A stretch of 57,069 bases of DNA from Gammaproteobacteria bacterium (lineage in GTDB: Bacteria; Pseudomonadota; Gammaproteobacteria; Pseudomonadales; Porticoccaceae), in the NCBI GenBank assembly GCA_018069465.1, contig JAGPUW010000012.1, positions 1 to 57,069 on the forward strand, given 5' to 3'. The translations under genes and the position numbers were made by a program. Each line of letters begins with the position of its first letter. Within the stretch, counting starts at the first letter, position 1. Below are positions 1 to 57,069 of this stretch, piece after piece. Below the pieces are notes generated by a model, which saw only the letters and a program-made list of their open reading frames with translations, did no database searches and was not told the origin of the DNA.

Positions 1-62
1 TTGAGGCCGCTAGCCTTAAACTCTTGAAAAAGGTCGAGCCAATCTTGTTTTGATCTGCGCAT
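1..62 (-). CDS. IS66-family TnpA-like protein, N-terminus only (runs off window)
   Basis: The first 20 codons read from an ATG at 62 to the window edge, beginning MRRSKQDWLDLFQ and continuing to KASGL. This is the usual opening of the small TnpA helix-turn-helix protein of IS66 elements. The start lies one base after the stop of the upstream IS256-derived frame (TGA-C-ATG), and an IS66-like terminus at 131-140 lies about 70 bases upstream, the normal promoter-proximal distance. The gene is cut by the window edge, so integrity is unknown. The family call rests on a short stretch plus the terminus. Confidence 0.6.
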   Translation of the reverse strand, partial: MRRSKQDWLDLFQEFKASGL

Positions 63-140
63 GTCATTGCTCCTGATTAAAGCCAAGAGCATAAGCATCG
101 GGTATCAAGGTGACTAGGGTGTGGTTGAATTGGCGCTTAC
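1..140 (-). mobile_element. IS66-family element (copy b), left terminus and start of tnpA
   Basis: On the minus strand the bases at 140-131 read GTAAGCGCCA, the type of end shared by IS66 elements (GTAAGCG); the same GTAAGCG starts the other IS66 copy at 2820. The IS256 transposase reading frame loses its family similarity exactly here. The element therefore seems to have inserted into the IS256 transposase gene, with the rest of it beyond the left edge. If insertion made the usual 8-bp duplication, 141-148 would be one copy; the other copy is not visible. Confidence 0.6.
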
Positions 141-441
141 CATCGGTGAGCTGGGTTTGATGTTTTTTGACGATCTGTGGCTCAAAGCTACCGGCGCGGT
201 CTCTTGGTGAGTTGAGTTCAAAGTTGCCCACAGGGCTTTTCATCGTCTTGCGGGTACTACCATTCTTGCGATTAGATTGCGTCTCTGAGGCCAGATGTTC
301 ATCCAGTTCCGCTTGCATAGCGGCTTCGGTGAGTTGCTTGATCAGAGGGGTAAGAATGCCGTCTTTGCCGGTAAGATCTTTACCTTCACGTAGTGCCTTG
401 AGGGCAGATTCCATATCGAATGTGGGTGTAGTCATAGTCAT
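64..441 (-). pseudogene. IS256-family transposase, N-terminal fragment
   Basis: The first about 99 residues match IS256-family (mutator-type) transposases: an N-terminal region with LTGKDGILTPLIKQLTEAA followed by ELNSPRDR and FEPQIVKKHQT. Family members are about 400 residues long, so the DDE catalytic domain is missing. From LTDGK onward the frame runs through the end of an IS66 element (boundary near 140/141) and stops at 64, so the last about 25 residues are not transposase. It is disrupted and non-functional as a transposase. The start is ATG at 441, followed by a second in-frame ATG two codons later. Confidence 0.85.
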
Positions 442-488
442 CTCTTTTTCTTAGTTTAAAGAAATGACACAGAATTATGAACACTACC
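141..488 (-). mobile_element. IS256-family insertion sequence, 5' end
   Basis: Upstream of the transposase start, 461-488 reads inward on the minus strand as GGTAGTGTTCATAATTCTGT and then GTCATTTC, which looks like an IS256-type inverted repeat. It abuts the last codons of the neighbouring IS66 tnpC, whose stop codon (484-486) appears to be supplied by the IS256 end. This suggests IS256 inserted into the 3' end of the IS66 element at 487-2820. Only the 5' portion survives before the second IS66 element begins at 140. Confidence 0.6.
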
Positions 489-2004
489 TATTCCACGGCA
501 TGAGTGCTTCAATGTTTTCGTTATCAGCCCCCGGCAGTTTTTCAAATAACCAGCTCAGATAATGATACGGTTCTTTGCCATTGGCTTTAGCGGTTTCGAT
601 TAGACTGTATAAGCTGGCACTGGCCTTAGCACCGCGTTGACTGCTGCTAAACAGCCAGTTTTTTCTGCCTATCACGAAGGGTCTGATGGCATTCTCAGCG
701 GGGTTGTTGTCAATGGGCCACGCACTATTGTCCGTATATCGGCTTAGTTCCGACCAATATTCCAAGGTGTAATTCACCGCTTTTCCCAAGGCCGTTTTTG
801 GCGGCACTTGCTGTTGACTCTTGAGCAGCCAGGTGTGGAACTGATTCAGTACGGGCACGCCAATCTGTTGCCGGGTGCGATGCCGGGTAGCCCCATCGCT
901 ATCCTTCGTTTGTCGTTCCACGCCATACAGTTTTCCGATAAAATTCACGGCTACGTCAGCTTTGCCAGTCTTGCCTTTCGGCTGGGCCTTTTGCGCCTCT
1001 ATAAACTTGCGACGGCTGTGTGCCCAGCAGCACAGGTGCGTTAGGCCATTGTCTTTGGCCACGGCACGATAGGGTTTGTAGCCATCACTCATAAGCGTGC
1101 CCGCAAAACCGTTGAGTAAACGTTTTGCGGTGTCTGTTGAGCGCCCCGGATCGTAGTGGAATTGCACAATCGGTTTGCCGGGTGGGCCGCCGCGCTGTAC
1201 CCACATATACGAATAGCTTTCGGGTGTCTTGCCCGGTTCATTGAGCACTTGCACCCGTGTTTCGTCCATAAACAAAACGGAGCTATTGATCAGCTGTTGT
1301 TTGAGGTGCTCTGTTAGTGGCATAAGTTTTTCGGCCACCTTCAGCACTGATTCTGACAGGGTTTGCCGGGATAACTCGATACCATAACGACTCAGTATGC
1401 CGCTCAAGCGATACAGGGGCAGGCCATCGGCATACTTTGAGGTGATGACGTAGGCCATGGTGTTGGCGGATGCCAGCGCTTTGGGCAGCAACACATCCGC
1501 TGTCGGCGCTATTTTAAGGGTCTCATCACACGCCTTGCAGGCGTATTTTTTGCGAACATGCTGGATCACCTGGACCCGGGCGGGGATGATGTCCACTTGC
1601 TCGCTGATGTCCTCGCCAATTTCAACCAGGGTGCAGCCACAGGCACACTGCCGGTCTGCTTCGCCCAGTTCAATGACGCGACGCACGCGGGGAAGTCCTA
1701 CGGGTAAGGGCTTGCGTACCGGGCGCTGGGTTTTTTTGGCCGGCGTGGCCGGCGCCGGTTCTTCATCGACCCCTTCCAGCTCATCGACAAGGCTGTCGGC
1801 TTCGTCAAACAACTCCGATTGGTCGGGGCATTTCTCACTGCTTTTGCCGTACAGACGGTGTTTTTCCAGACGCAGGGCTTCGAGAAGCGCATGGATTTGT
1901 TGCTTGAGTTGGTCCTCGCGTTTTTCACTGGCAGAGCGCTCTTTTATCAGCAGTGTTTTGAGCTTGGCGGGGTCGTCAGGGAGGGATTTAAGGGCTGAAG
2001 GCAT
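484..2004 (-). CDS. tnpC: IS66-family transposase TnpC
   Basis: A protein of about 506 residues with the IS66 architecture: an N-terminal leucine-zipper-like coiled coil (SASEKREDQLKQQIHALLEA), a basic/acidic linker, a zinc-finger-like segment with cysteine pairs (CACGC and CKAC), then the DDE transposase core (LFMDETRVQV, LMSDGYKPY, CWAHSRRKF) and the C-terminal IDNNPAENAIRPFVIGRKNW block. It catalyses transposition of the element. ATG at 2004 (MPSALKS) is preferred over an upstream TTG at 2025. The C-terminus ends MPWN then R-stop, with the stop lying in the adjoining IS256 end, so little or nothing of the protein is lost. It may still be made, but the element has lost one terminus and has a broken tnpB. 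Confidence 0.9.
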   Translation of the reverse strand: MPSALKSLPDDPAKLKTLLIKERSASEKREDQLKQQIHALLEALRLEKHRLYGKSSEKCPDQSELFDEADSLVDELEGVDEEPAPATPAKKTQRPVRKPLPVGLPRVRRVIELGEADRQCACGCTLVEIGEDISEQVDIIPARVQVIQHVRKKYACKACDETLKIAPTADVLLPKALASANTMAYVITSKYADGLPLYRLSGILSRYGIELSRQTLSESVLKVAEKLMPLTEHLKQQLINSSVLFMDETRVQVLNEPGKTPESYSYMWVQRGGPPGKPIVQFHYDPGRSTDTAKRLLNGFAGTLMSDGYKPYRAVAKDNGLTHLCCWAHSRRKFIEAQKAQPKGKTGKADVAVNFIGKLYGVERQTKDSDGATRHRTRQQIGVPVLNQFHTWLLKSQQQVPPKTALGKAVNYTLEYWSELSRYTDNSAWPIDNNPAENAIRPFVIGRKNWLFSSSQRGAKASASLYSLIETAKANGKEPYHYLSWLFEKLPGADNENIEALMPWNR

Positions 2005-2028
2005 GGTGCTAATTATACCGCACAAGCA

Positions 2029-2435
2029 CTAGCCGACGGAGCTAAAATGCAGGGAGTTGTGGGGTTTATTGCGCCATAAATCAAAACCATCAAGGAGCCA
2101 GTTTAACTCTTCACCCGTGAGCGTGAGGGTTGCACCCGTATGATCGACTGGCCACTTGAAGCGCTGCTTCTCCAGGCGTTTATACCAGAGGCAGAAGCCG
2201 TTTTTTTCCCACGACTGCAGGGATGCAGGAGGTAGAGCAATGCAGGAGCAATTGCCGAATAAAGGATTTTTATTTTATCGCGGCGGCGATTGATAAAAAC
2301 AAATAAAGTAGGCTCAAACGGATTCAGTTCAAGCGCCTGTTCGACCAACAATGAGAGCCCCTGTATGGCCTTTCTGAAGTCGACAGGTTCAAGGCATAAA
2401 TAGACCTTCGAGAGCTCTGGATTGGGGCGCATCAT
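2029..2435 (-). pseudogene. tnpB: IS66-family TnpB, disrupted by a 47-bp insertion
   Basis: TnpB is the IS66 accessory protein (IS66 Orf2, PF05717). From ATG at 2435 the frame reads MMRPNPELSKVYLCL, VDFRKAIQG and NRRRDKIKILY as expected, then changes frame. Removing 47 bases (2212-2258) restores the usual continuation WEKNGFCLWYKRLE to PHNSLHF and a stop at 2029. The insert contains the nonamer CTCCTGCAT twice, so it may be a local duplication product or a small foreign insert. The start overlaps the tnpA stop (ATGA), the normal coupling of IS66 genes. A product lacking the conserved C-terminal half is unlikely to work. Confidence 0.8.
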
Positions 2436-2743
2436 GGCGCACAACTCGCCGCCATCAACTGAGCCAACCATTGGGGGTCTGGCAGTCGAGTAAACTGCAG
2501 CTGGATATTGCTCATCTGCAGTGTGATGCAAACAGCGCTCACCGGAGCAGTGAGAACCTGGGTAAATAATGGCTGGGTGTTGGGATCGGCGGCGGGCAAG
2601 TCTTTAAAATAATGGCGCCAGCGATATAGGGTTTGTACGGGGATGTTCTGTGCTTGAGCATACTCAGCCAAAGATCCGCTGAAGGCTTCGGCTTGCACAA
2701 GGTGTTCAGACCAATAGGTTTGTTTTGCTGTCGCTTTGGCCAT
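2432..2743 (-). CDS. tnpA: IS66-family TnpA
   Basis: A 103-residue protein with an N-terminal helix-turn-helix-like region (SLAEYAQAQNIPVQTLYRWR), the pattern of IS66 Orf1/TnpA. It is the first gene of the tnpA-tnpB-tnpC order seen on the minus strand and overlaps tnpB by four bases. A GGAG-type ribosome site (CAGGAGACAACACG) precedes the ATG at 2743. The C-terminal half is poorly conserved in the family. It is intact by length. Confidence 0.8.
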   Translation of the reverse strand: MAKATAKQTYWSEHLVQAEAFSGSLAEYAQAQNIPVQTLYRWRHYFKDLPAADPNTQPLFTQVLTAPVSAVCITLQMSNIQLQFTRLPDPQWLAQLMAASCAP

Positions 2744-2833
2744 CGTGTTGTCTCCTGATGAAAAACACGAATGATGCCGCAGGCAAAGCAGTATTATTAG
2801 ATGTAGATGGCGAGACGCTTACAGGCAAGCCGC

Positions 2834-3084
2834 TAGGTGTTATTCATCATAATGATCGAGGCAGTCAATATATGTAGATTCGCACACCGGTCGACTCGCT
2901 GAAGAAGGTTAGGTCATTCATAAGCACGGAACCTGGTGTGGCCTGGGCGATGTGGAGATAGCCACATTAACGTGGATAGAGTGGTTGCAACAATCGCCGA
3001 TTACTGCAACCGGTAGGTGATCGACCACCCGCTAAATTTGAAATGCAGTATTATCAGCAAATCGAGTCGAGCAAAGTTGCATGA
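2834..3084 (+). pseudogene. IS3-family transposase OrfB, C-terminal remnant
   Basis: Translated in pieces, the plus strand shows GVIHHNDRGSQYM, then in a second frame VIHKHGTWCGLGDVEIATL then TWIEWLQQ, and finally RRLLQPVGDRPPAKFEMQYY and a stop at 3084. These match the last third of the rve/DDE domain of IS3-family OrfB (the usual forms are HHSDRGSQY, WxxIExVExATLxWVDWFN and NRRLLxxIGxxPPAExE). Stop codons and frame changes show decay. The 5' part is missing at the IS66 terminus (2820). Confidence 0.75.
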
Positions 3085-3189
3085 TTCAAATAAAATTAGC
3101 TTCGACAATCCCGGGGCGATTCACGGCGGCTTTTAGGGGGGGGTACTCTCTGACCTTTAAATTCGCAACACTTCAGAAAGGCCCACTTT

Positions 3190-4242
3190 TTAACAATCAA
3201 AAAATTCGGTATACCAATCGACGAAGCGGTTAATACCTTCCTGTATGGAAGTTTGCGGTTGGTAGTCGAGGTCGGTGATAAGGTCGCTGACATCGGCATA
3301 GGTGCTGGGGACATCTCCAGCCTGCAGAGGTAACATATTCTTTTTAGCTGTTTTTCCCAATTTGCTTTCAAGTGCGCCGATAAAGTCCATTAGTCGCACT
3401 GGATTATTATTGCCAATATTATAAATTTTGTAGGGCGCGGGTGAGCTTGATGGGTCGGGGGTCATGCCATCCCAGGTGGGATTACCCTTGGGCGGATTGT
3501 CGATAACGCGTGTAATACCCTCAACAATGTCGTCGATGTAGGTGAAGTCGCGTTGCATTTCACCGTGGTTGAAAACATCGATCGGTTTGCCTTCCAGTAT
3601 GGCTTTTGTGAATAGGTACAAAGCCATGTCGGGCCTGCCCCAGGGGCCGTACACCGTGAAAAATCGCAGCCCCGTCGTGGGTAGTTGATAGAGATGAGAG
3701 TAGGTGTGGGCCATCAATTCGTTGGATTTTTTACTGGCGGCATAGAGGCTAATGGGGTGGTCGACATTGGCCGAGGTTGAAAATGGCTGTGCTTCGTTCA
3801 AGCCGTAAACCGATGAGCTGCTGGCGTAACTGAGTTTTTTAACACCATTATGGCGGCAGCCTTCAAGAATGTTGCAAAAGCCGACAATATTACTGCTGAT
3901 ATAGGCTTGGGGATTGGTCAGGCTGTAACGCACACCGGCTTGTGCAGCGAGGTTGCAAACTGCGTCAAATTGCTGCTCTGCAAACAGTGTGTTGAGGTTT
4001 TCAGTGTCTTCAAGATTGAGTTTAATAAACTGGTAGTTGGGGTGCTTACTACTACCCACGCAATGGTTGTAGGCGATATCGCTCTGGGTAATGCCGGCGC
4101 GCTCTAACCGGCCGTACTTTACCCGCTGGTCGTAATAATCATTGATGTTATCGAGGCCCACAACTTCATCGCCCCGCGCCAGTAATTTAAGCGCGAGATG
4201 AGAACCGATAAAACCTGCGGTGCCAGTAATTAATATTTTCAT
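3190..4242 (-). CDS. UDP-glucuronate 4-epimerase-type NAD-dependent epimerase
   Basis: A 350-residue extended-type SDR. The Rossmann motif [11 protein letters not shown] is at residues 5-15, the catalytic YAASK at about 168, and the segment [19 protein letters not shown] is characteristic of UDP-GlcA C4-epimerases (LspL/Cap1J/WbnF group). The family interconverts UDP-glucuronate and UDP-galacturonate for capsule, O-antigen or exopolysaccharide. The neighbouring ugd gene, 25 bases upstream on the same strand, makes its substrate, which supports a two-gene UDP-Glc to UDP-GalA route. The start at ATG 4242 is fixed by the N-terminal Rossmann strand. A UDP-glucose/galactose epimerase is less likely given the YYDxRxK segment. 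Confidence 0.88.
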
Positions 4243-4267
4243 CTATTTCTTTATCTCTAATTGTCGA

Positions 4268-5602
4268 TTAAGACCTGCCACGACCAATAGCGTAGTAAGC
4301 CCAATCATCTTTTTCGAGTCGTTCCGGTGAGTAGAGGTTGCGGCCGTCAATAATGATTTTATTGTTCAGGCGCAGTGCTATCTCATCAAAATCGGGGGCG
4401 CGAAACTGCTGCCACTCCGTGCAAATCACCAGGGCATCGCAGTCATTTAATGTTGAGTACTTATCGTCACAGAGCCGCAAGCTTTCATTGTCGGTATAAA
4501 TTCGCTGTGTTTCTGCCATGGCGACTGGGTCGAAAGCCTGTACTTTGGCACCGGCTTGCCATAGTGCCTCCATTAGGGTGCGGCTCGGTGCTTCGCGCAT
4601 ATCGTCGGTATTGGGTTTGAAGGACAAGCCCCAGAGGGCGATGGTTTTACCTTTGAGTTGTTCAGCGCCGCCAAAAGCGTGGGCGAGCTTGCTGAATAGC
4701 CGGGTTTTTTGCCTCTCGTTCACCTTGTCGACAGACATTAACAGCTCGGCATTGTAGCCCAGTTGCTCGGCTGTTTTGGATAGTGCTTTGACATCTTTGG
4801 GGAAGCAGGAGCCGCCATAGCCACAGCCCGGGTAAATAAAGTGGTAGCCAATACGGGGGTCGGAACCCATGCCTTTGCGCACTGCTTCTATATCGGCACC
4901 CAGTAATTCCGCCATATTTGACAGCTCATTCATAAAGCTGATTTTGGTGGCGAGCATGGCGTTGGCGGCATATTTGGTGAGTTCAGCAGAGCGAATGTCC
5001 ATAAACACCGTGCGTTCTTGCTGGCGGTTAAAGGGTTCGTAGAGCTCGCGTAGCAGCTCTTCAGCTGCTGGCGAATCAGTGCCGATAATGATGCGGTCGG
5101 GTTTCATAAAGTCGCTAACTGCAGCCCCTTCTTTAAGAAACTCGGGGTTGGATACGACTGCGAAGGGAATGTCTTGGTTACGCTCTTGCAGGGTAGCCTG
5201 TATTTGCGCCTTGACCTTGTCGGCCGTACCGACCGGCACGGTGGATTTGTCGACAATAATGCGCTGTTCCGTCATTCGCTCGGCGATGGTTTTGGCCACG
5301 GCGAGTACATATTGTAAATCGGCTGAGCCATCTTCGTCGGGAGGGGTGCCGACGGCGATTAGCTGGATCAGGCCGTGGGCGACAACCAGGTCTGCGTCGC
5401 TGGTAAAACGCAGGCGGCCGTCCTCGCGGTTGCGTTGCACAATGTCTTCCAGCCCGGCTTCCCAAATAGGCAGGATGCCATTGTTGAGCTGGTCAATTTT
5501 ACTTTGGTCGATGTCCATGCAAATCACATCGTGACCGACCTCGGCGAGGCAGGCCCCGGTGACCAGACCGACATAGCCGGTACCAAATACGGATATTTTC
5601 AT
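4268..5602 (-). CDS. ugd: UDP-glucose 6-dehydrogenase
   Basis: A 444-residue enzyme oxidising UDP-glucose to UDP-glucuronate with two NAD+. The N-terminal Rossmann motif [10 protein letters not shown] is at residues 7-16, STVPVGTAD at about 119, the catalytic cysteine block [13 protein letters not shown] at about 257-269, and the C-terminal UDP-binding domain has [14 protein letters not shown]. The length is normal for the bacterial family. It is cytoplasmic and supplies nucleotide sugar for surface polysaccharide. It lies directly upstream of the UDP-GlcA epimerase with a short gap, so co-transcription is likely. Confidence 0.95.
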
Positions 5603-5881
5603 CTTATTGAAACCTGAAAAAAATGTTGCTGTCGGCGGGATAGTGCGAGGGCATGTTGCTGCAAATCCTTATGTCGGTAGTATGCTTGCGTTTTATTAAT
5701 GCTTGAAGAAGGGCGAGATTATACCTTTGCTATGTGGGTAGCGGGTGTTATACCCACAGAGATCTGTGCTTTTGTTAAAGTGTTGGCTTTATTGTCGTAT
5801 TTCAAGCTTGCTATTGGGGCGCGACTTCCTCATCACTGCCTATTTCAAGTGGCAGTGACACAACATCGTGAGAGTTACACC

Positions 5882-6649
5882 ATGAAATCCTGGTTAGGGA
5901 TAGCCTTTTATACCGTCCTTGTTGTCTTCTCGTCGCTTGGCAATGCTGCAGAGCTGGCCGATGTTATTGATGGCCTGCGCCCCAGTGTGGTGGGCATTGG
6001 CACGGTTCGTCCCGTTCGTGGCAGCCATAAGCCGGCGATTGATTTTCGAGGTACAGGTTTCGTGGTCGGCAACGGCCGCCAGGTCATCACCAATTATCAC
6101 GTGCTGCCCGAAAAGCTGGATCGAGAAAATAAGGAGAGCCTGGCCATCTTCGTGGGCCGAGGAAAATCTGGCAGGGCAATGGTGGTGAAAGTGCTGCGTA
6201 AAGATAGAGACCACGATCTGGCTTTACTCGAAATTATCGACGGCTCCTTGCCGGCTATGCGCCTGGGTGACGCGGCGTTTATACGCGAGGGCTCTGATAT
6301 TGCCTTCACGGGCTTCCCCATCGGCATGGTGCTGGGCCTTTATCCGGTCACTCACAAAGGTATTATTTCTGCCATTACACCCATTGTCATACCCTCAGCG
6401 TCCTCGCGCAGTATTACCGCGGCGCAGATGAAACGCATGCGCAACCCTTTTGATGTGTACCAACTCGATGCCACGGCTTACCCCGGTAATAGTGGTAGCC
6501 CGGTCTATGATCGCCACACCGGGCAGGTGGTTGGGGTTATCAACAGTGTTTTCGTCAAGGGTGCCAAGGAGACCGTGCTGGAAAAGCCCTCGGGTATTAG
6601 TTATGCAATACCCGTGCGTTATGTGCATGACTTGCTAAAGTCCAGATAA
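5882..6649 (+). CDS. Exported trypsin-like (S1C/HtrA-related) serine protease without PDZ domain
   Basis: About 255 residues from ATG 5882, which gives a clean signal peptide (MKSWLGIAFYTVLVVFSSLG then NAAEL). The catalytic triad is visible: His in VITNYHVL, Asp in DRDHDLALLEI, Ser in YPGNSGSPVYD. The protein ends right after the protease domain, so it lacks the PDZ domains of DegP/DegS. The open frame extends upstream to 5699, but that extension carries no signal-like N-terminus and is rejected. It is probably a periplasmic protease or protease-like protein; the substrate is unknown. It diverges from ugd across about 280 bases. Confidence 0.85.
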   Translation: MKSWLGIAFYTVLVVFSSLGNAAELADVIDGLRPSVVGIGTVRPVRGSHKPAIDFRGTGFVVGNGRQVITNYHVLPEKLDRENKESLAIFVGRGKSGRAMVVKVLRKDRDHDLALLEIIDGSLPAMRLGDAAFIREGSDIAFTGFPIGMVLGLYPVTHKGIISAITPIVIPSASSRSITAAQMKRMRNPFDVYQLDATAYPGNSGSPVYDRHTGQVVGVINSVFVKGAKETVLEKPSGISYAIPVRYVHDLLKSR

Positions 6650-6691
6650 CTTTTAACTGTAAAGCGGTGCACTGGATTGTTGAATGAGGGT

Positions 6692-7729
6692 TTAAAGCCC
6701 AGCGGTGAGTGAGCGGGTCAGTTCGGCCGCTGAAGTTTCTTTGCAGCCACTGGCGTTTTGACCGCACCACAAAGGGCTAAAATTTGCCCGGCCCTGTTTT
6801 TCCGCCGCAGTGCGCAGGGATGCGATGGCTGTGCTGGCCAGCGGAAATACAGGTGCCGAAGGGTTGATAGGCCCGAGCTCACTGATCGCCCGATTGACGA
6901 TACCCCGTGCCGCTCGCCCTGAAAAAATATTTGTCAGTGTTGTATGCCGGGCGCTATCTTTTGTTAATGCCGCTCGATGCAATGCACTGGTCGTACTTTC
7001 GGGGCAGAGTAAATAAGCCGTCCCCGCCTGAACACCAGCCGCGCCCAGCGCCATCGCCGCCGCCACAGTTTTAGTATCGACAATACCGCCAGCGGCGATC
7101 ACCGGCAATTTTACGGCCTTGACGATTTGCGGTATCAGGGCAAATGTCCCCAGCTGTTTATCGAGATCATCACTTAAAAAATTACCTCGGTGGCCACCGG
7201 CCTCCAAGCCCTGGGCGATAATGGCATCGACGCCTGCGGCCTCAAGAAACAGCGCCTCCTCAACGGTGGTGGCGGAGGCAATAATTTTACTGCCCCAACT
7301 TTTTACCCGCGCCAATAACCTTTTCTCCGGCAGGCCAAAGTGAAAGCTCACAACTGCGGGTTTAAATGCTTCGATTAGATCCGCAGTTTCAGTGCTAAAA
7401 GGCCTGCGTTCCAGCCCCTTTACTATGGCGTTTATATCGAGTCCAAACTCCTGATAATAAGGCGTGAGTACTTTGCGCCAGGCCGCCTCCTGCTCGGGCT
7501 GGGGTGGTGGAGGCGTATGACAAAAGAAATTAAGGTTAAAAGGCTTGTTAGTTTGCGCATGCAGCGTTGCCAGTTCCCGCAGCAAATCGTCCTTATTGAG
7601 CATAGCGCAGGGCAGTGAACCCAGACCGCCGGCCTTGGACACGGCGATGGCGAGAGTGCTGTCCTGTACCCCAGCCATAGGTGCCTGGATGATAGGTAGC
7701 TCAATGTCTAGTCGCTCTTGCAGTATCAT
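6692..7729 (-). CDS. Nitronate monooxygenase (2-nitropropane dioxygenase family)
   Basis: A 345-residue FMN-dependent TIM-barrel enzyme. It shows the N-terminal PIIQAPMAG, AGGLGSLPCAML, and the EAGGHRG block carrying the catalytic histidine and phosphate-binding region, then PVIAAGGI and AMALGAAGVQAGTAYLL. The family oxidises alkyl nitronates such as propionate-3-nitronate. The start at ATG 7729 places the PIIQAPM strand at the usual distance from the N-terminus. It appears monocistronic and converges on the protease gene. Confidence 0.9.
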   Translation of the reverse strand: MILQERLDIELPIIQAPMAGVQDSTLAIAVSKAGGLGSLPCAMLNKDDLLRELATLHAQTNKPFNLNFFCHTPPPPQPEQEAAWRKVLTPYYQEFGLDINAIVKGLERRPFSTETADLIEAFKPAVVSFHFGLPEKRLLARVKSWGSKIIASATTVEEALFLEAAGVDAIIAQGLEAGGHRGNFLSDDLDKQLGTFALIPQIVKAVKLPVIAAGGIVDTKTVAAAMALGAAGVQAGTAYLLCPESTTSALHRAALTKDSARHTTLTNIFSGRAARGIVNRAISELGPINPSAPVFPLASTAIASLRTAAEKQGRANFSPLWCGQNASGCKETSAAELTRSLTAGL

Positions 7730-8229
7730 CGTTCAATCTGGCCTTTTGATGTTTCGACCTGCAATTTTACACACTAAAAGTTTGTTTGGTGTTGGGGTCC
7801 ACTTCAGTGTGGTAAGGACGTTGGCGTGGTTTTTAAAGTGTCATATTATTTTGTTAGGGTAAAAGAGTGTTTATCTTTCAGATGGCCAGTGTTAATTCGG
7901 TTAATTTTTGCTATTAACTCTGCGGATTGAATAGCGCTTGCTTATGGGTTGTAGTGCTAACTATTAGCAGGGTTTAGTACTGATTGTGGTGGATAGTAAT
8001 GTTGTTGGAAAATATTTATAGCGACAATAATTAGTTTATCCAGGCTAATTAGTACAGTGTTTTATTGAGGTTCTCCTGCTTGTTTAGGGTTTATTTTATG
8101 TGGCTTGCTTGTATGTAAAACACCGTTAACTAATACATTATCGATAAGCTCTTTTGCACGCAGATTTGTTGCACTGCGATCCGTGTAAAGCACCGATGTA
8201 ATGCTAAATATTATATTCAAAACGATGGG
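7730..8229. other. 500-bp AT-rich intergenic stretch
   Basis: Both strands were read. Only short frames overlapping neighbouring genes occur, with no recognisable protein, tRNA-like fold or IS terminus. The stretch is visibly richer in A and T than the flanking genes and lies between a minus-strand and a plus-strand gene, so it should hold both promoters. No operator could be assigned. Confidence 0.4.
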
Positions 8230-8658
8230 ATGGGAATGTTATTTTTTAATAGAATGGTTGTTGTTTGCTTGTCAGCAGGCTTTATAGCGTCTGCGGTTTC
8301 TGCTGAATCAGCACTAAACGATAGATATAAGCAGAGCTACATTTCTCAAGTGACACCAATGATTGAACAGCAATTATTAGCAGCTAATGGGGGTATTGCA
8401 AAAGCTGACCTCAAAAGTGAAGCTAGTGTATGGGCAGAAAAAATGGCTAGCTGCCAGCTTGAGGCCATTGAGCACTACCCCAGCAATTACAGGGAGGCTT
8501 CCGTTAAGCCAGTAGCCAATGGGGGGGATATTGTAAAGGTCACGAATGATGTTAATCAGCTAATGAAATCAGACTTTGAAGCAGGTAGCCTCTCATTAAC
8601 GTCGCTGCAACAACTCGTTGCCACTGCGGCTCAAAAATTTAAGAAATGTATGGGTTGA
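8230..8658 (+). CDS. Small exported protein of unknown function
   Basis: 142 residues with an N-terminal signal peptide (LFFNRMVVVCLSAGFIASAV, likely cut after VSA-ES), leaving about 115 mature residues, mostly predicted helical, with two cysteines (SCQLEA and KKCMG at the extreme C-terminus) that could form a disulfide. I do not recognise the family. ATGs at 8230 and 8236 are both possible; either keeps the signal peptide. It stands alone, with a tRNA on the opposite strand downstream. Confidence 0.65.
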   Translation: MGMLFFNRMVVVCLSAGFIASAVSAESALNDRYKQSYISQVTPMIEQQLLAANGGIAKADLKSEASVWAEKMASCQLEAIEHYPSNYREASVKPVANGGDIVKVTNDVNQLMKSDFEAGSLSLTSLQQLVATAAQKFKKCMG

Positions 8659-8753
8659 GATAAGTGGTGCGTCCACTTGAGCACAATAACATTGCGCTTT
8701 TTTTAGCAAGAAAGAAAAGACGTATGTGGCTTGAGTAAGTCTTGGTTTTAAAA

Positions 8754-8840
8754 TGGTACCGGAGGCCGGACTTGAACCGGCACGCTATTGCTAGCAACGG
8801 ATTTTGAATCCGTCGTGTCTACCAATTCCACCACTCCGGC
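8754..8840 (-). tRNA. tRNA-Leu (anticodon CAA)
   Basis: The minus strand folds as a class II tRNA of 87 nt including an encoded CCA. The acceptor 5' arm GCCGGAG pairs with CTCCGGT (the first pair is G-U), the D-loop contains GGAATTGGTAGAC, the anticodon stem ACGGA/TCCGT encloses loop TTCAAAA (anticodon CAA, reading UUG), there is a long variable arm TGCTAGCAATAGCG, and the T arm is GCCGGTTCAAGTCCGGC. The long variable arm and D-loop are typical of leucine tRNAs. It lies on the opposite strand to queA, about 240 bases away. Confidence 0.97.
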
Positions 8841-9079
8841 ACAGAGAGATATCTTTTACATTTGGTAGCTTTCGAATTATCGAAAAGACTGCACTCAACA
8901 GCGCAGGCCGGGGATTATAGCAGCGGCTTGGCCGGGGTCAACCGAAACTCATCGCTGAAAGGCGGCTTTTTTCGCCAATCATGTGTGGTTCAAGCACGGT
9001 ATTGCGTTGGCGCAGGGCGGCGTTTTCCGTTAGGCTTGCGCGCTTGTCAGATCGACCCCGGAACACACGTCTAAAGCCT

Positions 9080-10129
9080 ATGCGCCGTCAGCAATTTCAC
9101 TACACTCTGCCCGATGAATTGATCGCCCGCCAACCCGCCGCCGAGCGCTCGGGGAGTCGCCTGTTGGTGCTCGATGGGCCTACGGGTGAGCTTCAACATC
9201 GACAATTCCCCGATTTTATCGATTTTATCGAGCCGGGAGATTTGATGGTGTTTAACGATACGCGGGTGATTCCGGCGCGCCTGTTTGGTCGCAAGGCCAG
9301 TGGCGGGGCAGTGGAAATACTGGTCGAGCGGGTGCTTAGCGAGCAGCGGGTGCTGGCTCATGTGCGGGCTAGTAAATCGCCTAAGCCGGGTAGTGATATT
9401 TTGCTCGATGGCGGTTTTAAGGCGCGGATGGTGGTGCGTGATGGCGCTTTGTTTGTTCTGGAGTTTGATCGCACTGCCACGGTTGCCGAGGTACTTGAGC
9501 AGGTCGGCCATATGCCCCTGCCGCCCTATATTGATAGAGCCGACACGGTGAGCGATAAAGAGCGTTACCAAACGGTGTACGCCCAGCGCCCCGGTGCGGT
9601 GGCGGCACCAACGGCGGGCCTGCATTTTGACAGCGCGTTATTGGCCCGCTTGGAGGCAAAGGGGGTTAACGCAGGTTTTAGCACCCTCCACGTTGGCGCT
9701 GGCACTTTTCAGCCGGTGCGCGTTGACAATATCTTCGAGCACAAAATGCACTCCGAGACCTTAGAGGTCAATGCCGAGCTTTGTGCGCAGGTCGAGGCAA
9801 CCCGCGCTGCGGGCAAGCGAGTGATCGCCGTGGGCACCACCAGTGTGCGCTGTCTTGAAACGGCGGGTGCCAGTGGCACGATGCAGCCCCTGCAGGGTGA
9901 AACCGATATTTTTATTTACCCCGGTTATGAATTTAAAATGGTCGATGCCTTGATCACCAACTTCCATTTGCCGGAGTCGACATTGTTAATGCTGGTCTCG
10001 GCATTTGCCGGTTATAAAGGTGTTATGCAAGCTTACCGGGAGGCCGTCGAGCAGCGTTATCGCTTTTTTAGTTACGGCGATGCGATGTTAATAACGCGCA
10101 AGCCCAATGCCGATAAGCCGCCATCTTAA
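9080..10129 (+). CDS. queA: S-adenosylmethionine:tRNA ribosyltransferase-isomerase QueA
   Basis: 349 residues from ATG 9080 ([20 protein letters not shown], matching the QueA N-terminus). The frame open further upstream to 8981 overlaps an unrelated leader and is not used. Diagnostic blocks are [32 protein letters not shown] and [15 protein letters not shown] near the C-terminus. It transfers and isomerises the ribose of AdoMet to 7-aminomethyl-7-deazaguanine in tRNA, giving epoxyqueuosine. It is followed 73 bases later by tgt, the previous pathway step, then secDF, the common gammaproteobacterial order. Confidence 0.96.
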
Positions 10130-10187
10130 TTGACCACCCTTCTTTAAACTGGGCAGTTAAAATAGCAATTTACAATGAAAAGTTTGA

Positions 10188-11327
<1,140 letters not shown>

Positions 11328-11407
11328 ATTTTGTTGTGAGAGGTGGGCAAGGTCATTAATTGCCTTATAATGCGCCACCGTTACAGGGATCAATAAAGCG
11401 AAAATTA

Positions 11408-13261
11408 ATGAACCGTTACCCGCTCTGGAAGTATTTACTCATTTTACTGGTGGTCATTGCTGGCTTTATCTATGCACTGCCCAACCGCTATGCCCCCGAC
11501 CCGGCAATTCAGTTGTCGGGGCAAAGTGGCTCCATGGTCATGGACGAGAGTCTTATGCAGCAGGCAATGGCTGCGCTGGATGCAGCACAAATCGCCTATT
11601 TTGGTGAGCTGGTTGACGGCAAAAGTATACTGATTCGCCTGCGTGATGCCGAGCAACAACTGGCCGCCAAGAGTGTTGTGCAAGAAGCACTCGGCCTCGA
11701 TTATGTCGTTGCCCTGAACCTCGCCTCAAACACGCCCGAATGGCTGGCCGATCTTGGTGGCGCACCGATGAAGCTCGGTCTTGACCTCAGTGGTGGTGTG
11801 CACTTCTTGTTGCAGGTCGACACCACAGCAGTGATTAACACCCACCTCGACACTCGTTTGAGTGAGGCCAAAGCCGCCCTGCGTGAAGCGCGTATTCGCT
11901 ACAAATCGGCCAGTCTTAAAGACCAGGTTCTGAGCTTCACCTTTACCAAAGCAGAGTGGCAAGATCAGGCGACTTCGCTGATTCGCAAAGAGTTTCGCGA
12001 CTTGCTGCCGGCGGAAAGTCAGGATGGCAGCTTGTTTGTGGTGAGCGCCACCATGTCTACCGCCGCCGTAAAAGAGAAAGAAGAATACGCTGTCTCGCAA
12101 AACATCACTACGCTGCGCAAGCGGGTGAATGAGCTGGGCGTTTCGGAACCGATTGTGCAACGCCAGGGGCGAGATCGTATTATCGTCGAATTGCCCGGGG
12201 TGCAGGACACCGCCGAAGCGAAGCGTATTATTGGTAAAACAGCCAATCTGGAATTCCGCCTCGAAGCGAAGCCGGGGCAAATTGTTGGCCGCGAAGAGTT
12301 TATCTTTCGCAGTGAGTCTGAGCGTGGGCGCACGGCCTGGCTGGAAAAGAAAGTCGTCATCAGCGGCGACAGTGTCACTAATGCGGCTTTGGGCTATGAC
12401 GAAAATGGCATGTCCCAGGTCGACATTACGCTCGACGCCAGCGGTGGCCGCGACATGCACTACGCCACGCGTAACAACATCAAGCGCAGCCTGGGCGTGT
12501 TGTTTATCGAGTCGAAAGCGCGGCTAGAGAAGCAACGCAATGAGGCGGGTGAAGAAGTCTCCGTCGCCGTGCCCTACGTTGAAAAAAGTATTATTAGTCT
12601 AGCCACCATTCAAAGCGCCCTGGGTGTGCAGTTTCGCGTCACGGGTCTCGACAACCCTGCGGAAGCCTCCGAACTGGCCCTGTTGCTACGGGCAGGAGCC
12701 CTGGCTGCGCCCATGTATTTTGTTGAAGAGCGCACCATTGGCCCTTCACTGGGTGCCGAGAATATCTCTATTGGTATTCAATCAGTACAGATCGGTATGG
12801 CGGTGGTCGTCGTGTTTATGCTGCTTTACTACCGCGTCTTTGGCCTCTTTGCCAACCTGGCGCTGGGTTTAAACCTGGTGCTACTGGTTGCGGCCATGTC
12901 GTTGCTGGGTGCCACGCTGACCCTGCCGGGTATTGCCGGTATCGTGTTGACGGTGGGAATGGCAGTGGATGCCAACGTACTGATTTTCTCCCGTATTCGT
13001 GAAGAGTTAAAAAATGGCGAGACGATACAGGGGGCGATTAACGCCGGTTACGACCGCGCCTTTGTCTCCATTGTCGATGCCAATATCACCACTTTGATCG
13101 TTGCCGTTATTCTTTACGCCGTCGGCTCTGGCCCGGTTCAGGGTTTTGCAGTGACGCTGTCACTGGGTATTTTAACGTCTATGTTTACCGCCATTATGGG
13201 CACAAGGGCGCTGGCCAATCTGGTCTATGGTGGTCGTAAAGTCGAAAAACTTTGGATATAG
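11408..13261 (+). CDS. secD: Protein translocase subunit SecD
   Basis: 617 residues from ATG 11408 (MNRYPLWKYLLILLVV, first transmembrane segment). It contains the conserved LGLDLSGGVHFLLQVD at about residue 125, a large periplasmic P1 region with NITTLRKRVNELGVSEP and IIVELPGVQDTAEAKRIIG, then the C-terminal five-helix region with GMAVDANVLIFSRIREEL. SecDF uses the proton gradient to help SecYEG complete export. An upstream start at 11360 is possible but would place non-conserved residues before the first helix. yajC, which usually sits between tgt and secD, is absent from the 80-base gap. Confidence 0.97.
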   Translation: MNRYPLWKYLLILLVVIAGFIYALPNRYAPDPAIQLSGQSGSMVMDESLMQQAMAALDAAQIAYFGELVDGKSILIRLRDAEQQLAAKSVVQEALGLDYVVALNLASNTPEWLADLGGAPMKLGLDLSGGVHFLLQVDTTAVINTHLDTRLSEAKAALREARIRYKSASLKDQVLSFTFTKAEWQDQATSLIRKEFRDLLPAESQDGSLFVVSATMSTAAVKEKEEYAVSQNITTLRKRVNELGVSEPIVQRQGRDRIIVELPGVQDTAEAKRIIGKTANLEFRLEAKPGQIVGREEFIFRSESERGRTAWLEKKVVISGDSVTNAALGYDENGMSQVDITLDASGGRDMHYATRNNIKRSLGVLFIESKARLEKQRNEAGEEVSVAVPYVEKSIISLATIQSALGVQFRVTGLDNPAEASELALLLRAGALAAPMYFVEERTIGPSLGAENISIGIQSVQIGMAVVVVFMLLYYRVFGLFANLALGLNLVLLVAAMSLLGATLTLPGIAGIVLTVGMAVDANVLIFSRIREELKNGETIQGAINAGYDRAFVSIVDANITTLIVAVILYAVGSGPVQGFAVTLSLGILTSMFTAIMGTRALANLVYGGRKVEKLWI

Positions 13262-13295
13262 TTTTTTTAGAAATCAAGACAACTGGAACGCGAAT

Positions 13296-14213
13296 ATGAG
13301 CGAACAGGTTATTTACAATTTTATGGGGCGCCGTCGCCTGGCAGCGATAGGCTCAATAGTGCTGCTGGTGGTGGCAATCGCCTCTCTGGCAACCAAGGGT
13401 TTGGTACTCGGCCTGGACTTTACCGGGGGCACGCAGATTGAAGTGGGTTATCAGCAGGCCGCTGAGTTGGAACAGGTGCGCTCGGCACTGGAGCAGGGCG
13501 GCTTTAAAAACCCGGTAGTGGTGCACTTTGGCACGGAAAGCGATGTGCTGATTCGCCTGCAGGGCCAGCCCGAGGCGGGCTTGTCCGACCAGGTGATGGC
13601 GGTACTCAAGGTGGCCAATCCGGGGGTTGAGCTGCGTCGCATTGAATTCGTCGGTCCGCAAATCGGTGAAGAATTACGTGATGATGGCGGCCTGGGTATG
13701 CTCGCAGCCCTGGCCGTGGTGATGCTCTACGTGGCGATTCGCTTTCAGTATAAATTCTCCATTGCCGCTGTTTGTGCCCTGGTACACGACGTTATTCTTA
13801 CCCTCGGTTTCTTTTCGCTGTTTAATATTGAGTTTGATCTCACCGTACTGGCAGCTGTGCTGGCAGTGATTGGCTATTCATTGAATGACACCATCGTTGT
13901 GTCTGATCGTATTCGCGAGAACTTCCGCTTGCTGCGTGTTGCCGATGCCAGCGAGGTGATTAATGAATCGCTGACGCAAACTCTGGGTCGCACTATTATT
14001 ACTTCCCTAACGACCCTGCTGGTATTACTGGCTTTGTTTGTTGTTGGCGGTGAGTTGATCCACAATTTTTCAATAGCCTTAATTGTCGGCGTATTTGTCG
14101 GTACTTATTCCTCTATTTATGTGGCGGCCAATATTTTGCTGACCATGAATATTGACCGTGAAGACCTAATGCCGACCGAGAAAGAAGGCGTGGAGTTTGA
14201 TGGTTTGCCATAG
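13296..14213 (+). CDS. secF: Protein translocase subunit SecF
   Basis: 305 residues from ATG 13296 (MSEQVIYNFMGRRR); upstream in-frame codons to 13227 overlap the secD end and are not needed. It shows the first membrane segment, LGLDFTGGTQIEVGY, RRIEFVGPQIGEEL, and the C-terminal GYSLNDTIVVSDRIREN and LTQTLGRTIITSLTTLL blocks. It pairs with SecD in the inner membrane, and the tandem arrangement with a 34-base gap is standard. A strong terminator follows. Confidence 0.97.
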   Translation: MSEQVIYNFMGRRRLAAIGSIVLLVVAIASLATKGLVLGLDFTGGTQIEVGYQQAAELEQVRSALEQGGFKNPVVVHFGTESDVLIRLQGQPEAGLSDQVMAVLKVANPGVELRRIEFVGPQIGEELRDDGGLGMLAALAVVMLYVAIRFQYKFSIAAVCALVHDVILTLGFFSLFNIEFDLTVLAAVLAVIGYSLNDTIVVSDRIRENFRLLRVADASEVINESLTQTLGRTIITSLTTLLVLLALFVVGGELIHNFSIALIVGVFVGTYSSIYVAANILLTMNIDREDLMPTEKEGVEFDGLP

Positions 14214-14237
14214 CCGGTGACTGATTCAATACACATA

Positions 14238-14268
14238 AAAAAACCCGCTTTTACAGCGGGTTTTTTTA
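14238..14268 (+). terminator. Rho-independent terminator after secF (bidirectional)
   Basis: The stem AACCCGCT/AGCGGGTT with a short TTTAC loop is followed by a run of T on the plus strand and preceded by a run of A, so it can work on both strands. It sits between the convergent ends of secF and the exported protein at 14287. Confidence 0.92.
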
Positions 14269-14286
14269 TGGCTAAAAATTTTTAAC

Positions 14287-14865
14287 TTATTGGGGTATCA
14301 GGCAAACATAGCCCTCAAAGCTCATGTCGATAGAGCCGAGGCAGTTGATGTCGCCCTCGATAGTAAGTTCACCTTCGGTGACACCGGTAAACAGGCCGCG
14401 CCCGGTATTGTCAGGCGAGGGGCTTGAATATTCGATAAATGAGCCATAGATGCCGTTAGTTATCGGCGCACAACTTCCCTCAACCGTTAAATCACCGTGA
14501 GTGTCCAGAGTTAATTGTGAGTGCGCATTTTGCAGGCCTAATTCAGCCCCAAGGTAAACTGCATTATCGTCATTGCAACTCAGGGTATGGGTGAAGGCGA
14601 AGGGCTCGGCTTCGGTTGCGGCGCTGACGCCAACAATGCCACATTTCATCCGTGCCAGAACATGGGGCCTTTTCCCAACCCTGAGCTTTACCACGCCCAG
14701 GGTACTAAAGCCTGCATCGGGTGCCTGGCCATTATTGATAATGGTGCCTTTCACGGGAACTGCATAGCCGTTCGTGCAAAGCTCATCGGCAAAGGTGGCC
14801 GCTCCGAAAAGCAGTGACGAGCCGACAAGGGTTTGTGCTATTTTTTTTATATACGCGTGCTTCAT
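14287..14865 (-). CDS. Exported cysteine-containing protein of unknown function
   Basis: 192 residues with a signal peptide (KKIAQTLVGSSLLFGAATFA, likely cleaved before DELC). The mature part has six cysteines (ELCTNG, MKCGIV, LSCNDD, GSCAP, NCLGS, YVCLIPQ), which suggests a disulfide-bonded, beta-rich secreted protein. I do not recognise a family. It is flanked by the secF terminator and an M13 peptidase gene on the same strand about 100 bases upstream; joint transcription is possible but not shown. Confidence 0.65.
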   Translation of the reverse strand: MKHAYIKKIAQTLVGSSLLFGAATFADELCTNGYAVPVKGTIINNGQAPDAGFSTLGVVKLRVGKRPHVLARMKCGIVGVSAATEAEPFAFTHTLSCNDDNAVYLGAELGLQNAHSQLTLDTHGDLTVEGSCAPITNGIYGSFIEYSSPSPDNTGRGLFTGVTEGELTIEGDINCLGSIDMSFEGYVCLIPQ

Positions 14866-14961
14866 TCGTCATCCTCTATGATTGACTGTGGTAAAAAACT
14901 AGTAGGTTTTGTTGGTATTGCAGATACACATTCCCTGTTAATGATATTGGCTCATCCCTGG

Positions 14962-17007
14962 CTACCAGATTCTAACCCGTTGCGCCGGTGGCAGATACAG
15001 CTTGTCCCCTTCTTTCACATCGAAGGCTGAATAAAAGGCATCGATATTCGGCACCACGCCATTAACCCGAAACTCGGGCGGCGAGTGAGGGTCAGTTTTG
15101 ATCAGACGCTCGGTCAGCTCGGGTCGGCGTTTAACGCGCCAGGCCTGTGCCCAGCCGAGAAACACTCGCTGTTCTCCGCTGAACTTGCCCATCATCGGTG
15201 CTGGCTTACCCTGCAACGATAGCTCGTAGGCTTTTAAGGCAATGCTCAGACCACCGAGGTCGCCGATATTTTCACCGAGGGTGAGTTCACCGTTAATGGG
15301 TAGGCCGGGTAGTGGCTCGTAAGCGGCATACTGCTTAATTAAGTTAAGGGTGCGCTGTTCAAAATGCTGGCGATCGGTATCGGTCCACCAGTTTTCCAGA
15401 TTGCCCTCGCCGGTATATTTACTGCCCTGGTCGTCAAAGCCGTGGCCAATCTCATGGCCGATCACACCGCCGATGCCTCCGTAATTGACCGCGTCGTCGG
15501 CATTAATATCGAAAAAGGGCGGCTGTAAAATGGCGGCGGGAAAGACGATTTCGTTCATGCCCGGGTTGTAATAGGCGTTAACCTTTTGCGGGGCCATAAA
15601 CCATTCGCTGCGGTCCACGGGTTTGCCGAGTTTGGCAATTTGTAATTGCTGGTTAAATTGATTGGCGCGGCGAATATTGCCGATCAGCTCATCAGCTTTT
15701 ATTTCAAGGCTGGAATAATCTTTCCATTTATCGGGGTAGCCAATTTTTGGCGTAAAGCTGGCGAGTTTTTCCAGCGCTTTGGTACGGGTGGCCGGACTCA
15801 TCCACTCCAGTTCGCCGATTGAAACGCGATAGGCAGCAATTAACTGATCGACCAGTTCAAGCATGCGCGCCTTGGCTTCGGGGGGGAAATGCTTGGCAAC
15901 ATAAAGCTGGCCGAGAAGTTCGCCGATATTGCTATTAATACTGTTAACGGCTCGCTTCCAGCGGGGCTGCTGCTCGGGCTGACCGCTTAAGGTGCGTTGG
16001 TAAAAGTCAAAACTGAGCTGCTCGTAAGCCTCCGGCAAATAGGCCGCGTAGGCATTGAGTACTTTAAAACGCAGGTAATCCTGCCATTGCTCGATAGTGA
16101 TTTCGGTGAAAATACGATTCAGAGCCTGCGCATACGTCGGCTGGCGGACAATAACTTCGCTCTGTCCACCAATGCCCAGCCCGTCGAGAAAGACGTCGAG
16201 GTGGTAGTCGGGTAACAACTGCTGCAGTGCGCCAGTGCTGAGTTTGTTATAGGTTTTGTCGCTATCGCGGTTTTCTACTTTCGTCCATTGTGCTGTGGCC
16301 AGCGCGGTTTCGATGGCAATAATATTGTCGACTGTCTGAGCGCTGACCTGGGCCTTGGCCAGGCTCATTAACTGCTCAATATAGCGACGGTATTTTTGGA
16401 GTATCTCCTGTCCCCGTTCGCTTTCATCAAAATAATAATCCCGGTCGGGCAGGCCGAGACCCGATTGGGTGAGGTAGACAATGTACTTTGTGGAATCCTT
16501 GGCATCTTGATCCACCCAGAAATTCAGCGGTGAATCGATGCCGCTTGCGTTGCTACGGGCAAAGAAGGTGGCGACATCGGCGTGGGTGTCCATCACTTCG
16601 ATTAACACTAACTCGGTAGCCAGCGGTGCCAGGTCGAGGTTGATAATGGCCTCGGTATCGAGAAAGGCTTTGTAGTAGTTGCCAATGGCTTGCTGGGCCG
16701 TGTCGCCGCTATCGTTGTCGGCGGCTTGCTGAATAATAAGCTGCAACTGATCGAGGCTTTTTTCATGGAGAATACTGAATGAACCCCAGGATGATTTGTC
16801 GTTGGGTATTTTCGTTTCGCGCATCCAGCGACCATTGGCGTAGGCGAAAAAATCATCCTGGGGGCGAACATTCACATCCATCCCCTGCAGGGCGAGACCC
16901 GATGGCTTGCGTGTGTCGTCGCGGGTCTCACTGTCGCAGCCGCTGATTAATAATAGGCAGAGAAGGCTGCCAAATAAGGTGCTTAGGGCGCAAAGCTGTT
17001 TTTTCAT
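14962..17007 (-). CDS. M13-family (neprilysin/PepO-like) zinc metallopeptidase lipoprotein
   Basis: 681 residues. The N-terminus is a lipoprotein signal with lipobox LISGC, so the protein is probably anchored in the outer membrane or periplasm. The N-terminal M13 region starts GMDVNVRPQDDFFAYANGRWM. The catalytic zinc motif is VIGHEIGHGFDDQG, with the third ligand in ENIGDLGG, and the family-typical C-terminus NIDAFYSAFDVKEGDKLYL to RVRIW. Length is normal for M13. It degrades peptides; the substrate is unknown. Confidence 0.93.
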   Translation of the reverse strand: MKKQLCALSTLFGSLLCLLLISGCDSETRDDTRKPSGLALQGMDVNVRPQDDFFAYANGRWMRETKIPNDKSSWGSFSILHEKSLDQLQLIIQQAADNDSGDTAQQAIGNYYKAFLDTEAIINLDLAPLATELVLIEVMDTHADVATFFARSNASGIDSPLNFWVDQDAKDSTKYIVYLTQSGLGLPDRDYYFDESERGQEILQKYRRYIEQLMSLAKAQVSAQTVDNIIAIETALATAQWTKVENRDSDKTYNKLSTGALQQLLPDYHLDVFLDGLGIGGQSEVIVRQPTYAQALNRIFTEITIEQWQDYLRFKVLNAYAAYLPEAYEQLSFDFYQRTLSGQPEQQPRWKRAVNSINSNIGELLGQLYVAKHFPPEAKARMLELVDQLIAAYRVSIGELEWMSPATRTKALEKLASFTPKIGYPDKWKDYSSLEIKADELIGNIRRANQFNQQLQIAKLGKPVDRSEWFMAPQKVNAYYNPGMNEIVFPAAILQPPFFDINADDAVNYGGIGGVIGHEIGHGFDDQGSKYTGEGNLENWWTDTDRQHFEQRTLNLIKQYAAYEPLPGLPINGELTLGENIGDLGGLSIALKAYELSLQGKPAPMMGKFSGEQRVFLGWAQAWRVKRRPELTERLIKTDPHSPPEFRVNGVVPNIDAFYSAFDVKEGDKLYLPPAQRVRIW

Positions 17008-17299
17008 TAATGGGTCCCTGGGTTTTGCTGTGTGTTAATTGGCGCTCGTTGGGGCAATCGATAAGCACAGAATACTAACACTGCAGGCATAGGCTGTGCT
17101 GTGCTAATAGCAATGGCTAAAAGAGAAGGTATGGGGACAGGGGCTGAGAGGAAGGCTTGAGAGAAATGCTGGAATCTTAGGATTTAATCGGGGTTTTGTT
17201 TATCGCTCGCCAATAGGCTCGTTAATGACTGTCTATTGCCAGTGGCCTTTCAGCGGGGCATGAAGCCCCGCGATCTTGTCTGTCGATGTCGGCCAGGGC

Positions 17300-17740
17300 T
17301 TAAGAAAATTTGGCGGCCTTGAGGCTAAACTTGCCAGAACCCAAACCGGTCATGCACAACAGGCCGCCGATAATAGCCATGTTTTTCATAAACATGTGCT
17401 GCTGAGTCATCATCTGTTGGGCGTCTTCGATATTCCAGTAGGGATGGAAAATTACCGTGACGGGAATTAGGAAGAGGGCAATGGTCAAGGCCGCCAGGCG
17501 TGCATGCCAGCCCAGCAGTAACATAATGCCGCCGCCGAGTTCGATAATAATAGTCAGTACCAATAGCACGTCGACCATGGGTAGGCCTTTGCTCGTCATG
17601 TAGCCGGAGACGGTGGAGAAGCCAATTATTTTGTGTACACCAGCGGGAATAAAAAGCGCCGCGAACAATATGCGCCCAAGAATGGGGCCAAAGCGTTGGG
17701 CGATAATGTTTGAATTCGTCAAGACGGTGCTCATGCTCAT
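17300..17740 (-). CDS. DoxX-family membrane protein
   Basis: About 146 residues from ATG 17740, preceded by GGAG at good spacing; the longer frame to 17821 runs into the neighbouring hairpin and is rejected. Four hydrophobic segments are visible, with the DoxX pattern LGRILFAALFIPAGVHKI at the start and IIIELGGGIMLLLGWHARLAAL in the middle, ending near GGLLCMTGLGSGKFSL. DoxX/DoxD-like proteins are small quinone-associated or redox-linked membrane proteins; the specific role is unknown. Confidence 0.85.
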   Translation of the reverse strand: MSMSTVLTNSNIIAQRFGPILGRILFAALFIPAGVHKIIGFSTVSGYMTSKGLPMVDVLLVLTIIIELGGGIMLLLGWHARLAALTIALFLIPVTVIFHPYWNIEDAQQMMTQQHMFMKNMAIIGGLLCMTGLGSGKFSLKAAKFS

Positions 17741-17784
17741 GCTTGTGCTCCAATTATTGATTGTTTGAAAGGGTGGTTCTAAAA

Positions 17785-17818
17785 AAATGCCTGATCCCCA
17801 CTGGCTGATCAGGCATTT
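17785..17818 (-). terminator. Rho-independent terminator after deaD
   Basis: The perfect 12-bp stem AAATGCCTGATC/GATCAGGCATTT has a 10-base loop and, on the minus strand, is followed by a run of seven T. It lies about 50 bases after the deaD stop and separates it from doxX. Confidence 0.92.
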
Positions 17819-17869
17819 CATTTTAAGCTTTAAGTGCGGTGGCTAGCAATTAACCTGCGCCGTGCTCGT

Positions 17870-19810
17870 TTAGCTGAAATCTTCAGGTTTGGGTGCGCGT
17901 GGCTTTTTGTCACCGCGCTTTTTTCCGGCACCATCAATCTTTGGACGTTTTTTATTGGTGCGCTTGAGCACCAGCTTATCGCGGTTTTGATCGCCAATGT
18001 TACTCACTTGCTCAATGTTCATCGCTTGCTGGCGCACCCTGACGCGCTTGAGGTGCTGGAAGATTTCCTTCGGCATGCCCTCCGGCAGGTCGACGGTGCT
18101 GTGCTCGTCCTGCATATCAATGTGGCCGATAAATTCGCTCTCAATACCGGCTTCATTAATCATCGCACCGACGATATCACCGGGTGATGCGCCGTGGTTG
18201 TTACCGACATCAATGCGATAGCGCACCAGTTCAACATCGGGGTGCTGACGCAGTTGGGAGATGGCCTTATCGCTGCTGCCCTTGGGGCTCGGCTTGCGCG
18301 GGGCCTTATCACGGCGGGGAGTGTCGCGGCTGTCGCTGTCGGCATCGCGTTGGGGACGTTTGTTTTTCTCGGTATTTTTTAAACGCCCCTTGTGCTTCTC
18401 TGTCGGCGCAGTAATCGCTTTAATTGAAGGGTAGAGGGGGGTTTTTTGCTGTGCCTGCCAGGCGAGGGCGGCGGCGATATTACCCATGTCGAGCTCGTTC
18501 TCGTGGGCGATTTTTTCCAGTAAGTCGCGGAAGGTGCTGAGGTCCTGCTTTTGCAGGGTTTCGAGTACCTTGTCCTGAAAGCGCTGGATGCGCTGGCCGC
18601 TAATTTCCTCACCACTGGGTATGTCCATTGCAGCGAGGGGCTGGCGCGTGGTTTTTTCAATAGAGCGCAGCATGCGACGCTCTTTCGGTGCGACAAACAA
18701 AATCGCCTTGCCTTCACGTCCGGCGCGTCCGGTGCGGCCAATGCGGTGCACATAGGATTCGTTGTCGTTGGGAATGTCGTAGTTAATAACGTGGCTAATG
18801 CGCTCGACGTCGAGGCCGCGAGCGGCGACATCGGTGGCGACAATAATATCCAGCACACCTTTTTTCAACTTGTTGATGGTCTGCTCGCGCAAGGCTTGGT
18901 TGAGATCCCCATTCAATGCTGATGCGGCGTAGCCCCTGGCCTGGAGTTTCTCGGCGAGGTCGACAGTCGATGATTTGGTGCGCACAAAAATAATGATGCC
19001 GCCAAAGTCTTCGACTTCAAGAATGCGCGTCAAGGCATCGAGCTTTTGATGGCTGTTGACGATCAGGTATTTTTGATCAATCTTTTCAACGGTGCTGGTT
19101 TTATTGGTAATGCGCACCACCTGGGCATCGCCCAAATAGGTGTTGGCGACACGGCGAATGGGTGCCGGCATGGTGGCCGAAAACAGTGCGCGCTGGGCAT
19201 CTTTCGGCGTTTTGCTGAGAATGGTTTCAATATCGTCGATAAAACCCATGCGCAGCATTTCGTCGGCTTCGTCGAGCACCACGGCTTTCAGCTCGCTTAA
19301 ATCGAGAGTGCGACGGTTAATGTGGTCGATCAAACGACCGGGGGTGCCCACGACAACATCGGCACCGCGACTCAGGGCGCGCAACTGGCCGCGAATATCC
19401 TGGCCACCGTAAACGGGCAGCACGTGAAAGCCCTTCATGTAGCGGGCATACGTTTGAAAAGCCTCGGCCACCTGTATCGCCAGCTCGCGGGTGGGCGCCA
19501 GTACCAAAATTTGCGGCTTGCGCTGGCTGGTTTTTAATTTGCTGAGCAAGGGCAGGGCGAAAGCAGCCGTTTTGCCAGTGCCGGTTTGCGCAGTGCCGAG
19601 CAGATTGCCGCCGCCCAACAGCAGGGGAATGGCCTGGGCCTGAATGGCGGAAGGCTGTTCGTAACCCAGCTCTTCAACGGCTTTTAGCACCGCTGCAGAT
19701 AAGTTGAGCGAGGAGAAAGTCACTTCTTCAGGTTTGGTGTCGCCGCTAGCGGGGCTAGCGTCCTGACTGGCTGGTGAATTGGCGTCTGGCTTTGCATCGG
19801 ATGCTGACAT
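17870..19810 (-). CDS. deaD: DEAD-box ATP-dependent RNA helicase, DeaD/CsdA type
   Basis: About 646 residues from ATG 19810 (MSASDAKP). Helicase motifs run in order: FSSLNLSAAVLKA with the Q motif, AQTGTGKTAAFALP, PTRELAIQ, TPGRLIDH, VLDEADEML, SATMP, and HRIGRTGRAGREG. The C-terminus carries a DbpA/CsdA-like RNA-binding domain (VRYRIDVGNNHGASPGDIVG, IGHIDM) and a Lys/Arg-rich tail. This architecture fits CsdA rather than RhlE/SrmB. The family assists ribosome assembly and mRNA decay, notably in the cold. The longer frame to 19864 is not favoured. Confidence 0.93.
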   Translation of the reverse strand: MSASDAKPDANSPASQDASPASGDTKPEEVTFSSLNLSAAVLKAVEELGYEQPSAIQAQAIPLLLGGGNLLGTAQTGTGKTAAFALPLLSKLKTSQRKPQILVLAPTRELAIQVAEAFQTYARYMKGFHVLPVYGGQDIRGQLRALSRGADVVVGTPGRLIDHINRRTLDLSELKAVVLDEADEMLRMGFIDDIETILSKTPKDAQRALFSATMPAPIRRVANTYLGDAQVVRITNKTSTVEKIDQKYLIVNSHQKLDALTRILEVEDFGGIIIFVRTKSSTVDLAEKLQARGYAASALNGDLNQALREQTINKLKKGVLDIIVATDVAARGLDVERISHVINYDIPNDNESYVHRIGRTGRAGREGKAILFVAPKERRMLRSIEKTTRQPLAAMDIPSGEEISGQRIQRFQDKVLETLQKQDLSTFRDLLEKIAHENELDMGNIAAALAWQAQQKTPLYPSIKAITAPTEKHKGRLKNTEKNKRPQRDADSDSRDTPRRDKAPRKPSPKGSSDKAISQLRQHPDVELVRYRIDVGNNHGASPGDIVGAMINEAGIESEFIGHIDMQDEHSTVDLPEGMPKEIFQHLKRVRVRQQAMNIEQVSNIGDQNRDKLVLKRTNKKRPKIDGAGKKRGDKKPRAPKPEDFS

Positions 19811-19952
19811 AAGGAAGTGCCCAAGAGTTGGAGCAAGAGGGGGCAGAAGCAAGAGCTGCCCCACAGGGGCGCGAGATTATACGCAGGTCAAGGGCTTTAG
19901 TCTATTTATTGTCGGCTTTGTATCACAGTAAATTGTGCGCATTAACAGTGAG

Positions 19953-20408
19953 TTAAAGCCCCTTTGCAGCCTTCGCCAGCAGTCTGTCCAGGACATTGGC
20001 AAATGCCTGTCTATCCTTCTGGTTGAAAGTGGCGGGGCCGCCGCTCACTTCCCCCGTTGAACGCAACTCTTCCATTAAGTTGCGCATGGTTAGGCGCTGC
20101 TTAATATTGGCTTTGGTGTAGTGCTCGCCCCGTGGGTTAATGCACTCTGCCCCTTTTTCAATGGCCTCTGCCGCCAGCGGGATATCGGCGGTAATCACCA
20201 GGTCGCCACTATCGAGATGGGCAACAATATAATCGTCGGCCACATCAAAGCCACCGGGCACCTGTACCGACTTCAGCCAGGGTGATTTTGGTAAACTCAA
20301 GGATTGATTGGCGACAAAGAGGATCAAGACCTCGGCCCGTTTGGCAGCGCGATAGAGAATATCTTTAATCACCCGAGGGCAGGCATCGGCATCGACCCAT
20401 ATTTGCAT
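19953..20408 (-). CDS. UPF0178 (YaiI/YqxD) family protein
   Basis: 151 residues starting [24 protein letters not shown], the signature N-terminus of the YaiI/YqxD family, followed by [21 protein letters not shown] and [11 protein letters not shown] with the conserved NPRG segment. It resembles PIN-like nuclease folds because of the early VDADACP aspartates, but no activity is established. It is a single gene, divergent from the downstream toxin-antitoxin pair. Confidence 0.9.
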
Positions 20409-20657
20409 AACGTGTTTTATCCGCAGTTTGATGCTGGCAAGCTTAGCTGGATTGGCGCTTAGAGCAAAGGGTAAAAATGGTGGGGGAGGTGTGGTAATAG
20501 GGACTGCCAGGCATGGGCATATTGTGGCGGGCTCATTCTAATCAATAATGGATTTGACCTTAATACGGTGCTGTGCGGATGAATTCAAGCCTAAGTTGTC
20601 GTCGGTTAAGACGTTATAACGTTATGGTGCTAAGATCGTGTTTAGGAGGCGTTAACC

Positions 20658-20891
20658 ATGAGTGAATTATCAAAAAGATCAACGGTTTACTTCGAGCCAG
20701 AGATTCATCATGCCTTGAGAATGAAGGCAGCGAATGCGCATATCTCTGTTTCAGAAGTGGTGAATGAGGCGGTTCGACTTGCTCTTAGGGAGGATCAGGA
20801 AGATTTAGGCGCCTTCGAGGAAAGGGCTGATGAGCCGACATTAAGTTACGACGAGTTGTTAAAAGACCTGGGGAAACATGGCAAGCTATAG
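20658..20891 (+). CDS. Antitoxin, ribbon-helix-helix type
   Basis: 77 residues. The N-terminal part (KRSTVYFEPEIHHALRMKAA then ISVSEVVNEAVRLAL) fits a ribbon-helix-helix DNA-binding fold; the acidic C-terminus (EDQEDLGAFEERADEPTLSY) would wrap the toxin. It has a very good ribosome site (TAGGAGGC) seven bases before ATG. The gene overlaps the downstream toxin by 14 bases, the normal order antitoxin then toxin, and probably represses its own promoter. Confidence 0.88.
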   Translation: MSELSKRSTVYFEPEIHHALRMKAANAHISVSEVVNEAVRLALREDQEDLGAFEERADEPTLSYDELLKDLGKHGKL

Positions 20892-21141
20892 CCTTGCGTT
20901 CAAGAAGTCCGTTGCAAAAGATCTCCGTGATATTCCCAACCAGGATGTGAAACGAATACTCAAGCGCATAGATTCCCTCTGTGAAGATCCGAGGGCGGAG
21001 GGTTGCAGTAAACTCTCAGGCCAGGAGAGATACAGAATAAGGCAGGGTATGTATCGCATAGTCTATGAAATTCAGGATAACGCGCTCATTATTTTGATTG
21101 TTAAGGTTGCCCATCGCGGCGCCGTCTATAAAAAGAGCTAA
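20878..21141 (+). CDS. RelE/ParE-superfamily toxin
   Basis: 87 residues, beginning YSLAFKKSVAKDLRDIP and containing VKRILKRIDSL, SKLSGQERYRIRQGMYRIVYEI and ILIVKVAHRGAVYKK, the RelE/ParE fold pattern with the conserved R-x-R-x-G-x-Y-R-x-x-Y core. RelE types cut mRNA on the ribosome, while ParE types poison gyrase; the sequence alone does not settle which. A short rather than bulky C-terminus with KV-HR-VY favours RelE. It is translationally coupled to the antitoxin. Confidence 0.9.
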   Translation: MASYSLAFKKSVAKDLRDIPNQDVKRILKRIDSLCEDPRAEGCSKLSGQERYRIRQGMYRIVYEIQDNALIILIVKVAHRGAVYKKS

Positions 21142-21372
21142 CTATCGGTAAAAATAGTTAGCTGTCGGCTTGACCCTGAAGTTACGTCATATTCCAGCCC
21201 GCGCCAAATTGGTGTGTGGATAAGGCCTGAACCAAAAAAAGCCGTGTTGGCTGGCGATGTTGTCCGCCTGTGGTTTCTTGCCTGACGTATAATGACGGCA
21301 ACACCCTCCCACGGCCGCGCTAATCAAGCGGCCGTCTGCATTTTAGTTGCCACCCCAAAGCCGGAGTCATAC

Positions 21373-22647
21373 TTGAGCGAAGCTCGTTCCACGCGCCATG
21401 GTTTGATTGTTATTGCCACGCTGTTTTTGAGCCTGGGTTTACTTTATGGCATCTGGTATTCCTATGCGGTTTTTCTGGTGGCGTTAATTGATCACTTCGG
21501 CTGGTCGCGCTCCGTCACTGCCGGGGCGATGTCGGTGTTTATTCTTAGTCACGGACTGTTTGGCCCCTTTGCCGGTCGGCTGGTGGAGGTTTTTGGCCCT
21601 CGGCGACTGATGATGACGGGTTCAGTCATTATGGCTATCGGGCTACTGTTGACCTCACAGGTGAATCAGTGGTGGCAGCTCTATCTGTCTTTTGGGGTGA
21701 TCAGTGCGCTCGGTCTGGCGGCTTGTGGCTGGGTGCCCTCGGTGATTCTGACTGAAAAATGGTTCCCCGATAAAGTCGGCACGGCGCTGGGTTTTGTTAC
21801 CGCTGGTATCGGTGTGGGTATTTTTACCATTGTGCCGCTGTGTAATGTGCTGATAGAAAACTACGACTGGCGTCTGGCTTTTCAGGTCTTGGCGGCGCTG
21901 GTGATATTGTTTATTTTCCCTGCGGCTTTGTTTATTTTGCGTGAGCCCCCCCTTGCACAGGCACCTGTTAGCAAGGGCCAGGATAAGGGCGCAAACGACG
22001 CCACTGAGCCCGCTGCCCCTGTTACTCCCGCCAATGACTGGACGGTAGCAACAGCGGTGCGCTCACGCAGTTTTCGCTTTGCAGTGCTGGCCTTTTTTGC
22101 CGGTGGTTGTCTCTCGCAGTTACTGATCATGCACCAGTTCGCCTTTATGGTGGATCACGGTGTGGCGAAGACGATGGGCTCGATTATTGTCGGCATTATT
22201 GGTGTTACCAGCATCCCCGGCAAAATGATGTGGGGCGCTTTGTCTGACCGTATCGGTCGCGAGCTGGCTTTTACTGGCGGCCTGGTTTGTGTATTGTTTT
22301 CCATTGGCGCACTGGCTCTGGTGGGCACGGTGCCGGGTTTATTGATGCCCTTTGCTTTCGCGCTTTTAGTGGGCGTGGGCTATTCGGTAAATGCGCCGAT
22401 TATTCCCGCCGTTGCCCGTGATCTCTTCGCGGGGCCGCGCTTCCCGAGTATTTTTGGCACCCTGTCGATGTTCTCGGCGATGGGCGGTGCCATGGGTTCC
22501 TGGCTGGGTGGGGCCTTGTACGACTGGTCGGGTGGCTATGAATGGATGCTGATGGTTGCCGTGGGTCTAACTATTTTTGGCCCCATCATGCTTTGGTTTG
22601 CAGCGCCGAGAAACCCGGAGACACCGCCAGCCCAGACGCCCTGGTGA
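21373..22647 (+). CDS. Major facilitator superfamily transporter
   Basis: About 424 residues with 12 hydrophobic segments in two bundles and a charged central loop (KGQDKGANDATEPAAPVTPA). The pattern GIWYSYAVFLVALIDHFGWSR, with GRLVEVFGPRRLMM after helix 2, resembles the monocarboxylate/oxalate-formate-like MFS branch. TTG at 21373 has GGAG six bases upstream and is preferred; an ATG at 21292 would add 27 polar residues before helix 1. The substrate is unknown; an organic acid is a guess from the branch. Confidence 0.85.
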   Translation: MSEARSTRHGLIVIATLFLSLGLLYGIWYSYAVFLVALIDHFGWSRSVTAGAMSVFILSHGLFGPFAGRLVEVFGPRRLMMTGSVIMAIGLLLTSQVNQWWQLYLSFGVISALGLAACGWVPSVILTEKWFPDKVGTALGFVTAGIGVGIFTIVPLCNVLIENYDWRLAFQVLAALVILFIFPAALFILREPPLAQAPVSKGQDKGANDATEPAAPVTPANDWTVATAVRSRSFRFAVLAFFAGGCLSQLLIMHQFAFMVDHGVAKTMGSIIVGIIGVTSIPGKMMWGALSDRIGRELAFTGGLVCVLFSIGALALVGTVPGLLMPFAFALLVGVGYSVNAPIIPAVARDLFAGPRFPSIFGTLSMFSAMGGAMGSWLGGALYDWSGGYEWMLMVAVGLTIFGPIMLWFAAPRNPETPPAQTPW

Positions 22648-22898
22648 GCACTCAGTAGACCGGGGCAACCTCAATGCTTGTCGATATCAAACGCACAGTC
22701 GCTTGCGCAGAGGTGTTTACCGAGCTGTGGCTATAGGGTCGTGGGAAGTGCTAATGTCATGTCTTTGTTTGTCAGTCGATGCTATTCAGTAGAGATCACT
22801 CAGTAGCTACGGTTCAGTCGGCACTGTTTGGGCGGCATTGTTTAGCCGCCACTGTCAGTCGCCACTGTTCAGTCGACATTAGGGAGTGCAGAAACTAA

Positions 22899-24755
22899 AT
22901 GTCTAGCTTGACCCTTGCCATGGTAGGTTCCGGCGGCACTGGCGTAGTGGCGTTGGGGGAAATGCTGCTCTGGGCGGCGGCAAAACAGGGTTTATACGGC
23001 ATGCTGCGTAAAACCTTTGGCCCTCAAATACGGGGTGGTGAATCAGCGGCCATCGTTCGTTTGGGTTCGGAAGTTGTCGCCAACCTCGGTAGTGATCTTG
23101 AGCTGTTAATGGTGCTCGACTGGAATAATTTTCAACGCTTTGCCGATGAAATTCCCTTGACCGAAAACACTGTTTTAATTCAAGACCTACAAGCCGGCGA
23201 GCGTCCGCCGAATTTACCCGAGCCCCGGCAAACCCTGACACTGGACTTTCTCGGCCTTGCTAAATCCTTAGGCTCAAACCACAGCAATATCGTTTTGTTG
23301 GCTTATGTGGCGAGCTGGCTTGGCTGTCAGCCCGAGGTCATTGAAGCGGCCGTCCGACACCGCCTGAAGGCGCATGAGCAGGCAACCGTGGAGCTGGCAG
23401 TCGCCGTGGCGAGTCTGGGGCTTAAGCTGTCGCACGATCAAACCATACCCCTTCAAGCCCCCCTTCAAGCCCCCCTTCAAGCGGTAACGCCCTCTTCCGC
23501 TAAAACGCTTAACAGCGAAAAGTTATGGCTGGCAAACGGCAATCAACTGATCGGCCTGGGTGCTTTGGAGGCCGGTATCCGTTTTGTCGCAGCCTACCCC
23601 ATTACCCCCGCTTCCGATGTGCTGGAATGGATTGCCGGGCAGATAGAAACAGTCGGTGGCCATTTGGTGCAGGCCGAAGATGAGCTTGCAGCCGTCAATA
23701 TGGCCATTGGTGCTGGCTTTGGTGGCGTGCCAGCAATGACCGCAACCTCAGGCCCCGGCCTGGCCTTAATGACTGAGGCCATGGGTCTTGCGGTTGCCAG
23801 CGAGACGCCCCTGGTAGTGGTCGACGTCATGCGGGGCGGGCCCTCTACCGGTATTCCAACAAAGAGCGAGCAGAGTGACTTTAATCTCGCGGTTTATGGC
23901 CTGCATGGCGATGCCCCGCACGTGGTACTCAGTGCGCTGTCGGTGGCAGATTGCCACTTTACGGCTGGGTGGGCCACGCAAATTGCCAGCGAACGACAAA
24001 CCCTGGTGATTCTCTTGTCGGACCAGTTCTTAGGCCAGTCATCACAAATTATGCCGCCATTGGCGAAGACAGATTTTAGTGCGCATATAAATGAGGCTCA
24101 TATAAATCAAGCTCAGATGGCCGATGAGTCACCGGACGGGCCTCAACAGTCGCGTTATTTTCGCTACCTTGATACAGACTCCGGTATATCGCCGCTCGCT
24201 CTACCCGGTCAGCCCGGCGGCATGTTTACCGCCGATGGCCTAGAGCACAACGCGGCGGCAATTCCATCACCCAAAGCGGGGGATCACCAACAACAATTAG
24301 CGAAACGCCTGCGTAAGCTAGACAGCCTGGTTGACACTGATCATTGGGCGGAGCTACAAGGACAGGGCGCTATTTTATTAATTTGCTGGGGTTCTTTGTA
24401 CCAGGTGTCACTGGAAGCACAGGCGCAATTGAGGAAAAAGGGCATAGAAATAGCCGTGATGGGTGTTCGCTTGTTATCGCCATTACCGCTGCAGAAAATT
24501 CAACAAGCTATGCAGCAAGCAGAAAAGACTTTGGTGATAGAGCAAAACCAGCAGGGGCAATTTGCCCATTACTTGCGATCCTTTGATCTGCAGAATGTAA
24601 ATGCTGAGCCTTTTAGTGTCAAACACCTGGATTTTAAGCACCTGGATTTCAAACAGTATTGCCGCTCCGGTCCCACCTTATTTACACCGGTTGAAATAGT
24701 GGCTCAAGTTGAGGCCCTCATATTTGAATCTAAGAATGATGAAGGCCCACAATGA
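22899..24755 (+). CDS. 2-oxoacid:acceptor oxidoreductase, fused gamma-alpha subunit
   Basis: 618 residues. Residues 1 to about 175 form the gamma domain (MVGSGGTGVVALGEMLL, TFGPQIRGGESAAIVRLG). A short linker with a threefold PLQA repeat leads to the alpha domain from about 205 (GNQLIGLGALEAGIRFVAAY then PITPASDVLEW, TATSGPGLALMTEA, GGPSTGIPTKSEQSDFN). This gamma-alpha order matches KorA-type 2-oxoglutarate:ferredoxin oxidoreductases of aerobes. With the beta subunit it would decarboxylate a 2-oxoacid to acyl-CoA, reducing ferredoxin. No ferredoxin-type delta subunit is encoded nearby. It overlaps the beta gene by four bases. Confidence 0.9.
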   Translation: MSSLTLAMVGSGGTGVVALGEMLLWAAAKQGLYGMLRKTFGPQIRGGESAAIVRLGSEVVANLGSDLELLMVLDWNNFQRFADEIPLTENTVLIQDLQAGERPPNLPEPRQTLTLDFLGLAKSLGSNHSNIVLLAYVASWLGCQPEVIEAAVRHRLKAHEQATVELAVAVASLGLKLSHDQTIPLQAPLQAPLQAVTPSSAKTLNSEKLWLANGNQLIGLGALEAGIRFVAAYPITPASDVLEWIAGQIETVGGHLVQAEDELAAVNMAIGAGFGGVPAMTATSGPGLALMTEAMGLAVASETPLVVVDVMRGGPSTGIPTKSEQSDFNLAVYGLHGDAPHVVLSALSVADCHFTAGWATQIASERQTLVILLSDQFLGQSSQIMPPLAKTDFSAHINEAHINQAQMADESPDGPQQSRYFRYLDTDSGISPLALPGQPGGMFTADGLEHNAAAIPSPKAGDHQQQLAKRLRKLDSLVDTDHWAELQGQGAILLICWGSLYQVSLEAQAQLRKKGIEIAVMGVRLLSPLPLQKIQQAMQQAEKTLVIEQNQQGQFAHYLRSFDLQNVNAEPFSVKHLDFKHLDFKQYCRSGPTLFTPVEIVAQVEALIFESKNDEGPQ

Positions 24756-25555
24756 AAGCTAAGGAATATAAATCTGGCATTAAGCCGATTTGGTGTCCAG
24801 GTTGCGGGCACTTCGCCGTACTCAATGCCATCACCAAAGCTTTTGCGGCACTGGAGCAAGCACCGGAAAATGCAGTGCTGGTTTCCGGCATTGGCTGCTC
24901 TTCTCGTTTGCCCGCGTATATAAACAGCTATGGATTTCACGGTGTCCACGGCCGCGCATTACCTGTGGCCGCCGGTTTGAAAGTGGCTCGCCCCGATTTA
25001 AATGTTATTGCCATGGGTGGTGATGGCGATGGATTTTCCATCGGTGGCAACCATTTTCTGCACGCCTGTCGACGCAATGTAAATATTGTTTATGTGGTAA
25101 TGGATAACGAAGTTTATGGCATGACCAAGGGGCAGGCTTCGCCGACTACGCCGGAAAACTGGGAGCACAGTAAGCTAACACCCCACGGCCCAGAGGTCAG
25201 ACCTTTTCAGCCCTGTGCCATCGCTCTGGCGGCGGGTGCGAGTTTTATCGCGCGTGGATATTCGGGTGACCCAAACGGTTTAGCGCGCATCTTGTTTGAA
25301 GCGGTTGAGCATCCGGGTTTTGCCTTTGTCCATGTCTTGAGCCAGTGCCCTACCTTTTGCCCCGAGCAAGTGCAGTGGAAGCAAAGTGTTCATCTGGAAG
25401 ACGTCAGCACCAATGACCCCGTTCAGGCCGCCGCCTTTTTACATGCGGATGACGGTTTGGCGAAAGGCATTTTTTATCAAAATCCAAGGCCAATATGGCC
25501 AGTAGAGCATCACACCACGCAGCCAGTGAACTTACGAAAAGGCTTCGAAATATGA
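24752..25555 (+). CDS. 2-oxoacid:ferredoxin oxidoreductase, beta (TPP-binding) subunit
   Basis: 267 residues. It has the [4Fe-4S] cysteines in IWCPGCGHFAV, VSGIGCSSR and a later CPTFCPEQ, and the TPP-binding motif GGDGDGFSIGGNH followed by NIVYVVMDNEVYGMTKGQ. It pairs with the fused gamma-alpha subunit through an ATGA overlap, and its stop overlaps the start of the ferritin-like gene, so the three are translationally coupled. 2-oxoglutarate is the most likely substrate from the KorB-like sequence, but pyruvate or a broader specificity cannot be excluded. Confidence 0.92.
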   Translation: MKAKEYKSGIKPIWCPGCGHFAVLNAITKAFAALEQAPENAVLVSGIGCSSRLPAYINSYGFHGVHGRALPVAAGLKVARPDLNVIAMGGDGDGFSIGGNHFLHACRRNVNIVYVVMDNEVYGMTKGQASPTTPENWEHSKLTPHGPEVRPFQPCAIALAAGASFIARGYSGDPNGLARILFEAVEHPGFAFVHVLSQCPTFCPEQVQWKQSVHLEDVSTNDPVQAAAFLHADDGLAKGIFYQNPRPIWPVEHHTTQPVNLRKGFEI

Positions 25556-26139
25556 GCGCTGCCTTTTACGACGATAGCTCGTCACTTTATGAGAATAAAG
25601 GGGTCTTTCTGGCCCACAGTATTGCCCTCGAACAGGAGGCGGCAGATCGTCTCCACGAGCTGGCAGAAACGATGGCAGTACACAACAACAGAGTGCTTTA
25701 TCAACTCTTAATGGAGCTAGCCGCATACAGCGAAACCCATGCCGCTAATATTCGAGAGTTTGCCAGGGCAGAAGGGCGATCTACGCTAGCAGGGCAGGGC
25801 GAGCCATTGCCACGTTTTAAAGCGTGGGAATATTTCTGGCCCGATGATGAATCACCAGAAATATTCCACAATGGACGAGTCCATTATTTGATGAGTGTAG
25901 AAGATGCCCTGCTCACTGCTCTGGAAGTCGAGCAGAGCGCGGAATCCTTTTACCGCAATATTGCAAAATGCACCGCCAACCCTGAGGTGAAAACACTGGC
26001 GGAGCAGTTTGCCGAAGAAGAGCAAGAGCATGCCCTGGCGATAAGCACTCGGCTTAGTATTGTCAAAGACGCGGCTAAAAATGCTCCGTCAAAAGCTTTG
26101 GATCAAACAGATTTCGATCCGCCCCATATGCCAGAATAG
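25552..26139 (+). CDS. Ferritin-like/rubrerythrin-type diiron protein
   Basis: 195 residues from ATG 25552 (MSAAFYDDSS), which overlaps the stop of the oxidoreductase beta gene as ATGA. The longer frame to 25495 lies inside that gene. A four-helix bundle with the diiron pattern is visible: ALEQEAADRLHELA, AYSETHAANI (E-x-x-H), LEVEQSAESFY and FAEEEQEHALAI (E-x-x-H). There is no rubredoxin domain. Rubrerythrin-like proteins reduce peroxide or handle iron. The coupling suggests a role in protecting or supplying the Fe-S oxidoreductase, which is inference. Confidence 0.85.
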   Translation: MSAAFYDDSSSLYENKGVFLAHSIALEQEAADRLHELAETMAVHNNRVLYQLLMELAAYSETHAANIREFARAEGRSTLAGQGEPLPRFKAWEYFWPDDESPEIFHNGRVHYLMSVEDALLTALEVEQSAESFYRNIAKCTANPEVKTLAEQFAEEEQEHALAISTRLSIVKDAAKNAPSKALDQTDFDPPHMPE

Positions 26140-26271
26140 ATTTGATTTTATCAAGATAAACATTCCAACGCGTTTGACAGTACAGTGAATAAGCCCCCGC
26201 TTATAATAAGCCCGCATTTTTTTAATCGGCGGTTTCACGTATTCTGAAGTACGGATTAATACGGAAAGAGA

Positions 26272-27312
26272 ATGACTGCTAAAAATAGTTCGCCGATGAG
26301 TTTGTTCGAACGCTACCTTTCTCTGTGGGTGGCTTTATGCATCATTGCTGGTGTGGGGCTCGGTGTCGTTCTGCCTAATATTTTTCAACGCGTCGCTGGT
26401 ATCGAGTATGCCAGCGTGAATTTAATCGTCGCCCTTTTTATCTGGGTGATGATTTATCCAATGATGGTGAATATCGATTTTGCTTCATTAAAAGATATCG
26501 GCAAAAAACCACAGGGCCTTTGTATTACCTTGGTCGTGAACTGGCTCGTCAAACCGTTCACTATGGCAGCCCTGAGTATTCTTTTCTTTGAGCATGTTTT
26601 TGTCGGCTTTGTAGAGCCTGAAACTGCCAAAGAATATATAGCGGGAATGATTTTACTGGGTGTCGCACCCTGCACCGCTATGGTTTTTGTCTGGAGTCAG
26701 CTAGTTCGTGGTGACGCAAACTACACATTGGTCCAGGTTTCAATTAACGACATCATCATGGTCTTTGCCTTTGCACCGCTTGCGGCATTTTTGTTAGGCG
26801 TCACTAATATTGTTGTTCCCTGGGAAACGCTACTACTTTCCGTCGTGCTTTATGTCCTTATCCCTCTTGCGGCTGGCTACATTACCCGCAAACTGCTGGA
26901 CAAATCTGGCGATAATGAAAGTATTGCTGGCTTTACAGGGAAGCTGAAACCGTTCTCGATGATGGGCCTATTGGCGACTGTGGTTTTGTTGTTCGGATTT
27001 CAGGCGCAGACCATCATCGACAGGCCGCTGATTATTGCGCTTATCGCCGTGCCACTCCTTATTCAAAGTTACGGAATTTTTGCCATAGCTTATTGCTGGG
27101 CCTACCTGTGGCGCGTGCCTTTTAACACTGCGGCACCTGCTGCATTGATCGGCACATCGAATTTCTTCGAACTGGCTGTCGCCGTGGCCATCAGTTTATT
27201 TGGTCTGAATTCGGGTGCTGCACTCGCCACCGTTGTGGGCGTACTGGTTGAAGTGCCTGTTATGTTGTCTTTGGTGATGTTCGCCAATAAAACGCGAAAA
27301 TATTTTCCTTAA
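26272..27312 (+). CDS. ACR3-family arsenite efflux permease
   Basis: 346 residues with about ten membrane segments. Diagnostic ACR3 features are [11 protein letters not shown] after helix 2, the helix-4 motif [13 protein letters not shown] with the essential cysteine, and the helix-9 block [14 protein letters not shown] with the conserved glutamate. It exports arsenite or antimonite. No arsR, arsC or other arsenic gene adjoins it, so regulation is not evident. ATG 26272 is preceded by GGAAAGAGA. Confidence 0.93.
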
Positions 27313-27373
27313 GCTGAAAATGTGCTTAATTATAATTTCTACTTAATCGCTTACCGGTTGCGTGTATCACTCG

Positions 27374-28018
27374 CTAATCATACCGGCTAATGATTTTTTT
27401 CATACTCGCTATCGTCGTCGGCAGGTGATTTGAGATTGTCTCATCACTTTCGACGGATTGCCGGGTATTGGGCCAGCTCGCTATTTCGGCCTCTACCCAA
27501 TCAGTCCAATCGAGTATGGCCTCAAGCTGGGGTATTATCAGTGCACTGTTTAAGGTGCCAATATGCAATCTGTGGGGAAAGGTTTTGCCCAGTGCTGGGG
27601 TAGCATCGAGTAGATCTACATCGCCTTGAACTCTCGAAATAATATCTTTTCTAATATCTGAAATCTGCTGAAGAAGGTCGTCTTTTGACCCGTAATCGGC
27701 ATAACTAATTTTTATTAATTGCTCCCACTCAACAATTCTTCCTCTGGCAGGTTCAGCTACCCATTTCTTAAGTGCACTTCGTCCTTTTCGGGTGATGGAA
27801 TAAACCGAGCGCTGTCGCTTGCCAATTGCCTTATCTTCGACAGTAGAAAAATCATGGGCAACCAGGTTTTTAATCTCATCATAAATATGGCTTTCTGCTC
27901 GGGGCCAGAAGTCGCGTAAATTAGAGCGTTTCAGGTGCTTAGTTAAATCATAAGCAGACCAGGATTGTGCAGCCAGTTGCCCGAGGAGAACATAGGATGT
28001 GCTAGTCAATTTTTTCAT
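27374..28018 (-). CDS. PadR-family transcriptional regulator
   Basis: 214 residues from ATG 28018 (MKKLTSTSYVLLGQLA, the usual PadR opening); a TTG at 28054 would add 12 residues with weaker support. The winged helix is followed by RAESHIYDEIKNLVAHD and KRQRSVYSITRKGRSALKKW, then a C-terminal Vir-like helical domain. PadR proteins repress genes for phenolic or toxic compounds. It is divergent from the PaaK-like gene, about 95 bases apart, which is its likely target. Confidence 0.88.
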   Translation of the reverse strand: MKKLTSTSYVLLGQLAAQSWSAYDLTKHLKRSNLRDFWPRAESHIYDEIKNLVAHDFSTVEDKAIGKRQRSVYSITRKGRSALKKWVAEPARGRIVEWEQLIKISYADYGSKDDLLQQISDIRKDIISRVQGDVDLLDATPALGKTFPHRLHIGTLNSALIIPQLEAILDWTDWVEAEIASWPNTRQSVESDETISNHLPTTIASMKKIISRYD

Positions 28019-28113
28019 AGTGCTGACAATACTCCAATCAGGAGTAGTATTCAAATTCTCCCGCCTGGAGCGTAAGTGATGTTTCTATCAAATAAGAAAA
28101 GGAGAGCAAAGGA

Positions 28114-29480
28114 ATGTCAGCATTTGATGACTATAAAAAAGACTTTCAAGCTGAACTCGGCTCCATTATTAAAGAGCGTATTAATGCGGTTGGCTGGACT
28201 AAGAAAAAACTGAATGAGCATCGCCAGCAGGCTTTGACAAATATGCTTAATCACGCCGACACTCACTCTAAATGGCACCATGAAAAACTTAAGGGCATCG
28301 ACTTAAACAGTATTTCGCCGGACGATCTCAGTGCGCTTGCGACGATGACGAAAGAAGATGTGCAGGCTAATTTCGACGACATTTCAACGGATCCAAAAGT
28401 GACAAAGGCCTGGTGCGATGGGCACTTTAAGGCGGGTAATTTTTATACTGATGGCAGCTATTGTATTCTCGCCTCGGGTGGTTCGTCTGGCCACAGAGCC
28501 ATGCAGGTTTATAAGCCTAAAGCTGCCGCTGAATTTGCTGCTCAGATATTACGCATGAGTCAGCGCCTGGCCATGCATCAGGGAATGGAGCGCGCGCATA
28601 AACCTTTGGTCTTTATTGCCGCAGCGCCCGGTGCCGCCCACGCAACCAGTGTTATACCGCCATTATTACCGGGTTTTACCTCAGAACATGCAATGGCTGT
28701 GACCGAGCCAATGGTTGAAATTGCAGCAAAGCTTAATAAGCTGCAACCCAAGGCACTGACTATTTATTCGTCGTATTTACGTCACCTCATTCAGGCTCAG
28801 GAAGACGGGCTGCTCAATATTTCTCCGGAAAGCATATCGCTCACCAGTGAAACGCCTAGCCCAGTTGATATTGCTGCGCCAAAGAAATTTGGGCTTGTTC
28901 TGTTGCTTCAAACTGGGGTTCGATTGAGTTTGGCACTATTGGCTTGAGTTCTGGCTTTGAAGAGGGCCACCTTCTTTCAGATGATGGCCTTATTATTGAA
29001 GCCCTTGACGAAAATGGAGAGGCGATTTTACTAGGACAAAAAGCGGCCAAACTGCTGATCACCAATCTCTACAATACAACTATTCCTCTCATTCGTTATG
29101 AATTCACCGACCAGCTGACTATTTATGATCGTCCCGCCGTGTGCGGCTCAAACTTCCGCGCAGCATCACTTGTGGATGGCCGTCTTGATGAGCATTTTAT
29201 TTATGCCGGTAAAACCCGGGTTCATGTCCATCTGTTTAGGCACGTTCTTGAGCAGCGGCTGGGTATTTTGGAATATCAGGTAAGACAAACACCCAACGGC
29301 GCTGATGTTGATCTTCTTATAGCGGGAAATTACAGGGTCGATACCAATGAGATTAAATCTTTGTTAGAAGCTGATCTCGAAAAACTCGGTATTAGCAATG
29401 CGCTAGTGCGTGTTCAAATTATTGAGTCAATTAAGCGTACCTCTGCACAAAAACTAAAACGTTTTTTCCCCGTGCAGTAA
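28114..29480 (+). pseudogene. PaaK/CapK-like AMP-dependent ligase, split by a frameshift
   Basis: An adenylate-forming enzyme of the phenylacetate-CoA ligase/coenzyme F390 synthetase group. The first frame (28114 to 28947) carries the P-loop ASGGSSGHRAMQVYK and the region to PKALTIYSSYLRHL. Near 28872 it slips: a second frame continues as AKEIWACSVASNWGS, IGLSSGFEEGHLLSDDGL, LLITNLYNTTIPLIRYE and DGRLDEHFIYAG, then the C-terminal domain to 29480. One missing base around GCTGCGCCAAAG explains it. It may be a true pseudogene or a sequencing error; the rest looks well preserved. The natural substrate is unknown. Confidence 0.85.
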
Positions 29481-29652
29481 CAAAAAAATCTGCTTTTAAA
29501 AAGTAATGAAAGTATTTCCACCTTGCTATTAACAGAGTCCCGGCCTTATTAGCCCTGATGCAAATATTGGCGATGTCAAGGCATTTGTTGAGCTTTGTAA
29601 TTAATGGCAAGTACGACTACGATGGATTAAAAAAATAATAAGGAAGCGGATC

Positions 29653-31095
29653 ATGTCAGATAACCTTGCTGAAAATAAGGCTACTACACAATGTCGACTC
29701 GGCGAACACGCCGTCGTTATCGGCGGCAGTATGGTCGGCTTATTAACAGCGCGGGTGCTGTCCGATTATTTTGAGCGCGTCACTATTTTTGAGGCCGACA
29801 CCCCGCCCGATGAAGCCGTACCGCGCAAGGGTGTGCCACAGGGTAGTCATGCTCATGTCTTGATGGCGGGTGGCGCTGATGTAATGCGTAAGTATTTCCC
29901 TGATATTCATGATGATCTGGTTGCCGCTGGCGCAGAATATGGCGACCCCACGCTTAACTGGAGGGTGTCTATTGGCGGTCGGTGGACGCCGCGCATAGCG
30001 AGTGGCATGGGGACGTATGTTATGTCGCGCCCGCTTTTGGAAGCCATGGCTCGCAAACACACGGTGGCTATTGCCAATATCGATTCACGTGTTGCCACTG
30101 CCGTTAGCGGCTATACCTACGATGATTCGAAAACCTCAGTGACCGGGCTTACTCTCGAACAAAACGGTGAGACTATTGCGGCAGATTTTGTCGCCGATGT
30201 TAGCGGTCGTAATTCCAAAGCCTCTAGTTGGATTAAGGCGATGGGGTTTGCTTCGCCAGAACGCAGCAATGTTGGTGTCGATGTGGGCTATGTGGGCTAT
30301 GTGACCTTCGAGGTCGCCGAGCCGCCGGGTAATGAGCGAGACTGGAGCATGCTGTGCGTCACCCAGAAGGCTATTCCTGAGGACACGCGTATAGGCGGTA
30401 TTTTTTATAAAGAGGGTGGTCGTTATTTAGTGGCCGCGACGGGCTGTCATAAAGATTATGCGCCGACCGATTGGCCGGGGTTTGTGGCTTATATGAAAGA
30501 GCTGCCGTATTCGAGTGTTTATGACGTAATAAAAGATCTCCAGCCCCTGGGTGAGGCGAAGGTGTATCGCTATGCCTCTTATTTGCGCCGCCACTATGAA
30601 CGTTTACAGGACTTCCCTAAAAGGCTCGTGGTGCTGGGCGATGCTATGTGTAGCTTTAACCCGGTTTACGGGCAGGGTATGACCGTGGCAGCTAAAGAGG
30701 CAGAGCATCTGCATGCCTGTTTACAACAATGCCTTGAAAGCGGCGGTTTAGATAAAGTGGCCCAGCCGTTTTTTAAAGGTGCTGCTAAATTGGTTGATGC
30801 CGCCTGGGATGGCACTACTGTGGAAGATTTCCGCTATCCACAAACTCGCGGTGAGCGACCACGAGGCTATGGTCTGGCCAAGTGGTTAAATCGAAAGTTT
30901 TTTGCCTTGTCTGCTACTGATGACGAGTTTGGCGTGGCGTTTATAAAGGTTCTTGGCTTGGTGGAGCCGCCAGAATCGCTGCTCAAACCCAAATACTTGC
31001 TCAAGGCGCTATTTGCGAGAATGCCGGAACATGATAGGGAGCCGTCTTTTATGCCTGAAGCTATTCAGGCCGAGGTGAAACTAGCAAAAGTTTGA
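29653..31095 (+). CDS. FAD-dependent monooxygenase/oxidoreductase
   Basis: 480 residues. The N-terminal dinucleotide motif is HAVVIGGSMVGLLTARVLSD with FEAD after strand 2; FVADVSGRNSKASSW and the FAD-ribityl block RLVVLGDAMCSFNPVYGQGM follow, as in group A flavoprotein monooxygenases and related halogenases. The tryptophan-halogenase WxWxIP motif is not seen. The substrate is unknown. It lies about 170 bases after the frameshifted ligase in the same direction, so the two may form one PadR-controlled unit. A hairpin follows the stop. Confidence 0.85.
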   Translation: MSDNLAENKATTQCRLGEHAVVIGGSMVGLLTARVLSDYFERVTIFEADTPPDEAVPRKGVPQGSHAHVLMAGGADVMRKYFPDIHDDLVAAGAEYGDPTLNWRVSIGGRWTPRIASGMGTYVMSRPLLEAMARKHTVAIANIDSRVATAVSGYTYDDSKTSVTGLTLEQNGETIAADFVADVSGRNSKASSWIKAMGFASPERSNVGVDVGYVGYVTFEVAEPPGNERDWSMLCVTQKAIPEDTRIGGIFYKEGGRYLVAATGCHKDYAPTDWPGFVAYMKELPYSSVYDVIKDLQPLGEAKVYRYASYLRRHYERLQDFPKRLVVLGDAMCSFNPVYGQGMTVAAKEAEHLHACLQQCLESGGLDKVAQPFFKGAAKLVDAAWDGTTVEDFRYPQTRGERPRGYGLAKWLNRKFFALSATDDEFGVAFIKVLGLVEPPESLLKPKYLLKALFARMPEHDREPSFMPEAIQAEVKLAKV

Positions 31096-31106
31096 TCCTG
31101 CAAAAT

Positions 31107-31137
31107 CAAGAAAGCTGGCACATCACCAGCTTTCTTG
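31107..31137. terminator. Perfect hairpin after the FAD oxidoreductase gene
   Basis: The 12-bp perfect stem CAAGAAAGCTGG/CCAGCTTTCTTG has a seven-base loop. It lies between convergent genes. On neither strand is there a long T run, so it is probably a weak or bidirectional terminator. Confidence 0.7.
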
Positions 31138-31223
31138 GCCTCAAGTACTTGTCTCTTTCCGCCTGTAAATATAATCCATAAAACTTTATAGCTTGAAGGG
31201 CAGTTCACTTCGGCAAGAGTAGC

Positions 31224-32675
31224 TCAGTGCTTGTTTAATCGTTCGCCAATAGCCAGCACTTCATCTACCAGCGCTTCGGCGTGATGTTCCAGGGTGCGTG
31301 CGCCGATAAAGCAGGGGCGGATCACCAGTGCGCCATCAATCAGTGTGGTGCTCGGCATATTTTCGCCATTGCGCAATAGCTGGCGATGAATGCGGCGATT
31401 GAAAGCATTTAAGTCTTCTATGTTAGCGCTGACATAGCGGAAACAGCAGATCGACAATGTCGGCTCGCGCACTAATTCGAGCTTGGGATGGGCGCGAGCT
31501 CGCTCGGCAATTCGCCGCGCCATGGCATTGTGGCGACAGACGCGTTCGCGCATACCGGCTTTGCCAATTTCTTTTATCAGCGCCCAGACGACGGCGCCGC
31601 GAGGCGGTGAGGATAGCTCGACGCCAAAATCGGCATAGGGAATACCCAGCCCGTCGAGGGAGCTTTGTGCTTGCTCGTCGCTGATGGTGCCCTCCAAATA
31701 GTCCGCCGCACCCTGGGTGAAGGCGCGATGCAAAATGTCGCGGTCGCGCACAAAAGTGGTGCCGATACCAATGGGCGCGCCGAGCCATTTGTGGGGGTCG
31801 ATGACCACAGAGTCGGCCAGCTCAAGGCCGTCATACAGGGCGGTGACCTGGGGGTCGAGAATGCCCGGCAGGCCATAGGCGCCATCGACATGAAACCAAA
31901 TTTTGTGCGCGCGGGCGATGTCCCCCAGTTGGCGCAGGGGATCGATAGCACCCGCGCCGGTGGTGCCAGCCGTGGCCACGATGGCAATGGGCAGGTGGTG
32001 GCGGCTGGCATCTTTTACCAGTTGGCGCTGTAGATCGTCGGCACACATGCGTCCGTCGCGATCTTCTTTTACAGCCACCACGGCATTGCGCCCCAGGCCC
32101 AGCACGGCGGCAGAGCGGTGAATGGTGTGGTGGCTCGACGCGGTCGCGTAAATGCGCGCCGGCTTGGATACGCCGTCTAGCGCGGGGTCGATGCCAATTT
32201 GCTCAAAGGCCCATTGTCGTGCCGCACCCAGTGCCAGTAAATTTGCCACCGAGCCACCGCTGCTGTAAATGCCTTTCATATGTGGCGGCAGGGAGAGCAA
32301 CTCACCCAGCCATTGCAGGGATTGTTCTTCCAAAAACTGAAAGGCGGTGAGCCCCAGCCGCTGAGGTGCGGCAATGCTCGCGGCGAAGCTGGTCAACGCG
32401 CCAAGTGTGGTTGGGCCGGTGGTGATAAACGAGCTGAAGCCAGGGTGGGGGATTTTCGAACCATTGGGTATTAGGTAGCGGCTGATAGTGTCCATCACCG
32501 GGCCAATGCCCGTGCCCTGTTCTGGCAGTGGGCCGCGCAGCGCGTTTTGCCACAGCTCGGGTTCATCCATGGCGTCGCCGTGGTCGAAGCGCAGGAAGCG
32601 CTCCAGCTCGTCGCCGAGCTGTTTTAAATAGCGGGGTAAGCTGCCGCACTCGGCGTGCTCGTTGTATGTACTCAT
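31224..32675 (-). CDS. PLP-dependent decarboxylase (group II, aromatic-amino-acid/tyrosine type)
   Basis: 483 residues. The fold type I decarboxylase pattern includes GSKIPHPGFSSFITTGPTTL near residue 75, GGSVANLLALGAAR, TASSHHTIHRSA, FHVDGAYGLPG and the PLP-lysine motif VIDPHKWLGAPIG. It would decarboxylate an aromatic or related amino acid; the exact substrate cannot be read. Length is normal. It is a single gene on the minus strand, upstream of a MITE-like element. Confidence 0.9.
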   Translation of the reverse strand: MSTYNEHAECGSLPRYLKQLGDELERFLRFDHGDAMDEPELWQNALRGPLPEQGTGIGPVMDTISRYLIPNGSKIPHPGFSSFITTGPTTLGALTSFAASIAAPQRLGLTAFQFLEEQSLQWLGELLSLPPHMKGIYSSGGSVANLLALGAARQWAFEQIGIDPALDGVSKPARIYATASSHHTIHRSAAVLGLGRNAVVAVKEDRDGRMCADDLQRQLVKDASRHHLPIAIVATAGTTGAGAIDPLRQLGDIARAHKIWFHVDGAYGLPGILDPQVTALYDGLELADSVVIDPHKWLGAPIGIGTTFVRDRDILHRAFTQGAADYLEGTISDEQAQSSLDGLGIPYADFGVELSSPPRGAVVWALIKEIGKAGMRERVCRHNAMARRIAERARAHPKLELVREPTLSICCFRYVSANIEDLNAFNRRIHRQLLRNGENMPSTTLIDGALVIRPCFIGARTLEHHAEALVDEVLAIGERLNKH

Positions 32676-32814
32676 ATGTTAAGTCGGCTGATTGATGTCA
32701 GAAAAAATGTCCAGTCATGGCTGGATATTATTGACTCGATAGTCCACGGTTTTGGAGACCAGCACAAGAAAATCTTGCCCTGTTTAAAGCTGCGGCAAAG
32801 CTTGTTGACGCAGC

Positions 32815-32980
32815 TAGGAGCCTGTCGGACTTAGGGTTAATCTACTGCGGAAAAGCCGAGTTTGGCCAGATTTCTCGCTTAGTCTCGTTAAATAGCTCGC
32901 TATTCGCCTCAAATAATCGAAAAATCTGTCTCAAATCGCCCTTTCCCTCGCTACGATCACCTAAGCCCGACAGACTCCTA
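32815..32980. repeat. MITE-like element with 21-bp terminal inverted repeats
   Basis: The ends TAGGAGCCTGTCGGACTTAGG and the inverted CCTAAGCCCGACAGACTCCTA match at 19 of 21 positions. The element is 166 bp, has no coding capacity, and has an internal palindrome AATAGC-TC-GCTATT. The flanks share CTAG or TA, which may be a target duplication, but this is ambiguous because it overlaps the inverted repeat. It sits in the 435-base gap between two minus-strand genes; nothing else was seen in that gap. Confidence 0.75.
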
Positions 32981-33111
32981 GGGACGGGGTAGCGGTGGAG
33001 GTTTTCGTTATCCTCAAACTCGTGGCGAGCGTCCCAGGGTTTATGGTATTGCCAAATGGCTGAACGGTAGTTTCTTAACCAGGCGTAAAAATAATAATAA
33101 ATCGTGAAAAG

Positions 33112-34077
33112 TCAGGAAACGTTGTTCAAAAACAACAATATTTCATCGGTGACTGCCTGAGGTTTTTCCAGCATTAACCAGTGGCCAGCGCCTTCGATGA
33201 GTTTGACACGGCGCAAGTCTTCAAAGTGAGCGGGCATAAGCTCGGCCCAGTTGGGTACATAGAGTAAGACGTCATCTTCGGCGCCGGCGATAAAGTGAGC
33301 GGGTTGGGTAAACTTGGCATCGGCCAGTTGCGGGGTCAGCGCCCAGTTGCGTTCGATATTGCGATACCAGTTCACCCCACCGCGAAAGCCATTCTTTTTA
33401 AATTGTGCGACGTGATAATCCAGATCTTCCTGGCTCAACCACTGGGGTAATTCGGCGGGTACATTATATATTTCCGCCATACTGGCATCAGCCGGATAGC
33501 CGACCTGTGACATCCATGACCCCGGTGGACTGTCGGCGGAAAGCACGTAATAAGTCATACGCAACGAAGCCTCTGGATATGCGTCCAAACCTAGTTCGGC
33601 ACCAGGCTCCTGAAAATTACGGATATACCAGTATTTACCATCGAGTCCGGGGGGATTGATCAATGTGTCCGGCACGTCGGGGCGACCCCAATATGGCACC
33701 GATAAACCCATCACCGCGCTAACACGATCTGGATACAGCAGTGCTGTGTTCCAGGCAACGATACAACCCCAGTCCTGACCGATAAGAATAAAATCGTCAT
33801 AACCCTGGGCATCAGCAATACCCACCACATCACCCGCAAGGTGGAGAATATCGTAATCCTCGATGGCTTGTGGCGCGTCACTGCCCGCATAACCGCGTTG
33901 GTCGGGTACCGCTACTTTATAGCCCGCCGCGACAATGGGGTCGATTTGATGCCGCCACAAATGCCAGAATTCAGGGAAGCCGTGGAGCAGAATCACCAGT
34001 GGCCCTTCGCCTTTGACTACGGTGCGCAGGGTGACGCCGTTAGATTGGATGTATTGAAATTCTGGCTCTTTAATCAT
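33112..34077 (-). CDS. Alpha/beta hydrolase, epoxide-hydrolase-like
   Basis: 321 residues. It shows the oxyanion-hole motif LLHGFPEFWHLWRHQ, PDQRGYAGSDAP, the nucleophile elbow GQDWGC with aspartate as nucleophile (typical of epoxide hydrolases and haloalkane dehalogenases), a cap domain and the catalytic histidine in GAGHWLMLEKP. HGFPEFW together with RGYAGSD favours epoxide hydrolase. It is cytoplasmic with no signal peptide; the physiological substrate is unknown. Confidence 0.9.
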   Translation of the reverse strand: MIKEPEFQYIQSNGVTLRTVVKGEGPLVILLHGFPEFWHLWRHQIDPIVAAGYKVAVPDQRGYAGSDAPQAIEDYDILHLAGDVVGIADAQGYDDFILIGQDWGCIVAWNTALLYPDRVSAVMGLSVPYWGRPDVPDTLINPPGLDGKYWYIRNFQEPGAELGLDAYPEASLRMTYYVLSADSPPGSWMSQVGYPADASMAEIYNVPAELPQWLSQEDLDYHVAQFKKNGFRGGVNWYRNIERNWALTPQLADAKFTQPAHFIAGAEDDVLLYVPNWAELMPAHFEDLRRVKLIEGAGHWLMLEKPQAVTDEILLFLNNVS

Positions 34078-34130
34078 GATATTTCCTCAATAACTTCGGT
34101 GAACGACCTGTCATTTAATGGCGAGGGAAA

Positions 34131-34632
34131 TTAACCCGCCTCTTGCAGAAACTGCTGGAGCTTGGCCATCGCAGGCCCCGCATTTGTTTCATAGCGCTGT
34201 AGCAGCAGCTGTTTCTCCGGTTCCATACTTTCAACGTCGCCTTCACAAACAAGCGGCTATCGCAGGACAGTCCGGTAATAATGTCTTCGGTCATACCATC
34301 GGCGAAAAATTCTTGGTCTTCGTCCTTCGACATATTGATGAAGGGCAGCACCGCGATGGAGAGTTTATCGGTAATCAGCGGCGGTGGGGTGTTGAAAAAA
34401 CCCTGAGCAACAGCTGGGTTTGGTTCAATACTTTGTAATGATGGCGTTACTGATTCAGTGTTTGCGATGGGAGAGTTGTCGTTTTTTGAATCGCCATTTC
34501 GAGAAAGCAAGTTGCGTAGCCCGCCCCGACAGGTGAGAGCAGCATGCCAGCTATAACCACTATCGCAGCAGTGGCACTGAGGGTCGTTTCATGTTGAGTG
34601 AGCCAGGTGAAAATATGATCGAATGATTCCAA
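34131..34632 (-). pseudogene. Decayed TolB-like/cyclase-associated membrane protein
   Basis: Three frame segments read in series. MESFDHIFTWLTQHE with a membrane helix (ATAAIVVIAGMLLSP) starts at 34632. A frame change near 34520 leads to LSRNGDSKNDN and then KLSIAVLPFINMSKDEDQEF and ADGMTEDIITGLS, the TolB-like segment found ahead of TPR repeats in cyclase/CadC-like proteins. A further shift gives a short tail ESMEPEKQLLLQRYETNAGP to QFLQEAG and a stop at 34131. The usual middle (hundreds of residues) is missing, so frameshifts plus an internal deletion have destroyed the gene. Confidence 0.65.
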
Positions 34633-34875
34633 GGTAACATCCTGTTAATTTATTATTCAGCAGAGAGTCAGTAGCCGACTAACTCCTGGTGCTTTTTATT
34701 ATTGTTTAGTCTAATCCTAATTTATTGTCAGCTAAAGCACCGGTGGTTTGGGCAGTTTTCGTTAGCTATTGCTTGAATACTTAGATGTAATTATGGGGGT
34801 TTTTATTCATCTCTGGCCTTTTATTATTTTTTGGCAACAGAGAAACAATAGCTGTATGAAGTGGGTTTGCCTGGT

Positions 34876-35040
34876 TTAATCGAGTTTTCTGGATGTCGTT
34901 TCGGGGCTAGAACAGGACTTTTCGCAGTGGGAGCAGCCGGAGTCACCACGTTTGCGTCGCTGCCACCAGCGAAAAATGGAGATCCCCGCAATCAGGATGA
35001 CGGCGGCGAGGGCGATCCATTCCTGCTGCTGGCTACTCAT
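34876..35040 (-). CDS. FeoB-associated Cys-rich membrane peptide
   Basis: 54 residues from ATG 35040: one membrane helix (EWIALAAVILIAGISIF) followed by a basic stretch and a short cysteine cluster (GCSHCEKSC). Such small proteins commonly follow feoB and are thought to help ferrous iron uptake; the mechanism is unknown. It begins 14 bases after the feoB stop, so it is part of the feoAB operon. The open frame extends upstream into feoB, but the residues before this ATG are in the wrong frame for any product. Confidence 0.8.
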   Translation of the reverse strand: MSSQQQEWIALAAVILIAGISIFRWWQRRKRGDSGCSHCEKSCSSPETTSRKLD

Positions 35041-35054
35041 CTTTATCCTTTCCT

Positions 35055-37289
35055 TTAGCCTAGCTGCGCACAGGCGAGGGCGCCGAGATAGCCCAGCCCG
35101 GTCATATACACCCAGGCGAAGGCGGGCCAGCGCCAGGAGTTGGTTTCGCGATAAATAATGACCACCGTGGCGGCGCATTGCAGGCAGAGGGCGTAAAACA
35201 CCATTAAGCCCAGGGCGATACCGGGGGTGAAGACTTTTTTACCGTCGGGCCAGGCGGCGTTGCGCACGCGCTCCCTCAGGCCTTCGTCCTCTTCATCGAC
35301 ATCGCTGCCAACGGCATAGGTGGTGCCGAGCACGGCGATCACCACTTCGCGAGCGGGGAAGGAGGCGATCACGGCGGCGGAAAGTTTCCAGTCCCAGCCC
35401 AGGGGTTTAAATACCGGGGCAATGGTTTTGCCCATGCGCCCGAGCAGGCTTTGCTCCATTTGCGCCGCAGCCAGTTCATTTTCAAGTACTAGAATGGCCT
35501 GCTCGCGTGCGGCTTCAATTTGCACGCTGGCTTCAACGGCCAGCTTCTGGCGCTCAAACTCGGCGGCGAGAATCTCTGAGCGGGGGAAGTAGGCGAGGCT
35601 CCAGACGACCACCGAAACGAAGAAAATCACCGTGCCTGCGCGCACTAAAAAGGCCTTGGCCCGCTCGATGAGGCGCACCAGTACCGACTTGATATTGGGT
35701 GTGCGATAGGGCGGCAGCTCCATCAAAAAGGTGGGCGCCGAGCCGCGTAGAATCGTGCGTTTGAGTAAGAAAGCAGTGAGTACGCCGCCGACGATGCCGA
35801 GTAAATAGAGGCCCAGCAAGACCAGGCCCTGGAGATTAACCAGTCCGTAAAAGTAGTGCTGTCGGGGTATAAAAGCGGCGATCAACAGGGCGTAAACGGG
35901 CAGCCGTGCCGAGCAGGTCATAAAGGGTGCAGCCATAATCGTGGCGATGCGGTCGCGGGTATCGGGGATCACCCGGGTGCCCATGATCGCCGGTACGGCG
36001 CAGGCGAAGCTCGACAACATGGGCACGAAAGAGTGACCCGACAGGCCGCACCAGCGCATCGAACGATCCATTAAAAAGGCCGCGCGAGCCATGTAGCCGG
36101 AGTCTTCGAGGACGATAATAAAGGCAAATAAAATCAGAATTTGCGGCAGAAAAATAACCACACTGCCGACTCCAGCGACCACGCCATCGGCCAGCAGGCT
36201 GGCAATCGCGCCCTCGGGCAAGGTGGCGTAAACCTGATCCGTCACCCAGCCTGCGGTGCCATCAATTAGATCCATCAGCGGTGTCGCCCAGGAAAAGACG
36301 GCCTGAAACACCGTCGCCATCACCAGCACAAAGAGCAGGCTGCCGATGATGGGGTGGCTGACGATTTGATCGATGCGCTCTGTCAAGCTGCGTTGCTGAT
36401 TGCCGGCCGGAACCTGGACAATACCGTCGAGTATTTTTGCGATATAGGCGTAGCGTTCGTTGGCGTCTCGCTCGGCGAGTGTTTGCCCGCTGGTGAGCTT
36501 GTCGCGCAGCAGCTGTAAGCGCCGAGACAAGTTGCTGCCAAAAATATCGACCAGGCGCTTTTCGGCTTCGCCGCCTTTATCAATCAGGGCGCGTTGCACT
36601 TCGTAGGCCGCTGGCTGTTGAGGCGAGGGCGGTGTCTGCGCTGCGCACTCAGTGGCAAGTTCTGTCGCGAGTGCGGCGGCCGCCTGTTTCACATCCTCTA
36701 AAAGTGCCCAGGGCTTGGGGCTCGTTTTATCGACAGCTGTGGCCAGTGCCGCTTTGAGTGGCTCGAGATTTTCATGCCGCGTGGCTGCTGCTATCGTCGG
36801 TATGACCACGGTGTTGAGCCGAGTGGCGAGAGCCGCAACGTCGATGCTGATATGTTGTGACTCGGCAATGTCGACCATATTGAGGGCGATAACCACCGGG
36901 ATACCCAGCTCGAGCACTTCGGTGGCGACAAACAGGTTGCGTTTAATATTGGTGGCATCAACCACCACCAGCACTGCATCGGGGGCTGGCATGTCGCCAA
37001 TGCGGCCCAGCAGCACGTCGATGGCGGCGCGTTCATCGGGGGAGTGAGCGGCGAGAGAATACGTGCCTGGCAGGTCGATAAGCTGAAAGCGGCGCTCGCC
37101 AATAGTCAGCTCGCCAATGCGTTTCTCGACGGTAACCCCGGGGTAGTTGGCGACTTTTTGTCGCATCCCAGTGAGCAGGTTGAAGAGGGTGCTTTTACCG
37201 GTGTTGGGGTTGCCGACAACGGCAATCACGGCTTGTTTGTTTTGGTTTTTGTCGGAGGCGATCAGGTCACTAGGCTTGGTGGGGGTCAT
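35055..37289 (-). CDS. feoB: Ferrous iron transport protein FeoB
   Basis: 744 residues. The N-terminal G domain has GNPNTGKSTLFN (G1), YPGVTVEK (G2) and DLPGTYSL (G3), followed by the GDI-like domain, then the membrane part with gate motifs ACAVPAIMGTR and ASFPAREVVIAVLG and a conserved LMELPPYR. It imports Fe(II) across the inner membrane, powered or gated by nucleotide hydrolysis. It follows feoA by 15 bases. The length is normal, ending shortly after the last helix with no FeoC encoded. Confidence 0.96.
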   Translation of the reverse strand: MTPTKPSDLIASDKNQNKQAVIAVVGNPNTGKSTLFNLLTGMRQKVANYPGVTVEKRIGELTIGERRFQLIDLPGTYSLAAHSPDERAAIDVLLGRIGDMPAPDAVLVVVDATNIKRNLFVATEVLELGIPVVIALNMVDIAESQHISIDVAALATRLNTVVIPTIAAATRHENLEPLKAALATAVDKTSPKPWALLEDVKQAAAALATELATECAAQTPPSPQQPAAYEVQRALIDKGGEAEKRLVDIFGSNLSRRLQLLRDKLTSGQTLAERDANERYAYIAKILDGIVQVPAGNQQRSLTERIDQIVSHPIIGSLLFVLVMATVFQAVFSWATPLMDLIDGTAGWVTDQVYATLPEGAIASLLADGVVAGVGSVVIFLPQILILFAFIIVLEDSGYMARAAFLMDRSMRWCGLSGHSFVPMLSSFACAVPAIMGTRVIPDTRDRIATIMAAPFMTCSARLPVYALLIAAFIPRQHYFYGLVNLQGLVLLGLYLLGIVGGVLTAFLLKRTILRGSAPTFLMELPPYRTPNIKSVLVRLIERAKAFLVRAGTVIFFVSVVVWSLAYFPRSEILAAEFERQKLAVEASVQIEAAREQAILVLENELAAAQMEQSLLGRMGKTIAPVFKPLGWDWKLSAAVIASFPAREVVIAVLGTTYAVGSDVDEEDEGLRERVRNAAWPDGKKVFTPGIALGLMVFYALCLQCAATVVIIYRETNSWRWPAFAWVYMTGLGYLGALACAQLG

Positions 37290-37304
37290 TGGCGTGTTGA
37301 GGCA

Positions 37305-37622
37305 TTAACCCAGGTGGTTTTCGACGAGGATTTCAGCCGCTTCGGCGCGACGCAGAGACAGGTTATAACCCATGACCCGATACTCGATAGGGTCACCGCC
37401 GGGAGCAGAGCGCAGTAATTCGATCAGCTCGCCCTTAATCATACCCAGCTGCATTAAGCGCTGGGCCGAGGGGTGTTCGGCATTTTGAAAGCCCAGAACC
37501 TGAGCGGGCTGCCCTGGCTTGAGATCGGCAAGAGTGGCATCTTCTGCGTAAGCACAGACTTTTTTGGCCACTTTTGTCGCTGTGGCAAAGCCGAAACGTT
37601 GAGCCAGTTGCAAAATACTCAT
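37305..37622 (-). CDS. feoA: Ferrous iron transport protein FeoA
   Basis: 105 residues with the SH3-like FeoA core: LADLKPGQPAQVLGF, AQRLMQLGMIKGELIELLRSAPGGDPIEYRVMGYNLSLRRAEAA shortened here to its key points (LMQLGM, GDPIEYR, LSLRRAEA). There is an N-terminal extension of about 30 residues (MSILQLAQRFG). It is a cytoplasmic partner of FeoB. It is first in the operon, with a Fur-box-like site about 105 bases upstream. Confidence 0.93.
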   Translation of the reverse strand: MSILQLAQRFGFATATKVAKKVCAYAEDATLADLKPGQPAQVLGFQNAEHPSAQRLMQLGMIKGELIELLRSAPGGDPIEYRVMGYNLSLRRAEAAEILVENHLG

Positions 37623-37726
37623 CTACATACTCCCTGAATTGGTGTCCACCCTGAGCTTTATAGTTAGCTAGCTAGTTGTTTGCGCCGGGGTGTCAGCAGG
37701 CCCTAGTGTCGCCCGTACATGGGCCA

Positions 37727-37746
37727 AATGCAAACGATTCTTATTA
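37727..37746 (-). promoter_or_regulatory. Candidate Fur box upstream of feoA
   Basis: The minus strand reads TAATAAGAATCGTTTGCAT, which matches the 7-1-7 Fur pattern TGAGAAT-N-ATTCTCA at 10 of 14 positions. The position, about 105 bases before the feoA start and within a 371-base gap, fits iron control. The rest of the gap (37623-37993) has short non-convincing frames only and should hold the divergent SDR promoter. Confidence 0.45.
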
Positions 37747-37993
37747 ATAGACCGGGGTTTTATTGGGGTTTTACTGTTTGAAATCAATTGCAGCGAAGTC
37801 AAAGTGGCTTCCTCGAAGCCCATTAATAGGCCAGGGGTGGTGACCATAACCCGCTTGTTAGCGCGCATTTTGCTACCCATATGGCCCTGCAATGCTATAT
37901 ATTGATTCGGCAAAATATGCTGATCGGTCACAACTGCTTACCTCGTAAAGAGCGGCAGTTTGACTGCAAAACAAATAATTACAGGGGAAAATT

Positions 37994-38848
37994 ATGAAAG
38001 ACGTTCAAGGTAAAGTCGCCTTTATTACCGGTGCCGCTAGTGGCATGGGTCTGGGCATGGCGCGCGCATTTTCAGCCGCCGGCATGAAAGTCATGCTCGG
38101 TGATATTCAAAAAGAGCCACTCGACACAGCCGTGGCCGAGTTGAAGGCCCAGGGTCGCGATGTCGCCGGAGTCGTGGTTGATGTGACCGACCGCGATTCG
38201 GTTTTTTCCGCCGCACAGGCCACTGTCGATGCCTTCGGCAAAGTCCACGTTTGCGTCAATAACGCCGGCGTTGGCGCCAGCGGTAGTGCTGAGGGCACCA
38301 GCGAGAAAAACTGGCGCTGGACTGTCGATGTCAACATGTGGGGTGTGGTCTGGGGCCTACAGGCCTTTATGCCACTGATTGAAAAGCACGGCGAAGGCGG
38401 TCATGTGGTCAATACCGCGTCGATGGCGGGTATGTTCAGCTGGAAAGAACTCAGCGCCTATAACGCCTCCAAATATGCGGTAGTGGCGATATCTGAAACG
38501 GCGATGGCCGAGCACACCGAAGACAATATCGGTGTCTCTGTACTTTGCCCCGGTGTGGTCAATACCAACCTCGGCACCTCTGCCCGCAACCGTGGTGATG
38601 ACTACGGTGGTTCGACCGATAAAAAATCTGAGCAAATGGTCGCCATGCTGAAAAAGGGTCTCAATCCCGATGTGGTGGGCGAGCAGGTGCTGGAAGCCAT
38701 TATCGACGACCAGCCCTATATCTTCACCGACCCCGGTTTGCGTAGCTGGGTTGAGAATCGCTTTCAGCGCATTCTTGCCGGTTACGACTGGGCGGATCAA
38801 TGCGATGCGCTGAAAAAGGCCGACCAGCAAACCGCTATCGACTTGTAG
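37994..38848 (+). CDS. Short-chain dehydrogenase/reductase
   Basis: 284 residues of the classical SDR type. It shows the cofactor motif ITGAASGMGLGMARAF, DIQ after strand 2 (aspartate suggests NAD(H) preference), VCVNNAGVG, and the catalytic Ser and YNASK (YxxxK) with a preceding serine in VNTASMAG. It oxidises or reduces an alcohol/ketone of unknown identity. It begins the co-directional block of catabolic genes and is preceded by AGGGGA. A hairpin follows it, so it may be its own transcript. Confidence 0.9.
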   Translation: MKDVQGKVAFITGAASGMGLGMARAFSAAGMKVMLGDIQKEPLDTAVAELKAQGRDVAGVVVDVTDRDSVFSAAQATVDAFGKVHVCVNNAGVGASGSAEGTSEKNWRWTVDVNMWGVVWGLQAFMPLIEKHGEGGHVVNTASMAGMFSWKELSAYNASKYAVVAISETAMAEHTEDNIGVSVLCPGVVNTNLGTSARNRGDDYGGSTDKKSEQMVAMLKKGLNPDVVGEQVLEAIIDDQPYIFTDPGLRSWVENRFQRILAGYDWADQCDALKKADQQTAIDL

Positions 38849-38860
38849 TCCTATCTTTAA

Positions 38861-38898
38861 ACCCGAGGCGCCACGGCATAGACTGTGACACCTCGGGT
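38861..38898 (+). terminator. Hairpin after the SDR gene
   Basis: The stem ACCCGAGG/CCTCGGGT is extended inside by CAC/GTG, starting 12 bases after the SDR stop. A T-rich tail is lacking (GTATTG), so termination may be partial and allow read-through to the aldo/keto reductase. Confidence 0.6.
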
Positions 38899-38969
38899 GT
38901 ATTGCCATGGGCGATCATAAAATGTTTGTCAGTAATTAAAACCCTTCTAAAAAAATAACAGGGGAGTGG

Positions 38970-39950
<981 letters not shown>

Positions 39951-39973
39951 ATGAAGTGTGTGCAATTAAATAA

Positions 39974-40555
39974 ATGAATAAGTATTTAGATGCCAGCGCT
40001 ATTATTGATTGGCAACAGCCGGCAGTGTTGGCCAAAGCAGTGGAGCTGGCCAATGAGTGCGACGGTGATGAGGCGATAGCGCAAGCCTGTTTTAACTTTG
40101 TGCGCGATGAAATAAAACACAGCCTGGATTACAAACGCAACCCGGTGACCTGCAGTGCCTCCCAGGTGCTGCAGCATGGCACCGGCTATTGCTACGCTAA
40201 AAGCCATTTGTTGGTTGCGCTGCTAAGGGCAAATTCAATTCCAGCCGGTTTGTGCTACCAGCGGCTAACGATAGACCACAGTGTGCCGCCTTTTTGCCTC
40301 CATGGTTTAGTGGCTGTTTATCTTAAAAAACACGCCTGGTATCGCATTGATCCGCGGGGCAATAAGCCCGGTGTGGCGGCGCAGTTTTGTCCACCACAAG
40401 AAAAACTGGCCTTCCCGATTATTATTGAGGGCGAAGCTGACTTGCCGGAGATCTGGCCCGAGCCTTTAGAGATTGTTGTTGAAGCCTTAAGACAAGGTCG
40501 AGACTATCTCGATGTGGCCAACAATTTGCCCGACCTTGAACTCATCTTCACATAA
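39974..40555 (+). CDS. Transglutaminase-like domain protein
   Basis: 193 residues. The transglutaminase-like triad is visible: Cys in GTGYCYAKSHLLVALLR, His in FCLHGLVAVYL and Asp in WYRIDPRGNK. There is no signal peptide, so it is cytoplasmic. The family contains cysteine proteases and amidases, and no specific substrate is known. It follows the aldo/keto reductase by 23 bases in the same direction. Confidence 0.87.
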   Translation: MNKYLDASAIIDWQQPAVLAKAVELANECDGDEAIAQACFNFVRDEIKHSLDYKRNPVTCSASQVLQHGTGYCYAKSHLLVALLRANSIPAGLCYQRLTIDHSVPPFCLHGLVAVYLKKHAWYRIDPRGNKPGVAAQFCPPQEKLAFPIIIEGEADLPEIWPEPLEIVVEALRQGRDYLDVANNLPDLELIFT

Positions 40556-40622
40556 GAATGAAAACTTTTTAATGAAAGCCATAGAAACATATTATCCATT
40601 TAATCATTAATAATTCTGGAGA

Positions 40623-41657
40623 ATGTCAATGGAATTACCCGAAGGCGCCTATTTAAAGCTAAACCCTGAAGATGAATACATGCACCCCCTGGGTAGTGAA
40701 GTGAATTTTAACGAAAGCATGTACTTCAATGTTTACGACCCCAAAGGCAAAGTCGGCGGCTGGTTCCGCATCGGCAACCGCGCCAATGAAGGCAATGCGG
40801 AAATGACCACCTGTATTTACCTGCCCGATGGTTCAGTCGCCTTTATGTTTCAGCGAGCGAAAATTGATAATAACGATGCCTTCAAAGCCGGGGGTATGGA
40901 ATTTATTATCGACGAACCCTACAAAAAGTTAAGGGTTAAATACAGTGGCGAAGCCCTGTTAATGAAAAATCCCGGTGACATGATTGACCCCAGTACAGCT
41001 TTTAAAAACAATCCTAAATTACCTTGCAGCGTAGAGCTAAGTTATCGCGGTGTATCGCCTATGTACGGCGGCGAGCCGGTGAATGCCGATGGCTCGCCAC
41101 TGGAAAACAATCCCAATGCCGGTTTTTATCTCGGCCATTACGAGCAGCACATCGCCGGTACTGGCAAAATTGTTGTCGGTGACAAGACCTACACGATTAA
41201 TGGTCTCGGCCTGCGCGACCACAGTTGGGGGCCGCGCTACTGGCAAAACGTGCAGTTCTATCGCTGGTTGCCGATGAACTTTAGCGAAGACTTCGCCATT
41301 ATGTGCCTCAATAAAACCCTCGGTGACGGCACTAAACTGATCGGCGGCATGGTGCTCAATGAGGGGCGCTACGATTTGATTCGCGAGGCGAGCATCGAAA
41401 CTGAGTGGGATGAAAATTATTATCAGACCTCTTTAAAAGCCTGGGCCAAAACCGATCACGCAGAATATGAAATTGAGGGTCGGGTGATGTCGCTCATCCC
41501 CCTGCGCAATCGCCGCACTTTGGATGACGGTACCGAGTTGATGACGCGCATTACCGAAGGCATGACCGAATATCGCTGCAATGGCATGGTGGGTTACGGA
41601 CTGTCGGAATATCTCGACCAAATTATTGATGGCAAACCGAATGGCATCTCATCATGA
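40623..41657 (+). CDS. DUF7064/DUF7065-like protein (CrtC/lipocalin-like fold possible)
   Basis: 344 residues, beta-rich, with no signal peptide. The central GWFRIGNRANEGNAEMTTC and late LGLRDHSWGPRYWQNVQFYR resemble proteins annotated with DUF7064/7065, which lie in actinobacterial and gammaproteobacterial lipid/steroid catabolic loci; a relation to carotenoid hydratase CrtC-like folds is a guess. ATG 40623 or 40629 are both possible; GGAG suits the second. The stop overlaps the next start (ATGA), so it is coupled to the phosphotransferase. Confidence 0.7.
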   Translation: MSMELPEGAYLKLNPEDEYMHPLGSEVNFNESMYFNVYDPKGKVGGWFRIGNRANEGNAEMTTCIYLPDGSVAFMFQRAKIDNNDAFKAGGMEFIIDEPYKKLRVKYSGEALLMKNPGDMIDPSTAFKNNPKLPCSVELSYRGVSPMYGGEPVNADGSPLENNPNAGFYLGHYEQHIAGTGKIVVGDKTYTINGLGLRDHSWGPRYWQNVQFYRWLPMNFSEDFAIMCLNKTLGDGTKLIGGMVLNEGRYDLIREASIETEWDENYYQTSLKAWAKTDHAEYEIEGRVMSLIPLRNRRTLDDGTELMTRITEGMTEYRCNGMVGYGLSEYLDQIIDGKPNGISS

Positions 41658-42766
41658 AAAAGGATGTCATGAGTAAGGGTGCAGTAACAGACGATAGTAG
41701 CCCAGGACTGAGTGATGGCGACGTCGCCGGGCTATTGAGTGAAGAGGCCTCGCGCTATTTTTCAGCGGGCGAAGCGGCGAATATCGAAAAAATGTCCGGT
41801 GGTGCCTCCCGTGAAACCTGGTCTTTTGACTGGGTGGGAAATGATGGCAGCAGCACCGGTTTAATTCTACGCCGCGACCCCGGTAATACCGGAAGCTCGG
41901 GAGAAGAGGGCTGGCGTGGCGGAAAAACCACCTATTCTCTTGACCGCACTACCGAGGCCGAATTACAGCGCGTAGTGTCTGATGCCGGCGGTTTAGTCGC
42001 GAAAGTCCACTTTGCCCTGCCCGAAGACCACGCCCTCGGCGGTTGCTATGTGATGGACCGCATCGAAGGTGAAGTGCTGGCGCCGCGTATTCTGCGTGAA
42101 GAGGCTTATGCCGGCGCGCGCCTTACAATGGCTCGCCAGTGCGGTGAAATACTCGCCGGTTTGCATGCGGTCGACCCCGCCACCTTGCCAGGGAATTTGG
42201 TGCAAATGCCAGTGCAGCCTTTAATTGCCTACTACCGTGAATTACTCGACGGCATTAGCGAATTTTATCGCGACAACACCGCGATTGCCCGACCGGAATA
42301 TCACCCAGCTTTTGAACTGACCTTTCGCTGGCTTGAACAAAATATGCCCAAAGATGCGCCCTCGGGTTTAGTGCATGGCGACTTTCGCAACGGTAACTTT
42401 GTCGTCGGCCCCGAAGGGATTCGCGCCGTACTCGACTGGGAACTCGGCCACGTTGGCGACGGTATGGAAGACCTCGGCTGGCTCTGCGTGCGCGCCTGGC
42501 GCTTTGGTCAGCACAATAATCCGGTGGGTGGTTTTGGCCAGCGCGAAGACCTGTTCGCCGGCTATGAAGATGCCGGTGGCCGCAAGGTCGATCCCAAGGT
42601 CGTGCACTTCTGGGAAGTGCTGGGCACTCTTAAATGGGGCATTATTTGCATGTTTCAGGCCTATAAACACTTGTCCGGGCTGATCAACTCTTTCGAGCAC
42701 ATGGCCATTGGCCGCCGCGCCTGCGAAAACGAAATCGACCTGTTAAAACTGATTGAGGAGGCGTAA
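41654..42766 (+). CDS. Phosphotransferase-family (APH/ACAD10-like) protein
   Basis: 370 residues with the aminoglycoside-phosphotransferase fold: the brenner-type catalytic motif LVHGDFRNGNFV (HxDxxxxN), and metal-binding VLDWELGHVGDGMEDLGW. Members near acyl-CoA genes phosphorylate hydroxyacyl-CoA substrates in the ACAD10/11 pathway for 4-hydroxy acids, but also other small molecules. Here it sits between the DUF7064-like gene and a DUF6285 gene, a pairing often seen, so a catabolic kinase is more likely than drug resistance. Confidence 0.87.
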   Translation: MKKDVMSKGAVTDDSSPGLSDGDVAGLLSEEASRYFSAGEAANIEKMSGGASRETWSFDWVGNDGSSTGLILRRDPGNTGSSGEEGWRGGKTTYSLDRTTEAELQRVVSDAGGLVAKVHFALPEDHALGGCYVMDRIEGEVLAPRILREEAYAGARLTMARQCGEILAGLHAVDPATLPGNLVQMPVQPLIAYYRELLDGISEFYRDNTAIARPEYHPAFELTFRWLEQNMPKDAPSGLVHGDFRNGNFVVGPEGIRAVLDWELGHVGDGMEDLGWLCVRAWRFGQHNNPVGGFGQREDLFAGYEDAGGRKVDPKVVHFWEVLGTLKWGIICMFQAYKHLSGLINSFEHMAIGRRACENEIDLLKLIEEA

Positions 42767-42768
42767 AC

Positions 42769-43164
42769 ATGCCACAAGATAGAGCCAGTGCCGAAGAACT
42801 GCTGGGCGGGGTGGAAGCCTTTCTGCGCAAAGACGTATTGCCACAGTTAAGTGGTGCCAGTATTTATAAATGCCGGGTCGCAGCCAATATTCTCAGTATC
42901 GTGCAGCGTGAGTTAGCCAAGGGTGAACAGGCAAATAGTGCCGAGCTTGAGGGCTTGCAAGCTTTGCTCGGTCGCCAGGGTGAGGGGTCAAGCGAAGCGG
43001 CCCTGCTCGATGACCTCAATGGCGAGCTGTGTGCGGGTATCCGTAGCGGTAAGCTCGATGAGCAGCGGGATGTGGTAATGAGCCATGTGCGCAGCACTTT
43101 GCAGGACAAGCTGGCCATTGCCAATCCCAAATATGCCGGTTATCGAGAGAGTTTGGGGGAGTAG
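42769..43164 (+). CDS. DUF6285 domain protein
   Basis: 131 residues, predicted all helical: ELLGGVEAFLRKDVLPQL then YKCRVAANILSIVQREL. This is the DUF6285 pattern, a small protein encoded next to phosphotransferase-family genes; it may be a partner subunit. It starts two bases after the phosphotransferase stop with GGAGG upstream, so it is strongly coupled. No catalytic residues are evident. Confidence 0.82.
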   Translation: MPQDRASAEELLGGVEAFLRKDVLPQLSGASIYKCRVAANILSIVQRELAKGEQANSAELEGLQALLGRQGEGSSEAALLDDLNGELCAGIRSGKLDEQRDVVMSHVRSTLQDKLAIANPKYAGYRESLGE

Positions 43165-43233
43165 CCAAACCCTTGTAGTGAGGCCAACAAATAATAATAA
43201 ATAGCTTGTTGTCGAAAAAGCCTACTGCTTTAA

Positions 43234-43269
43234 AACCTATCCCTTCATTAACAAATGAAGGGATAGGTT
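43234..43269. promoter_or_regulatory. Perfect 16-bp hairpin ahead of the CoA-transferase gene
   Basis: AACCTATCCCTTCATT and its exact inverted copy are separated by four bases. It ends 39 bases before the CoA-transferase start and lacks a T run in either direction. It could be a terminator for the upstream genes, an mRNA processing or stabilising structure, or an operator. Function is not established. Confidence 0.6.
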
Positions 43270-43308
43270 GCTGCCTTGTCGACAATAAGCTTTGCCAAGG
43301 AGCTTTAA

Positions 43309-44535
43309 ATGACACAGACAAGTGATGTTAAACCCATGCTTGAGGGCGTTCGCGTCCTCGACTTTACCCAGTATGTTGCCGGGCCTACGGTGACGCGAAT
43401 GATGGCGGAGTTGGGTGCGGAAATTATTAAAGTCGAACAGTCGCCCGGTGGTGATCCCTCGCGCAGCATTCCTGTTTTTAAGCAGCGCCGCAGTGCCTAT
43501 TACGTGCAGCATAATCGCGGTAAGAAAAGCCTTTGTGTCGATTTTTCCAAACCCGAAACTATTGAGGTTTTGCACGAGCTGGTTAAAACCGTCGATATTG
43601 TTGTGGAAAATTACGGCCCGGGAGTGATGACAAAGCGCCAGCTGGATTACGACACCCTGAGTGCCATTCACCCGAAATTAATATTCCTGTCGATATCGGC
43701 CTTTGGGCGCACTGGGCCGCTGTCTGACCGGGTGGGTTTTGATCTTATTGCCCAGGCCTTTTCCGGTTTGATGCATATGACCGGCGAGCCCGATGGGCCG
43801 CCGCAGTTCGTCAATATGGCCATCGCCGATGTGAATGCCGGGGTTCACGGTTTTGGTTTTCTCGGTTATGCCCTCTACCACCGTGAGCGCACCGGCCGGG
43901 GTCAAAATATCGACGTGGCCATGGTTGACGCCCTCTATCATATGCACGAAGCCAACGTTGAGTTATGCGCCAATGCCAAGGTTGACTACCAGCCCAGGCG
44001 CTGTGGTGCCCATCATCAGGGTTTAGCGCCCTATGGCGTGTTTAAAGGGGCGGAGGGCTGGATTGCGATTCTTGCCGGTGAGCTACAGTGGCCGAGTTTG
44101 CCCCGCGCAATGGGCCAGCCCGAGCTTATCGAAGACTCCCGTTTTGCCGATATGCGCGGCCGTGCAAAGCATCGCCTAGAGCTGGTGGCGCTGGTTGAGG
44201 CGTGGATGGCAAGGCAGGATTGCGATGCCACTATTCTTGATATTCTGGCCGAGTTCCGCGTGCCCTGCGCGCCAGTGTTATCGGTTGCCGATACCATTGG
44301 CCACCCCCACTTTGTGGAGCGGGAAATGGTGCGCAAAGTGAAGGATAAAGTCATCGAAGATGGCGTTATTATTCCCGGCTTTCCGATTAAATCCTCAGAG
44401 CTACCCAAGCTGCCAGAGCTGTGGACGTCTTTTCGAGGGGAGGATAATAGAGCCGTGCTGCAAGCTGATCTTGGCTATAGCGATGCCCAAATACAGGCCC
44501 TGTGCGATAGCGGTGTGCTTCACGCCGAGCGATGA
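43309..44535 (+). CDS. CaiB/BaiF-family (class III) CoA-transferase
   Basis: 408 residues. The family opening GVRVLDFTQYVAGPTVTRMMAELGAEIIKVE, then NRGKKSLCVDF, the DLIAQAFSGLMHMTGEPDGPP segment, and MVDALY are seen; the catalytic aspartate of the family is expected in the NIDVAMVDALY segment. It moves CoA between an acyl-CoA and a carboxylic acid. AAGGAG sits seven bases before ATG. It closes the catabolic block; with the upstream phosphotransferase it suggests breakdown of a hydroxylated acid. Confidence 0.92.
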   Translation: MTQTSDVKPMLEGVRVLDFTQYVAGPTVTRMMAELGAEIIKVEQSPGGDPSRSIPVFKQRRSAYYVQHNRGKKSLCVDFSKPETIEVLHELVKTVDIVVENYGPGVMTKRQLDYDTLSAIHPKLIFLSISAFGRTGPLSDRVGFDLIAQAFSGLMHMTGEPDGPPQFVNMAIADVNAGVHGFGFLGYALYHRERTGRGQNIDVAMVDALYHMHEANVELCANAKVDYQPRRCGAHHQGLAPYGVFKGAEGWIAILAGELQWPSLPRAMGQPELIEDSRFADMRGRAKHRLELVALVEAWMARQDCDATILDILAEFRVPCAPVLSVADTIGHPHFVEREMVRKVKDKVIEDGVIIPGFPIKSSELPKLPELWTSFRGEDNRAVLQADLGYSDAQIQALCDSGVLHAER

Positions 44536-44552
44536 TTTTTACCTGGCTTTTA

Positions 44553-44819
44553 TTACCGATAACCACGGGCGCGAATTAGTGCCTGCGTCTTTGTGCTTTG
44601 CAGGAATTTAAGAAAAGCCTCACTCGCACTATTATTATGGCCCGGCTTTAACAGCACCGCCATTTGTTGAATGGGGCTGTGCATCGCTTTTGGCACTAGG
44701 CAGGTGGAGCCGCGTTTGCTCTCTGCCAGGGCGAGAACTTGGGCCTGAGTGACGAAGCCTAGCTGGGCATTACTCGAGGCCACAAACTGAAAAGTCTGGG
44801 CAATGTTAACGCTCTTACT
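44553..44819 (-). pseudogene. ModA-like molybdate-binding protein, C-terminal remnant
   Basis: About 88 residues: SVNIAQTFQFVASSNAQLGF, then LVPKAMHSPIQQMAVLLKPG and EAFLKFLQSTKTQALIRARGY, the C-terminal third of periplasmic ModA. The N-terminal two-thirds and signal peptide are absent; upstream sequence is not coding in this frame. No modB/modC nearby. It is a truncated relic. Confidence 0.75.
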
Positions 44820-44882
44820 GTGATGTACTTGTTACGCAAGATTATGTACATAAATAATGATGAGTGAATGTCAAGAATTTAG

Positions 44883-46136
44883 CTAGCCATTATTCAGCCT
44901 TTTCTGTAACGCCGTCGAATAAGCGGATATTGCGGGAATCAGACTGGTTACCATTGCACTTACTACAATGACCAGAAGTAGATACATAATATTTTTATCG
45001 AAAACGTTGGCGCTAATAGAAAGGTTAAAGTTGTCGGTGAGAAAGCCGCGAAGAGATAGTAAGCATATGAATAGCAGTGATAGTGCAAATACAGAGCTTG
45101 CTAGCGTTATCAGTAGAGCTTCAGTTTGAATTAATAAAAATAAGAACGATGGAGATGCCCCCAGTGAGCGCATGATGGCAATTTCCCGTTGCCTCTCCCG
45201 AATGGATGTCAGCAACATAGCACTTAATCCCAGTAAGGAGGCGAGTAATACCAGCGCTGATACTAGCATGAGGGTATTTTCCATTATCGCCATCATTTGC
45301 CACAGCTGGGTTAACGTGACGCCAGGCAGGATGGCCAACAATGGCTCTGGTTGGTAGTTGTTAATCGCCCGTTGTACGCGGAAGGTTGCCATTTTTGACT
45401 TCAGCCCTACCATAAAAGCGGTAATGGTTTTTGGGGTAAGGTCGTAATGCTCTACATCATCGGGTGCTATGGCGTGTCCGGGCGTTTTTACGCCGTTCTG
45501 CCAGTCAATGTGTATGGCTTCGATACCGCGTAAACTGACATGTACTGTCTGATCGACAGGTGTGCCGGTAGGTTTAAGGATGCCGACAACGCGAAACGGT
45601 TTGTCGTCGTGCTGACTGAAGCTGGTGCTGGCCACGCCGTGGGCAAGCACCAGGTGGTCATCTAATTGATAGTTTAATTTACGCGCTACATCGGCACCTA
45701 GGACCACATCAAAAACTGAGGCGAAGGCCTTGCCTTGAGTGAATCTCAGCGCCTGTATCTGGCCATAGCGAAAGTATTTGAAGTAGTCGCTTGTCGTCCC
45801 CATCACTCGGTAGCCCTTGTGTGAGTCGCCGAGCGATAGGGGTATCGTCCAGGCGACCTCCTGTTTTTCAGCGACTTCCCGATAGCTTGCCCATGCGATG
45901 TTGTTGGTCGCATTGCCAAGCTGGAATACGGCGTAGAGCAAAAGGTTGATGTCACCCGTGCGGGCACCCACAATCAGGTCGACGCCAGATACGGTATTGC
46001 TAAAGCTGAATTTGGCCTGCTGACGAATATGCTCGATACCTAGAAGCACAAAAATGCTGACTGATATAGCCAGAAATGTCAGTACGACTGATCCCTTACG
46101 GCTCAATAAACTGTGCCAAGCTAAGCGGATAAACAT
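44883..46136 (-). CDS. FtsX/MacB-type ABC transporter permease (ZrgC-like)
   Basis: 417 residues with one N-terminal helix (KGSVVLTFLAISVSIFVLLG), a large periplasmic region (about residues 45-270) and three C-terminal helices, the FtsX/LolC layout; the motif SIRERQREIAIMRSLGA is typical. Its start overlaps the stop of the ATPase gene (TGATG). By recollection, Vibrio cholerae has a Zur-regulated zrg operon combining a DUF2796 protein, an ABC pair and further proteins; this gene would be its permease. Zinc import is inferred, since FtsX-type permeases otherwise handle lipoproteins or drugs. Confidence 0.85.
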   Translation of the reverse strand: MFIRLAWHSLLSRKGSVVLTFLAISVSIFVLLGIEHIRQQAKFSFSNTVSGVDLIVGARTGDINLLLYAVFQLGNATNNIAWASYREVAEKQEVAWTIPLSLGDSHKGYRVMGTTSDYFKYFRYGQIQALRFTQGKAFASVFDVVLGADVARKLNYQLDDHLVLAHGVASTSFSQHDDKPFRVVGILKPTGTPVDQTVHVSLRGIEAIHIDWQNGVKTPGHAIAPDDVEHYDLTPKTITAFMVGLKSKMATFRVQRAINNYQPEPLLAILPGVTLTQLWQMMAIMENTLMLVSALVLLASLLGLSAMLLTSIRERQREIAIMRSLGASPSFLFLLIQTEALLITLASSVFALSLLFICLLSLRGFLTDNFNLSISANVFDKNIMYLLLVIVVSAMVTSLIPAISAYSTALQKRLNNG

Positions 46137-46816
46137 CAGTGATGACCCCCAGCTGTATTGATTGCCTGCAAGGAAACTGTTCGCGAAAAGTACCTGGCAA
46201 GTGATTGGTCATGGCTAACGAAAATCAGCGTTATATTGTGTTGCCTTACGATCTCCATAAGTAAAGTCATAAATGCGTCACGGTTCTGGCTGTCCAGCGC
46301 GGAGGTTGGCTCGTCGACGATCAATAGTTCCGGTGTATTAATCAGTGAACGGGCGATAGCGACACGTTGCTGCTGTCCTATGCTCAGAGAAGAGGCAGGT
46401 TGGTGATGTAAAGCTGCATTAATACCCAGCGCCCGGAGCAATTCTTTCGCTTGTGAATCGGTATTTTTACGGAAGGGGAAGCCAGAGAAATGGTTGGCGA
46501 GACGGATATTGTCTAATACTGAGAGATAGTGAATAAGGTTGAATTGCTGGAAAACAAAACCGATATGGTGGGCGCGAAATTTATCTCTTTGGCGACCTGA
46601 CATCCGATCAAGCGACTGATCGAGTATGTTAATACTACCCTCCGTTGCGGCTAGAATGCCGGCCAACAGATTTAGCAGAGTGGATTTCCCCGAACCGGAG
46701 GGGCCGTGGAGAAAAATATGCTCACCTGTTGTTACTGACCATTCGGGAATTTTGAGTATAGGGTTATCGTTTGCTCGGCCATAGGCGAATTGTAAGTTGT
46801 GTATCGATACTGTCAC
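46136..46816 (-). CDS. ABC transporter ATP-binding protein (LolD/MacB-type, ZrgB-like)
   Basis: 226 residues. Walker A GPSGSGKSTLLN, Q-loop FVFQQFNLIHYLSV, signature SLSIGQQQRVAIARSL, Walker B LLIVDEPTSALD and the H-loop FVSHD are all intact. The start is GTG at 46816 with GAGG upstream. It is translationally coupled to the permease. Its promoter faces the Zur-box-like site at 46857, shared with the divergent DUF3299 gene, so it is likely derepressed when zinc is scarce. Confidence 0.92.
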   Translation of the reverse strand: MTVSIHNLQFAYGRANDNPILKIPEWSVTTGEHIFLHGPSGSGKSTLLNLLAGILAATEGSINILDQSLDRMSGRQRDKFRAHHIGFVFQQFNLIHYLSVLDNIRLANHFSGFPFRKNTDSQAKELLRALGINAALHHQPASSLSIGQQQRVAIARSLINTPELLIVDEPTSALDSQNRDAFMTLLMEIVRQHNITLIFVSHDQSLARYFSRTVSLQAINTAGGHH

Positions 46817-46856
46817 CCAAGCTTACCTCTAGATAATTTTATATTGGCATAAATTT

Positions 46857-46873
46857 GTGATATATCATATCAT
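46857..46873. promoter_or_regulatory. Zur-box-like operator between divergent ABC and DUF3299 genes
   Basis: GTGATATATCATATCAT, an inverted repeat TGATAT-ATC-ATATCA. It is identical at 15 of 17 positions to the site at 56500. It lies 41 bases from the ATPase start and 47 from the DUF3299 start, so one bound dimer could control both. Assignment to Zur rests on the two copies flanking a cluster that encodes Zur. Confidence 0.75.
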
Positions 46874-46919
46874 AAATTTTTTCGATAGCATCGCTTGCAA
46901 AGTACTATGAGGATTCGGC

Positions 46920-47594
46920 TTGCTATTATTCACCCATAAATTAAGGACTTGCACAGGCTTATTGATGCTGCTGTGTGGGATTGTTATGACCGCCAGTTTC
47001 TCTGAAGCGCGAGGCGATGACAGTATCGTCTCATCCGTTACAGCCGATATTTCCAGTGAAGTTAAACCTGTTGACGTAAACAGGGTTTCAAATAAAACTG
47101 CGGAGAAGTACCGAACCATCGAATGGCCTGAATTGATGCCGGAAGATGATCTGGGCGCAATTATGAATCCGCCGGATTTTCTTGATGACATTATCGATGG
47201 TTCAGTCGAAGATCAGATTGGCAATCAGGTGCAAAGCGCAATTGCCGCTGCCGCTGATAACCGTTATCAGCAGGCGTTGGAATCGACTCGTGTGGTCGCG
47301 GAATTTAATAATCAGTCTGTGCGAATTCCGGGTTTTATTGTGCCCTTAGAACTTGATGGTGACCAAGCGATCACTCGATTTTTTCTGGTTCCTTATTTTG
47401 GTGCCTGTATTCATGTGCCGCCACCACCGCCCAATCAAATTATTTATGCGTCGTACCCAAAAGGTTTTAAACTCAAAGCGCTTTACGATCCTTTTTGGAT
47501 TACCGGCGTGCTTAAAACCTCCTTAACTGAAAACGATACGACGACGTCAGCCTATTCTATTGTGGTTGATTCCATACAGCCGTATATGCCCTAG
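46920..47594 (+). CDS. Exported DUF3299 protein
   Basis: 224 residues. Start TTG 46920 with GAGG seven bases upstream; a signal peptide follows (LRTCTGLLMLLCGIVMTASF). The C-terminal half is DUF3299: VRIPGFIVPLELDGDQAITR, FLVPYFGACIHVPPPPPNQI and DPFWITGVLK, with a conserved single Cys-His pair. It is periplasmic. DUF3299 proteins lie next to FtsX/LolD-type ABC pairs in zinc-regulated loci; the role may be in metal or envelope handling. It is divergent from the ABC genes and shares their Zur-like operator. Confidence 0.82.
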   Translation: MLLFTHKLRTCTGLLMLLCGIVMTASFSEARGDDSIVSSVTADISSEVKPVDVNRVSNKTAEKYRTIEWPELMPEDDLGAIMNPPDFLDDIIDGSVEDQIGNQVQSAIAAAADNRYQQALESTRVVAEFNNQSVRIPGFIVPLELDGDQAITRFFLVPYFGACIHVPPPPPNQIIYASYPKGFKLKALYDPFWITGVLKTSLTENDTTTSAYSIVVDSIQPYMP

Positions 47595-47613
47595 GGATTT
47601 CCTACCATTAATG

Positions 47614-47752
47614 GAGACCTTTGCACGAGAGCCATTTTGCTCCCATGCTGCGTTAAAAAAGTGCTCAATCGGTCATTTACACGTGTAAATTTCCTCTCTG
47701 CGCGCTTTTTTGCCTTGCCTGAAATCAAAATCATCTCTCGTGCAAAGGCCTC
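47614..47752. repeat. MITE with 18-bp inverted repeats and 5-bp target duplication
   Basis: 139 bp with ends GAGACCTTTGCACGAGAG and inverted CTCTCGTGCAAAGGCCTC (17 of 18 match). The flanks are TAATG at 47609-47613 and 47753-47757. An internal perfect palindrome ATTTACACGTGTAAAT is present. There is no coding capacity, so a transposase would have to act in trans. It lies in the palindrome CCATTAATGG between convergent genes and touches the stop codon of the COG0523 gene. Confidence 0.88.
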
Positions 47753-48765
47753 TAATGGTTTAAACAAGATAAAAAATTCTGTTCAAGGTCATTGAGCGGC
47801 TCATTAGTCATGGCAATGCATTCAATGCGGCTGTCCATAGCATCATCAATCTCGATTTCCGTCAGTACGTTGTCCGCCTTGTTGTAAGCGATAACGCCTT
47901 GGTCGGTAATAAATACGCCCTTAACGCGTTCGGCGTTAATACCCGTCAATATTTCATACAGTTTATTTCGATTAAAGATAAATGTCGGTTTGAATATCCA
48001 GCCCTGACTGTGCAACCCTTCTCCTTGATTGTTGATGCTAAGGTATCCACAGGGGGGGAGCTCAGGGTTGCTACTAAAGGAGCTCTCTATTGATTCGGTT
48101 ATAGGATGATTATGATTATGCCCGTCGTAGTTTGAGGGGGGCTGCAGCCATGCTGGTTGGAGCTGCCCCATGCTGAGCTGATGCACTGGTTTATTGTTCA
48201 GCCACTGCTTGTTTTCAAGGTATTCCAGTAGCGCGGGAAAATCGTTGGATTGGTATTGGTCGGCTTTGTTGGCGACAATGACATCGGCGATTTCCAGTTG
48301 TTGGTTAAAGGTATCATGGTCAGTGTAGCGTTCGATCTGCACTTTCCGCGCATCAACCAAAGTGAGAGTCGCGCGTAGGTCGAGAACACTGCGGTAGTGC
48401 TCGGCGCGTAGTGCATCCAGCACTTCTTTGGGGTGACCAAGCCCCGTTGGTTCAATCAACAAACGCTGTGGTCTGGCACGGGCGAGCAACATATTTAGTG
48501 CTACCTGCATCGGTAAACCTGCAGCGCAACACATACAGCCACCGGGCACCTCTCGTATATAAATACCTTGATCTTCTTTATTTGTTCCATAGAACAGGCT
48601 TCCGTCAATACCCACTTCGCCAAATTCATTGACCAATACTGCCCAGCGCTCATCGGCGGGTTTTTGCTTGAGTAGATGCAAAATGGCGGTTGTTTTACCG
48701 ACGCCCAGAAACCCGGTGATAATATTGGTGGGTACTGACAGAATCGCTTGTTTATCGGAGTTCAT
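47752..48765 (-). CDS. COG0523-family GTPase, zinc-linked metallochaperone
   Basis: 337 residues from ATG 48765 (MNSDKQAIL), overlapping the carbonic anhydrase gene by 14 bases; longer frames are rejected. Walker A GFLGVGKTT is at residues about 17-25, the metal-binding GGCMCC (CxCC) at about 80, the guanine-specificity NKAD at about 150, and a His-rich stretch NYDGHNHNHP. The C-terminal CobW_C domain is present. These proteins deliver zinc to client enzymes under shortage. Last gene of the zinc operon; its TAG stop is formed at the MITE junction. Confidence 0.92.
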   Translation of the reverse strand: MNSDKQAILSVPTNIITGFLGVGKTTAILHLLKQKPADERWAVLVNEFGEVGIDGSLFYGTNKEDQGIYIREVPGGCMCCAAGLPMQVALNMLLARARPQRLLIEPTGLGHPKEVLDALRAEHYRSVLDLRATLTLVDARKVQIERYTDHDTFNQQLEIADVIVANKADQYQSNDFPALLEYLENKQWLNNKPVHQLSMGQLQPAWLQPPSNYDGHNHNHPITESIESSFSSNPELPPCGYLSINNQGEGLHSQGWIFKPTFIFNRNKLYEILTGINAERVKGVFITDQGVIAYNKADNVLTEIEIDDAMDSRIECIAMTNEPLNDLEQNFLSCLNH

Positions 48766-49315
48766 TGGCCAACCTTTTATACCCTTGGACGAGTTCATGA
48801 TTGGCACTGACCACCGATTCAGAAAAGCTGGCGTATTCTGGTGGTACCTTCTCAATGGCATTAAGATCAAAACCGGGGCCAATGTTGGTCATTGGCGGAA
48901 CATGAAAGTTTTGAGGTAAATCCATGCCATCAATGACGCTGTTGTGTCTGATAACACAGCCGTTGCCGATGCTGGTTTGAAAAACCACGCTGTTAAAACC
49001 AATAAACACGTCGTCCCCCACCGAGCAAGGGCCATGAACGATAGAGCGATGAGCAATGGATGTGCGTTCACCAATGGACACTGCTGCACCTGATTTTGAA
49101 TGGATAACTACGCCATCTTGAATGTTGGTATCACGTTTAATTGTTATAGGTTCCATCTCGCCTGATTCATCAACTTCGTCGGCACGAATAACGGCATAGG
49201 GGCCAATGAACACATTGTCCTGAACGATTACTTTTCCACAGATAATCGCGGTAGGGTCTATGAAAGCACTTTCCGCAACTCTAGGTATGTGGCCGTTTGG
49301 ATTCTTTCGTAACAT
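48752..49315 (-). CDS. Gamma-class carbonic anhydrase-like protein (CamH-like)
   Basis: 187 residues with left-handed beta-helix hexapeptide repeats (AIICGKVIVQDNVFIGPYAV then IRADE). The zinc histidines are visible: VVIHSK and SIAHRSIVHG. There is a C-terminal helix (ESVVSANHELVQGYKRLANE). It would hydrate CO2, perhaps with a metal other than zinc, as an alternate enzyme during zinc shortage. It sits in the zinc operon directly before the COG0523 GTPase, a possible client-chaperone pair. Confidence 0.88.
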   Translation of the reverse strand: MLRKNPNGHIPRVAESAFIDPTAIICGKVIVQDNVFIGPYAVIRADEVDESGEMEPITIKRDTNIQDGVVIHSKSGAAVSIGERTSIAHRSIVHGPCSVGDDVFIGFNSVVFQTSIGNGCVIRHNSVIDGMDLPQNFHVPPMTNIGPGFDLNAIEKVPPEYASFSESVVSANHELVQGYKRLANELR

Positions 49316-49460
49316 AGATATTCCTTGTTTATGAATTTAGTTGTTTTGTAATAAGGTTTGGGCTTGCTTGAACCATGGTAGAGTTTTAATGCGTTGTTGC
49401 TGGCCATAAAGTTTGAGAAATTATTGAGTCGTGTAATCATGCTAGCTGTTTAAGGCATTG

Positions 49461-49646
49461 CTATAGACACTGTCCACAACACTTTTTAAATTTACGACCG
49501 TTGCCGCATGGACAAGGGTCATTTCGCCCAACTTTTGGTTCTGTGCGTGCAATGGGTATTGGTGGAGTGCAGCAATTTGTGTTGCTACAACGGGATTCAA
49601 TATTTTTTGCCTGTTCTTGCTTGAGTGTTTTAATTCCATTAGGCAT
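49461..49646 (-). CDS. SEC-C zinc-motif small protein
   Basis: 61 residues ending in [21 protein letters not shown], the SEC-C metal-binding motif (CxC...CC), plus an upstream CSNTNCC. Similar small SEC-C/SWIM-like proteins recur in Zur-controlled clusters; they may bind or buffer zinc. Of two overlapping frames (this and 49442-49639) only this one carries the motif. It lies 15 bases after folE2. A 145-base gap before the carbonic anhydrase gene contains no convincing coding. Confidence 0.8.
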
Positions 49647-49661
49647 TAAATTGTTATCTCA

Positions 49662-50564
49662 TTACGGGTTATATTTTTGGTCGATCACTACGGCATTGTG
49701 GGCATGCAGGCTTTCTTGATGCTCCACTTTAAACCTGTAGTCTTTAATCCATGCTGATTGCTCTAGCAAAGCTTTGATATTTCGCGCGGCATCCTCGCAG
49801 AACATCAGATTATTAGCATTTAAGCGGGCAAACTCCTGCTCATCCGTGCGTTTAACCATAGTTTGTACAGGTGTGCCAATGGCTTCTTCAATCTGCATAA
49901 TAAGTGATGGAAGAGGCGGCCAGTGGTGATTGCCCAGCGATAAATGCAAGTAGGCATAAGAGCGCTGACTATGCGGTGTGGCGACCGTAGCCGTATGCGC
50001 CCATGACAGCAGTGCCTGTTTATCAATACTCGACGTTGAAAACTCATTGTCTATGGCGTTGGCAACTAATTGGCGCGACAGTGCTGCTGAACAAGGGCAA
50101 GTACTTGAATAGGGAATGGTTAGTTTCAGTCCGTAATCGTGCTTGTCGTATAACAATTCGCTCTGTATTTCGATAGGGTAGGTTTGATACCCCGTTTCGT
50201 TGCTGAGTAGCGATGTCTTTGGCAGTAGCAAGTCAAATGTTAGATCAAGCTTTGCGTTTCGGCTGATTCCTTCTTGAGAGGTAACCATATTTTTCAGTAG
50301 CAAGTCGAGACCAGCTTTGTCGCAAACCTGGGTGGCAAGCTGATTGAGAATGGCATGCAAGCGTGACATATGAATGCCTTTTTCGGTTGCCTCATCAAGG
50401 CTGACATAGACATTGGCTTTTGCAGTAACCGACTGCTGTTTTCCACCACCGACATTAAGGGTGAGTGGAACGGCAATATTTTCCATGCCTACCCACTGCA
50501 AGGGGTAATTAGCGGTTTCAGTGCGGGTCTTGGCAATATCAGGTAACACTTTGACTGCTTGCAT
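49662..50564 (-). CDS. folE2: GTP cyclohydrolase FolE2 (type IB)
   Basis: 300 residues. The family opening PDIAKTRTETANYPLQWVGM, and the metal-site cysteine region SSTCPCSAALSRQLV, are present, with RSYAYLHLSLGN later. FolE2 makes 7,8-dihydroneopterin triphosphate for folate and, unlike FolE (IA), is not strictly zinc-dependent, using Mn or Fe. Known Zur regulons carry folE2 as a backup for FolE. It sits in the zinc operon between dihydroorotase and SEC-C genes. Confidence 0.95.
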   Translation of the reverse strand: MQAVKVLPDIAKTRTETANYPLQWVGMENIAVPLTLNVGGGKQQSVTAKANVYVSLDEATEKGIHMSRLHAILNQLATQVCDKAGLDLLLKNMVTSQEGISRNAKLDLTFDLLLPKTSLLSNETGYQTYPIEIQSELLYDKHDYGLKLTIPYSSTCPCSAALSRQLVANAIDNEFSTSSIDKQALLSWAHTATVATPHSQRSYAYLHLSLGNHHWPPLPSLIMQIEEAIGTPVQTMVKRTDEQEFARLNANNLMFCEDAARNIKALLEQSAWIKDYRFKVEHQESLHAHNAVVIDQKYNP

Positions 50565-50617
50565 TTAATGTCCTTTTGAATATAAAGATGATTGATACAG
50601 GCTTAAACAGTTGATGC

Positions 50618-51952
50618 TTATCGAGCAAAGGCAAGTGGTCTGGCAAATAATTTTCCAGAGAATTTACCATCACTGCTAAAAACCCTCTGACCATTTACCC
50701 AGGTGCTATTAATTTGTGAAGAAAACACTTGTCCTGCAAAGGGAGTCCAACCACAGAGATATAAACTATTCTCGTGCGTTACAGTTGTGGATGATTGGCT
50801 GTCGATAAGAACCAAATCCGCATAATAACCCTCGCGGATAAACCCGCGTTCAGTGATGGCATACCTTAGTGCTGGATTGTGCGCGGTTTTTTCAACGATC
50901 TGGGTTAGGCTGAGCCGCCCATGTTTCACATGCTCCAATAAACTTAATAGTGCATGCTGTACCAGTGGCAACCCGGCGGGGGCTTGATCATAATCGACCT
51001 TCTTTTCTGCCAAGGTATGGGGCGCATGATCTGTTGCAATAATGTCGATTTGGTTGGTGTGCAGTGCATTAATCAGCGCGTCCCGGTCACTCTGGCTTTT
51101 TATCGATGGGTTGCACTTAATTAAATTGCCCAAACGTACGTAGTCTTGGTCGCTAAACCATAAATGGTGAACACAGGCTTCGGCCGTAATAGGTTTTTTT
51201 TCTATGGGGCCAGGTTCAAATAAACTCAATTCTTTTTCAGTGGTGATATGCAATACATGCAATTGGCTGCCGTGCTGTTTGGCCAAGCCCACGGCATAGG
51301 AAGAAGAAGCAAAGCAGGCATTGGTATCTCTGAGTTTGGGATGGTCTTCAATAGCCAGCACTGTTTTTGAGCGAAGGAGTGCTTCTCGATTTTTGTGAAT
51401 AACCGGGCCGTTTTCGCAATGAGTAACGATAAGCACAGGAGATTCACGAAAAATGGCATCAAGTGCCTGAGGAGCTTCAACCAATAAATCACCGGTTGAT
51501 GCGCCCATAAACACTTTTACACCACAGTGCTTTTTAGGATCGAGTCGCTTAATTTGTTCGAGATTTTCTTCGGTTGCTCCCAGGTAGAACCCATAGTTGG
51601 CATAGGATCGTTCAGCGGCAATGGCGTATTTTTGGTCGAGTGCCTTAATGGTTGTTGTGGCCGGATTGACATTCGGCATTTCCATATAGCTGGTGATACC
51701 GCCAGCAACAGCAGCTCGGGATTCGCTGGCAATTGTTCCTTTGTGGGTAAGGCCTGGCTCGCGAAAATGAACTTGATCGTCAATCATTCCGGGAAGTAGA
51801 TGGTATCCACCTGCTTCGACAATAGTGTCCTGCGGCTGTGCGTTTATACATTTCTCGATTTTATCTATTCGTTGATCCTTGATGCGTAAATCCGCCTCGA
51901 TCACGCGCCCCTCATTCACTAATCGGGCATTTTTTATTAATGTGCAGGGCAT
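50618..51952 (-). CDS. pyrC: Dihydroorotase paralog (amidohydrolase class)
   Basis: 444 residues. Metal-binding features are IDDQVHFREPG (the first His of the usual HxH is Gln), the lysine in GVKVFMGASTG that is carboxylated in the family, VTHCE, VLHITTEKE and the catalytic Asp in ATDHAPH. It closes carbamoyl-aspartate to dihydroorotate in pyrimidine synthesis. The Gln variant may alter metal load. It starts two bases after the hisI stop and is presumably a backup enzyme for zinc shortage. Confidence 0.9.
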   Translation of the reverse strand: MPCTLIKNARLVNEGRVIEADLRIKDQRIDKIEKCINAQPQDTIVEAGGYHLLPGMIDDQVHFREPGLTHKGTIASESRAAVAGGITSYMEMPNVNPATTTIKALDQKYAIAAERSYANYGFYLGATEENLEQIKRLDPKKHCGVKVFMGASTGDLLVEAPQALDAIFRESPVLIVTHCENGPVIHKNREALLRSKTVLAIEDHPKLRDTNACFASSSYAVGLAKQHGSQLHVLHITTEKELSLFEPGPIEKKPITAEACVHHLWFSDQDYVRLGNLIKCNPSIKSQSDRDALINALHTNQIDIIATDHAPHTLAEKKVDYDQAPAGLPLVQHALLSLLEHVKHGRLSLTQIVEKTAHNPALRYAITERGFIREGYYADLVLIDSQSSTTVTHENSLYLCGWTPFAGQVFSSQINSTWVNGQRVFSSDGKFSGKLFARPLAFAR

Positions 51953-51954
51953 TT

Positions 51955-52374
51955 TCAGCTTTTATTCCCATCGATAAAAACCGCTTGCTGCACGGCATCC
52001 ACTTTGAGATAGAAGCAATTCGGGCGACCAGTATGGCAGGCAGCCCCAAGCTGCTGAACATCACACAGTAGGGTGTCACCGTCGCAGTCGATCTGCATAG
52101 ATTTCAGGCGCTGGTGGTGGCCGCTGGTTTCGCCTTTGCACCATAGTTGGGACCTTGAACGAGACCAGTAGGTCATGTTGCCGCTGGCAAGTGTTAGTTC
52201 AATAGCTTTCCGATTCATCCATGCCATCATTAACACATCGCGGCTGCAATGATCCTGTGCGATGACGGGGATAAGTCCCTTATCGTTATAGGCAAGGTTT
52301 TCAATAACACCGGATAGTGGATGCCGCTCCCCGTGCTCGTGTTTTTCAAAGGGGAGAAAAAAATCGTTGATCAT
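51955..52374 (-). CDS. hisI: Phosphoribosyl-AMP cyclohydrolase paralog (HisI, stand-alone)
   Basis: 139 residues from ATG 52374 ([10 protein letters not shown]), preceded by GAGGAG; a longer frame to 52413 overlaps merC-like coding. The HisI pattern is complete: [20 protein letters not shown], the acidic DCDGDTLL and [10 protein letters not shown]. The three zinc cysteines (DCD, AAC, NC spaced 16 and 7) are kept. It opens the purine ring of PR-AMP in histidine synthesis. There is no fused HisE. It is a zinc-operon paralog rather than part of a his operon. Confidence 0.92.
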
Positions 52375-52393
52375 GGTTATTCCGCTCCTCGGT

Positions 52394-52795
52394 TCAGTGA
52401 GCTTCACAGCCACACTGGAGGCGTTTACATAATGTGTGGTTCCGCAAATGGCCGAGGGCGATAAGTGATGCGCCCATTAATATTGCGATCTTCTCCCCTG
52501 TTTCCCCGAGCAGGTCATGACCCATGAAAGTTGCCAGGGTCAATATGCAGAGTCCTGTCAGCCCCATTGCCATAACGCTAAATTTCAGGTGCTGTCGGCA
52601 TCCCATTGTCAATGCGATCAGACTTGTGGGTAGCACCGCGAGCAACATCCATTGGTGGAGGCGCTCGTCTGCAAAAGTATTTGCGGCCAGCGCAGGCAAT
52701 AGGACGAAGGCGAGGGGGAGCAGCAGGCAATGCACGGTGCAAATGAGGGAAAGGCTGATGGCGACCTTGTCGATATTGATGGGTATGGATTTCAT
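52394..52795 (-). CDS. MerC-domain membrane protein
   Basis: 133 residues with four membrane helices. A cysteine-histidine motif lies in the first helix ([14 protein letters not shown]) and a Cys-rich tail [11 protein letters not shown] ends the protein. MerC proteins move mercuric ions; in this operon a role in zinc uptake is more plausible, which is inference. It has AAGGAAG before ATG 52795 and overlaps the upstream part of the hisI frame. Confidence 0.85.
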
Positions 52796-52845
52796 GCTAC
52801 TTCCTTTGGCTTGTAATGGCTTTGAGTTGTCACTTTTGAAACTGT

Positions 52846-53307
52846 TTAGGCCGGCTGCTTAGCGCAATCCTGACATAAACAATGTAATTCCAATTGCGGA
52901 CTCTTCAGTAGATAACCTGCTTGCGCAACATTACGTTTCAGAGTATCAATCAGTGTTTTTTTAATACCAATCTCCTTTACAGCGCTACATTCATCGCAGA
53001 TCAGGAACTGCGGTACTTCGTGAGCATGGTCGCAACTGATGTGAGAACAGGCCACATACTTATTGGCCAAATGCAGCTTATGCACCAGGTTTTCGCTTTC
53101 TAAAAACGCCAAAATCCGGTAGACCGACATGGGTGGAACGGATTCATTGAACTCATTCCGGTAAAAATCGGCTAATTCATAGGCTGATAAGGCTTTTTGG
53201 GACTTAAGCAAGCCGGTCAGAACGTGTTTGCGCTTTTCTGTCAGGCGCGTACCGCTGACCTTGCAGTGTTTTTCAGCGTGATCGAGGGCTTTGCTAATTT
53301 TGCTCAT
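52846..53307 (-). CDS. zur: Zinc uptake regulator Zur (Fur family)
   Basis: 153 residues. The winged-helix part (GTRLTEKRKHVLTGLLKSQK, SAYELADFY, VPPMSVYRILAFLE) is followed by the dimerisation domain with metal sites: HISCDHAHEVPQFLICDECSAV and the C-terminal CLCQDC, giving the structural CxxC...CxxC zinc. This pattern is that of Zur rather than Fur. When zinc is bound it represses uptake genes. Here it is encoded within the operon it probably controls, so it is autoregulated. Confidence 0.93.
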   Translation of the reverse strand: MSKISKALDHAEKHCKVSGTRLTEKRKHVLTGLLKSQKALSAYELADFYRNEFNESVPPMSVYRILAFLESENLVHKLHLANKYVACSHISCDHAHEVPQFLICDECSAVKEIGIKKTLIDTLKRNVAQAGYLLKSPQLELHCLCQDCAKQPA

Positions 53308-53312
53308 AGGGG

Positions 53313-53948
53313 TTACCTGAAATGGATTTCGTTGTGCTCATGGTTCAGAGTAGCTGCGCCTTGTCGGCTGTGAACAATCCATTGTATCTGCAGGGATGCA
53401 ATACTCGTAAAAACTTCATGTAGGGCGACAGTGATTGAGCGTAGCTTGTCCGGTTTTGTACAGGTGTATTGATAGCTAGCCTCTATATCCCTGTGGGAGT
53501 CGTTGTCTAAATCGTGATCTTCGTGTGAGCCCTGCTTATTATCAGCTCGCACATTTACATCGGTTTTTAGGATGGCGGAAAAATCTGTGGACTGCTGATT
53601 CAGCGTGCAGCCTCCACCATTGAGGAGAAAGAGTGCATTGGTGTTCTTCAGATTGATACGCGTGCTTTCCACCATCGCTTGTTGCTCGGGGCTGTTGGCA
53701 TTGTGCTCAAAGCCGAGCAGGTTCATCGCTGGTGAGTGCAACGCCAAAGACAGTTGGCTCGCATCAAGTACAATGTGTAATTCCGCATTACCGTGAACAT
53801 GCGGGCTCAGTGAGCCCTTATGTTCTGAGTGTATTTCCCCTTTGGGTTCGTTGCCAAACGCTAATGTGTTTATAGCGAGGGTTAATAATATTACGGCTAT
53901 GTTTTGGATAAATTGCGTCATAACGGTTGAACTCATTTTATCTATCAT
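53313..53948 (-). CDS. DUF2796 zinc-binding periplasmic protein (ZrgA-like)
   Basis: 211 residues from ATG 53948; a GTG at 53981 or ATGs at 53936/53921 are alternatives. There is a signal peptide (FIQNIAVILLTLAINTLAFG). The mature protein has PHVHGNAELHIVLD and a His/Asp stretch (GSHEDHDLDNDSHRD), and a conserved Cys pair. DUF2796/ZrgA proteins bind zinc in the periplasm and serve uptake with the Zrg ABC pair. It starts just after the receptor gene. Confidence 0.88.
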   Translation of the reverse strand: MIDKMSSTVMTQFIQNIAVILLTLAINTLAFGNEPKGEIHSEHKGSLSPHVHGNAELHIVLDASQLSLALHSPAMNLLGFEHNANSPEQQAMVESTRINLKNTNALFLLNGGGCTLNQQSTDFSAILKTDVNVRADNKQGSHEDHDLDNDSHRDIEASYQYTCTKPDKLRSITVALHEVFTSIASLQIQWIVHSRQGAATLNHEHNEIHFR

Positions 53949-53955
53949 TCGTTGT

Positions 53956-56346
53956 TTAGAACATACTGCGTATGCCGACACTGAATCCTCTGCCGGGCAA
54001 AGGTGCTCGGTCTTTTAGAAATGAAGAGTGAACGCGGGCCTCTTCATCGGTCAGATTGGTACCTTTGGCGAATATGGTGAGGTCGCCTGAGCTGCCGAAA
54101 AAGGTATAAGCCAGCTGTGCATCCATGAGCGTATAACTGTCGGTATTCGTTTCGAATGCGTCGATATCGTCCTGCTCAAAATAATGCGTTACGCCCACTT
54201 GCCCGTTCCAGCCACTGTGTCGGTAATTAAGTTGACTGCCCAAACGGAAGGGAGGGATGCGGGGTAAATTGCCGCCATCGTCCAGTTTGGCTCGAATGCT
54301 GTCGCCCCATACCGTGAGCTTAAAGGGCGTGGCGAATTGCCAGACTACCTCGGCTTCAAGGCCATAGAACGTAGCGTCGGTCTGTTCAAAGATATAGACA
54401 GGTAAATCACCGCCATGATTATGCGCTTCGGCTTCTTCTTCATGGTCAAACAATGCCTCGCTGGTATAGCCGGTATTGCGCTGGTAGTAAAAATCGCTGA
54501 CCTGGTTGTAAAACACATTGATGACAAAACCGACATCACCTTCATGTTTGCGCAGACTGAGGTCAATATTGTTGGAGACTTCCTTGTCGGCTTTGCCGGT
54601 GTAATCCAGGTGTGCGCCGTCTTCTTCCTCGTGCAGCGTAAAGAGGGCGCCGACTTCGTAGCTACCCGTACCAATATGTGGCCCAGCGGAAAACAATTCT
54701 GACGCCGTGGGTGCTCGCTGTGAATGAGTAAGAGCGACGCCGATGTTGTAACCGGGGCTAAAGTCCCACACCAATCCGGCGGACACACTGAAAGGCGTGT
54801 AATCCAGGTCGTCAAAATGCAGCAATGCGTGCCCGTGCTCCTCTTCTTCTGCGTCGTCGTGGTGGCCCTCCTCCCATTCAATTGCATCTGCCTTAAGTGA
54901 TACTTTTTCTATCCGGGCACCCAGTTGCCACAGGATATTTCCGGTGTGCTTTTCTTCCACCAGCGCTAGGGCAAAGGTATCCGTAGTTGAGGGTGGCGTG
55001 AAGGCCTCATCGCCTACGGCCTCAAAGTCAGTGGTTTTTCCTTCTATAGATAACGCACCTCGCCAACCGCTGAATTCCTGATGCAGAAAATCCATTTTTG
55101 CCTGCAAGGTTTCATTTCGAAACACGGTGCCAGTTTCGCCACTTTCAAACTCGATATGCTCGTAATCGGTATAGCCAATACGAGTATTGAGGCCGCTTAG
55201 ATACTCGTTATCAAGGGACAGCTCGCTAATCAGTTGCCAGCGATCTTGGCTTAAGTCCGAGAGTACAACTTCCTCTTCCTCATGCTCTTCTTCGTGCGCT
55301 CCTTCATCTTCTTCATGGGCATGACCAGGGACACCATTAAGCCGATCAAGGCGTCCATAGGATAAACCAATAAAACCATTGTCAAGCAACCAGCTGGCAC
55401 CGACGTTAAAGCCCTCGCTCTTGGCCGCACTGTTTTCCAGCACGCCTTTGCGGTGATCGTTGTGGCCTTCCGCTTCGTGTTCCTCATCCGTTTCTAATTC
55501 TGCAATTCCAGGGATTTTGTAGTTGCTACCATCGCGCCAAAAACCATCTATGTGCACGGCGATAGAATCATTTCCGCCGGTGTAGGCCAGTGACACTTCG
55601 TCTTCATTGGCGACAGTATTATGGGCAACAGAAAAGTCACCTTTAGCTTCACTGGAGCGAGGCACACGATCATCAACAATATTGACAACACCGCCAATGG
55701 CACCTGAGCCGTAAAACAGTGTGGCTGGGCCGCGCAGAATCTCGATTTGCTCTGCAGTACTAGCCTCAGTAGCCACGACATGATCCGGGCCCACTCTGGA
55801 GGCATCGCTAACATCTAAACCATTTTGGGTGATCAGTACTCTGGGGCCATCAAGGCCGCGAATAATCGGGCTGCTGGCGACAGGGCCGAAATAGCTGGAG
55901 TGAACACCGACTTCATTTTTGAGTGTTTCACCCAGTGTGCTGGCCTGCTTGTTGCGAAGCTCATCACCACTGATAACAGTAATAGGCAGCGCAGATTCAA
56001 TTGTTGACGCGTGCAGGGGAAGACCGATGACATCGATTTGCTCAATCACTGAGCGTTGCAGCGTTATGGTGAGCGGTGCGGCTTGTTGGCCGTGCAAATG
56101 TAAAATGCGGTGGCCGTAGCCTTTTGCTTCGATATGAATTTCATCAACGGCATCGGTGACAATTTTCACTACAAAGTGGCCATTGGTGTCGGTGGTTATA
56201 TCTTTTCGAGTGCCGATAATCTCGACACGGGCTTTGGCGACAGGGTTACCGTTATCGTCGATGACTTGTCCTGAAAAGGCATGGCTTAACCCTGATAGAC
56301 TTAATAGAGCGAGAAAAATACTTGTTCTCTTCATTTCGTAATTCAT
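53956..56346 (-). CDS. TonB-dependent outer-membrane receptor, ZnuD-like (zinc)
   Basis: 796 residues. After a signal peptide comes a carboxypeptidase-regulatory-like domain (VIDDNGNPVAKARVEI), then the plug (SALPITVISGDEL, GPATLFYGSGAIGGVVNIVD) and a 22-strand-type barrel ending in FSVGIRSMF with terminal Phe. Extracellular loops are extremely rich in His/Glu/Asp: HAHEEDEGAHEEEHEEEE, EEGHHDDAEEEEHGHALLHF and EEEAEAHNHGG. That matches ZnuD-type zinc receptors. It is the first gene of the operon and follows a Zur-like operator. Confidence 0.93.
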   Translation of the reverse strand: MNYEMKRTSIFLALLSLSGLSHAFSGQVIDDNGNPVAKARVEIIGTRKDITTDTNGHFVVKIVTDAVDEIHIEAKGYGHRILHLHGQQAAPLTITLQRSVIEQIDVIGLPLHASTIESALPITVISGDELRNKQASTLGETLKNEVGVHSSYFGPVASSPIIRGLDGPRVLITQNGLDVSDASRVGPDHVVATEASTAEQIEILRGPATLFYGSGAIGGVVNIVDDRVPRSSEAKGDFSVAHNTVANEDEVSLAYTGGNDSIAVHIDGFWRDGSNYKIPGIAELETDEEHEAEGHNDHRKGVLENSAAKSEGFNVGASWLLDNGFIGLSYGRLDRLNGVPGHAHEEDEGAHEEEHEEEEVVLSDLSQDRWQLISELSLDNEYLSGLNTRIGYTDYEHIEFESGETGTVFRNETLQAKMDFLHQEFSGWRGALSIEGKTTDFEAVGDEAFTPPSTTDTFALALVEEKHTGNILWQLGARIEKVSLKADAIEWEEGHHDDAEEEEHGHALLHFDDLDYTPFSVSAGLVWDFSPGYNIGVALTHSQRAPTASELFSAGPHIGTGSYEVGALFTLHEEEDGAHLDYTGKADKEVSNNIDLSLRKHEGDVGFVINVFYNQVSDFYYQRNTGYTSEALFDHEEEAEAHNHGGDLPVYIFEQTDATFYGLEAEVVWQFATPFKLTVWGDSIRAKLDDGGNLPRIPPFRLGSQLNYRHSGWNGQVGVTHYFEQDDIDAFETNTDSYTLMDAQLAYTFFGSSGDLTIFAKGTNLTDEEARVHSSFLKDRAPLPGRGFSVGIRSMF

Positions 56347-56499
56347 TGATCTTTCCTGTTATAGCTGTGTAGCTGTTCAATTCCTAAAAGCTTCTGTCTC
56401 TTTCTTTCTGTATTTATCAACACCAAAAGTCGCTTGACAACTGCAGTCAAAGTAGCGAGATATATTCGCAAGGGTTTATTTCTTGCTGCCAGGTAAGAC

Positions 56500-56529
56500 A
56501 TGATATATCGTATCATTAACTTTGTGCAA
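56500..56529 (-). promoter_or_regulatory. Zur-box-like operator and promoter of the zinc operon
   Basis: The box is ATGATATATCGTATCAT (56500-56516). On the minus strand TTGCAC (56529-56524) and TATATC (56507-56502) with a 16-base spacer could be the -35 and -10, so a bound repressor would cover the -10. The start of the receptor gene lies about 155 bases downstream, leaving a long leader with no evident structure. The rest of 56347-56723 has no recognised feature. Confidence 0.72.
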
Positions 56530-56723
56530 GGCTCTTACTCTTAATCATGTGATTGCGGGTAAAGAGGGCCATGACATTTTTTATTTGAAGCTGGCTTGTT
56601 GTCACTCACAGCGAATCCATGGCTTGTCTGTTAAGTGAAACCTAATAGCTTGTATCGTAATTTAATATAAGTAGTTGGGTAAGATTATGTTGAGATCAAA
56701 AGAAAGTTGTTTTTTGTATTTAA

Positions 56724-57069
56724 GGGCACCTCTAAAAATAGCCAATATATGATAAAATTCTAACCCTAATAAATTAGGAATCAAACCAATATGTCGCAGC
56801 CAGGTTTTTTTGATCTAGAAGATCGGCACAACAAATTAAGTGAAAAAGACCCGCTTTTGGCGCTTAATCATCTGATCGATTGGGAAAATTTCAGGCATAC
56901 ACTGAATAAGATTCGAGAGCTACCCCGAAAAAGTAACGCCGGACGAAAGCCGTACGATGTCGTGCTGATGTTTAAAATTCTGGTACTTCAGCATTTATAT
57001 AATTTGTCCGATGACGAATTAGAATATCAGATTCGGGATCGTTATTCGTTTTGTCGTTTTGTCGTTTTG
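56724..57069 (+). mobile_element. IS5-family insertion sequence, left part
   Basis: GGGCACCTCTAAAAATAGCC at 56724-56743 looks like the terminal inverted repeat, 47 bases before the transposase start. The element runs off the window, so the right repeat and target duplication are not visible. It lies about 200 bases from the zinc operon promoter. Confidence 0.65.
56791..57069 (+). CDS. IS5-family transposase, N-terminal part (runs off window)
   Basis: 93 codons from ATG 56791: MSQPGFFDLEDRHNKLSEKD, LIDWENFRHTL, RKSNAGRKPYDVVLMFKILV and LYNLSDDELEYQIRDR, the N-terminal domain of IS5-group transposases. The DDE catalytic domain lies beyond the edge. The last 24 bases repeat TTTTGTCG, which gives an unusual C-terminal reading (SFCRFVVL) where the family has RFLGL, possibly an assembly artefact. 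Confidence 0.88.
   Translation, partial: MSQPGFFDLEDRHNKLSEKDPLLALNHLIDWENFRHTLNKIRELPRKSNAGRKPYDVVLMFKILVLQHLYNLSDDELEYQIRDRYSFCRFVVL

Follow-up and report, generated by a model that had tools for sequence, protein, structure and literature searches.

Zinc starvation responses are usually depicted with a single Zur per cell. Among the described systems closest to the locus analysed here are the Zur regulons of Pseudomonas and Cupriavidus, in which COG0523 proteins are accompanied by paralogs of FolE2, PyrC, HisI and gamma-carbonic anhydrase, often co-located, the PyrC paralogs lacking zinc ligands and the HisI paralogs retaining them (Haas et al. 2009, PMC2770081). Zinc-sparing Zur regulons of this sort are already known. 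A further relative is the zinc ABC system described as ZrgABCDE in Vibrio cholerae (PMC9820375) and PA4063–PA4066 in P. aeruginosa (PMC10393844). For Zur of E. coli, the zinc ligands are given as His77, Cys88, His96, Glu111 and two CxxC pairs, the base-contacting residues as Tyr45 and Arg65, and the operator rule as RNNNY-N3-RNNNY (PMC4219657).

The window analysed here is an entire contig (C10; 57,069 bases) from a draft genome of 3.6 Mb in 49 contigs, and holds what is probably a zinc-starvation regulon gathered in one island under its own repressor, a Zur-type protein encoded within the operon, which we call Zur2. Ten co-directional minus-strand genes, spanning 56346 to 47752, encode a TonB receptor, ZrgA/DUF2796, a Fur-family regulator, a MerC-like protein, HisI, dihydroorotase, FolE2, a SEC-C peptide, gamma-carbonic anhydrase and a COG0523 protein, in that order; nearby, a DUF3299 gene diverges from two ABC genes with operator 1 between them (Table 1). 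The first-pass annotation had read this arrangement as a zinc-starvation island with uptake, delivery and backup enzymes under near-identical 17-bp operators. All the families that it named are present close to where it placed them, and both operators are 17-bp palindromes alike at 15 of 17 bases, with similarity extending beyond them (23 nt at 87%); families and operators together support that reading. As in the Pseudomonas and Cupriavidus regulons, a COG0523 protein accompanies FolE2, PyrC, HisI and gamma-carbonic anhydrase paralogs; unlike those regulons as described in PMC2770081, the island adds its own Zur paralog, MerC, a ZnuD-like receptor and ZrgA, has the remaining Zrg genes next to it with a twin operator, and shares the genome with another Zur at znu. 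The components of the Zrg system, that is ZrgA, the MacB/FtsX-like permease, the ATPase and the small periplasmic partner, are all present by family, likewise resembling ZrgABCDE (PMC9820375) and PA4063–PA4066 (PMC10393844); in contrast to those systems as described, they are divided here between two promoters, ZrgA lying in the large operon and the ABC and DUF3299 genes at the other operator. The DUF3299 protein, which matches the solved hypothetical protein 4hsp, is likely to correspond to ZrgE/PA4066. Some assignments stop short of the named subfamily: ZrgA passed the Pfam threshold and missed that of NCBIfam (96 versus 185 bits), the TonB receptor reached 386.9 bits against an NCBIfam ZnuD cut-off of 950 and on this score is ZnuD-like, not filed as ZnuD, and the COG0523 protein, at 62 bits against a ZigA cut-off of 600, is by the same measure of a COG0523 subgroup other than ZigA.

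Table 1. Features of the island, with positions in the window
Feature	Position	Strand	Evidence or remark
FtsX/MacB-like ABC permease (ZrgB-like)	44883..46136	-	Pfam FtsX, MacB_PCD; adjoins ATPase and DUF3299 in related loci
ABC ATPase (ZrgC-like)	46136..46816	-	PF00005 8e-34
Operator 1, GTGATATATCATATCAT	46857..46873		Between divergent DUF3299 and ABC genes
DUF3299 protein, ZrgE-like; signal-peptide-like start, TTG start	46920..47594	+	PF11736 1e-47; PDB match 4hsp, hypothetical protein
COG0523 GTPase; CMCC motif, His-rich stretch	47752..48765	-	PF02492 6e-44 (CobW/COG0523)
Gamma-class carbonic anhydrase	48752..49315	-	Hexapeptide repeats; best NCBIfam match carbonic anhydrase, under cut-off
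SEC-C metal-binding peptide, 61 aa	49461..49646	-	PF02810 1e-7
FolE2 (GTP cyclohydrolase IB)	49662..50564	-	NF010200, 302 bits versus cut-off 215
Class I dihydroorotase; DDQVHFREPG	50618..51952	-	NF006688, 690 bits versus cut-off 535
HisI paralog; conserved Cys retained	51955..52413	-	NF000768, 159 bits versus cut-off 126; alignment
MerC-like membrane protein; four long predicted helices, CxxHC	52394..52795	-	PF03203 1e-25
Zur2, island Fur-family regulator	52846..53307	-	PF01475 1e-12
ZrgA (DUF2796) zinc-binding protein	53313..53936	-	PF10986 3e-43; PDB PA4063 7ahw; ATG 53936, GTG 53981 possible
ZnuD-like TonB-dependent receptor	53956..56346	-	NF038289 2e-115, under strict cut-off
Operator 2, ATGATATATCGTATCAT	56500..56516		Upstream of the ten-gene run

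Whether the island enzymes are backups depended, in the first-pass annotation, on canonical folE, hisI and pyrC lying elsewhere in the genome. All three were found outside the island, folE and a second hisI on contig C21 and an E. coli-type pyrC on C43, so that the island FolE2, HisI and dihydroorotase are second copies and not the housekeeping genes. Duplicate zinc enzymes with housekeeping copies elsewhere, the pattern of a zinc-sparing Zur regulon, are thus observed for folE, hisI and pyrC. The usual dihydroorotase metal motif is HxH; the island enzyme has Gln at the position of the first His, and the same motif letters recur in 2gwn, its nearest solved structure (from Porphyromonas gingivalis). 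The motifs of the island dihydroorotase and HisI agree with the account given by Haas et al. (2009, PMC2770081) of PyrC and HisI paralogs.

A FUR-family search of the genome returned three proteins, on contigs C1, C10 (the island regulator) and C48. The C1 protein, the strongest match, is Fur-like. That on C48, hereafter Zur1, adjoins a divergent znuA, with znuC following, and the gap between znuA and zur1 contains a classical-type site, TTGTTATGTTATAGCAT, together with a second, weaker one. The island protein, Zur-type as the first-pass annotation had proposed, is thus not the only Zur of its genome, a second, znu-linked Zur being present with a different box. Both Zur2 (93.4 bits) and Zur1 (111.8 bits) miss the NCBIfam Zur equivalog cut-off of 167. 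We therefore do not class Zur2 as an equivalog of E. coli Zur, the most apt description being a Zur-type regulator from a separate clade. Zur2 nonetheless combines, by alignment, the FUR fold (PF01475) with both E. coli Zur zinc sites: H76, C87, H96, E112 and two CxxC pairs align with the E. coli ligands and are invariant in 15 of 15 Zur2 proteins, and Y43 and R64 align with Tyr45 and Arg65. These residues and the RNNNY-N3-RNNNY skeleton, to which both window operators conform, liken Zur2 to E. coli Zur; the separate clade sets it apart, as do an operator in which A, not T, is commonest after the half-site G (the E. coli consensus takes either) and a site of one-dimer length (TGATA-N5-TATCA) in place of the longer two-dimer E. 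coli box (PMC4219657).

Among 293 genomes of the order, 73 encode a protein scoring at least 130 bits against the island regulator (42–100% identity). Sixty of these 73 were searched for Zur1: 17 also have a Zur1-type protein (46–63% identical to the C48 protein, or that protein itself) and 43 have none at 46% identity or more, a match in G084 (38%, 97 bits) being left out of the count. A tree was built from 124 Zur2 and 17 Zur1 proteins together with Zur of E. coli and of Xanthomonas and the Fur of the same genome. A branch with support of 100/99 separated all 124 Zur2 from Zur1 and from the E. coli and Xanthomonas proteins, and all 17 Zur1 fell to one side of another (93/94); the bootstrap had yet to settle completely, and the placement of E. 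coli and Xanthomonas Zur is unsure because of long branches. The clades also differ in the recognition helix, where the residue beside the key Arg is Ala in 17 of 17 Zur1 proteins and Ile or Met in all 58 Zur2 proteins tallied; three helix positions mostly differ from Zur1 to Zur2 (P to M, T to S, and A to I or M).

A 19-bp version of the operator, allowing up to 3 mismatches, occurs at two places only in the window, operators 1 and 2, against 0.02 expected. Across the 3.6-Mb genome the pattern ATGATAT-N3-ATATCAT at up to 1 mismatch again returned operators 1 and 2 and no third site, and at up to 3 mismatches it occurred at 80 places versus 37 for a backward control. Four other places carry it at 2 mismatches (C6, C28, C29 and C39); those on C6 and C28 were considered as extra members of the Zur2 regulon and rejected, as the coding genes around them, by eye those of an MFS transporter and of a CheA-like kinase, include no zinc gene. 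The classical pattern ATGTTAT-N3-ATAACAT placed TTGTTATGTTATAGCAT among three places at 2 mismatches, none being closer, and its matches in the same genome did not exceed the backward control (68 versus 77 at up to 3 mismatches), and so give no map of the Zur1 regulon.

We therefore compared operators over many loci. From 141 Zur2 loci (60 regions of 57 genomes, 80 named loci and the window), removal of identical Zur2 proteins left 124, among which near-copies may remain, so that the counts below are of loci and not of independent events. Sites upstream of island-gene homologs were tallied at 12 fixed positions with up to 1 mismatch, positions 4 and 14 being left free. The combination found in ATGATAT-N3-ATATCAT, A4/T14, was present in 47 of the 124 loci, followed by A/A (19), T/T (14), T/A (10), C/A (2) and A/C (1), a single locus being able to count more than once. 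In twenty Markov shuffles A4/T14 never appeared, and sites of any kind were found in 0.6 loci on average. Of 17 Zur1–znuA loci, 11 have a site at up to 1 mismatch, never of the A4/T14 form; over the whole 3.5 kb, A4/T14 was found in 0 of 17 at up to 3 mismatches and in 5 of 17 at 4. At equal stringency the difference, 47 of 70 versus 0 of 11, gives 2.4e-5 by Fisher's test, the loci being related. Zur2-clade loci thus prefer ATGATAT-N3-ATATCAT. Spacing around Zur2 points the same way: TGATA-N5-TATCA occurs 81 times, the N10 form 20 times, N7 14 times and other spacings 0–7 times, with none in reversed sequence, and 75 of the 81 N5 sites obey the RNNNY-N3-RNNNY rule (inner pyrimidine/purine); the N10 form would suit a pair of overlapping dimers. 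Against control of these loci by Zur2 through a motif of its own stand 54 of the 124 loci with no site at up to 1 mismatch, 11 of 124 with a classical or near-classical site instead, and 20 occurrences of classical TGTTA-N5-TAACA in the same loci. A helix residue as the explanation for the A4 motif was considered and dropped: Zur2 proteins with classical sites carry identical residues, and no link is claimed.

The 17 genomes with both regulators bear on the strongest alternative, namely that the island is an ordinary Zur regulon whose repressor is redundant, with Zur1 and Zur2 each binding both kinds of box and the A/T difference being drift. We find this quite possible, though we lean towards separate control by Zur2. 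In these genomes ATGATAT-N3-ATATCAT at up to 1 mismatch occurs at 25 places (backward pattern, 2), of which 20 lie in a Zur2 island or before zigA-, zrgA- or znuD-like genes, an assignment made from their positions and from tblastn searches with the island proteins; one of these, in G100, is strictly T4. None of the 25 variant sites lies at a zur1–znu locus, and this strong genome-wide bias, like the absence of the variant from all 17 Zur1 loci up to 3 mismatches (though not from five of them at 4), argues against drift. On the other side, the RNNNY-N3-RNNNY skeleton is common to both motifs, and the published consensus is degenerate at the changed base, TGWNAY... of E. coli Zur (PMC4219657) and GWWAY... 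of P. aeruginosa Zur (PMC10393844) both permitting A there, so that Zur1 may bind the island operators too. Some Zur2 loci moreover carry classical sites, among them a 2-Mb record of Vibrio campbellii in which Zur2 (49%) stands with dihydroorotase, gamma-carbonic anhydrase and COG0523 but has a classical site, which counts against a strict Zur2–motif rule. Our reading is further weakened by G057 and G069, which have no site, by G145, which has none at zinc genes, and by G209 and G288, which have none near zur2 itself. Takeover of znu by Zur2 in genomes without a Zur1-type protein was also considered and set aside, since an A4 site at up to 1 mismatch was found at just one of 30 znuA loci in such genomes, a count that again tells against the preferred account. 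Of the five variant sites outside zinc genes, G232, G212 and G145 have one apiece; in G209 and in G288 a site stands before a peptidase gene, these two looking conserved as a pair and the peptidase being of M3 type by eye.

The ten genes could also form several transcription units, with a promoter between SEC-C and gamma-carbonic anhydrase outside Zur2 control, which we regard as unlikely. The 145-nt gap between these two genes leaves room for an internal promoter and counts against a single operon, and both are optional modules among relatives. The remaining junctions, however, overlap or span at most 53 nt (−20 to 53 nt overall; the likely ATG of the COG0523 gene at 48765 gives a 14-nt overlap with gamma-carbonic anhydrase), and a scan of 47550–53400 returned no operator match and six promoter-like matches, all on the plus strand and none on the minus strand. 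At the operators themselves, operator 1 is overlapped by a promoter-like −10 hexamer reading towards DUF3299 and operator 2 by one reading towards the receptor, with no such overlap at operator 1 in the ABC direction; promoter-like matches in the two regions number 3 and 4 versus 1.0 and 1.9 in shuffles, which is weak evidence. The overlaps are in line with Pseudomonas Zur boxes, which frequently overlap the −10 (PMC10393844).

That the znu-linked Zur1 controls the island, the Fur-family protein of the operon having some other role (another metal, or anti-repression), appears improbable. The regulator adjoining znu is indeed Zur1, and the island protein falls below the Zur cut-off (93 bits of 167), as does Zur1 (112). 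Against this, islands and A4 sites occur in genomes among the 43 of 60 without a detected Zur1-type protein, Zur2 keeps the E. coli Zur zinc ligands, and a Zur2 relative is found behind an A4-type site on cyanobacterial plasmids. On pREC1 and pREC2 of Acaryochloris marina, both typed as conjugative, zigA is followed by a protein 56–57% identical to Zur2, and ATGATACGATGTATCAT, an A4/T14 site at 2 mismatches, lies 88 bp before zigA; about 390 bp ahead of zigA, on the side of a divergent Fur-family gene, there is also a site of classical type. Control of the island by iron through Fur is scarcely credible and was rejected: although the outer TGATA...TATCA also occurs in Fur boxes and loose Fur-type matches across the window exceed those in shuffles (36 versus 20.2 at up to 3 mismatches), 0 of the 36 overlap either operator, Fur-type inner bases appear in just 2 of the 81 conserved sites, and the neighbours are zinc families.

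For the preferred reading, control by Zur2, we infer the following scheme from gene families and sites, including zinc sensing, repression, the choice of Zur2 over Zur1 at the island operators and every transport and enzyme role. With sufficient zinc, Zn-loaded Zur2 dimers would occupy both ATGATAT-N3-ATATCAT operators and silence the ten-gene operon as well as the divergent DUF3299 and ABC genes; a drop in zinc would lift this repression. The ZnuD-like receptor and the Zrg proteins (ZrgA, ABC and DUF3299) would then import zinc, perhaps with MerC as an additional membrane route, and the COG0523 protein, perhaps with the SEC-C peptide, would deliver it. FolE2, dihydroorotase and gamma-carbonic anhydrase would substitute for zinc enzymes, HisI acting as a second copy. 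Separately, Zur1 would govern classical import through the classical-type box beside znuA and znuC. A bolder version, which we offer tentatively and hold to be rather unlikely as a whole, is that one cell has two zinc sensors, Zur1 and Zur2, insulated from each other: a shift from GTTAT to GATAT in each half-site, perhaps with changes in the recognition helix, would divide the response between znu, as the import regulon, and a mobile regulon for zinc sparing that has a set point of its own, and the Zur2 module would have spread, together with its operator, among marine gammaproteobacteria and onto a plasmid of a cyanobacterium. The wide distribution of a second Zur, and the operator bias that goes with it, make the staging of zinc import and zinc sparing by two sensors directly testable, and comparison of Zur2 with Zur1 offers a way to study a change of Fur-family DNA specificity by one base per half-site. 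In the open PMC literature we found no report of a second Zur with an island-type operator, although the supplementary logos of Haas et al. 2009 may print the motif, and the motif strings matched no paper there.

Zur2 regulons become annotatable in many marine genomes, some of them labelled SAR92 clade. Within 9 kb of Zur2 in the 124 loci, several of which end at contig ends, we counted COG0523 72 times, MerC 65, DUF3299 52, the ATPase 51, ZrgA 51 and the permease 49 times, followed by HisI (29), the TonB receptor (28), FolE2 (12), SEC-C (11), dihydroorotase (9) and gamma-carbonic anhydrase (6). The core of the island is thus common in many marine gammaproteobacteria, and the window is among its fullest versions. 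The first-pass annotation had called a single unit with zur and a MerC-like gene unusual, which overstated the case: with a distance limit of 400 bp, MerC directly follows Zur2 in 58 of the 124 loci and ZrgA lies ahead of it in 43.

The mercury MerC has four helices, with Cys residues near the N-terminus and at the C-terminus. The island protein matches this family (PF03203) and shares these features, its helices being long and predicted; it differs from mercury MerC in CxxHC, in the invariant His47 and His69 and in its partnership with a zinc regulator, and none of the island genes was recognised as belonging to a mer operon. We found no MerC reported in a Zur regulon in the open PMC literature. 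An AlphaFold model from a 28-row alignment (pLDDT 79, pTM 0.58) gave no PDB match at E ≤ 0.001, and no mechanism is drawn from the fold. A role as a zinc-handling membrane protein is plausible from association and residue conservation, and would extend a predicted zinc function to a MerC-family protein: in 56 aligned MerC-like proteins (55 adjoining Zur2, and that of the window), C19, H22, C23, H47 and H69 are present in 56 of 56, C66 in 55 and C123 in 54.

Zur2-type sites (ATGATAT-N3-ATATCAT) recur at other genes in relatives of the window. In two related genomes, represented among loci L306, L307, L309 and L315, such a site precedes a COG0523-zrgA operon, beyond which L309 carries an ABC gene. 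In these two genomes another such site lies upstream of a gene for a peptidase, judged by eye to be of M3 type, which may be a further member of the zinc regulon. In genomes that encode Zur2 and lack a Zur1-type protein, neither this form nor the classical box (ATGTTAT-N3-ATAACAT) was present in the scanned flanks of most znuA loci (L229–L258).

Relatives of Zur2 also occur on plasmids. Two Acaryochloris marina plasmids typed as conjugative (L288 and L289, from a cyanobacterium) both carry zigA and a Zur2 relative (56–57%) together with an A4/T14-type site, and a metallothionein and further Fur-family genes lie nearby. A 2-Mb record from Vibrio campbellii that is labelled a plasmid (L290) has the order Zur2-dihydroorotase-gamma-carbonic anhydrase-COG0523 together with a classical box; its carbonic anhydrase is 81% identical to that of the window, yet its Zur2 is just 49% identical.

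The MerC-like proteins adjoining Zur2 share a CxxHC motif, His47 and His69, invariant in all 56 aligned, and this conservation suggests that within the MerC family they form a branch that handles zinc.

Possible traces of mobile elements were also observed at the island. The COG0523 and DUF3299 genes converge on a short sequence that looks like a small transposable element, one edge of which touches the COG0523 stop codon; its 14-bp repeat core had no exact match in the other loci fetched for comparison. The transposase at the contig end is presumably IS5-like.

Coordinates of the MerC-like gene and possible mobile-element traces
Feature	Position	Length	Details
MerC-like protein	52394-52795		adjoins Zur2
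Element with terminal inverted repeats	47614-47752	139 bp	repeats 18 bp, 94%
Transposase ORF, start portion	56791-57069		cut by contig end; immediately upstream of island
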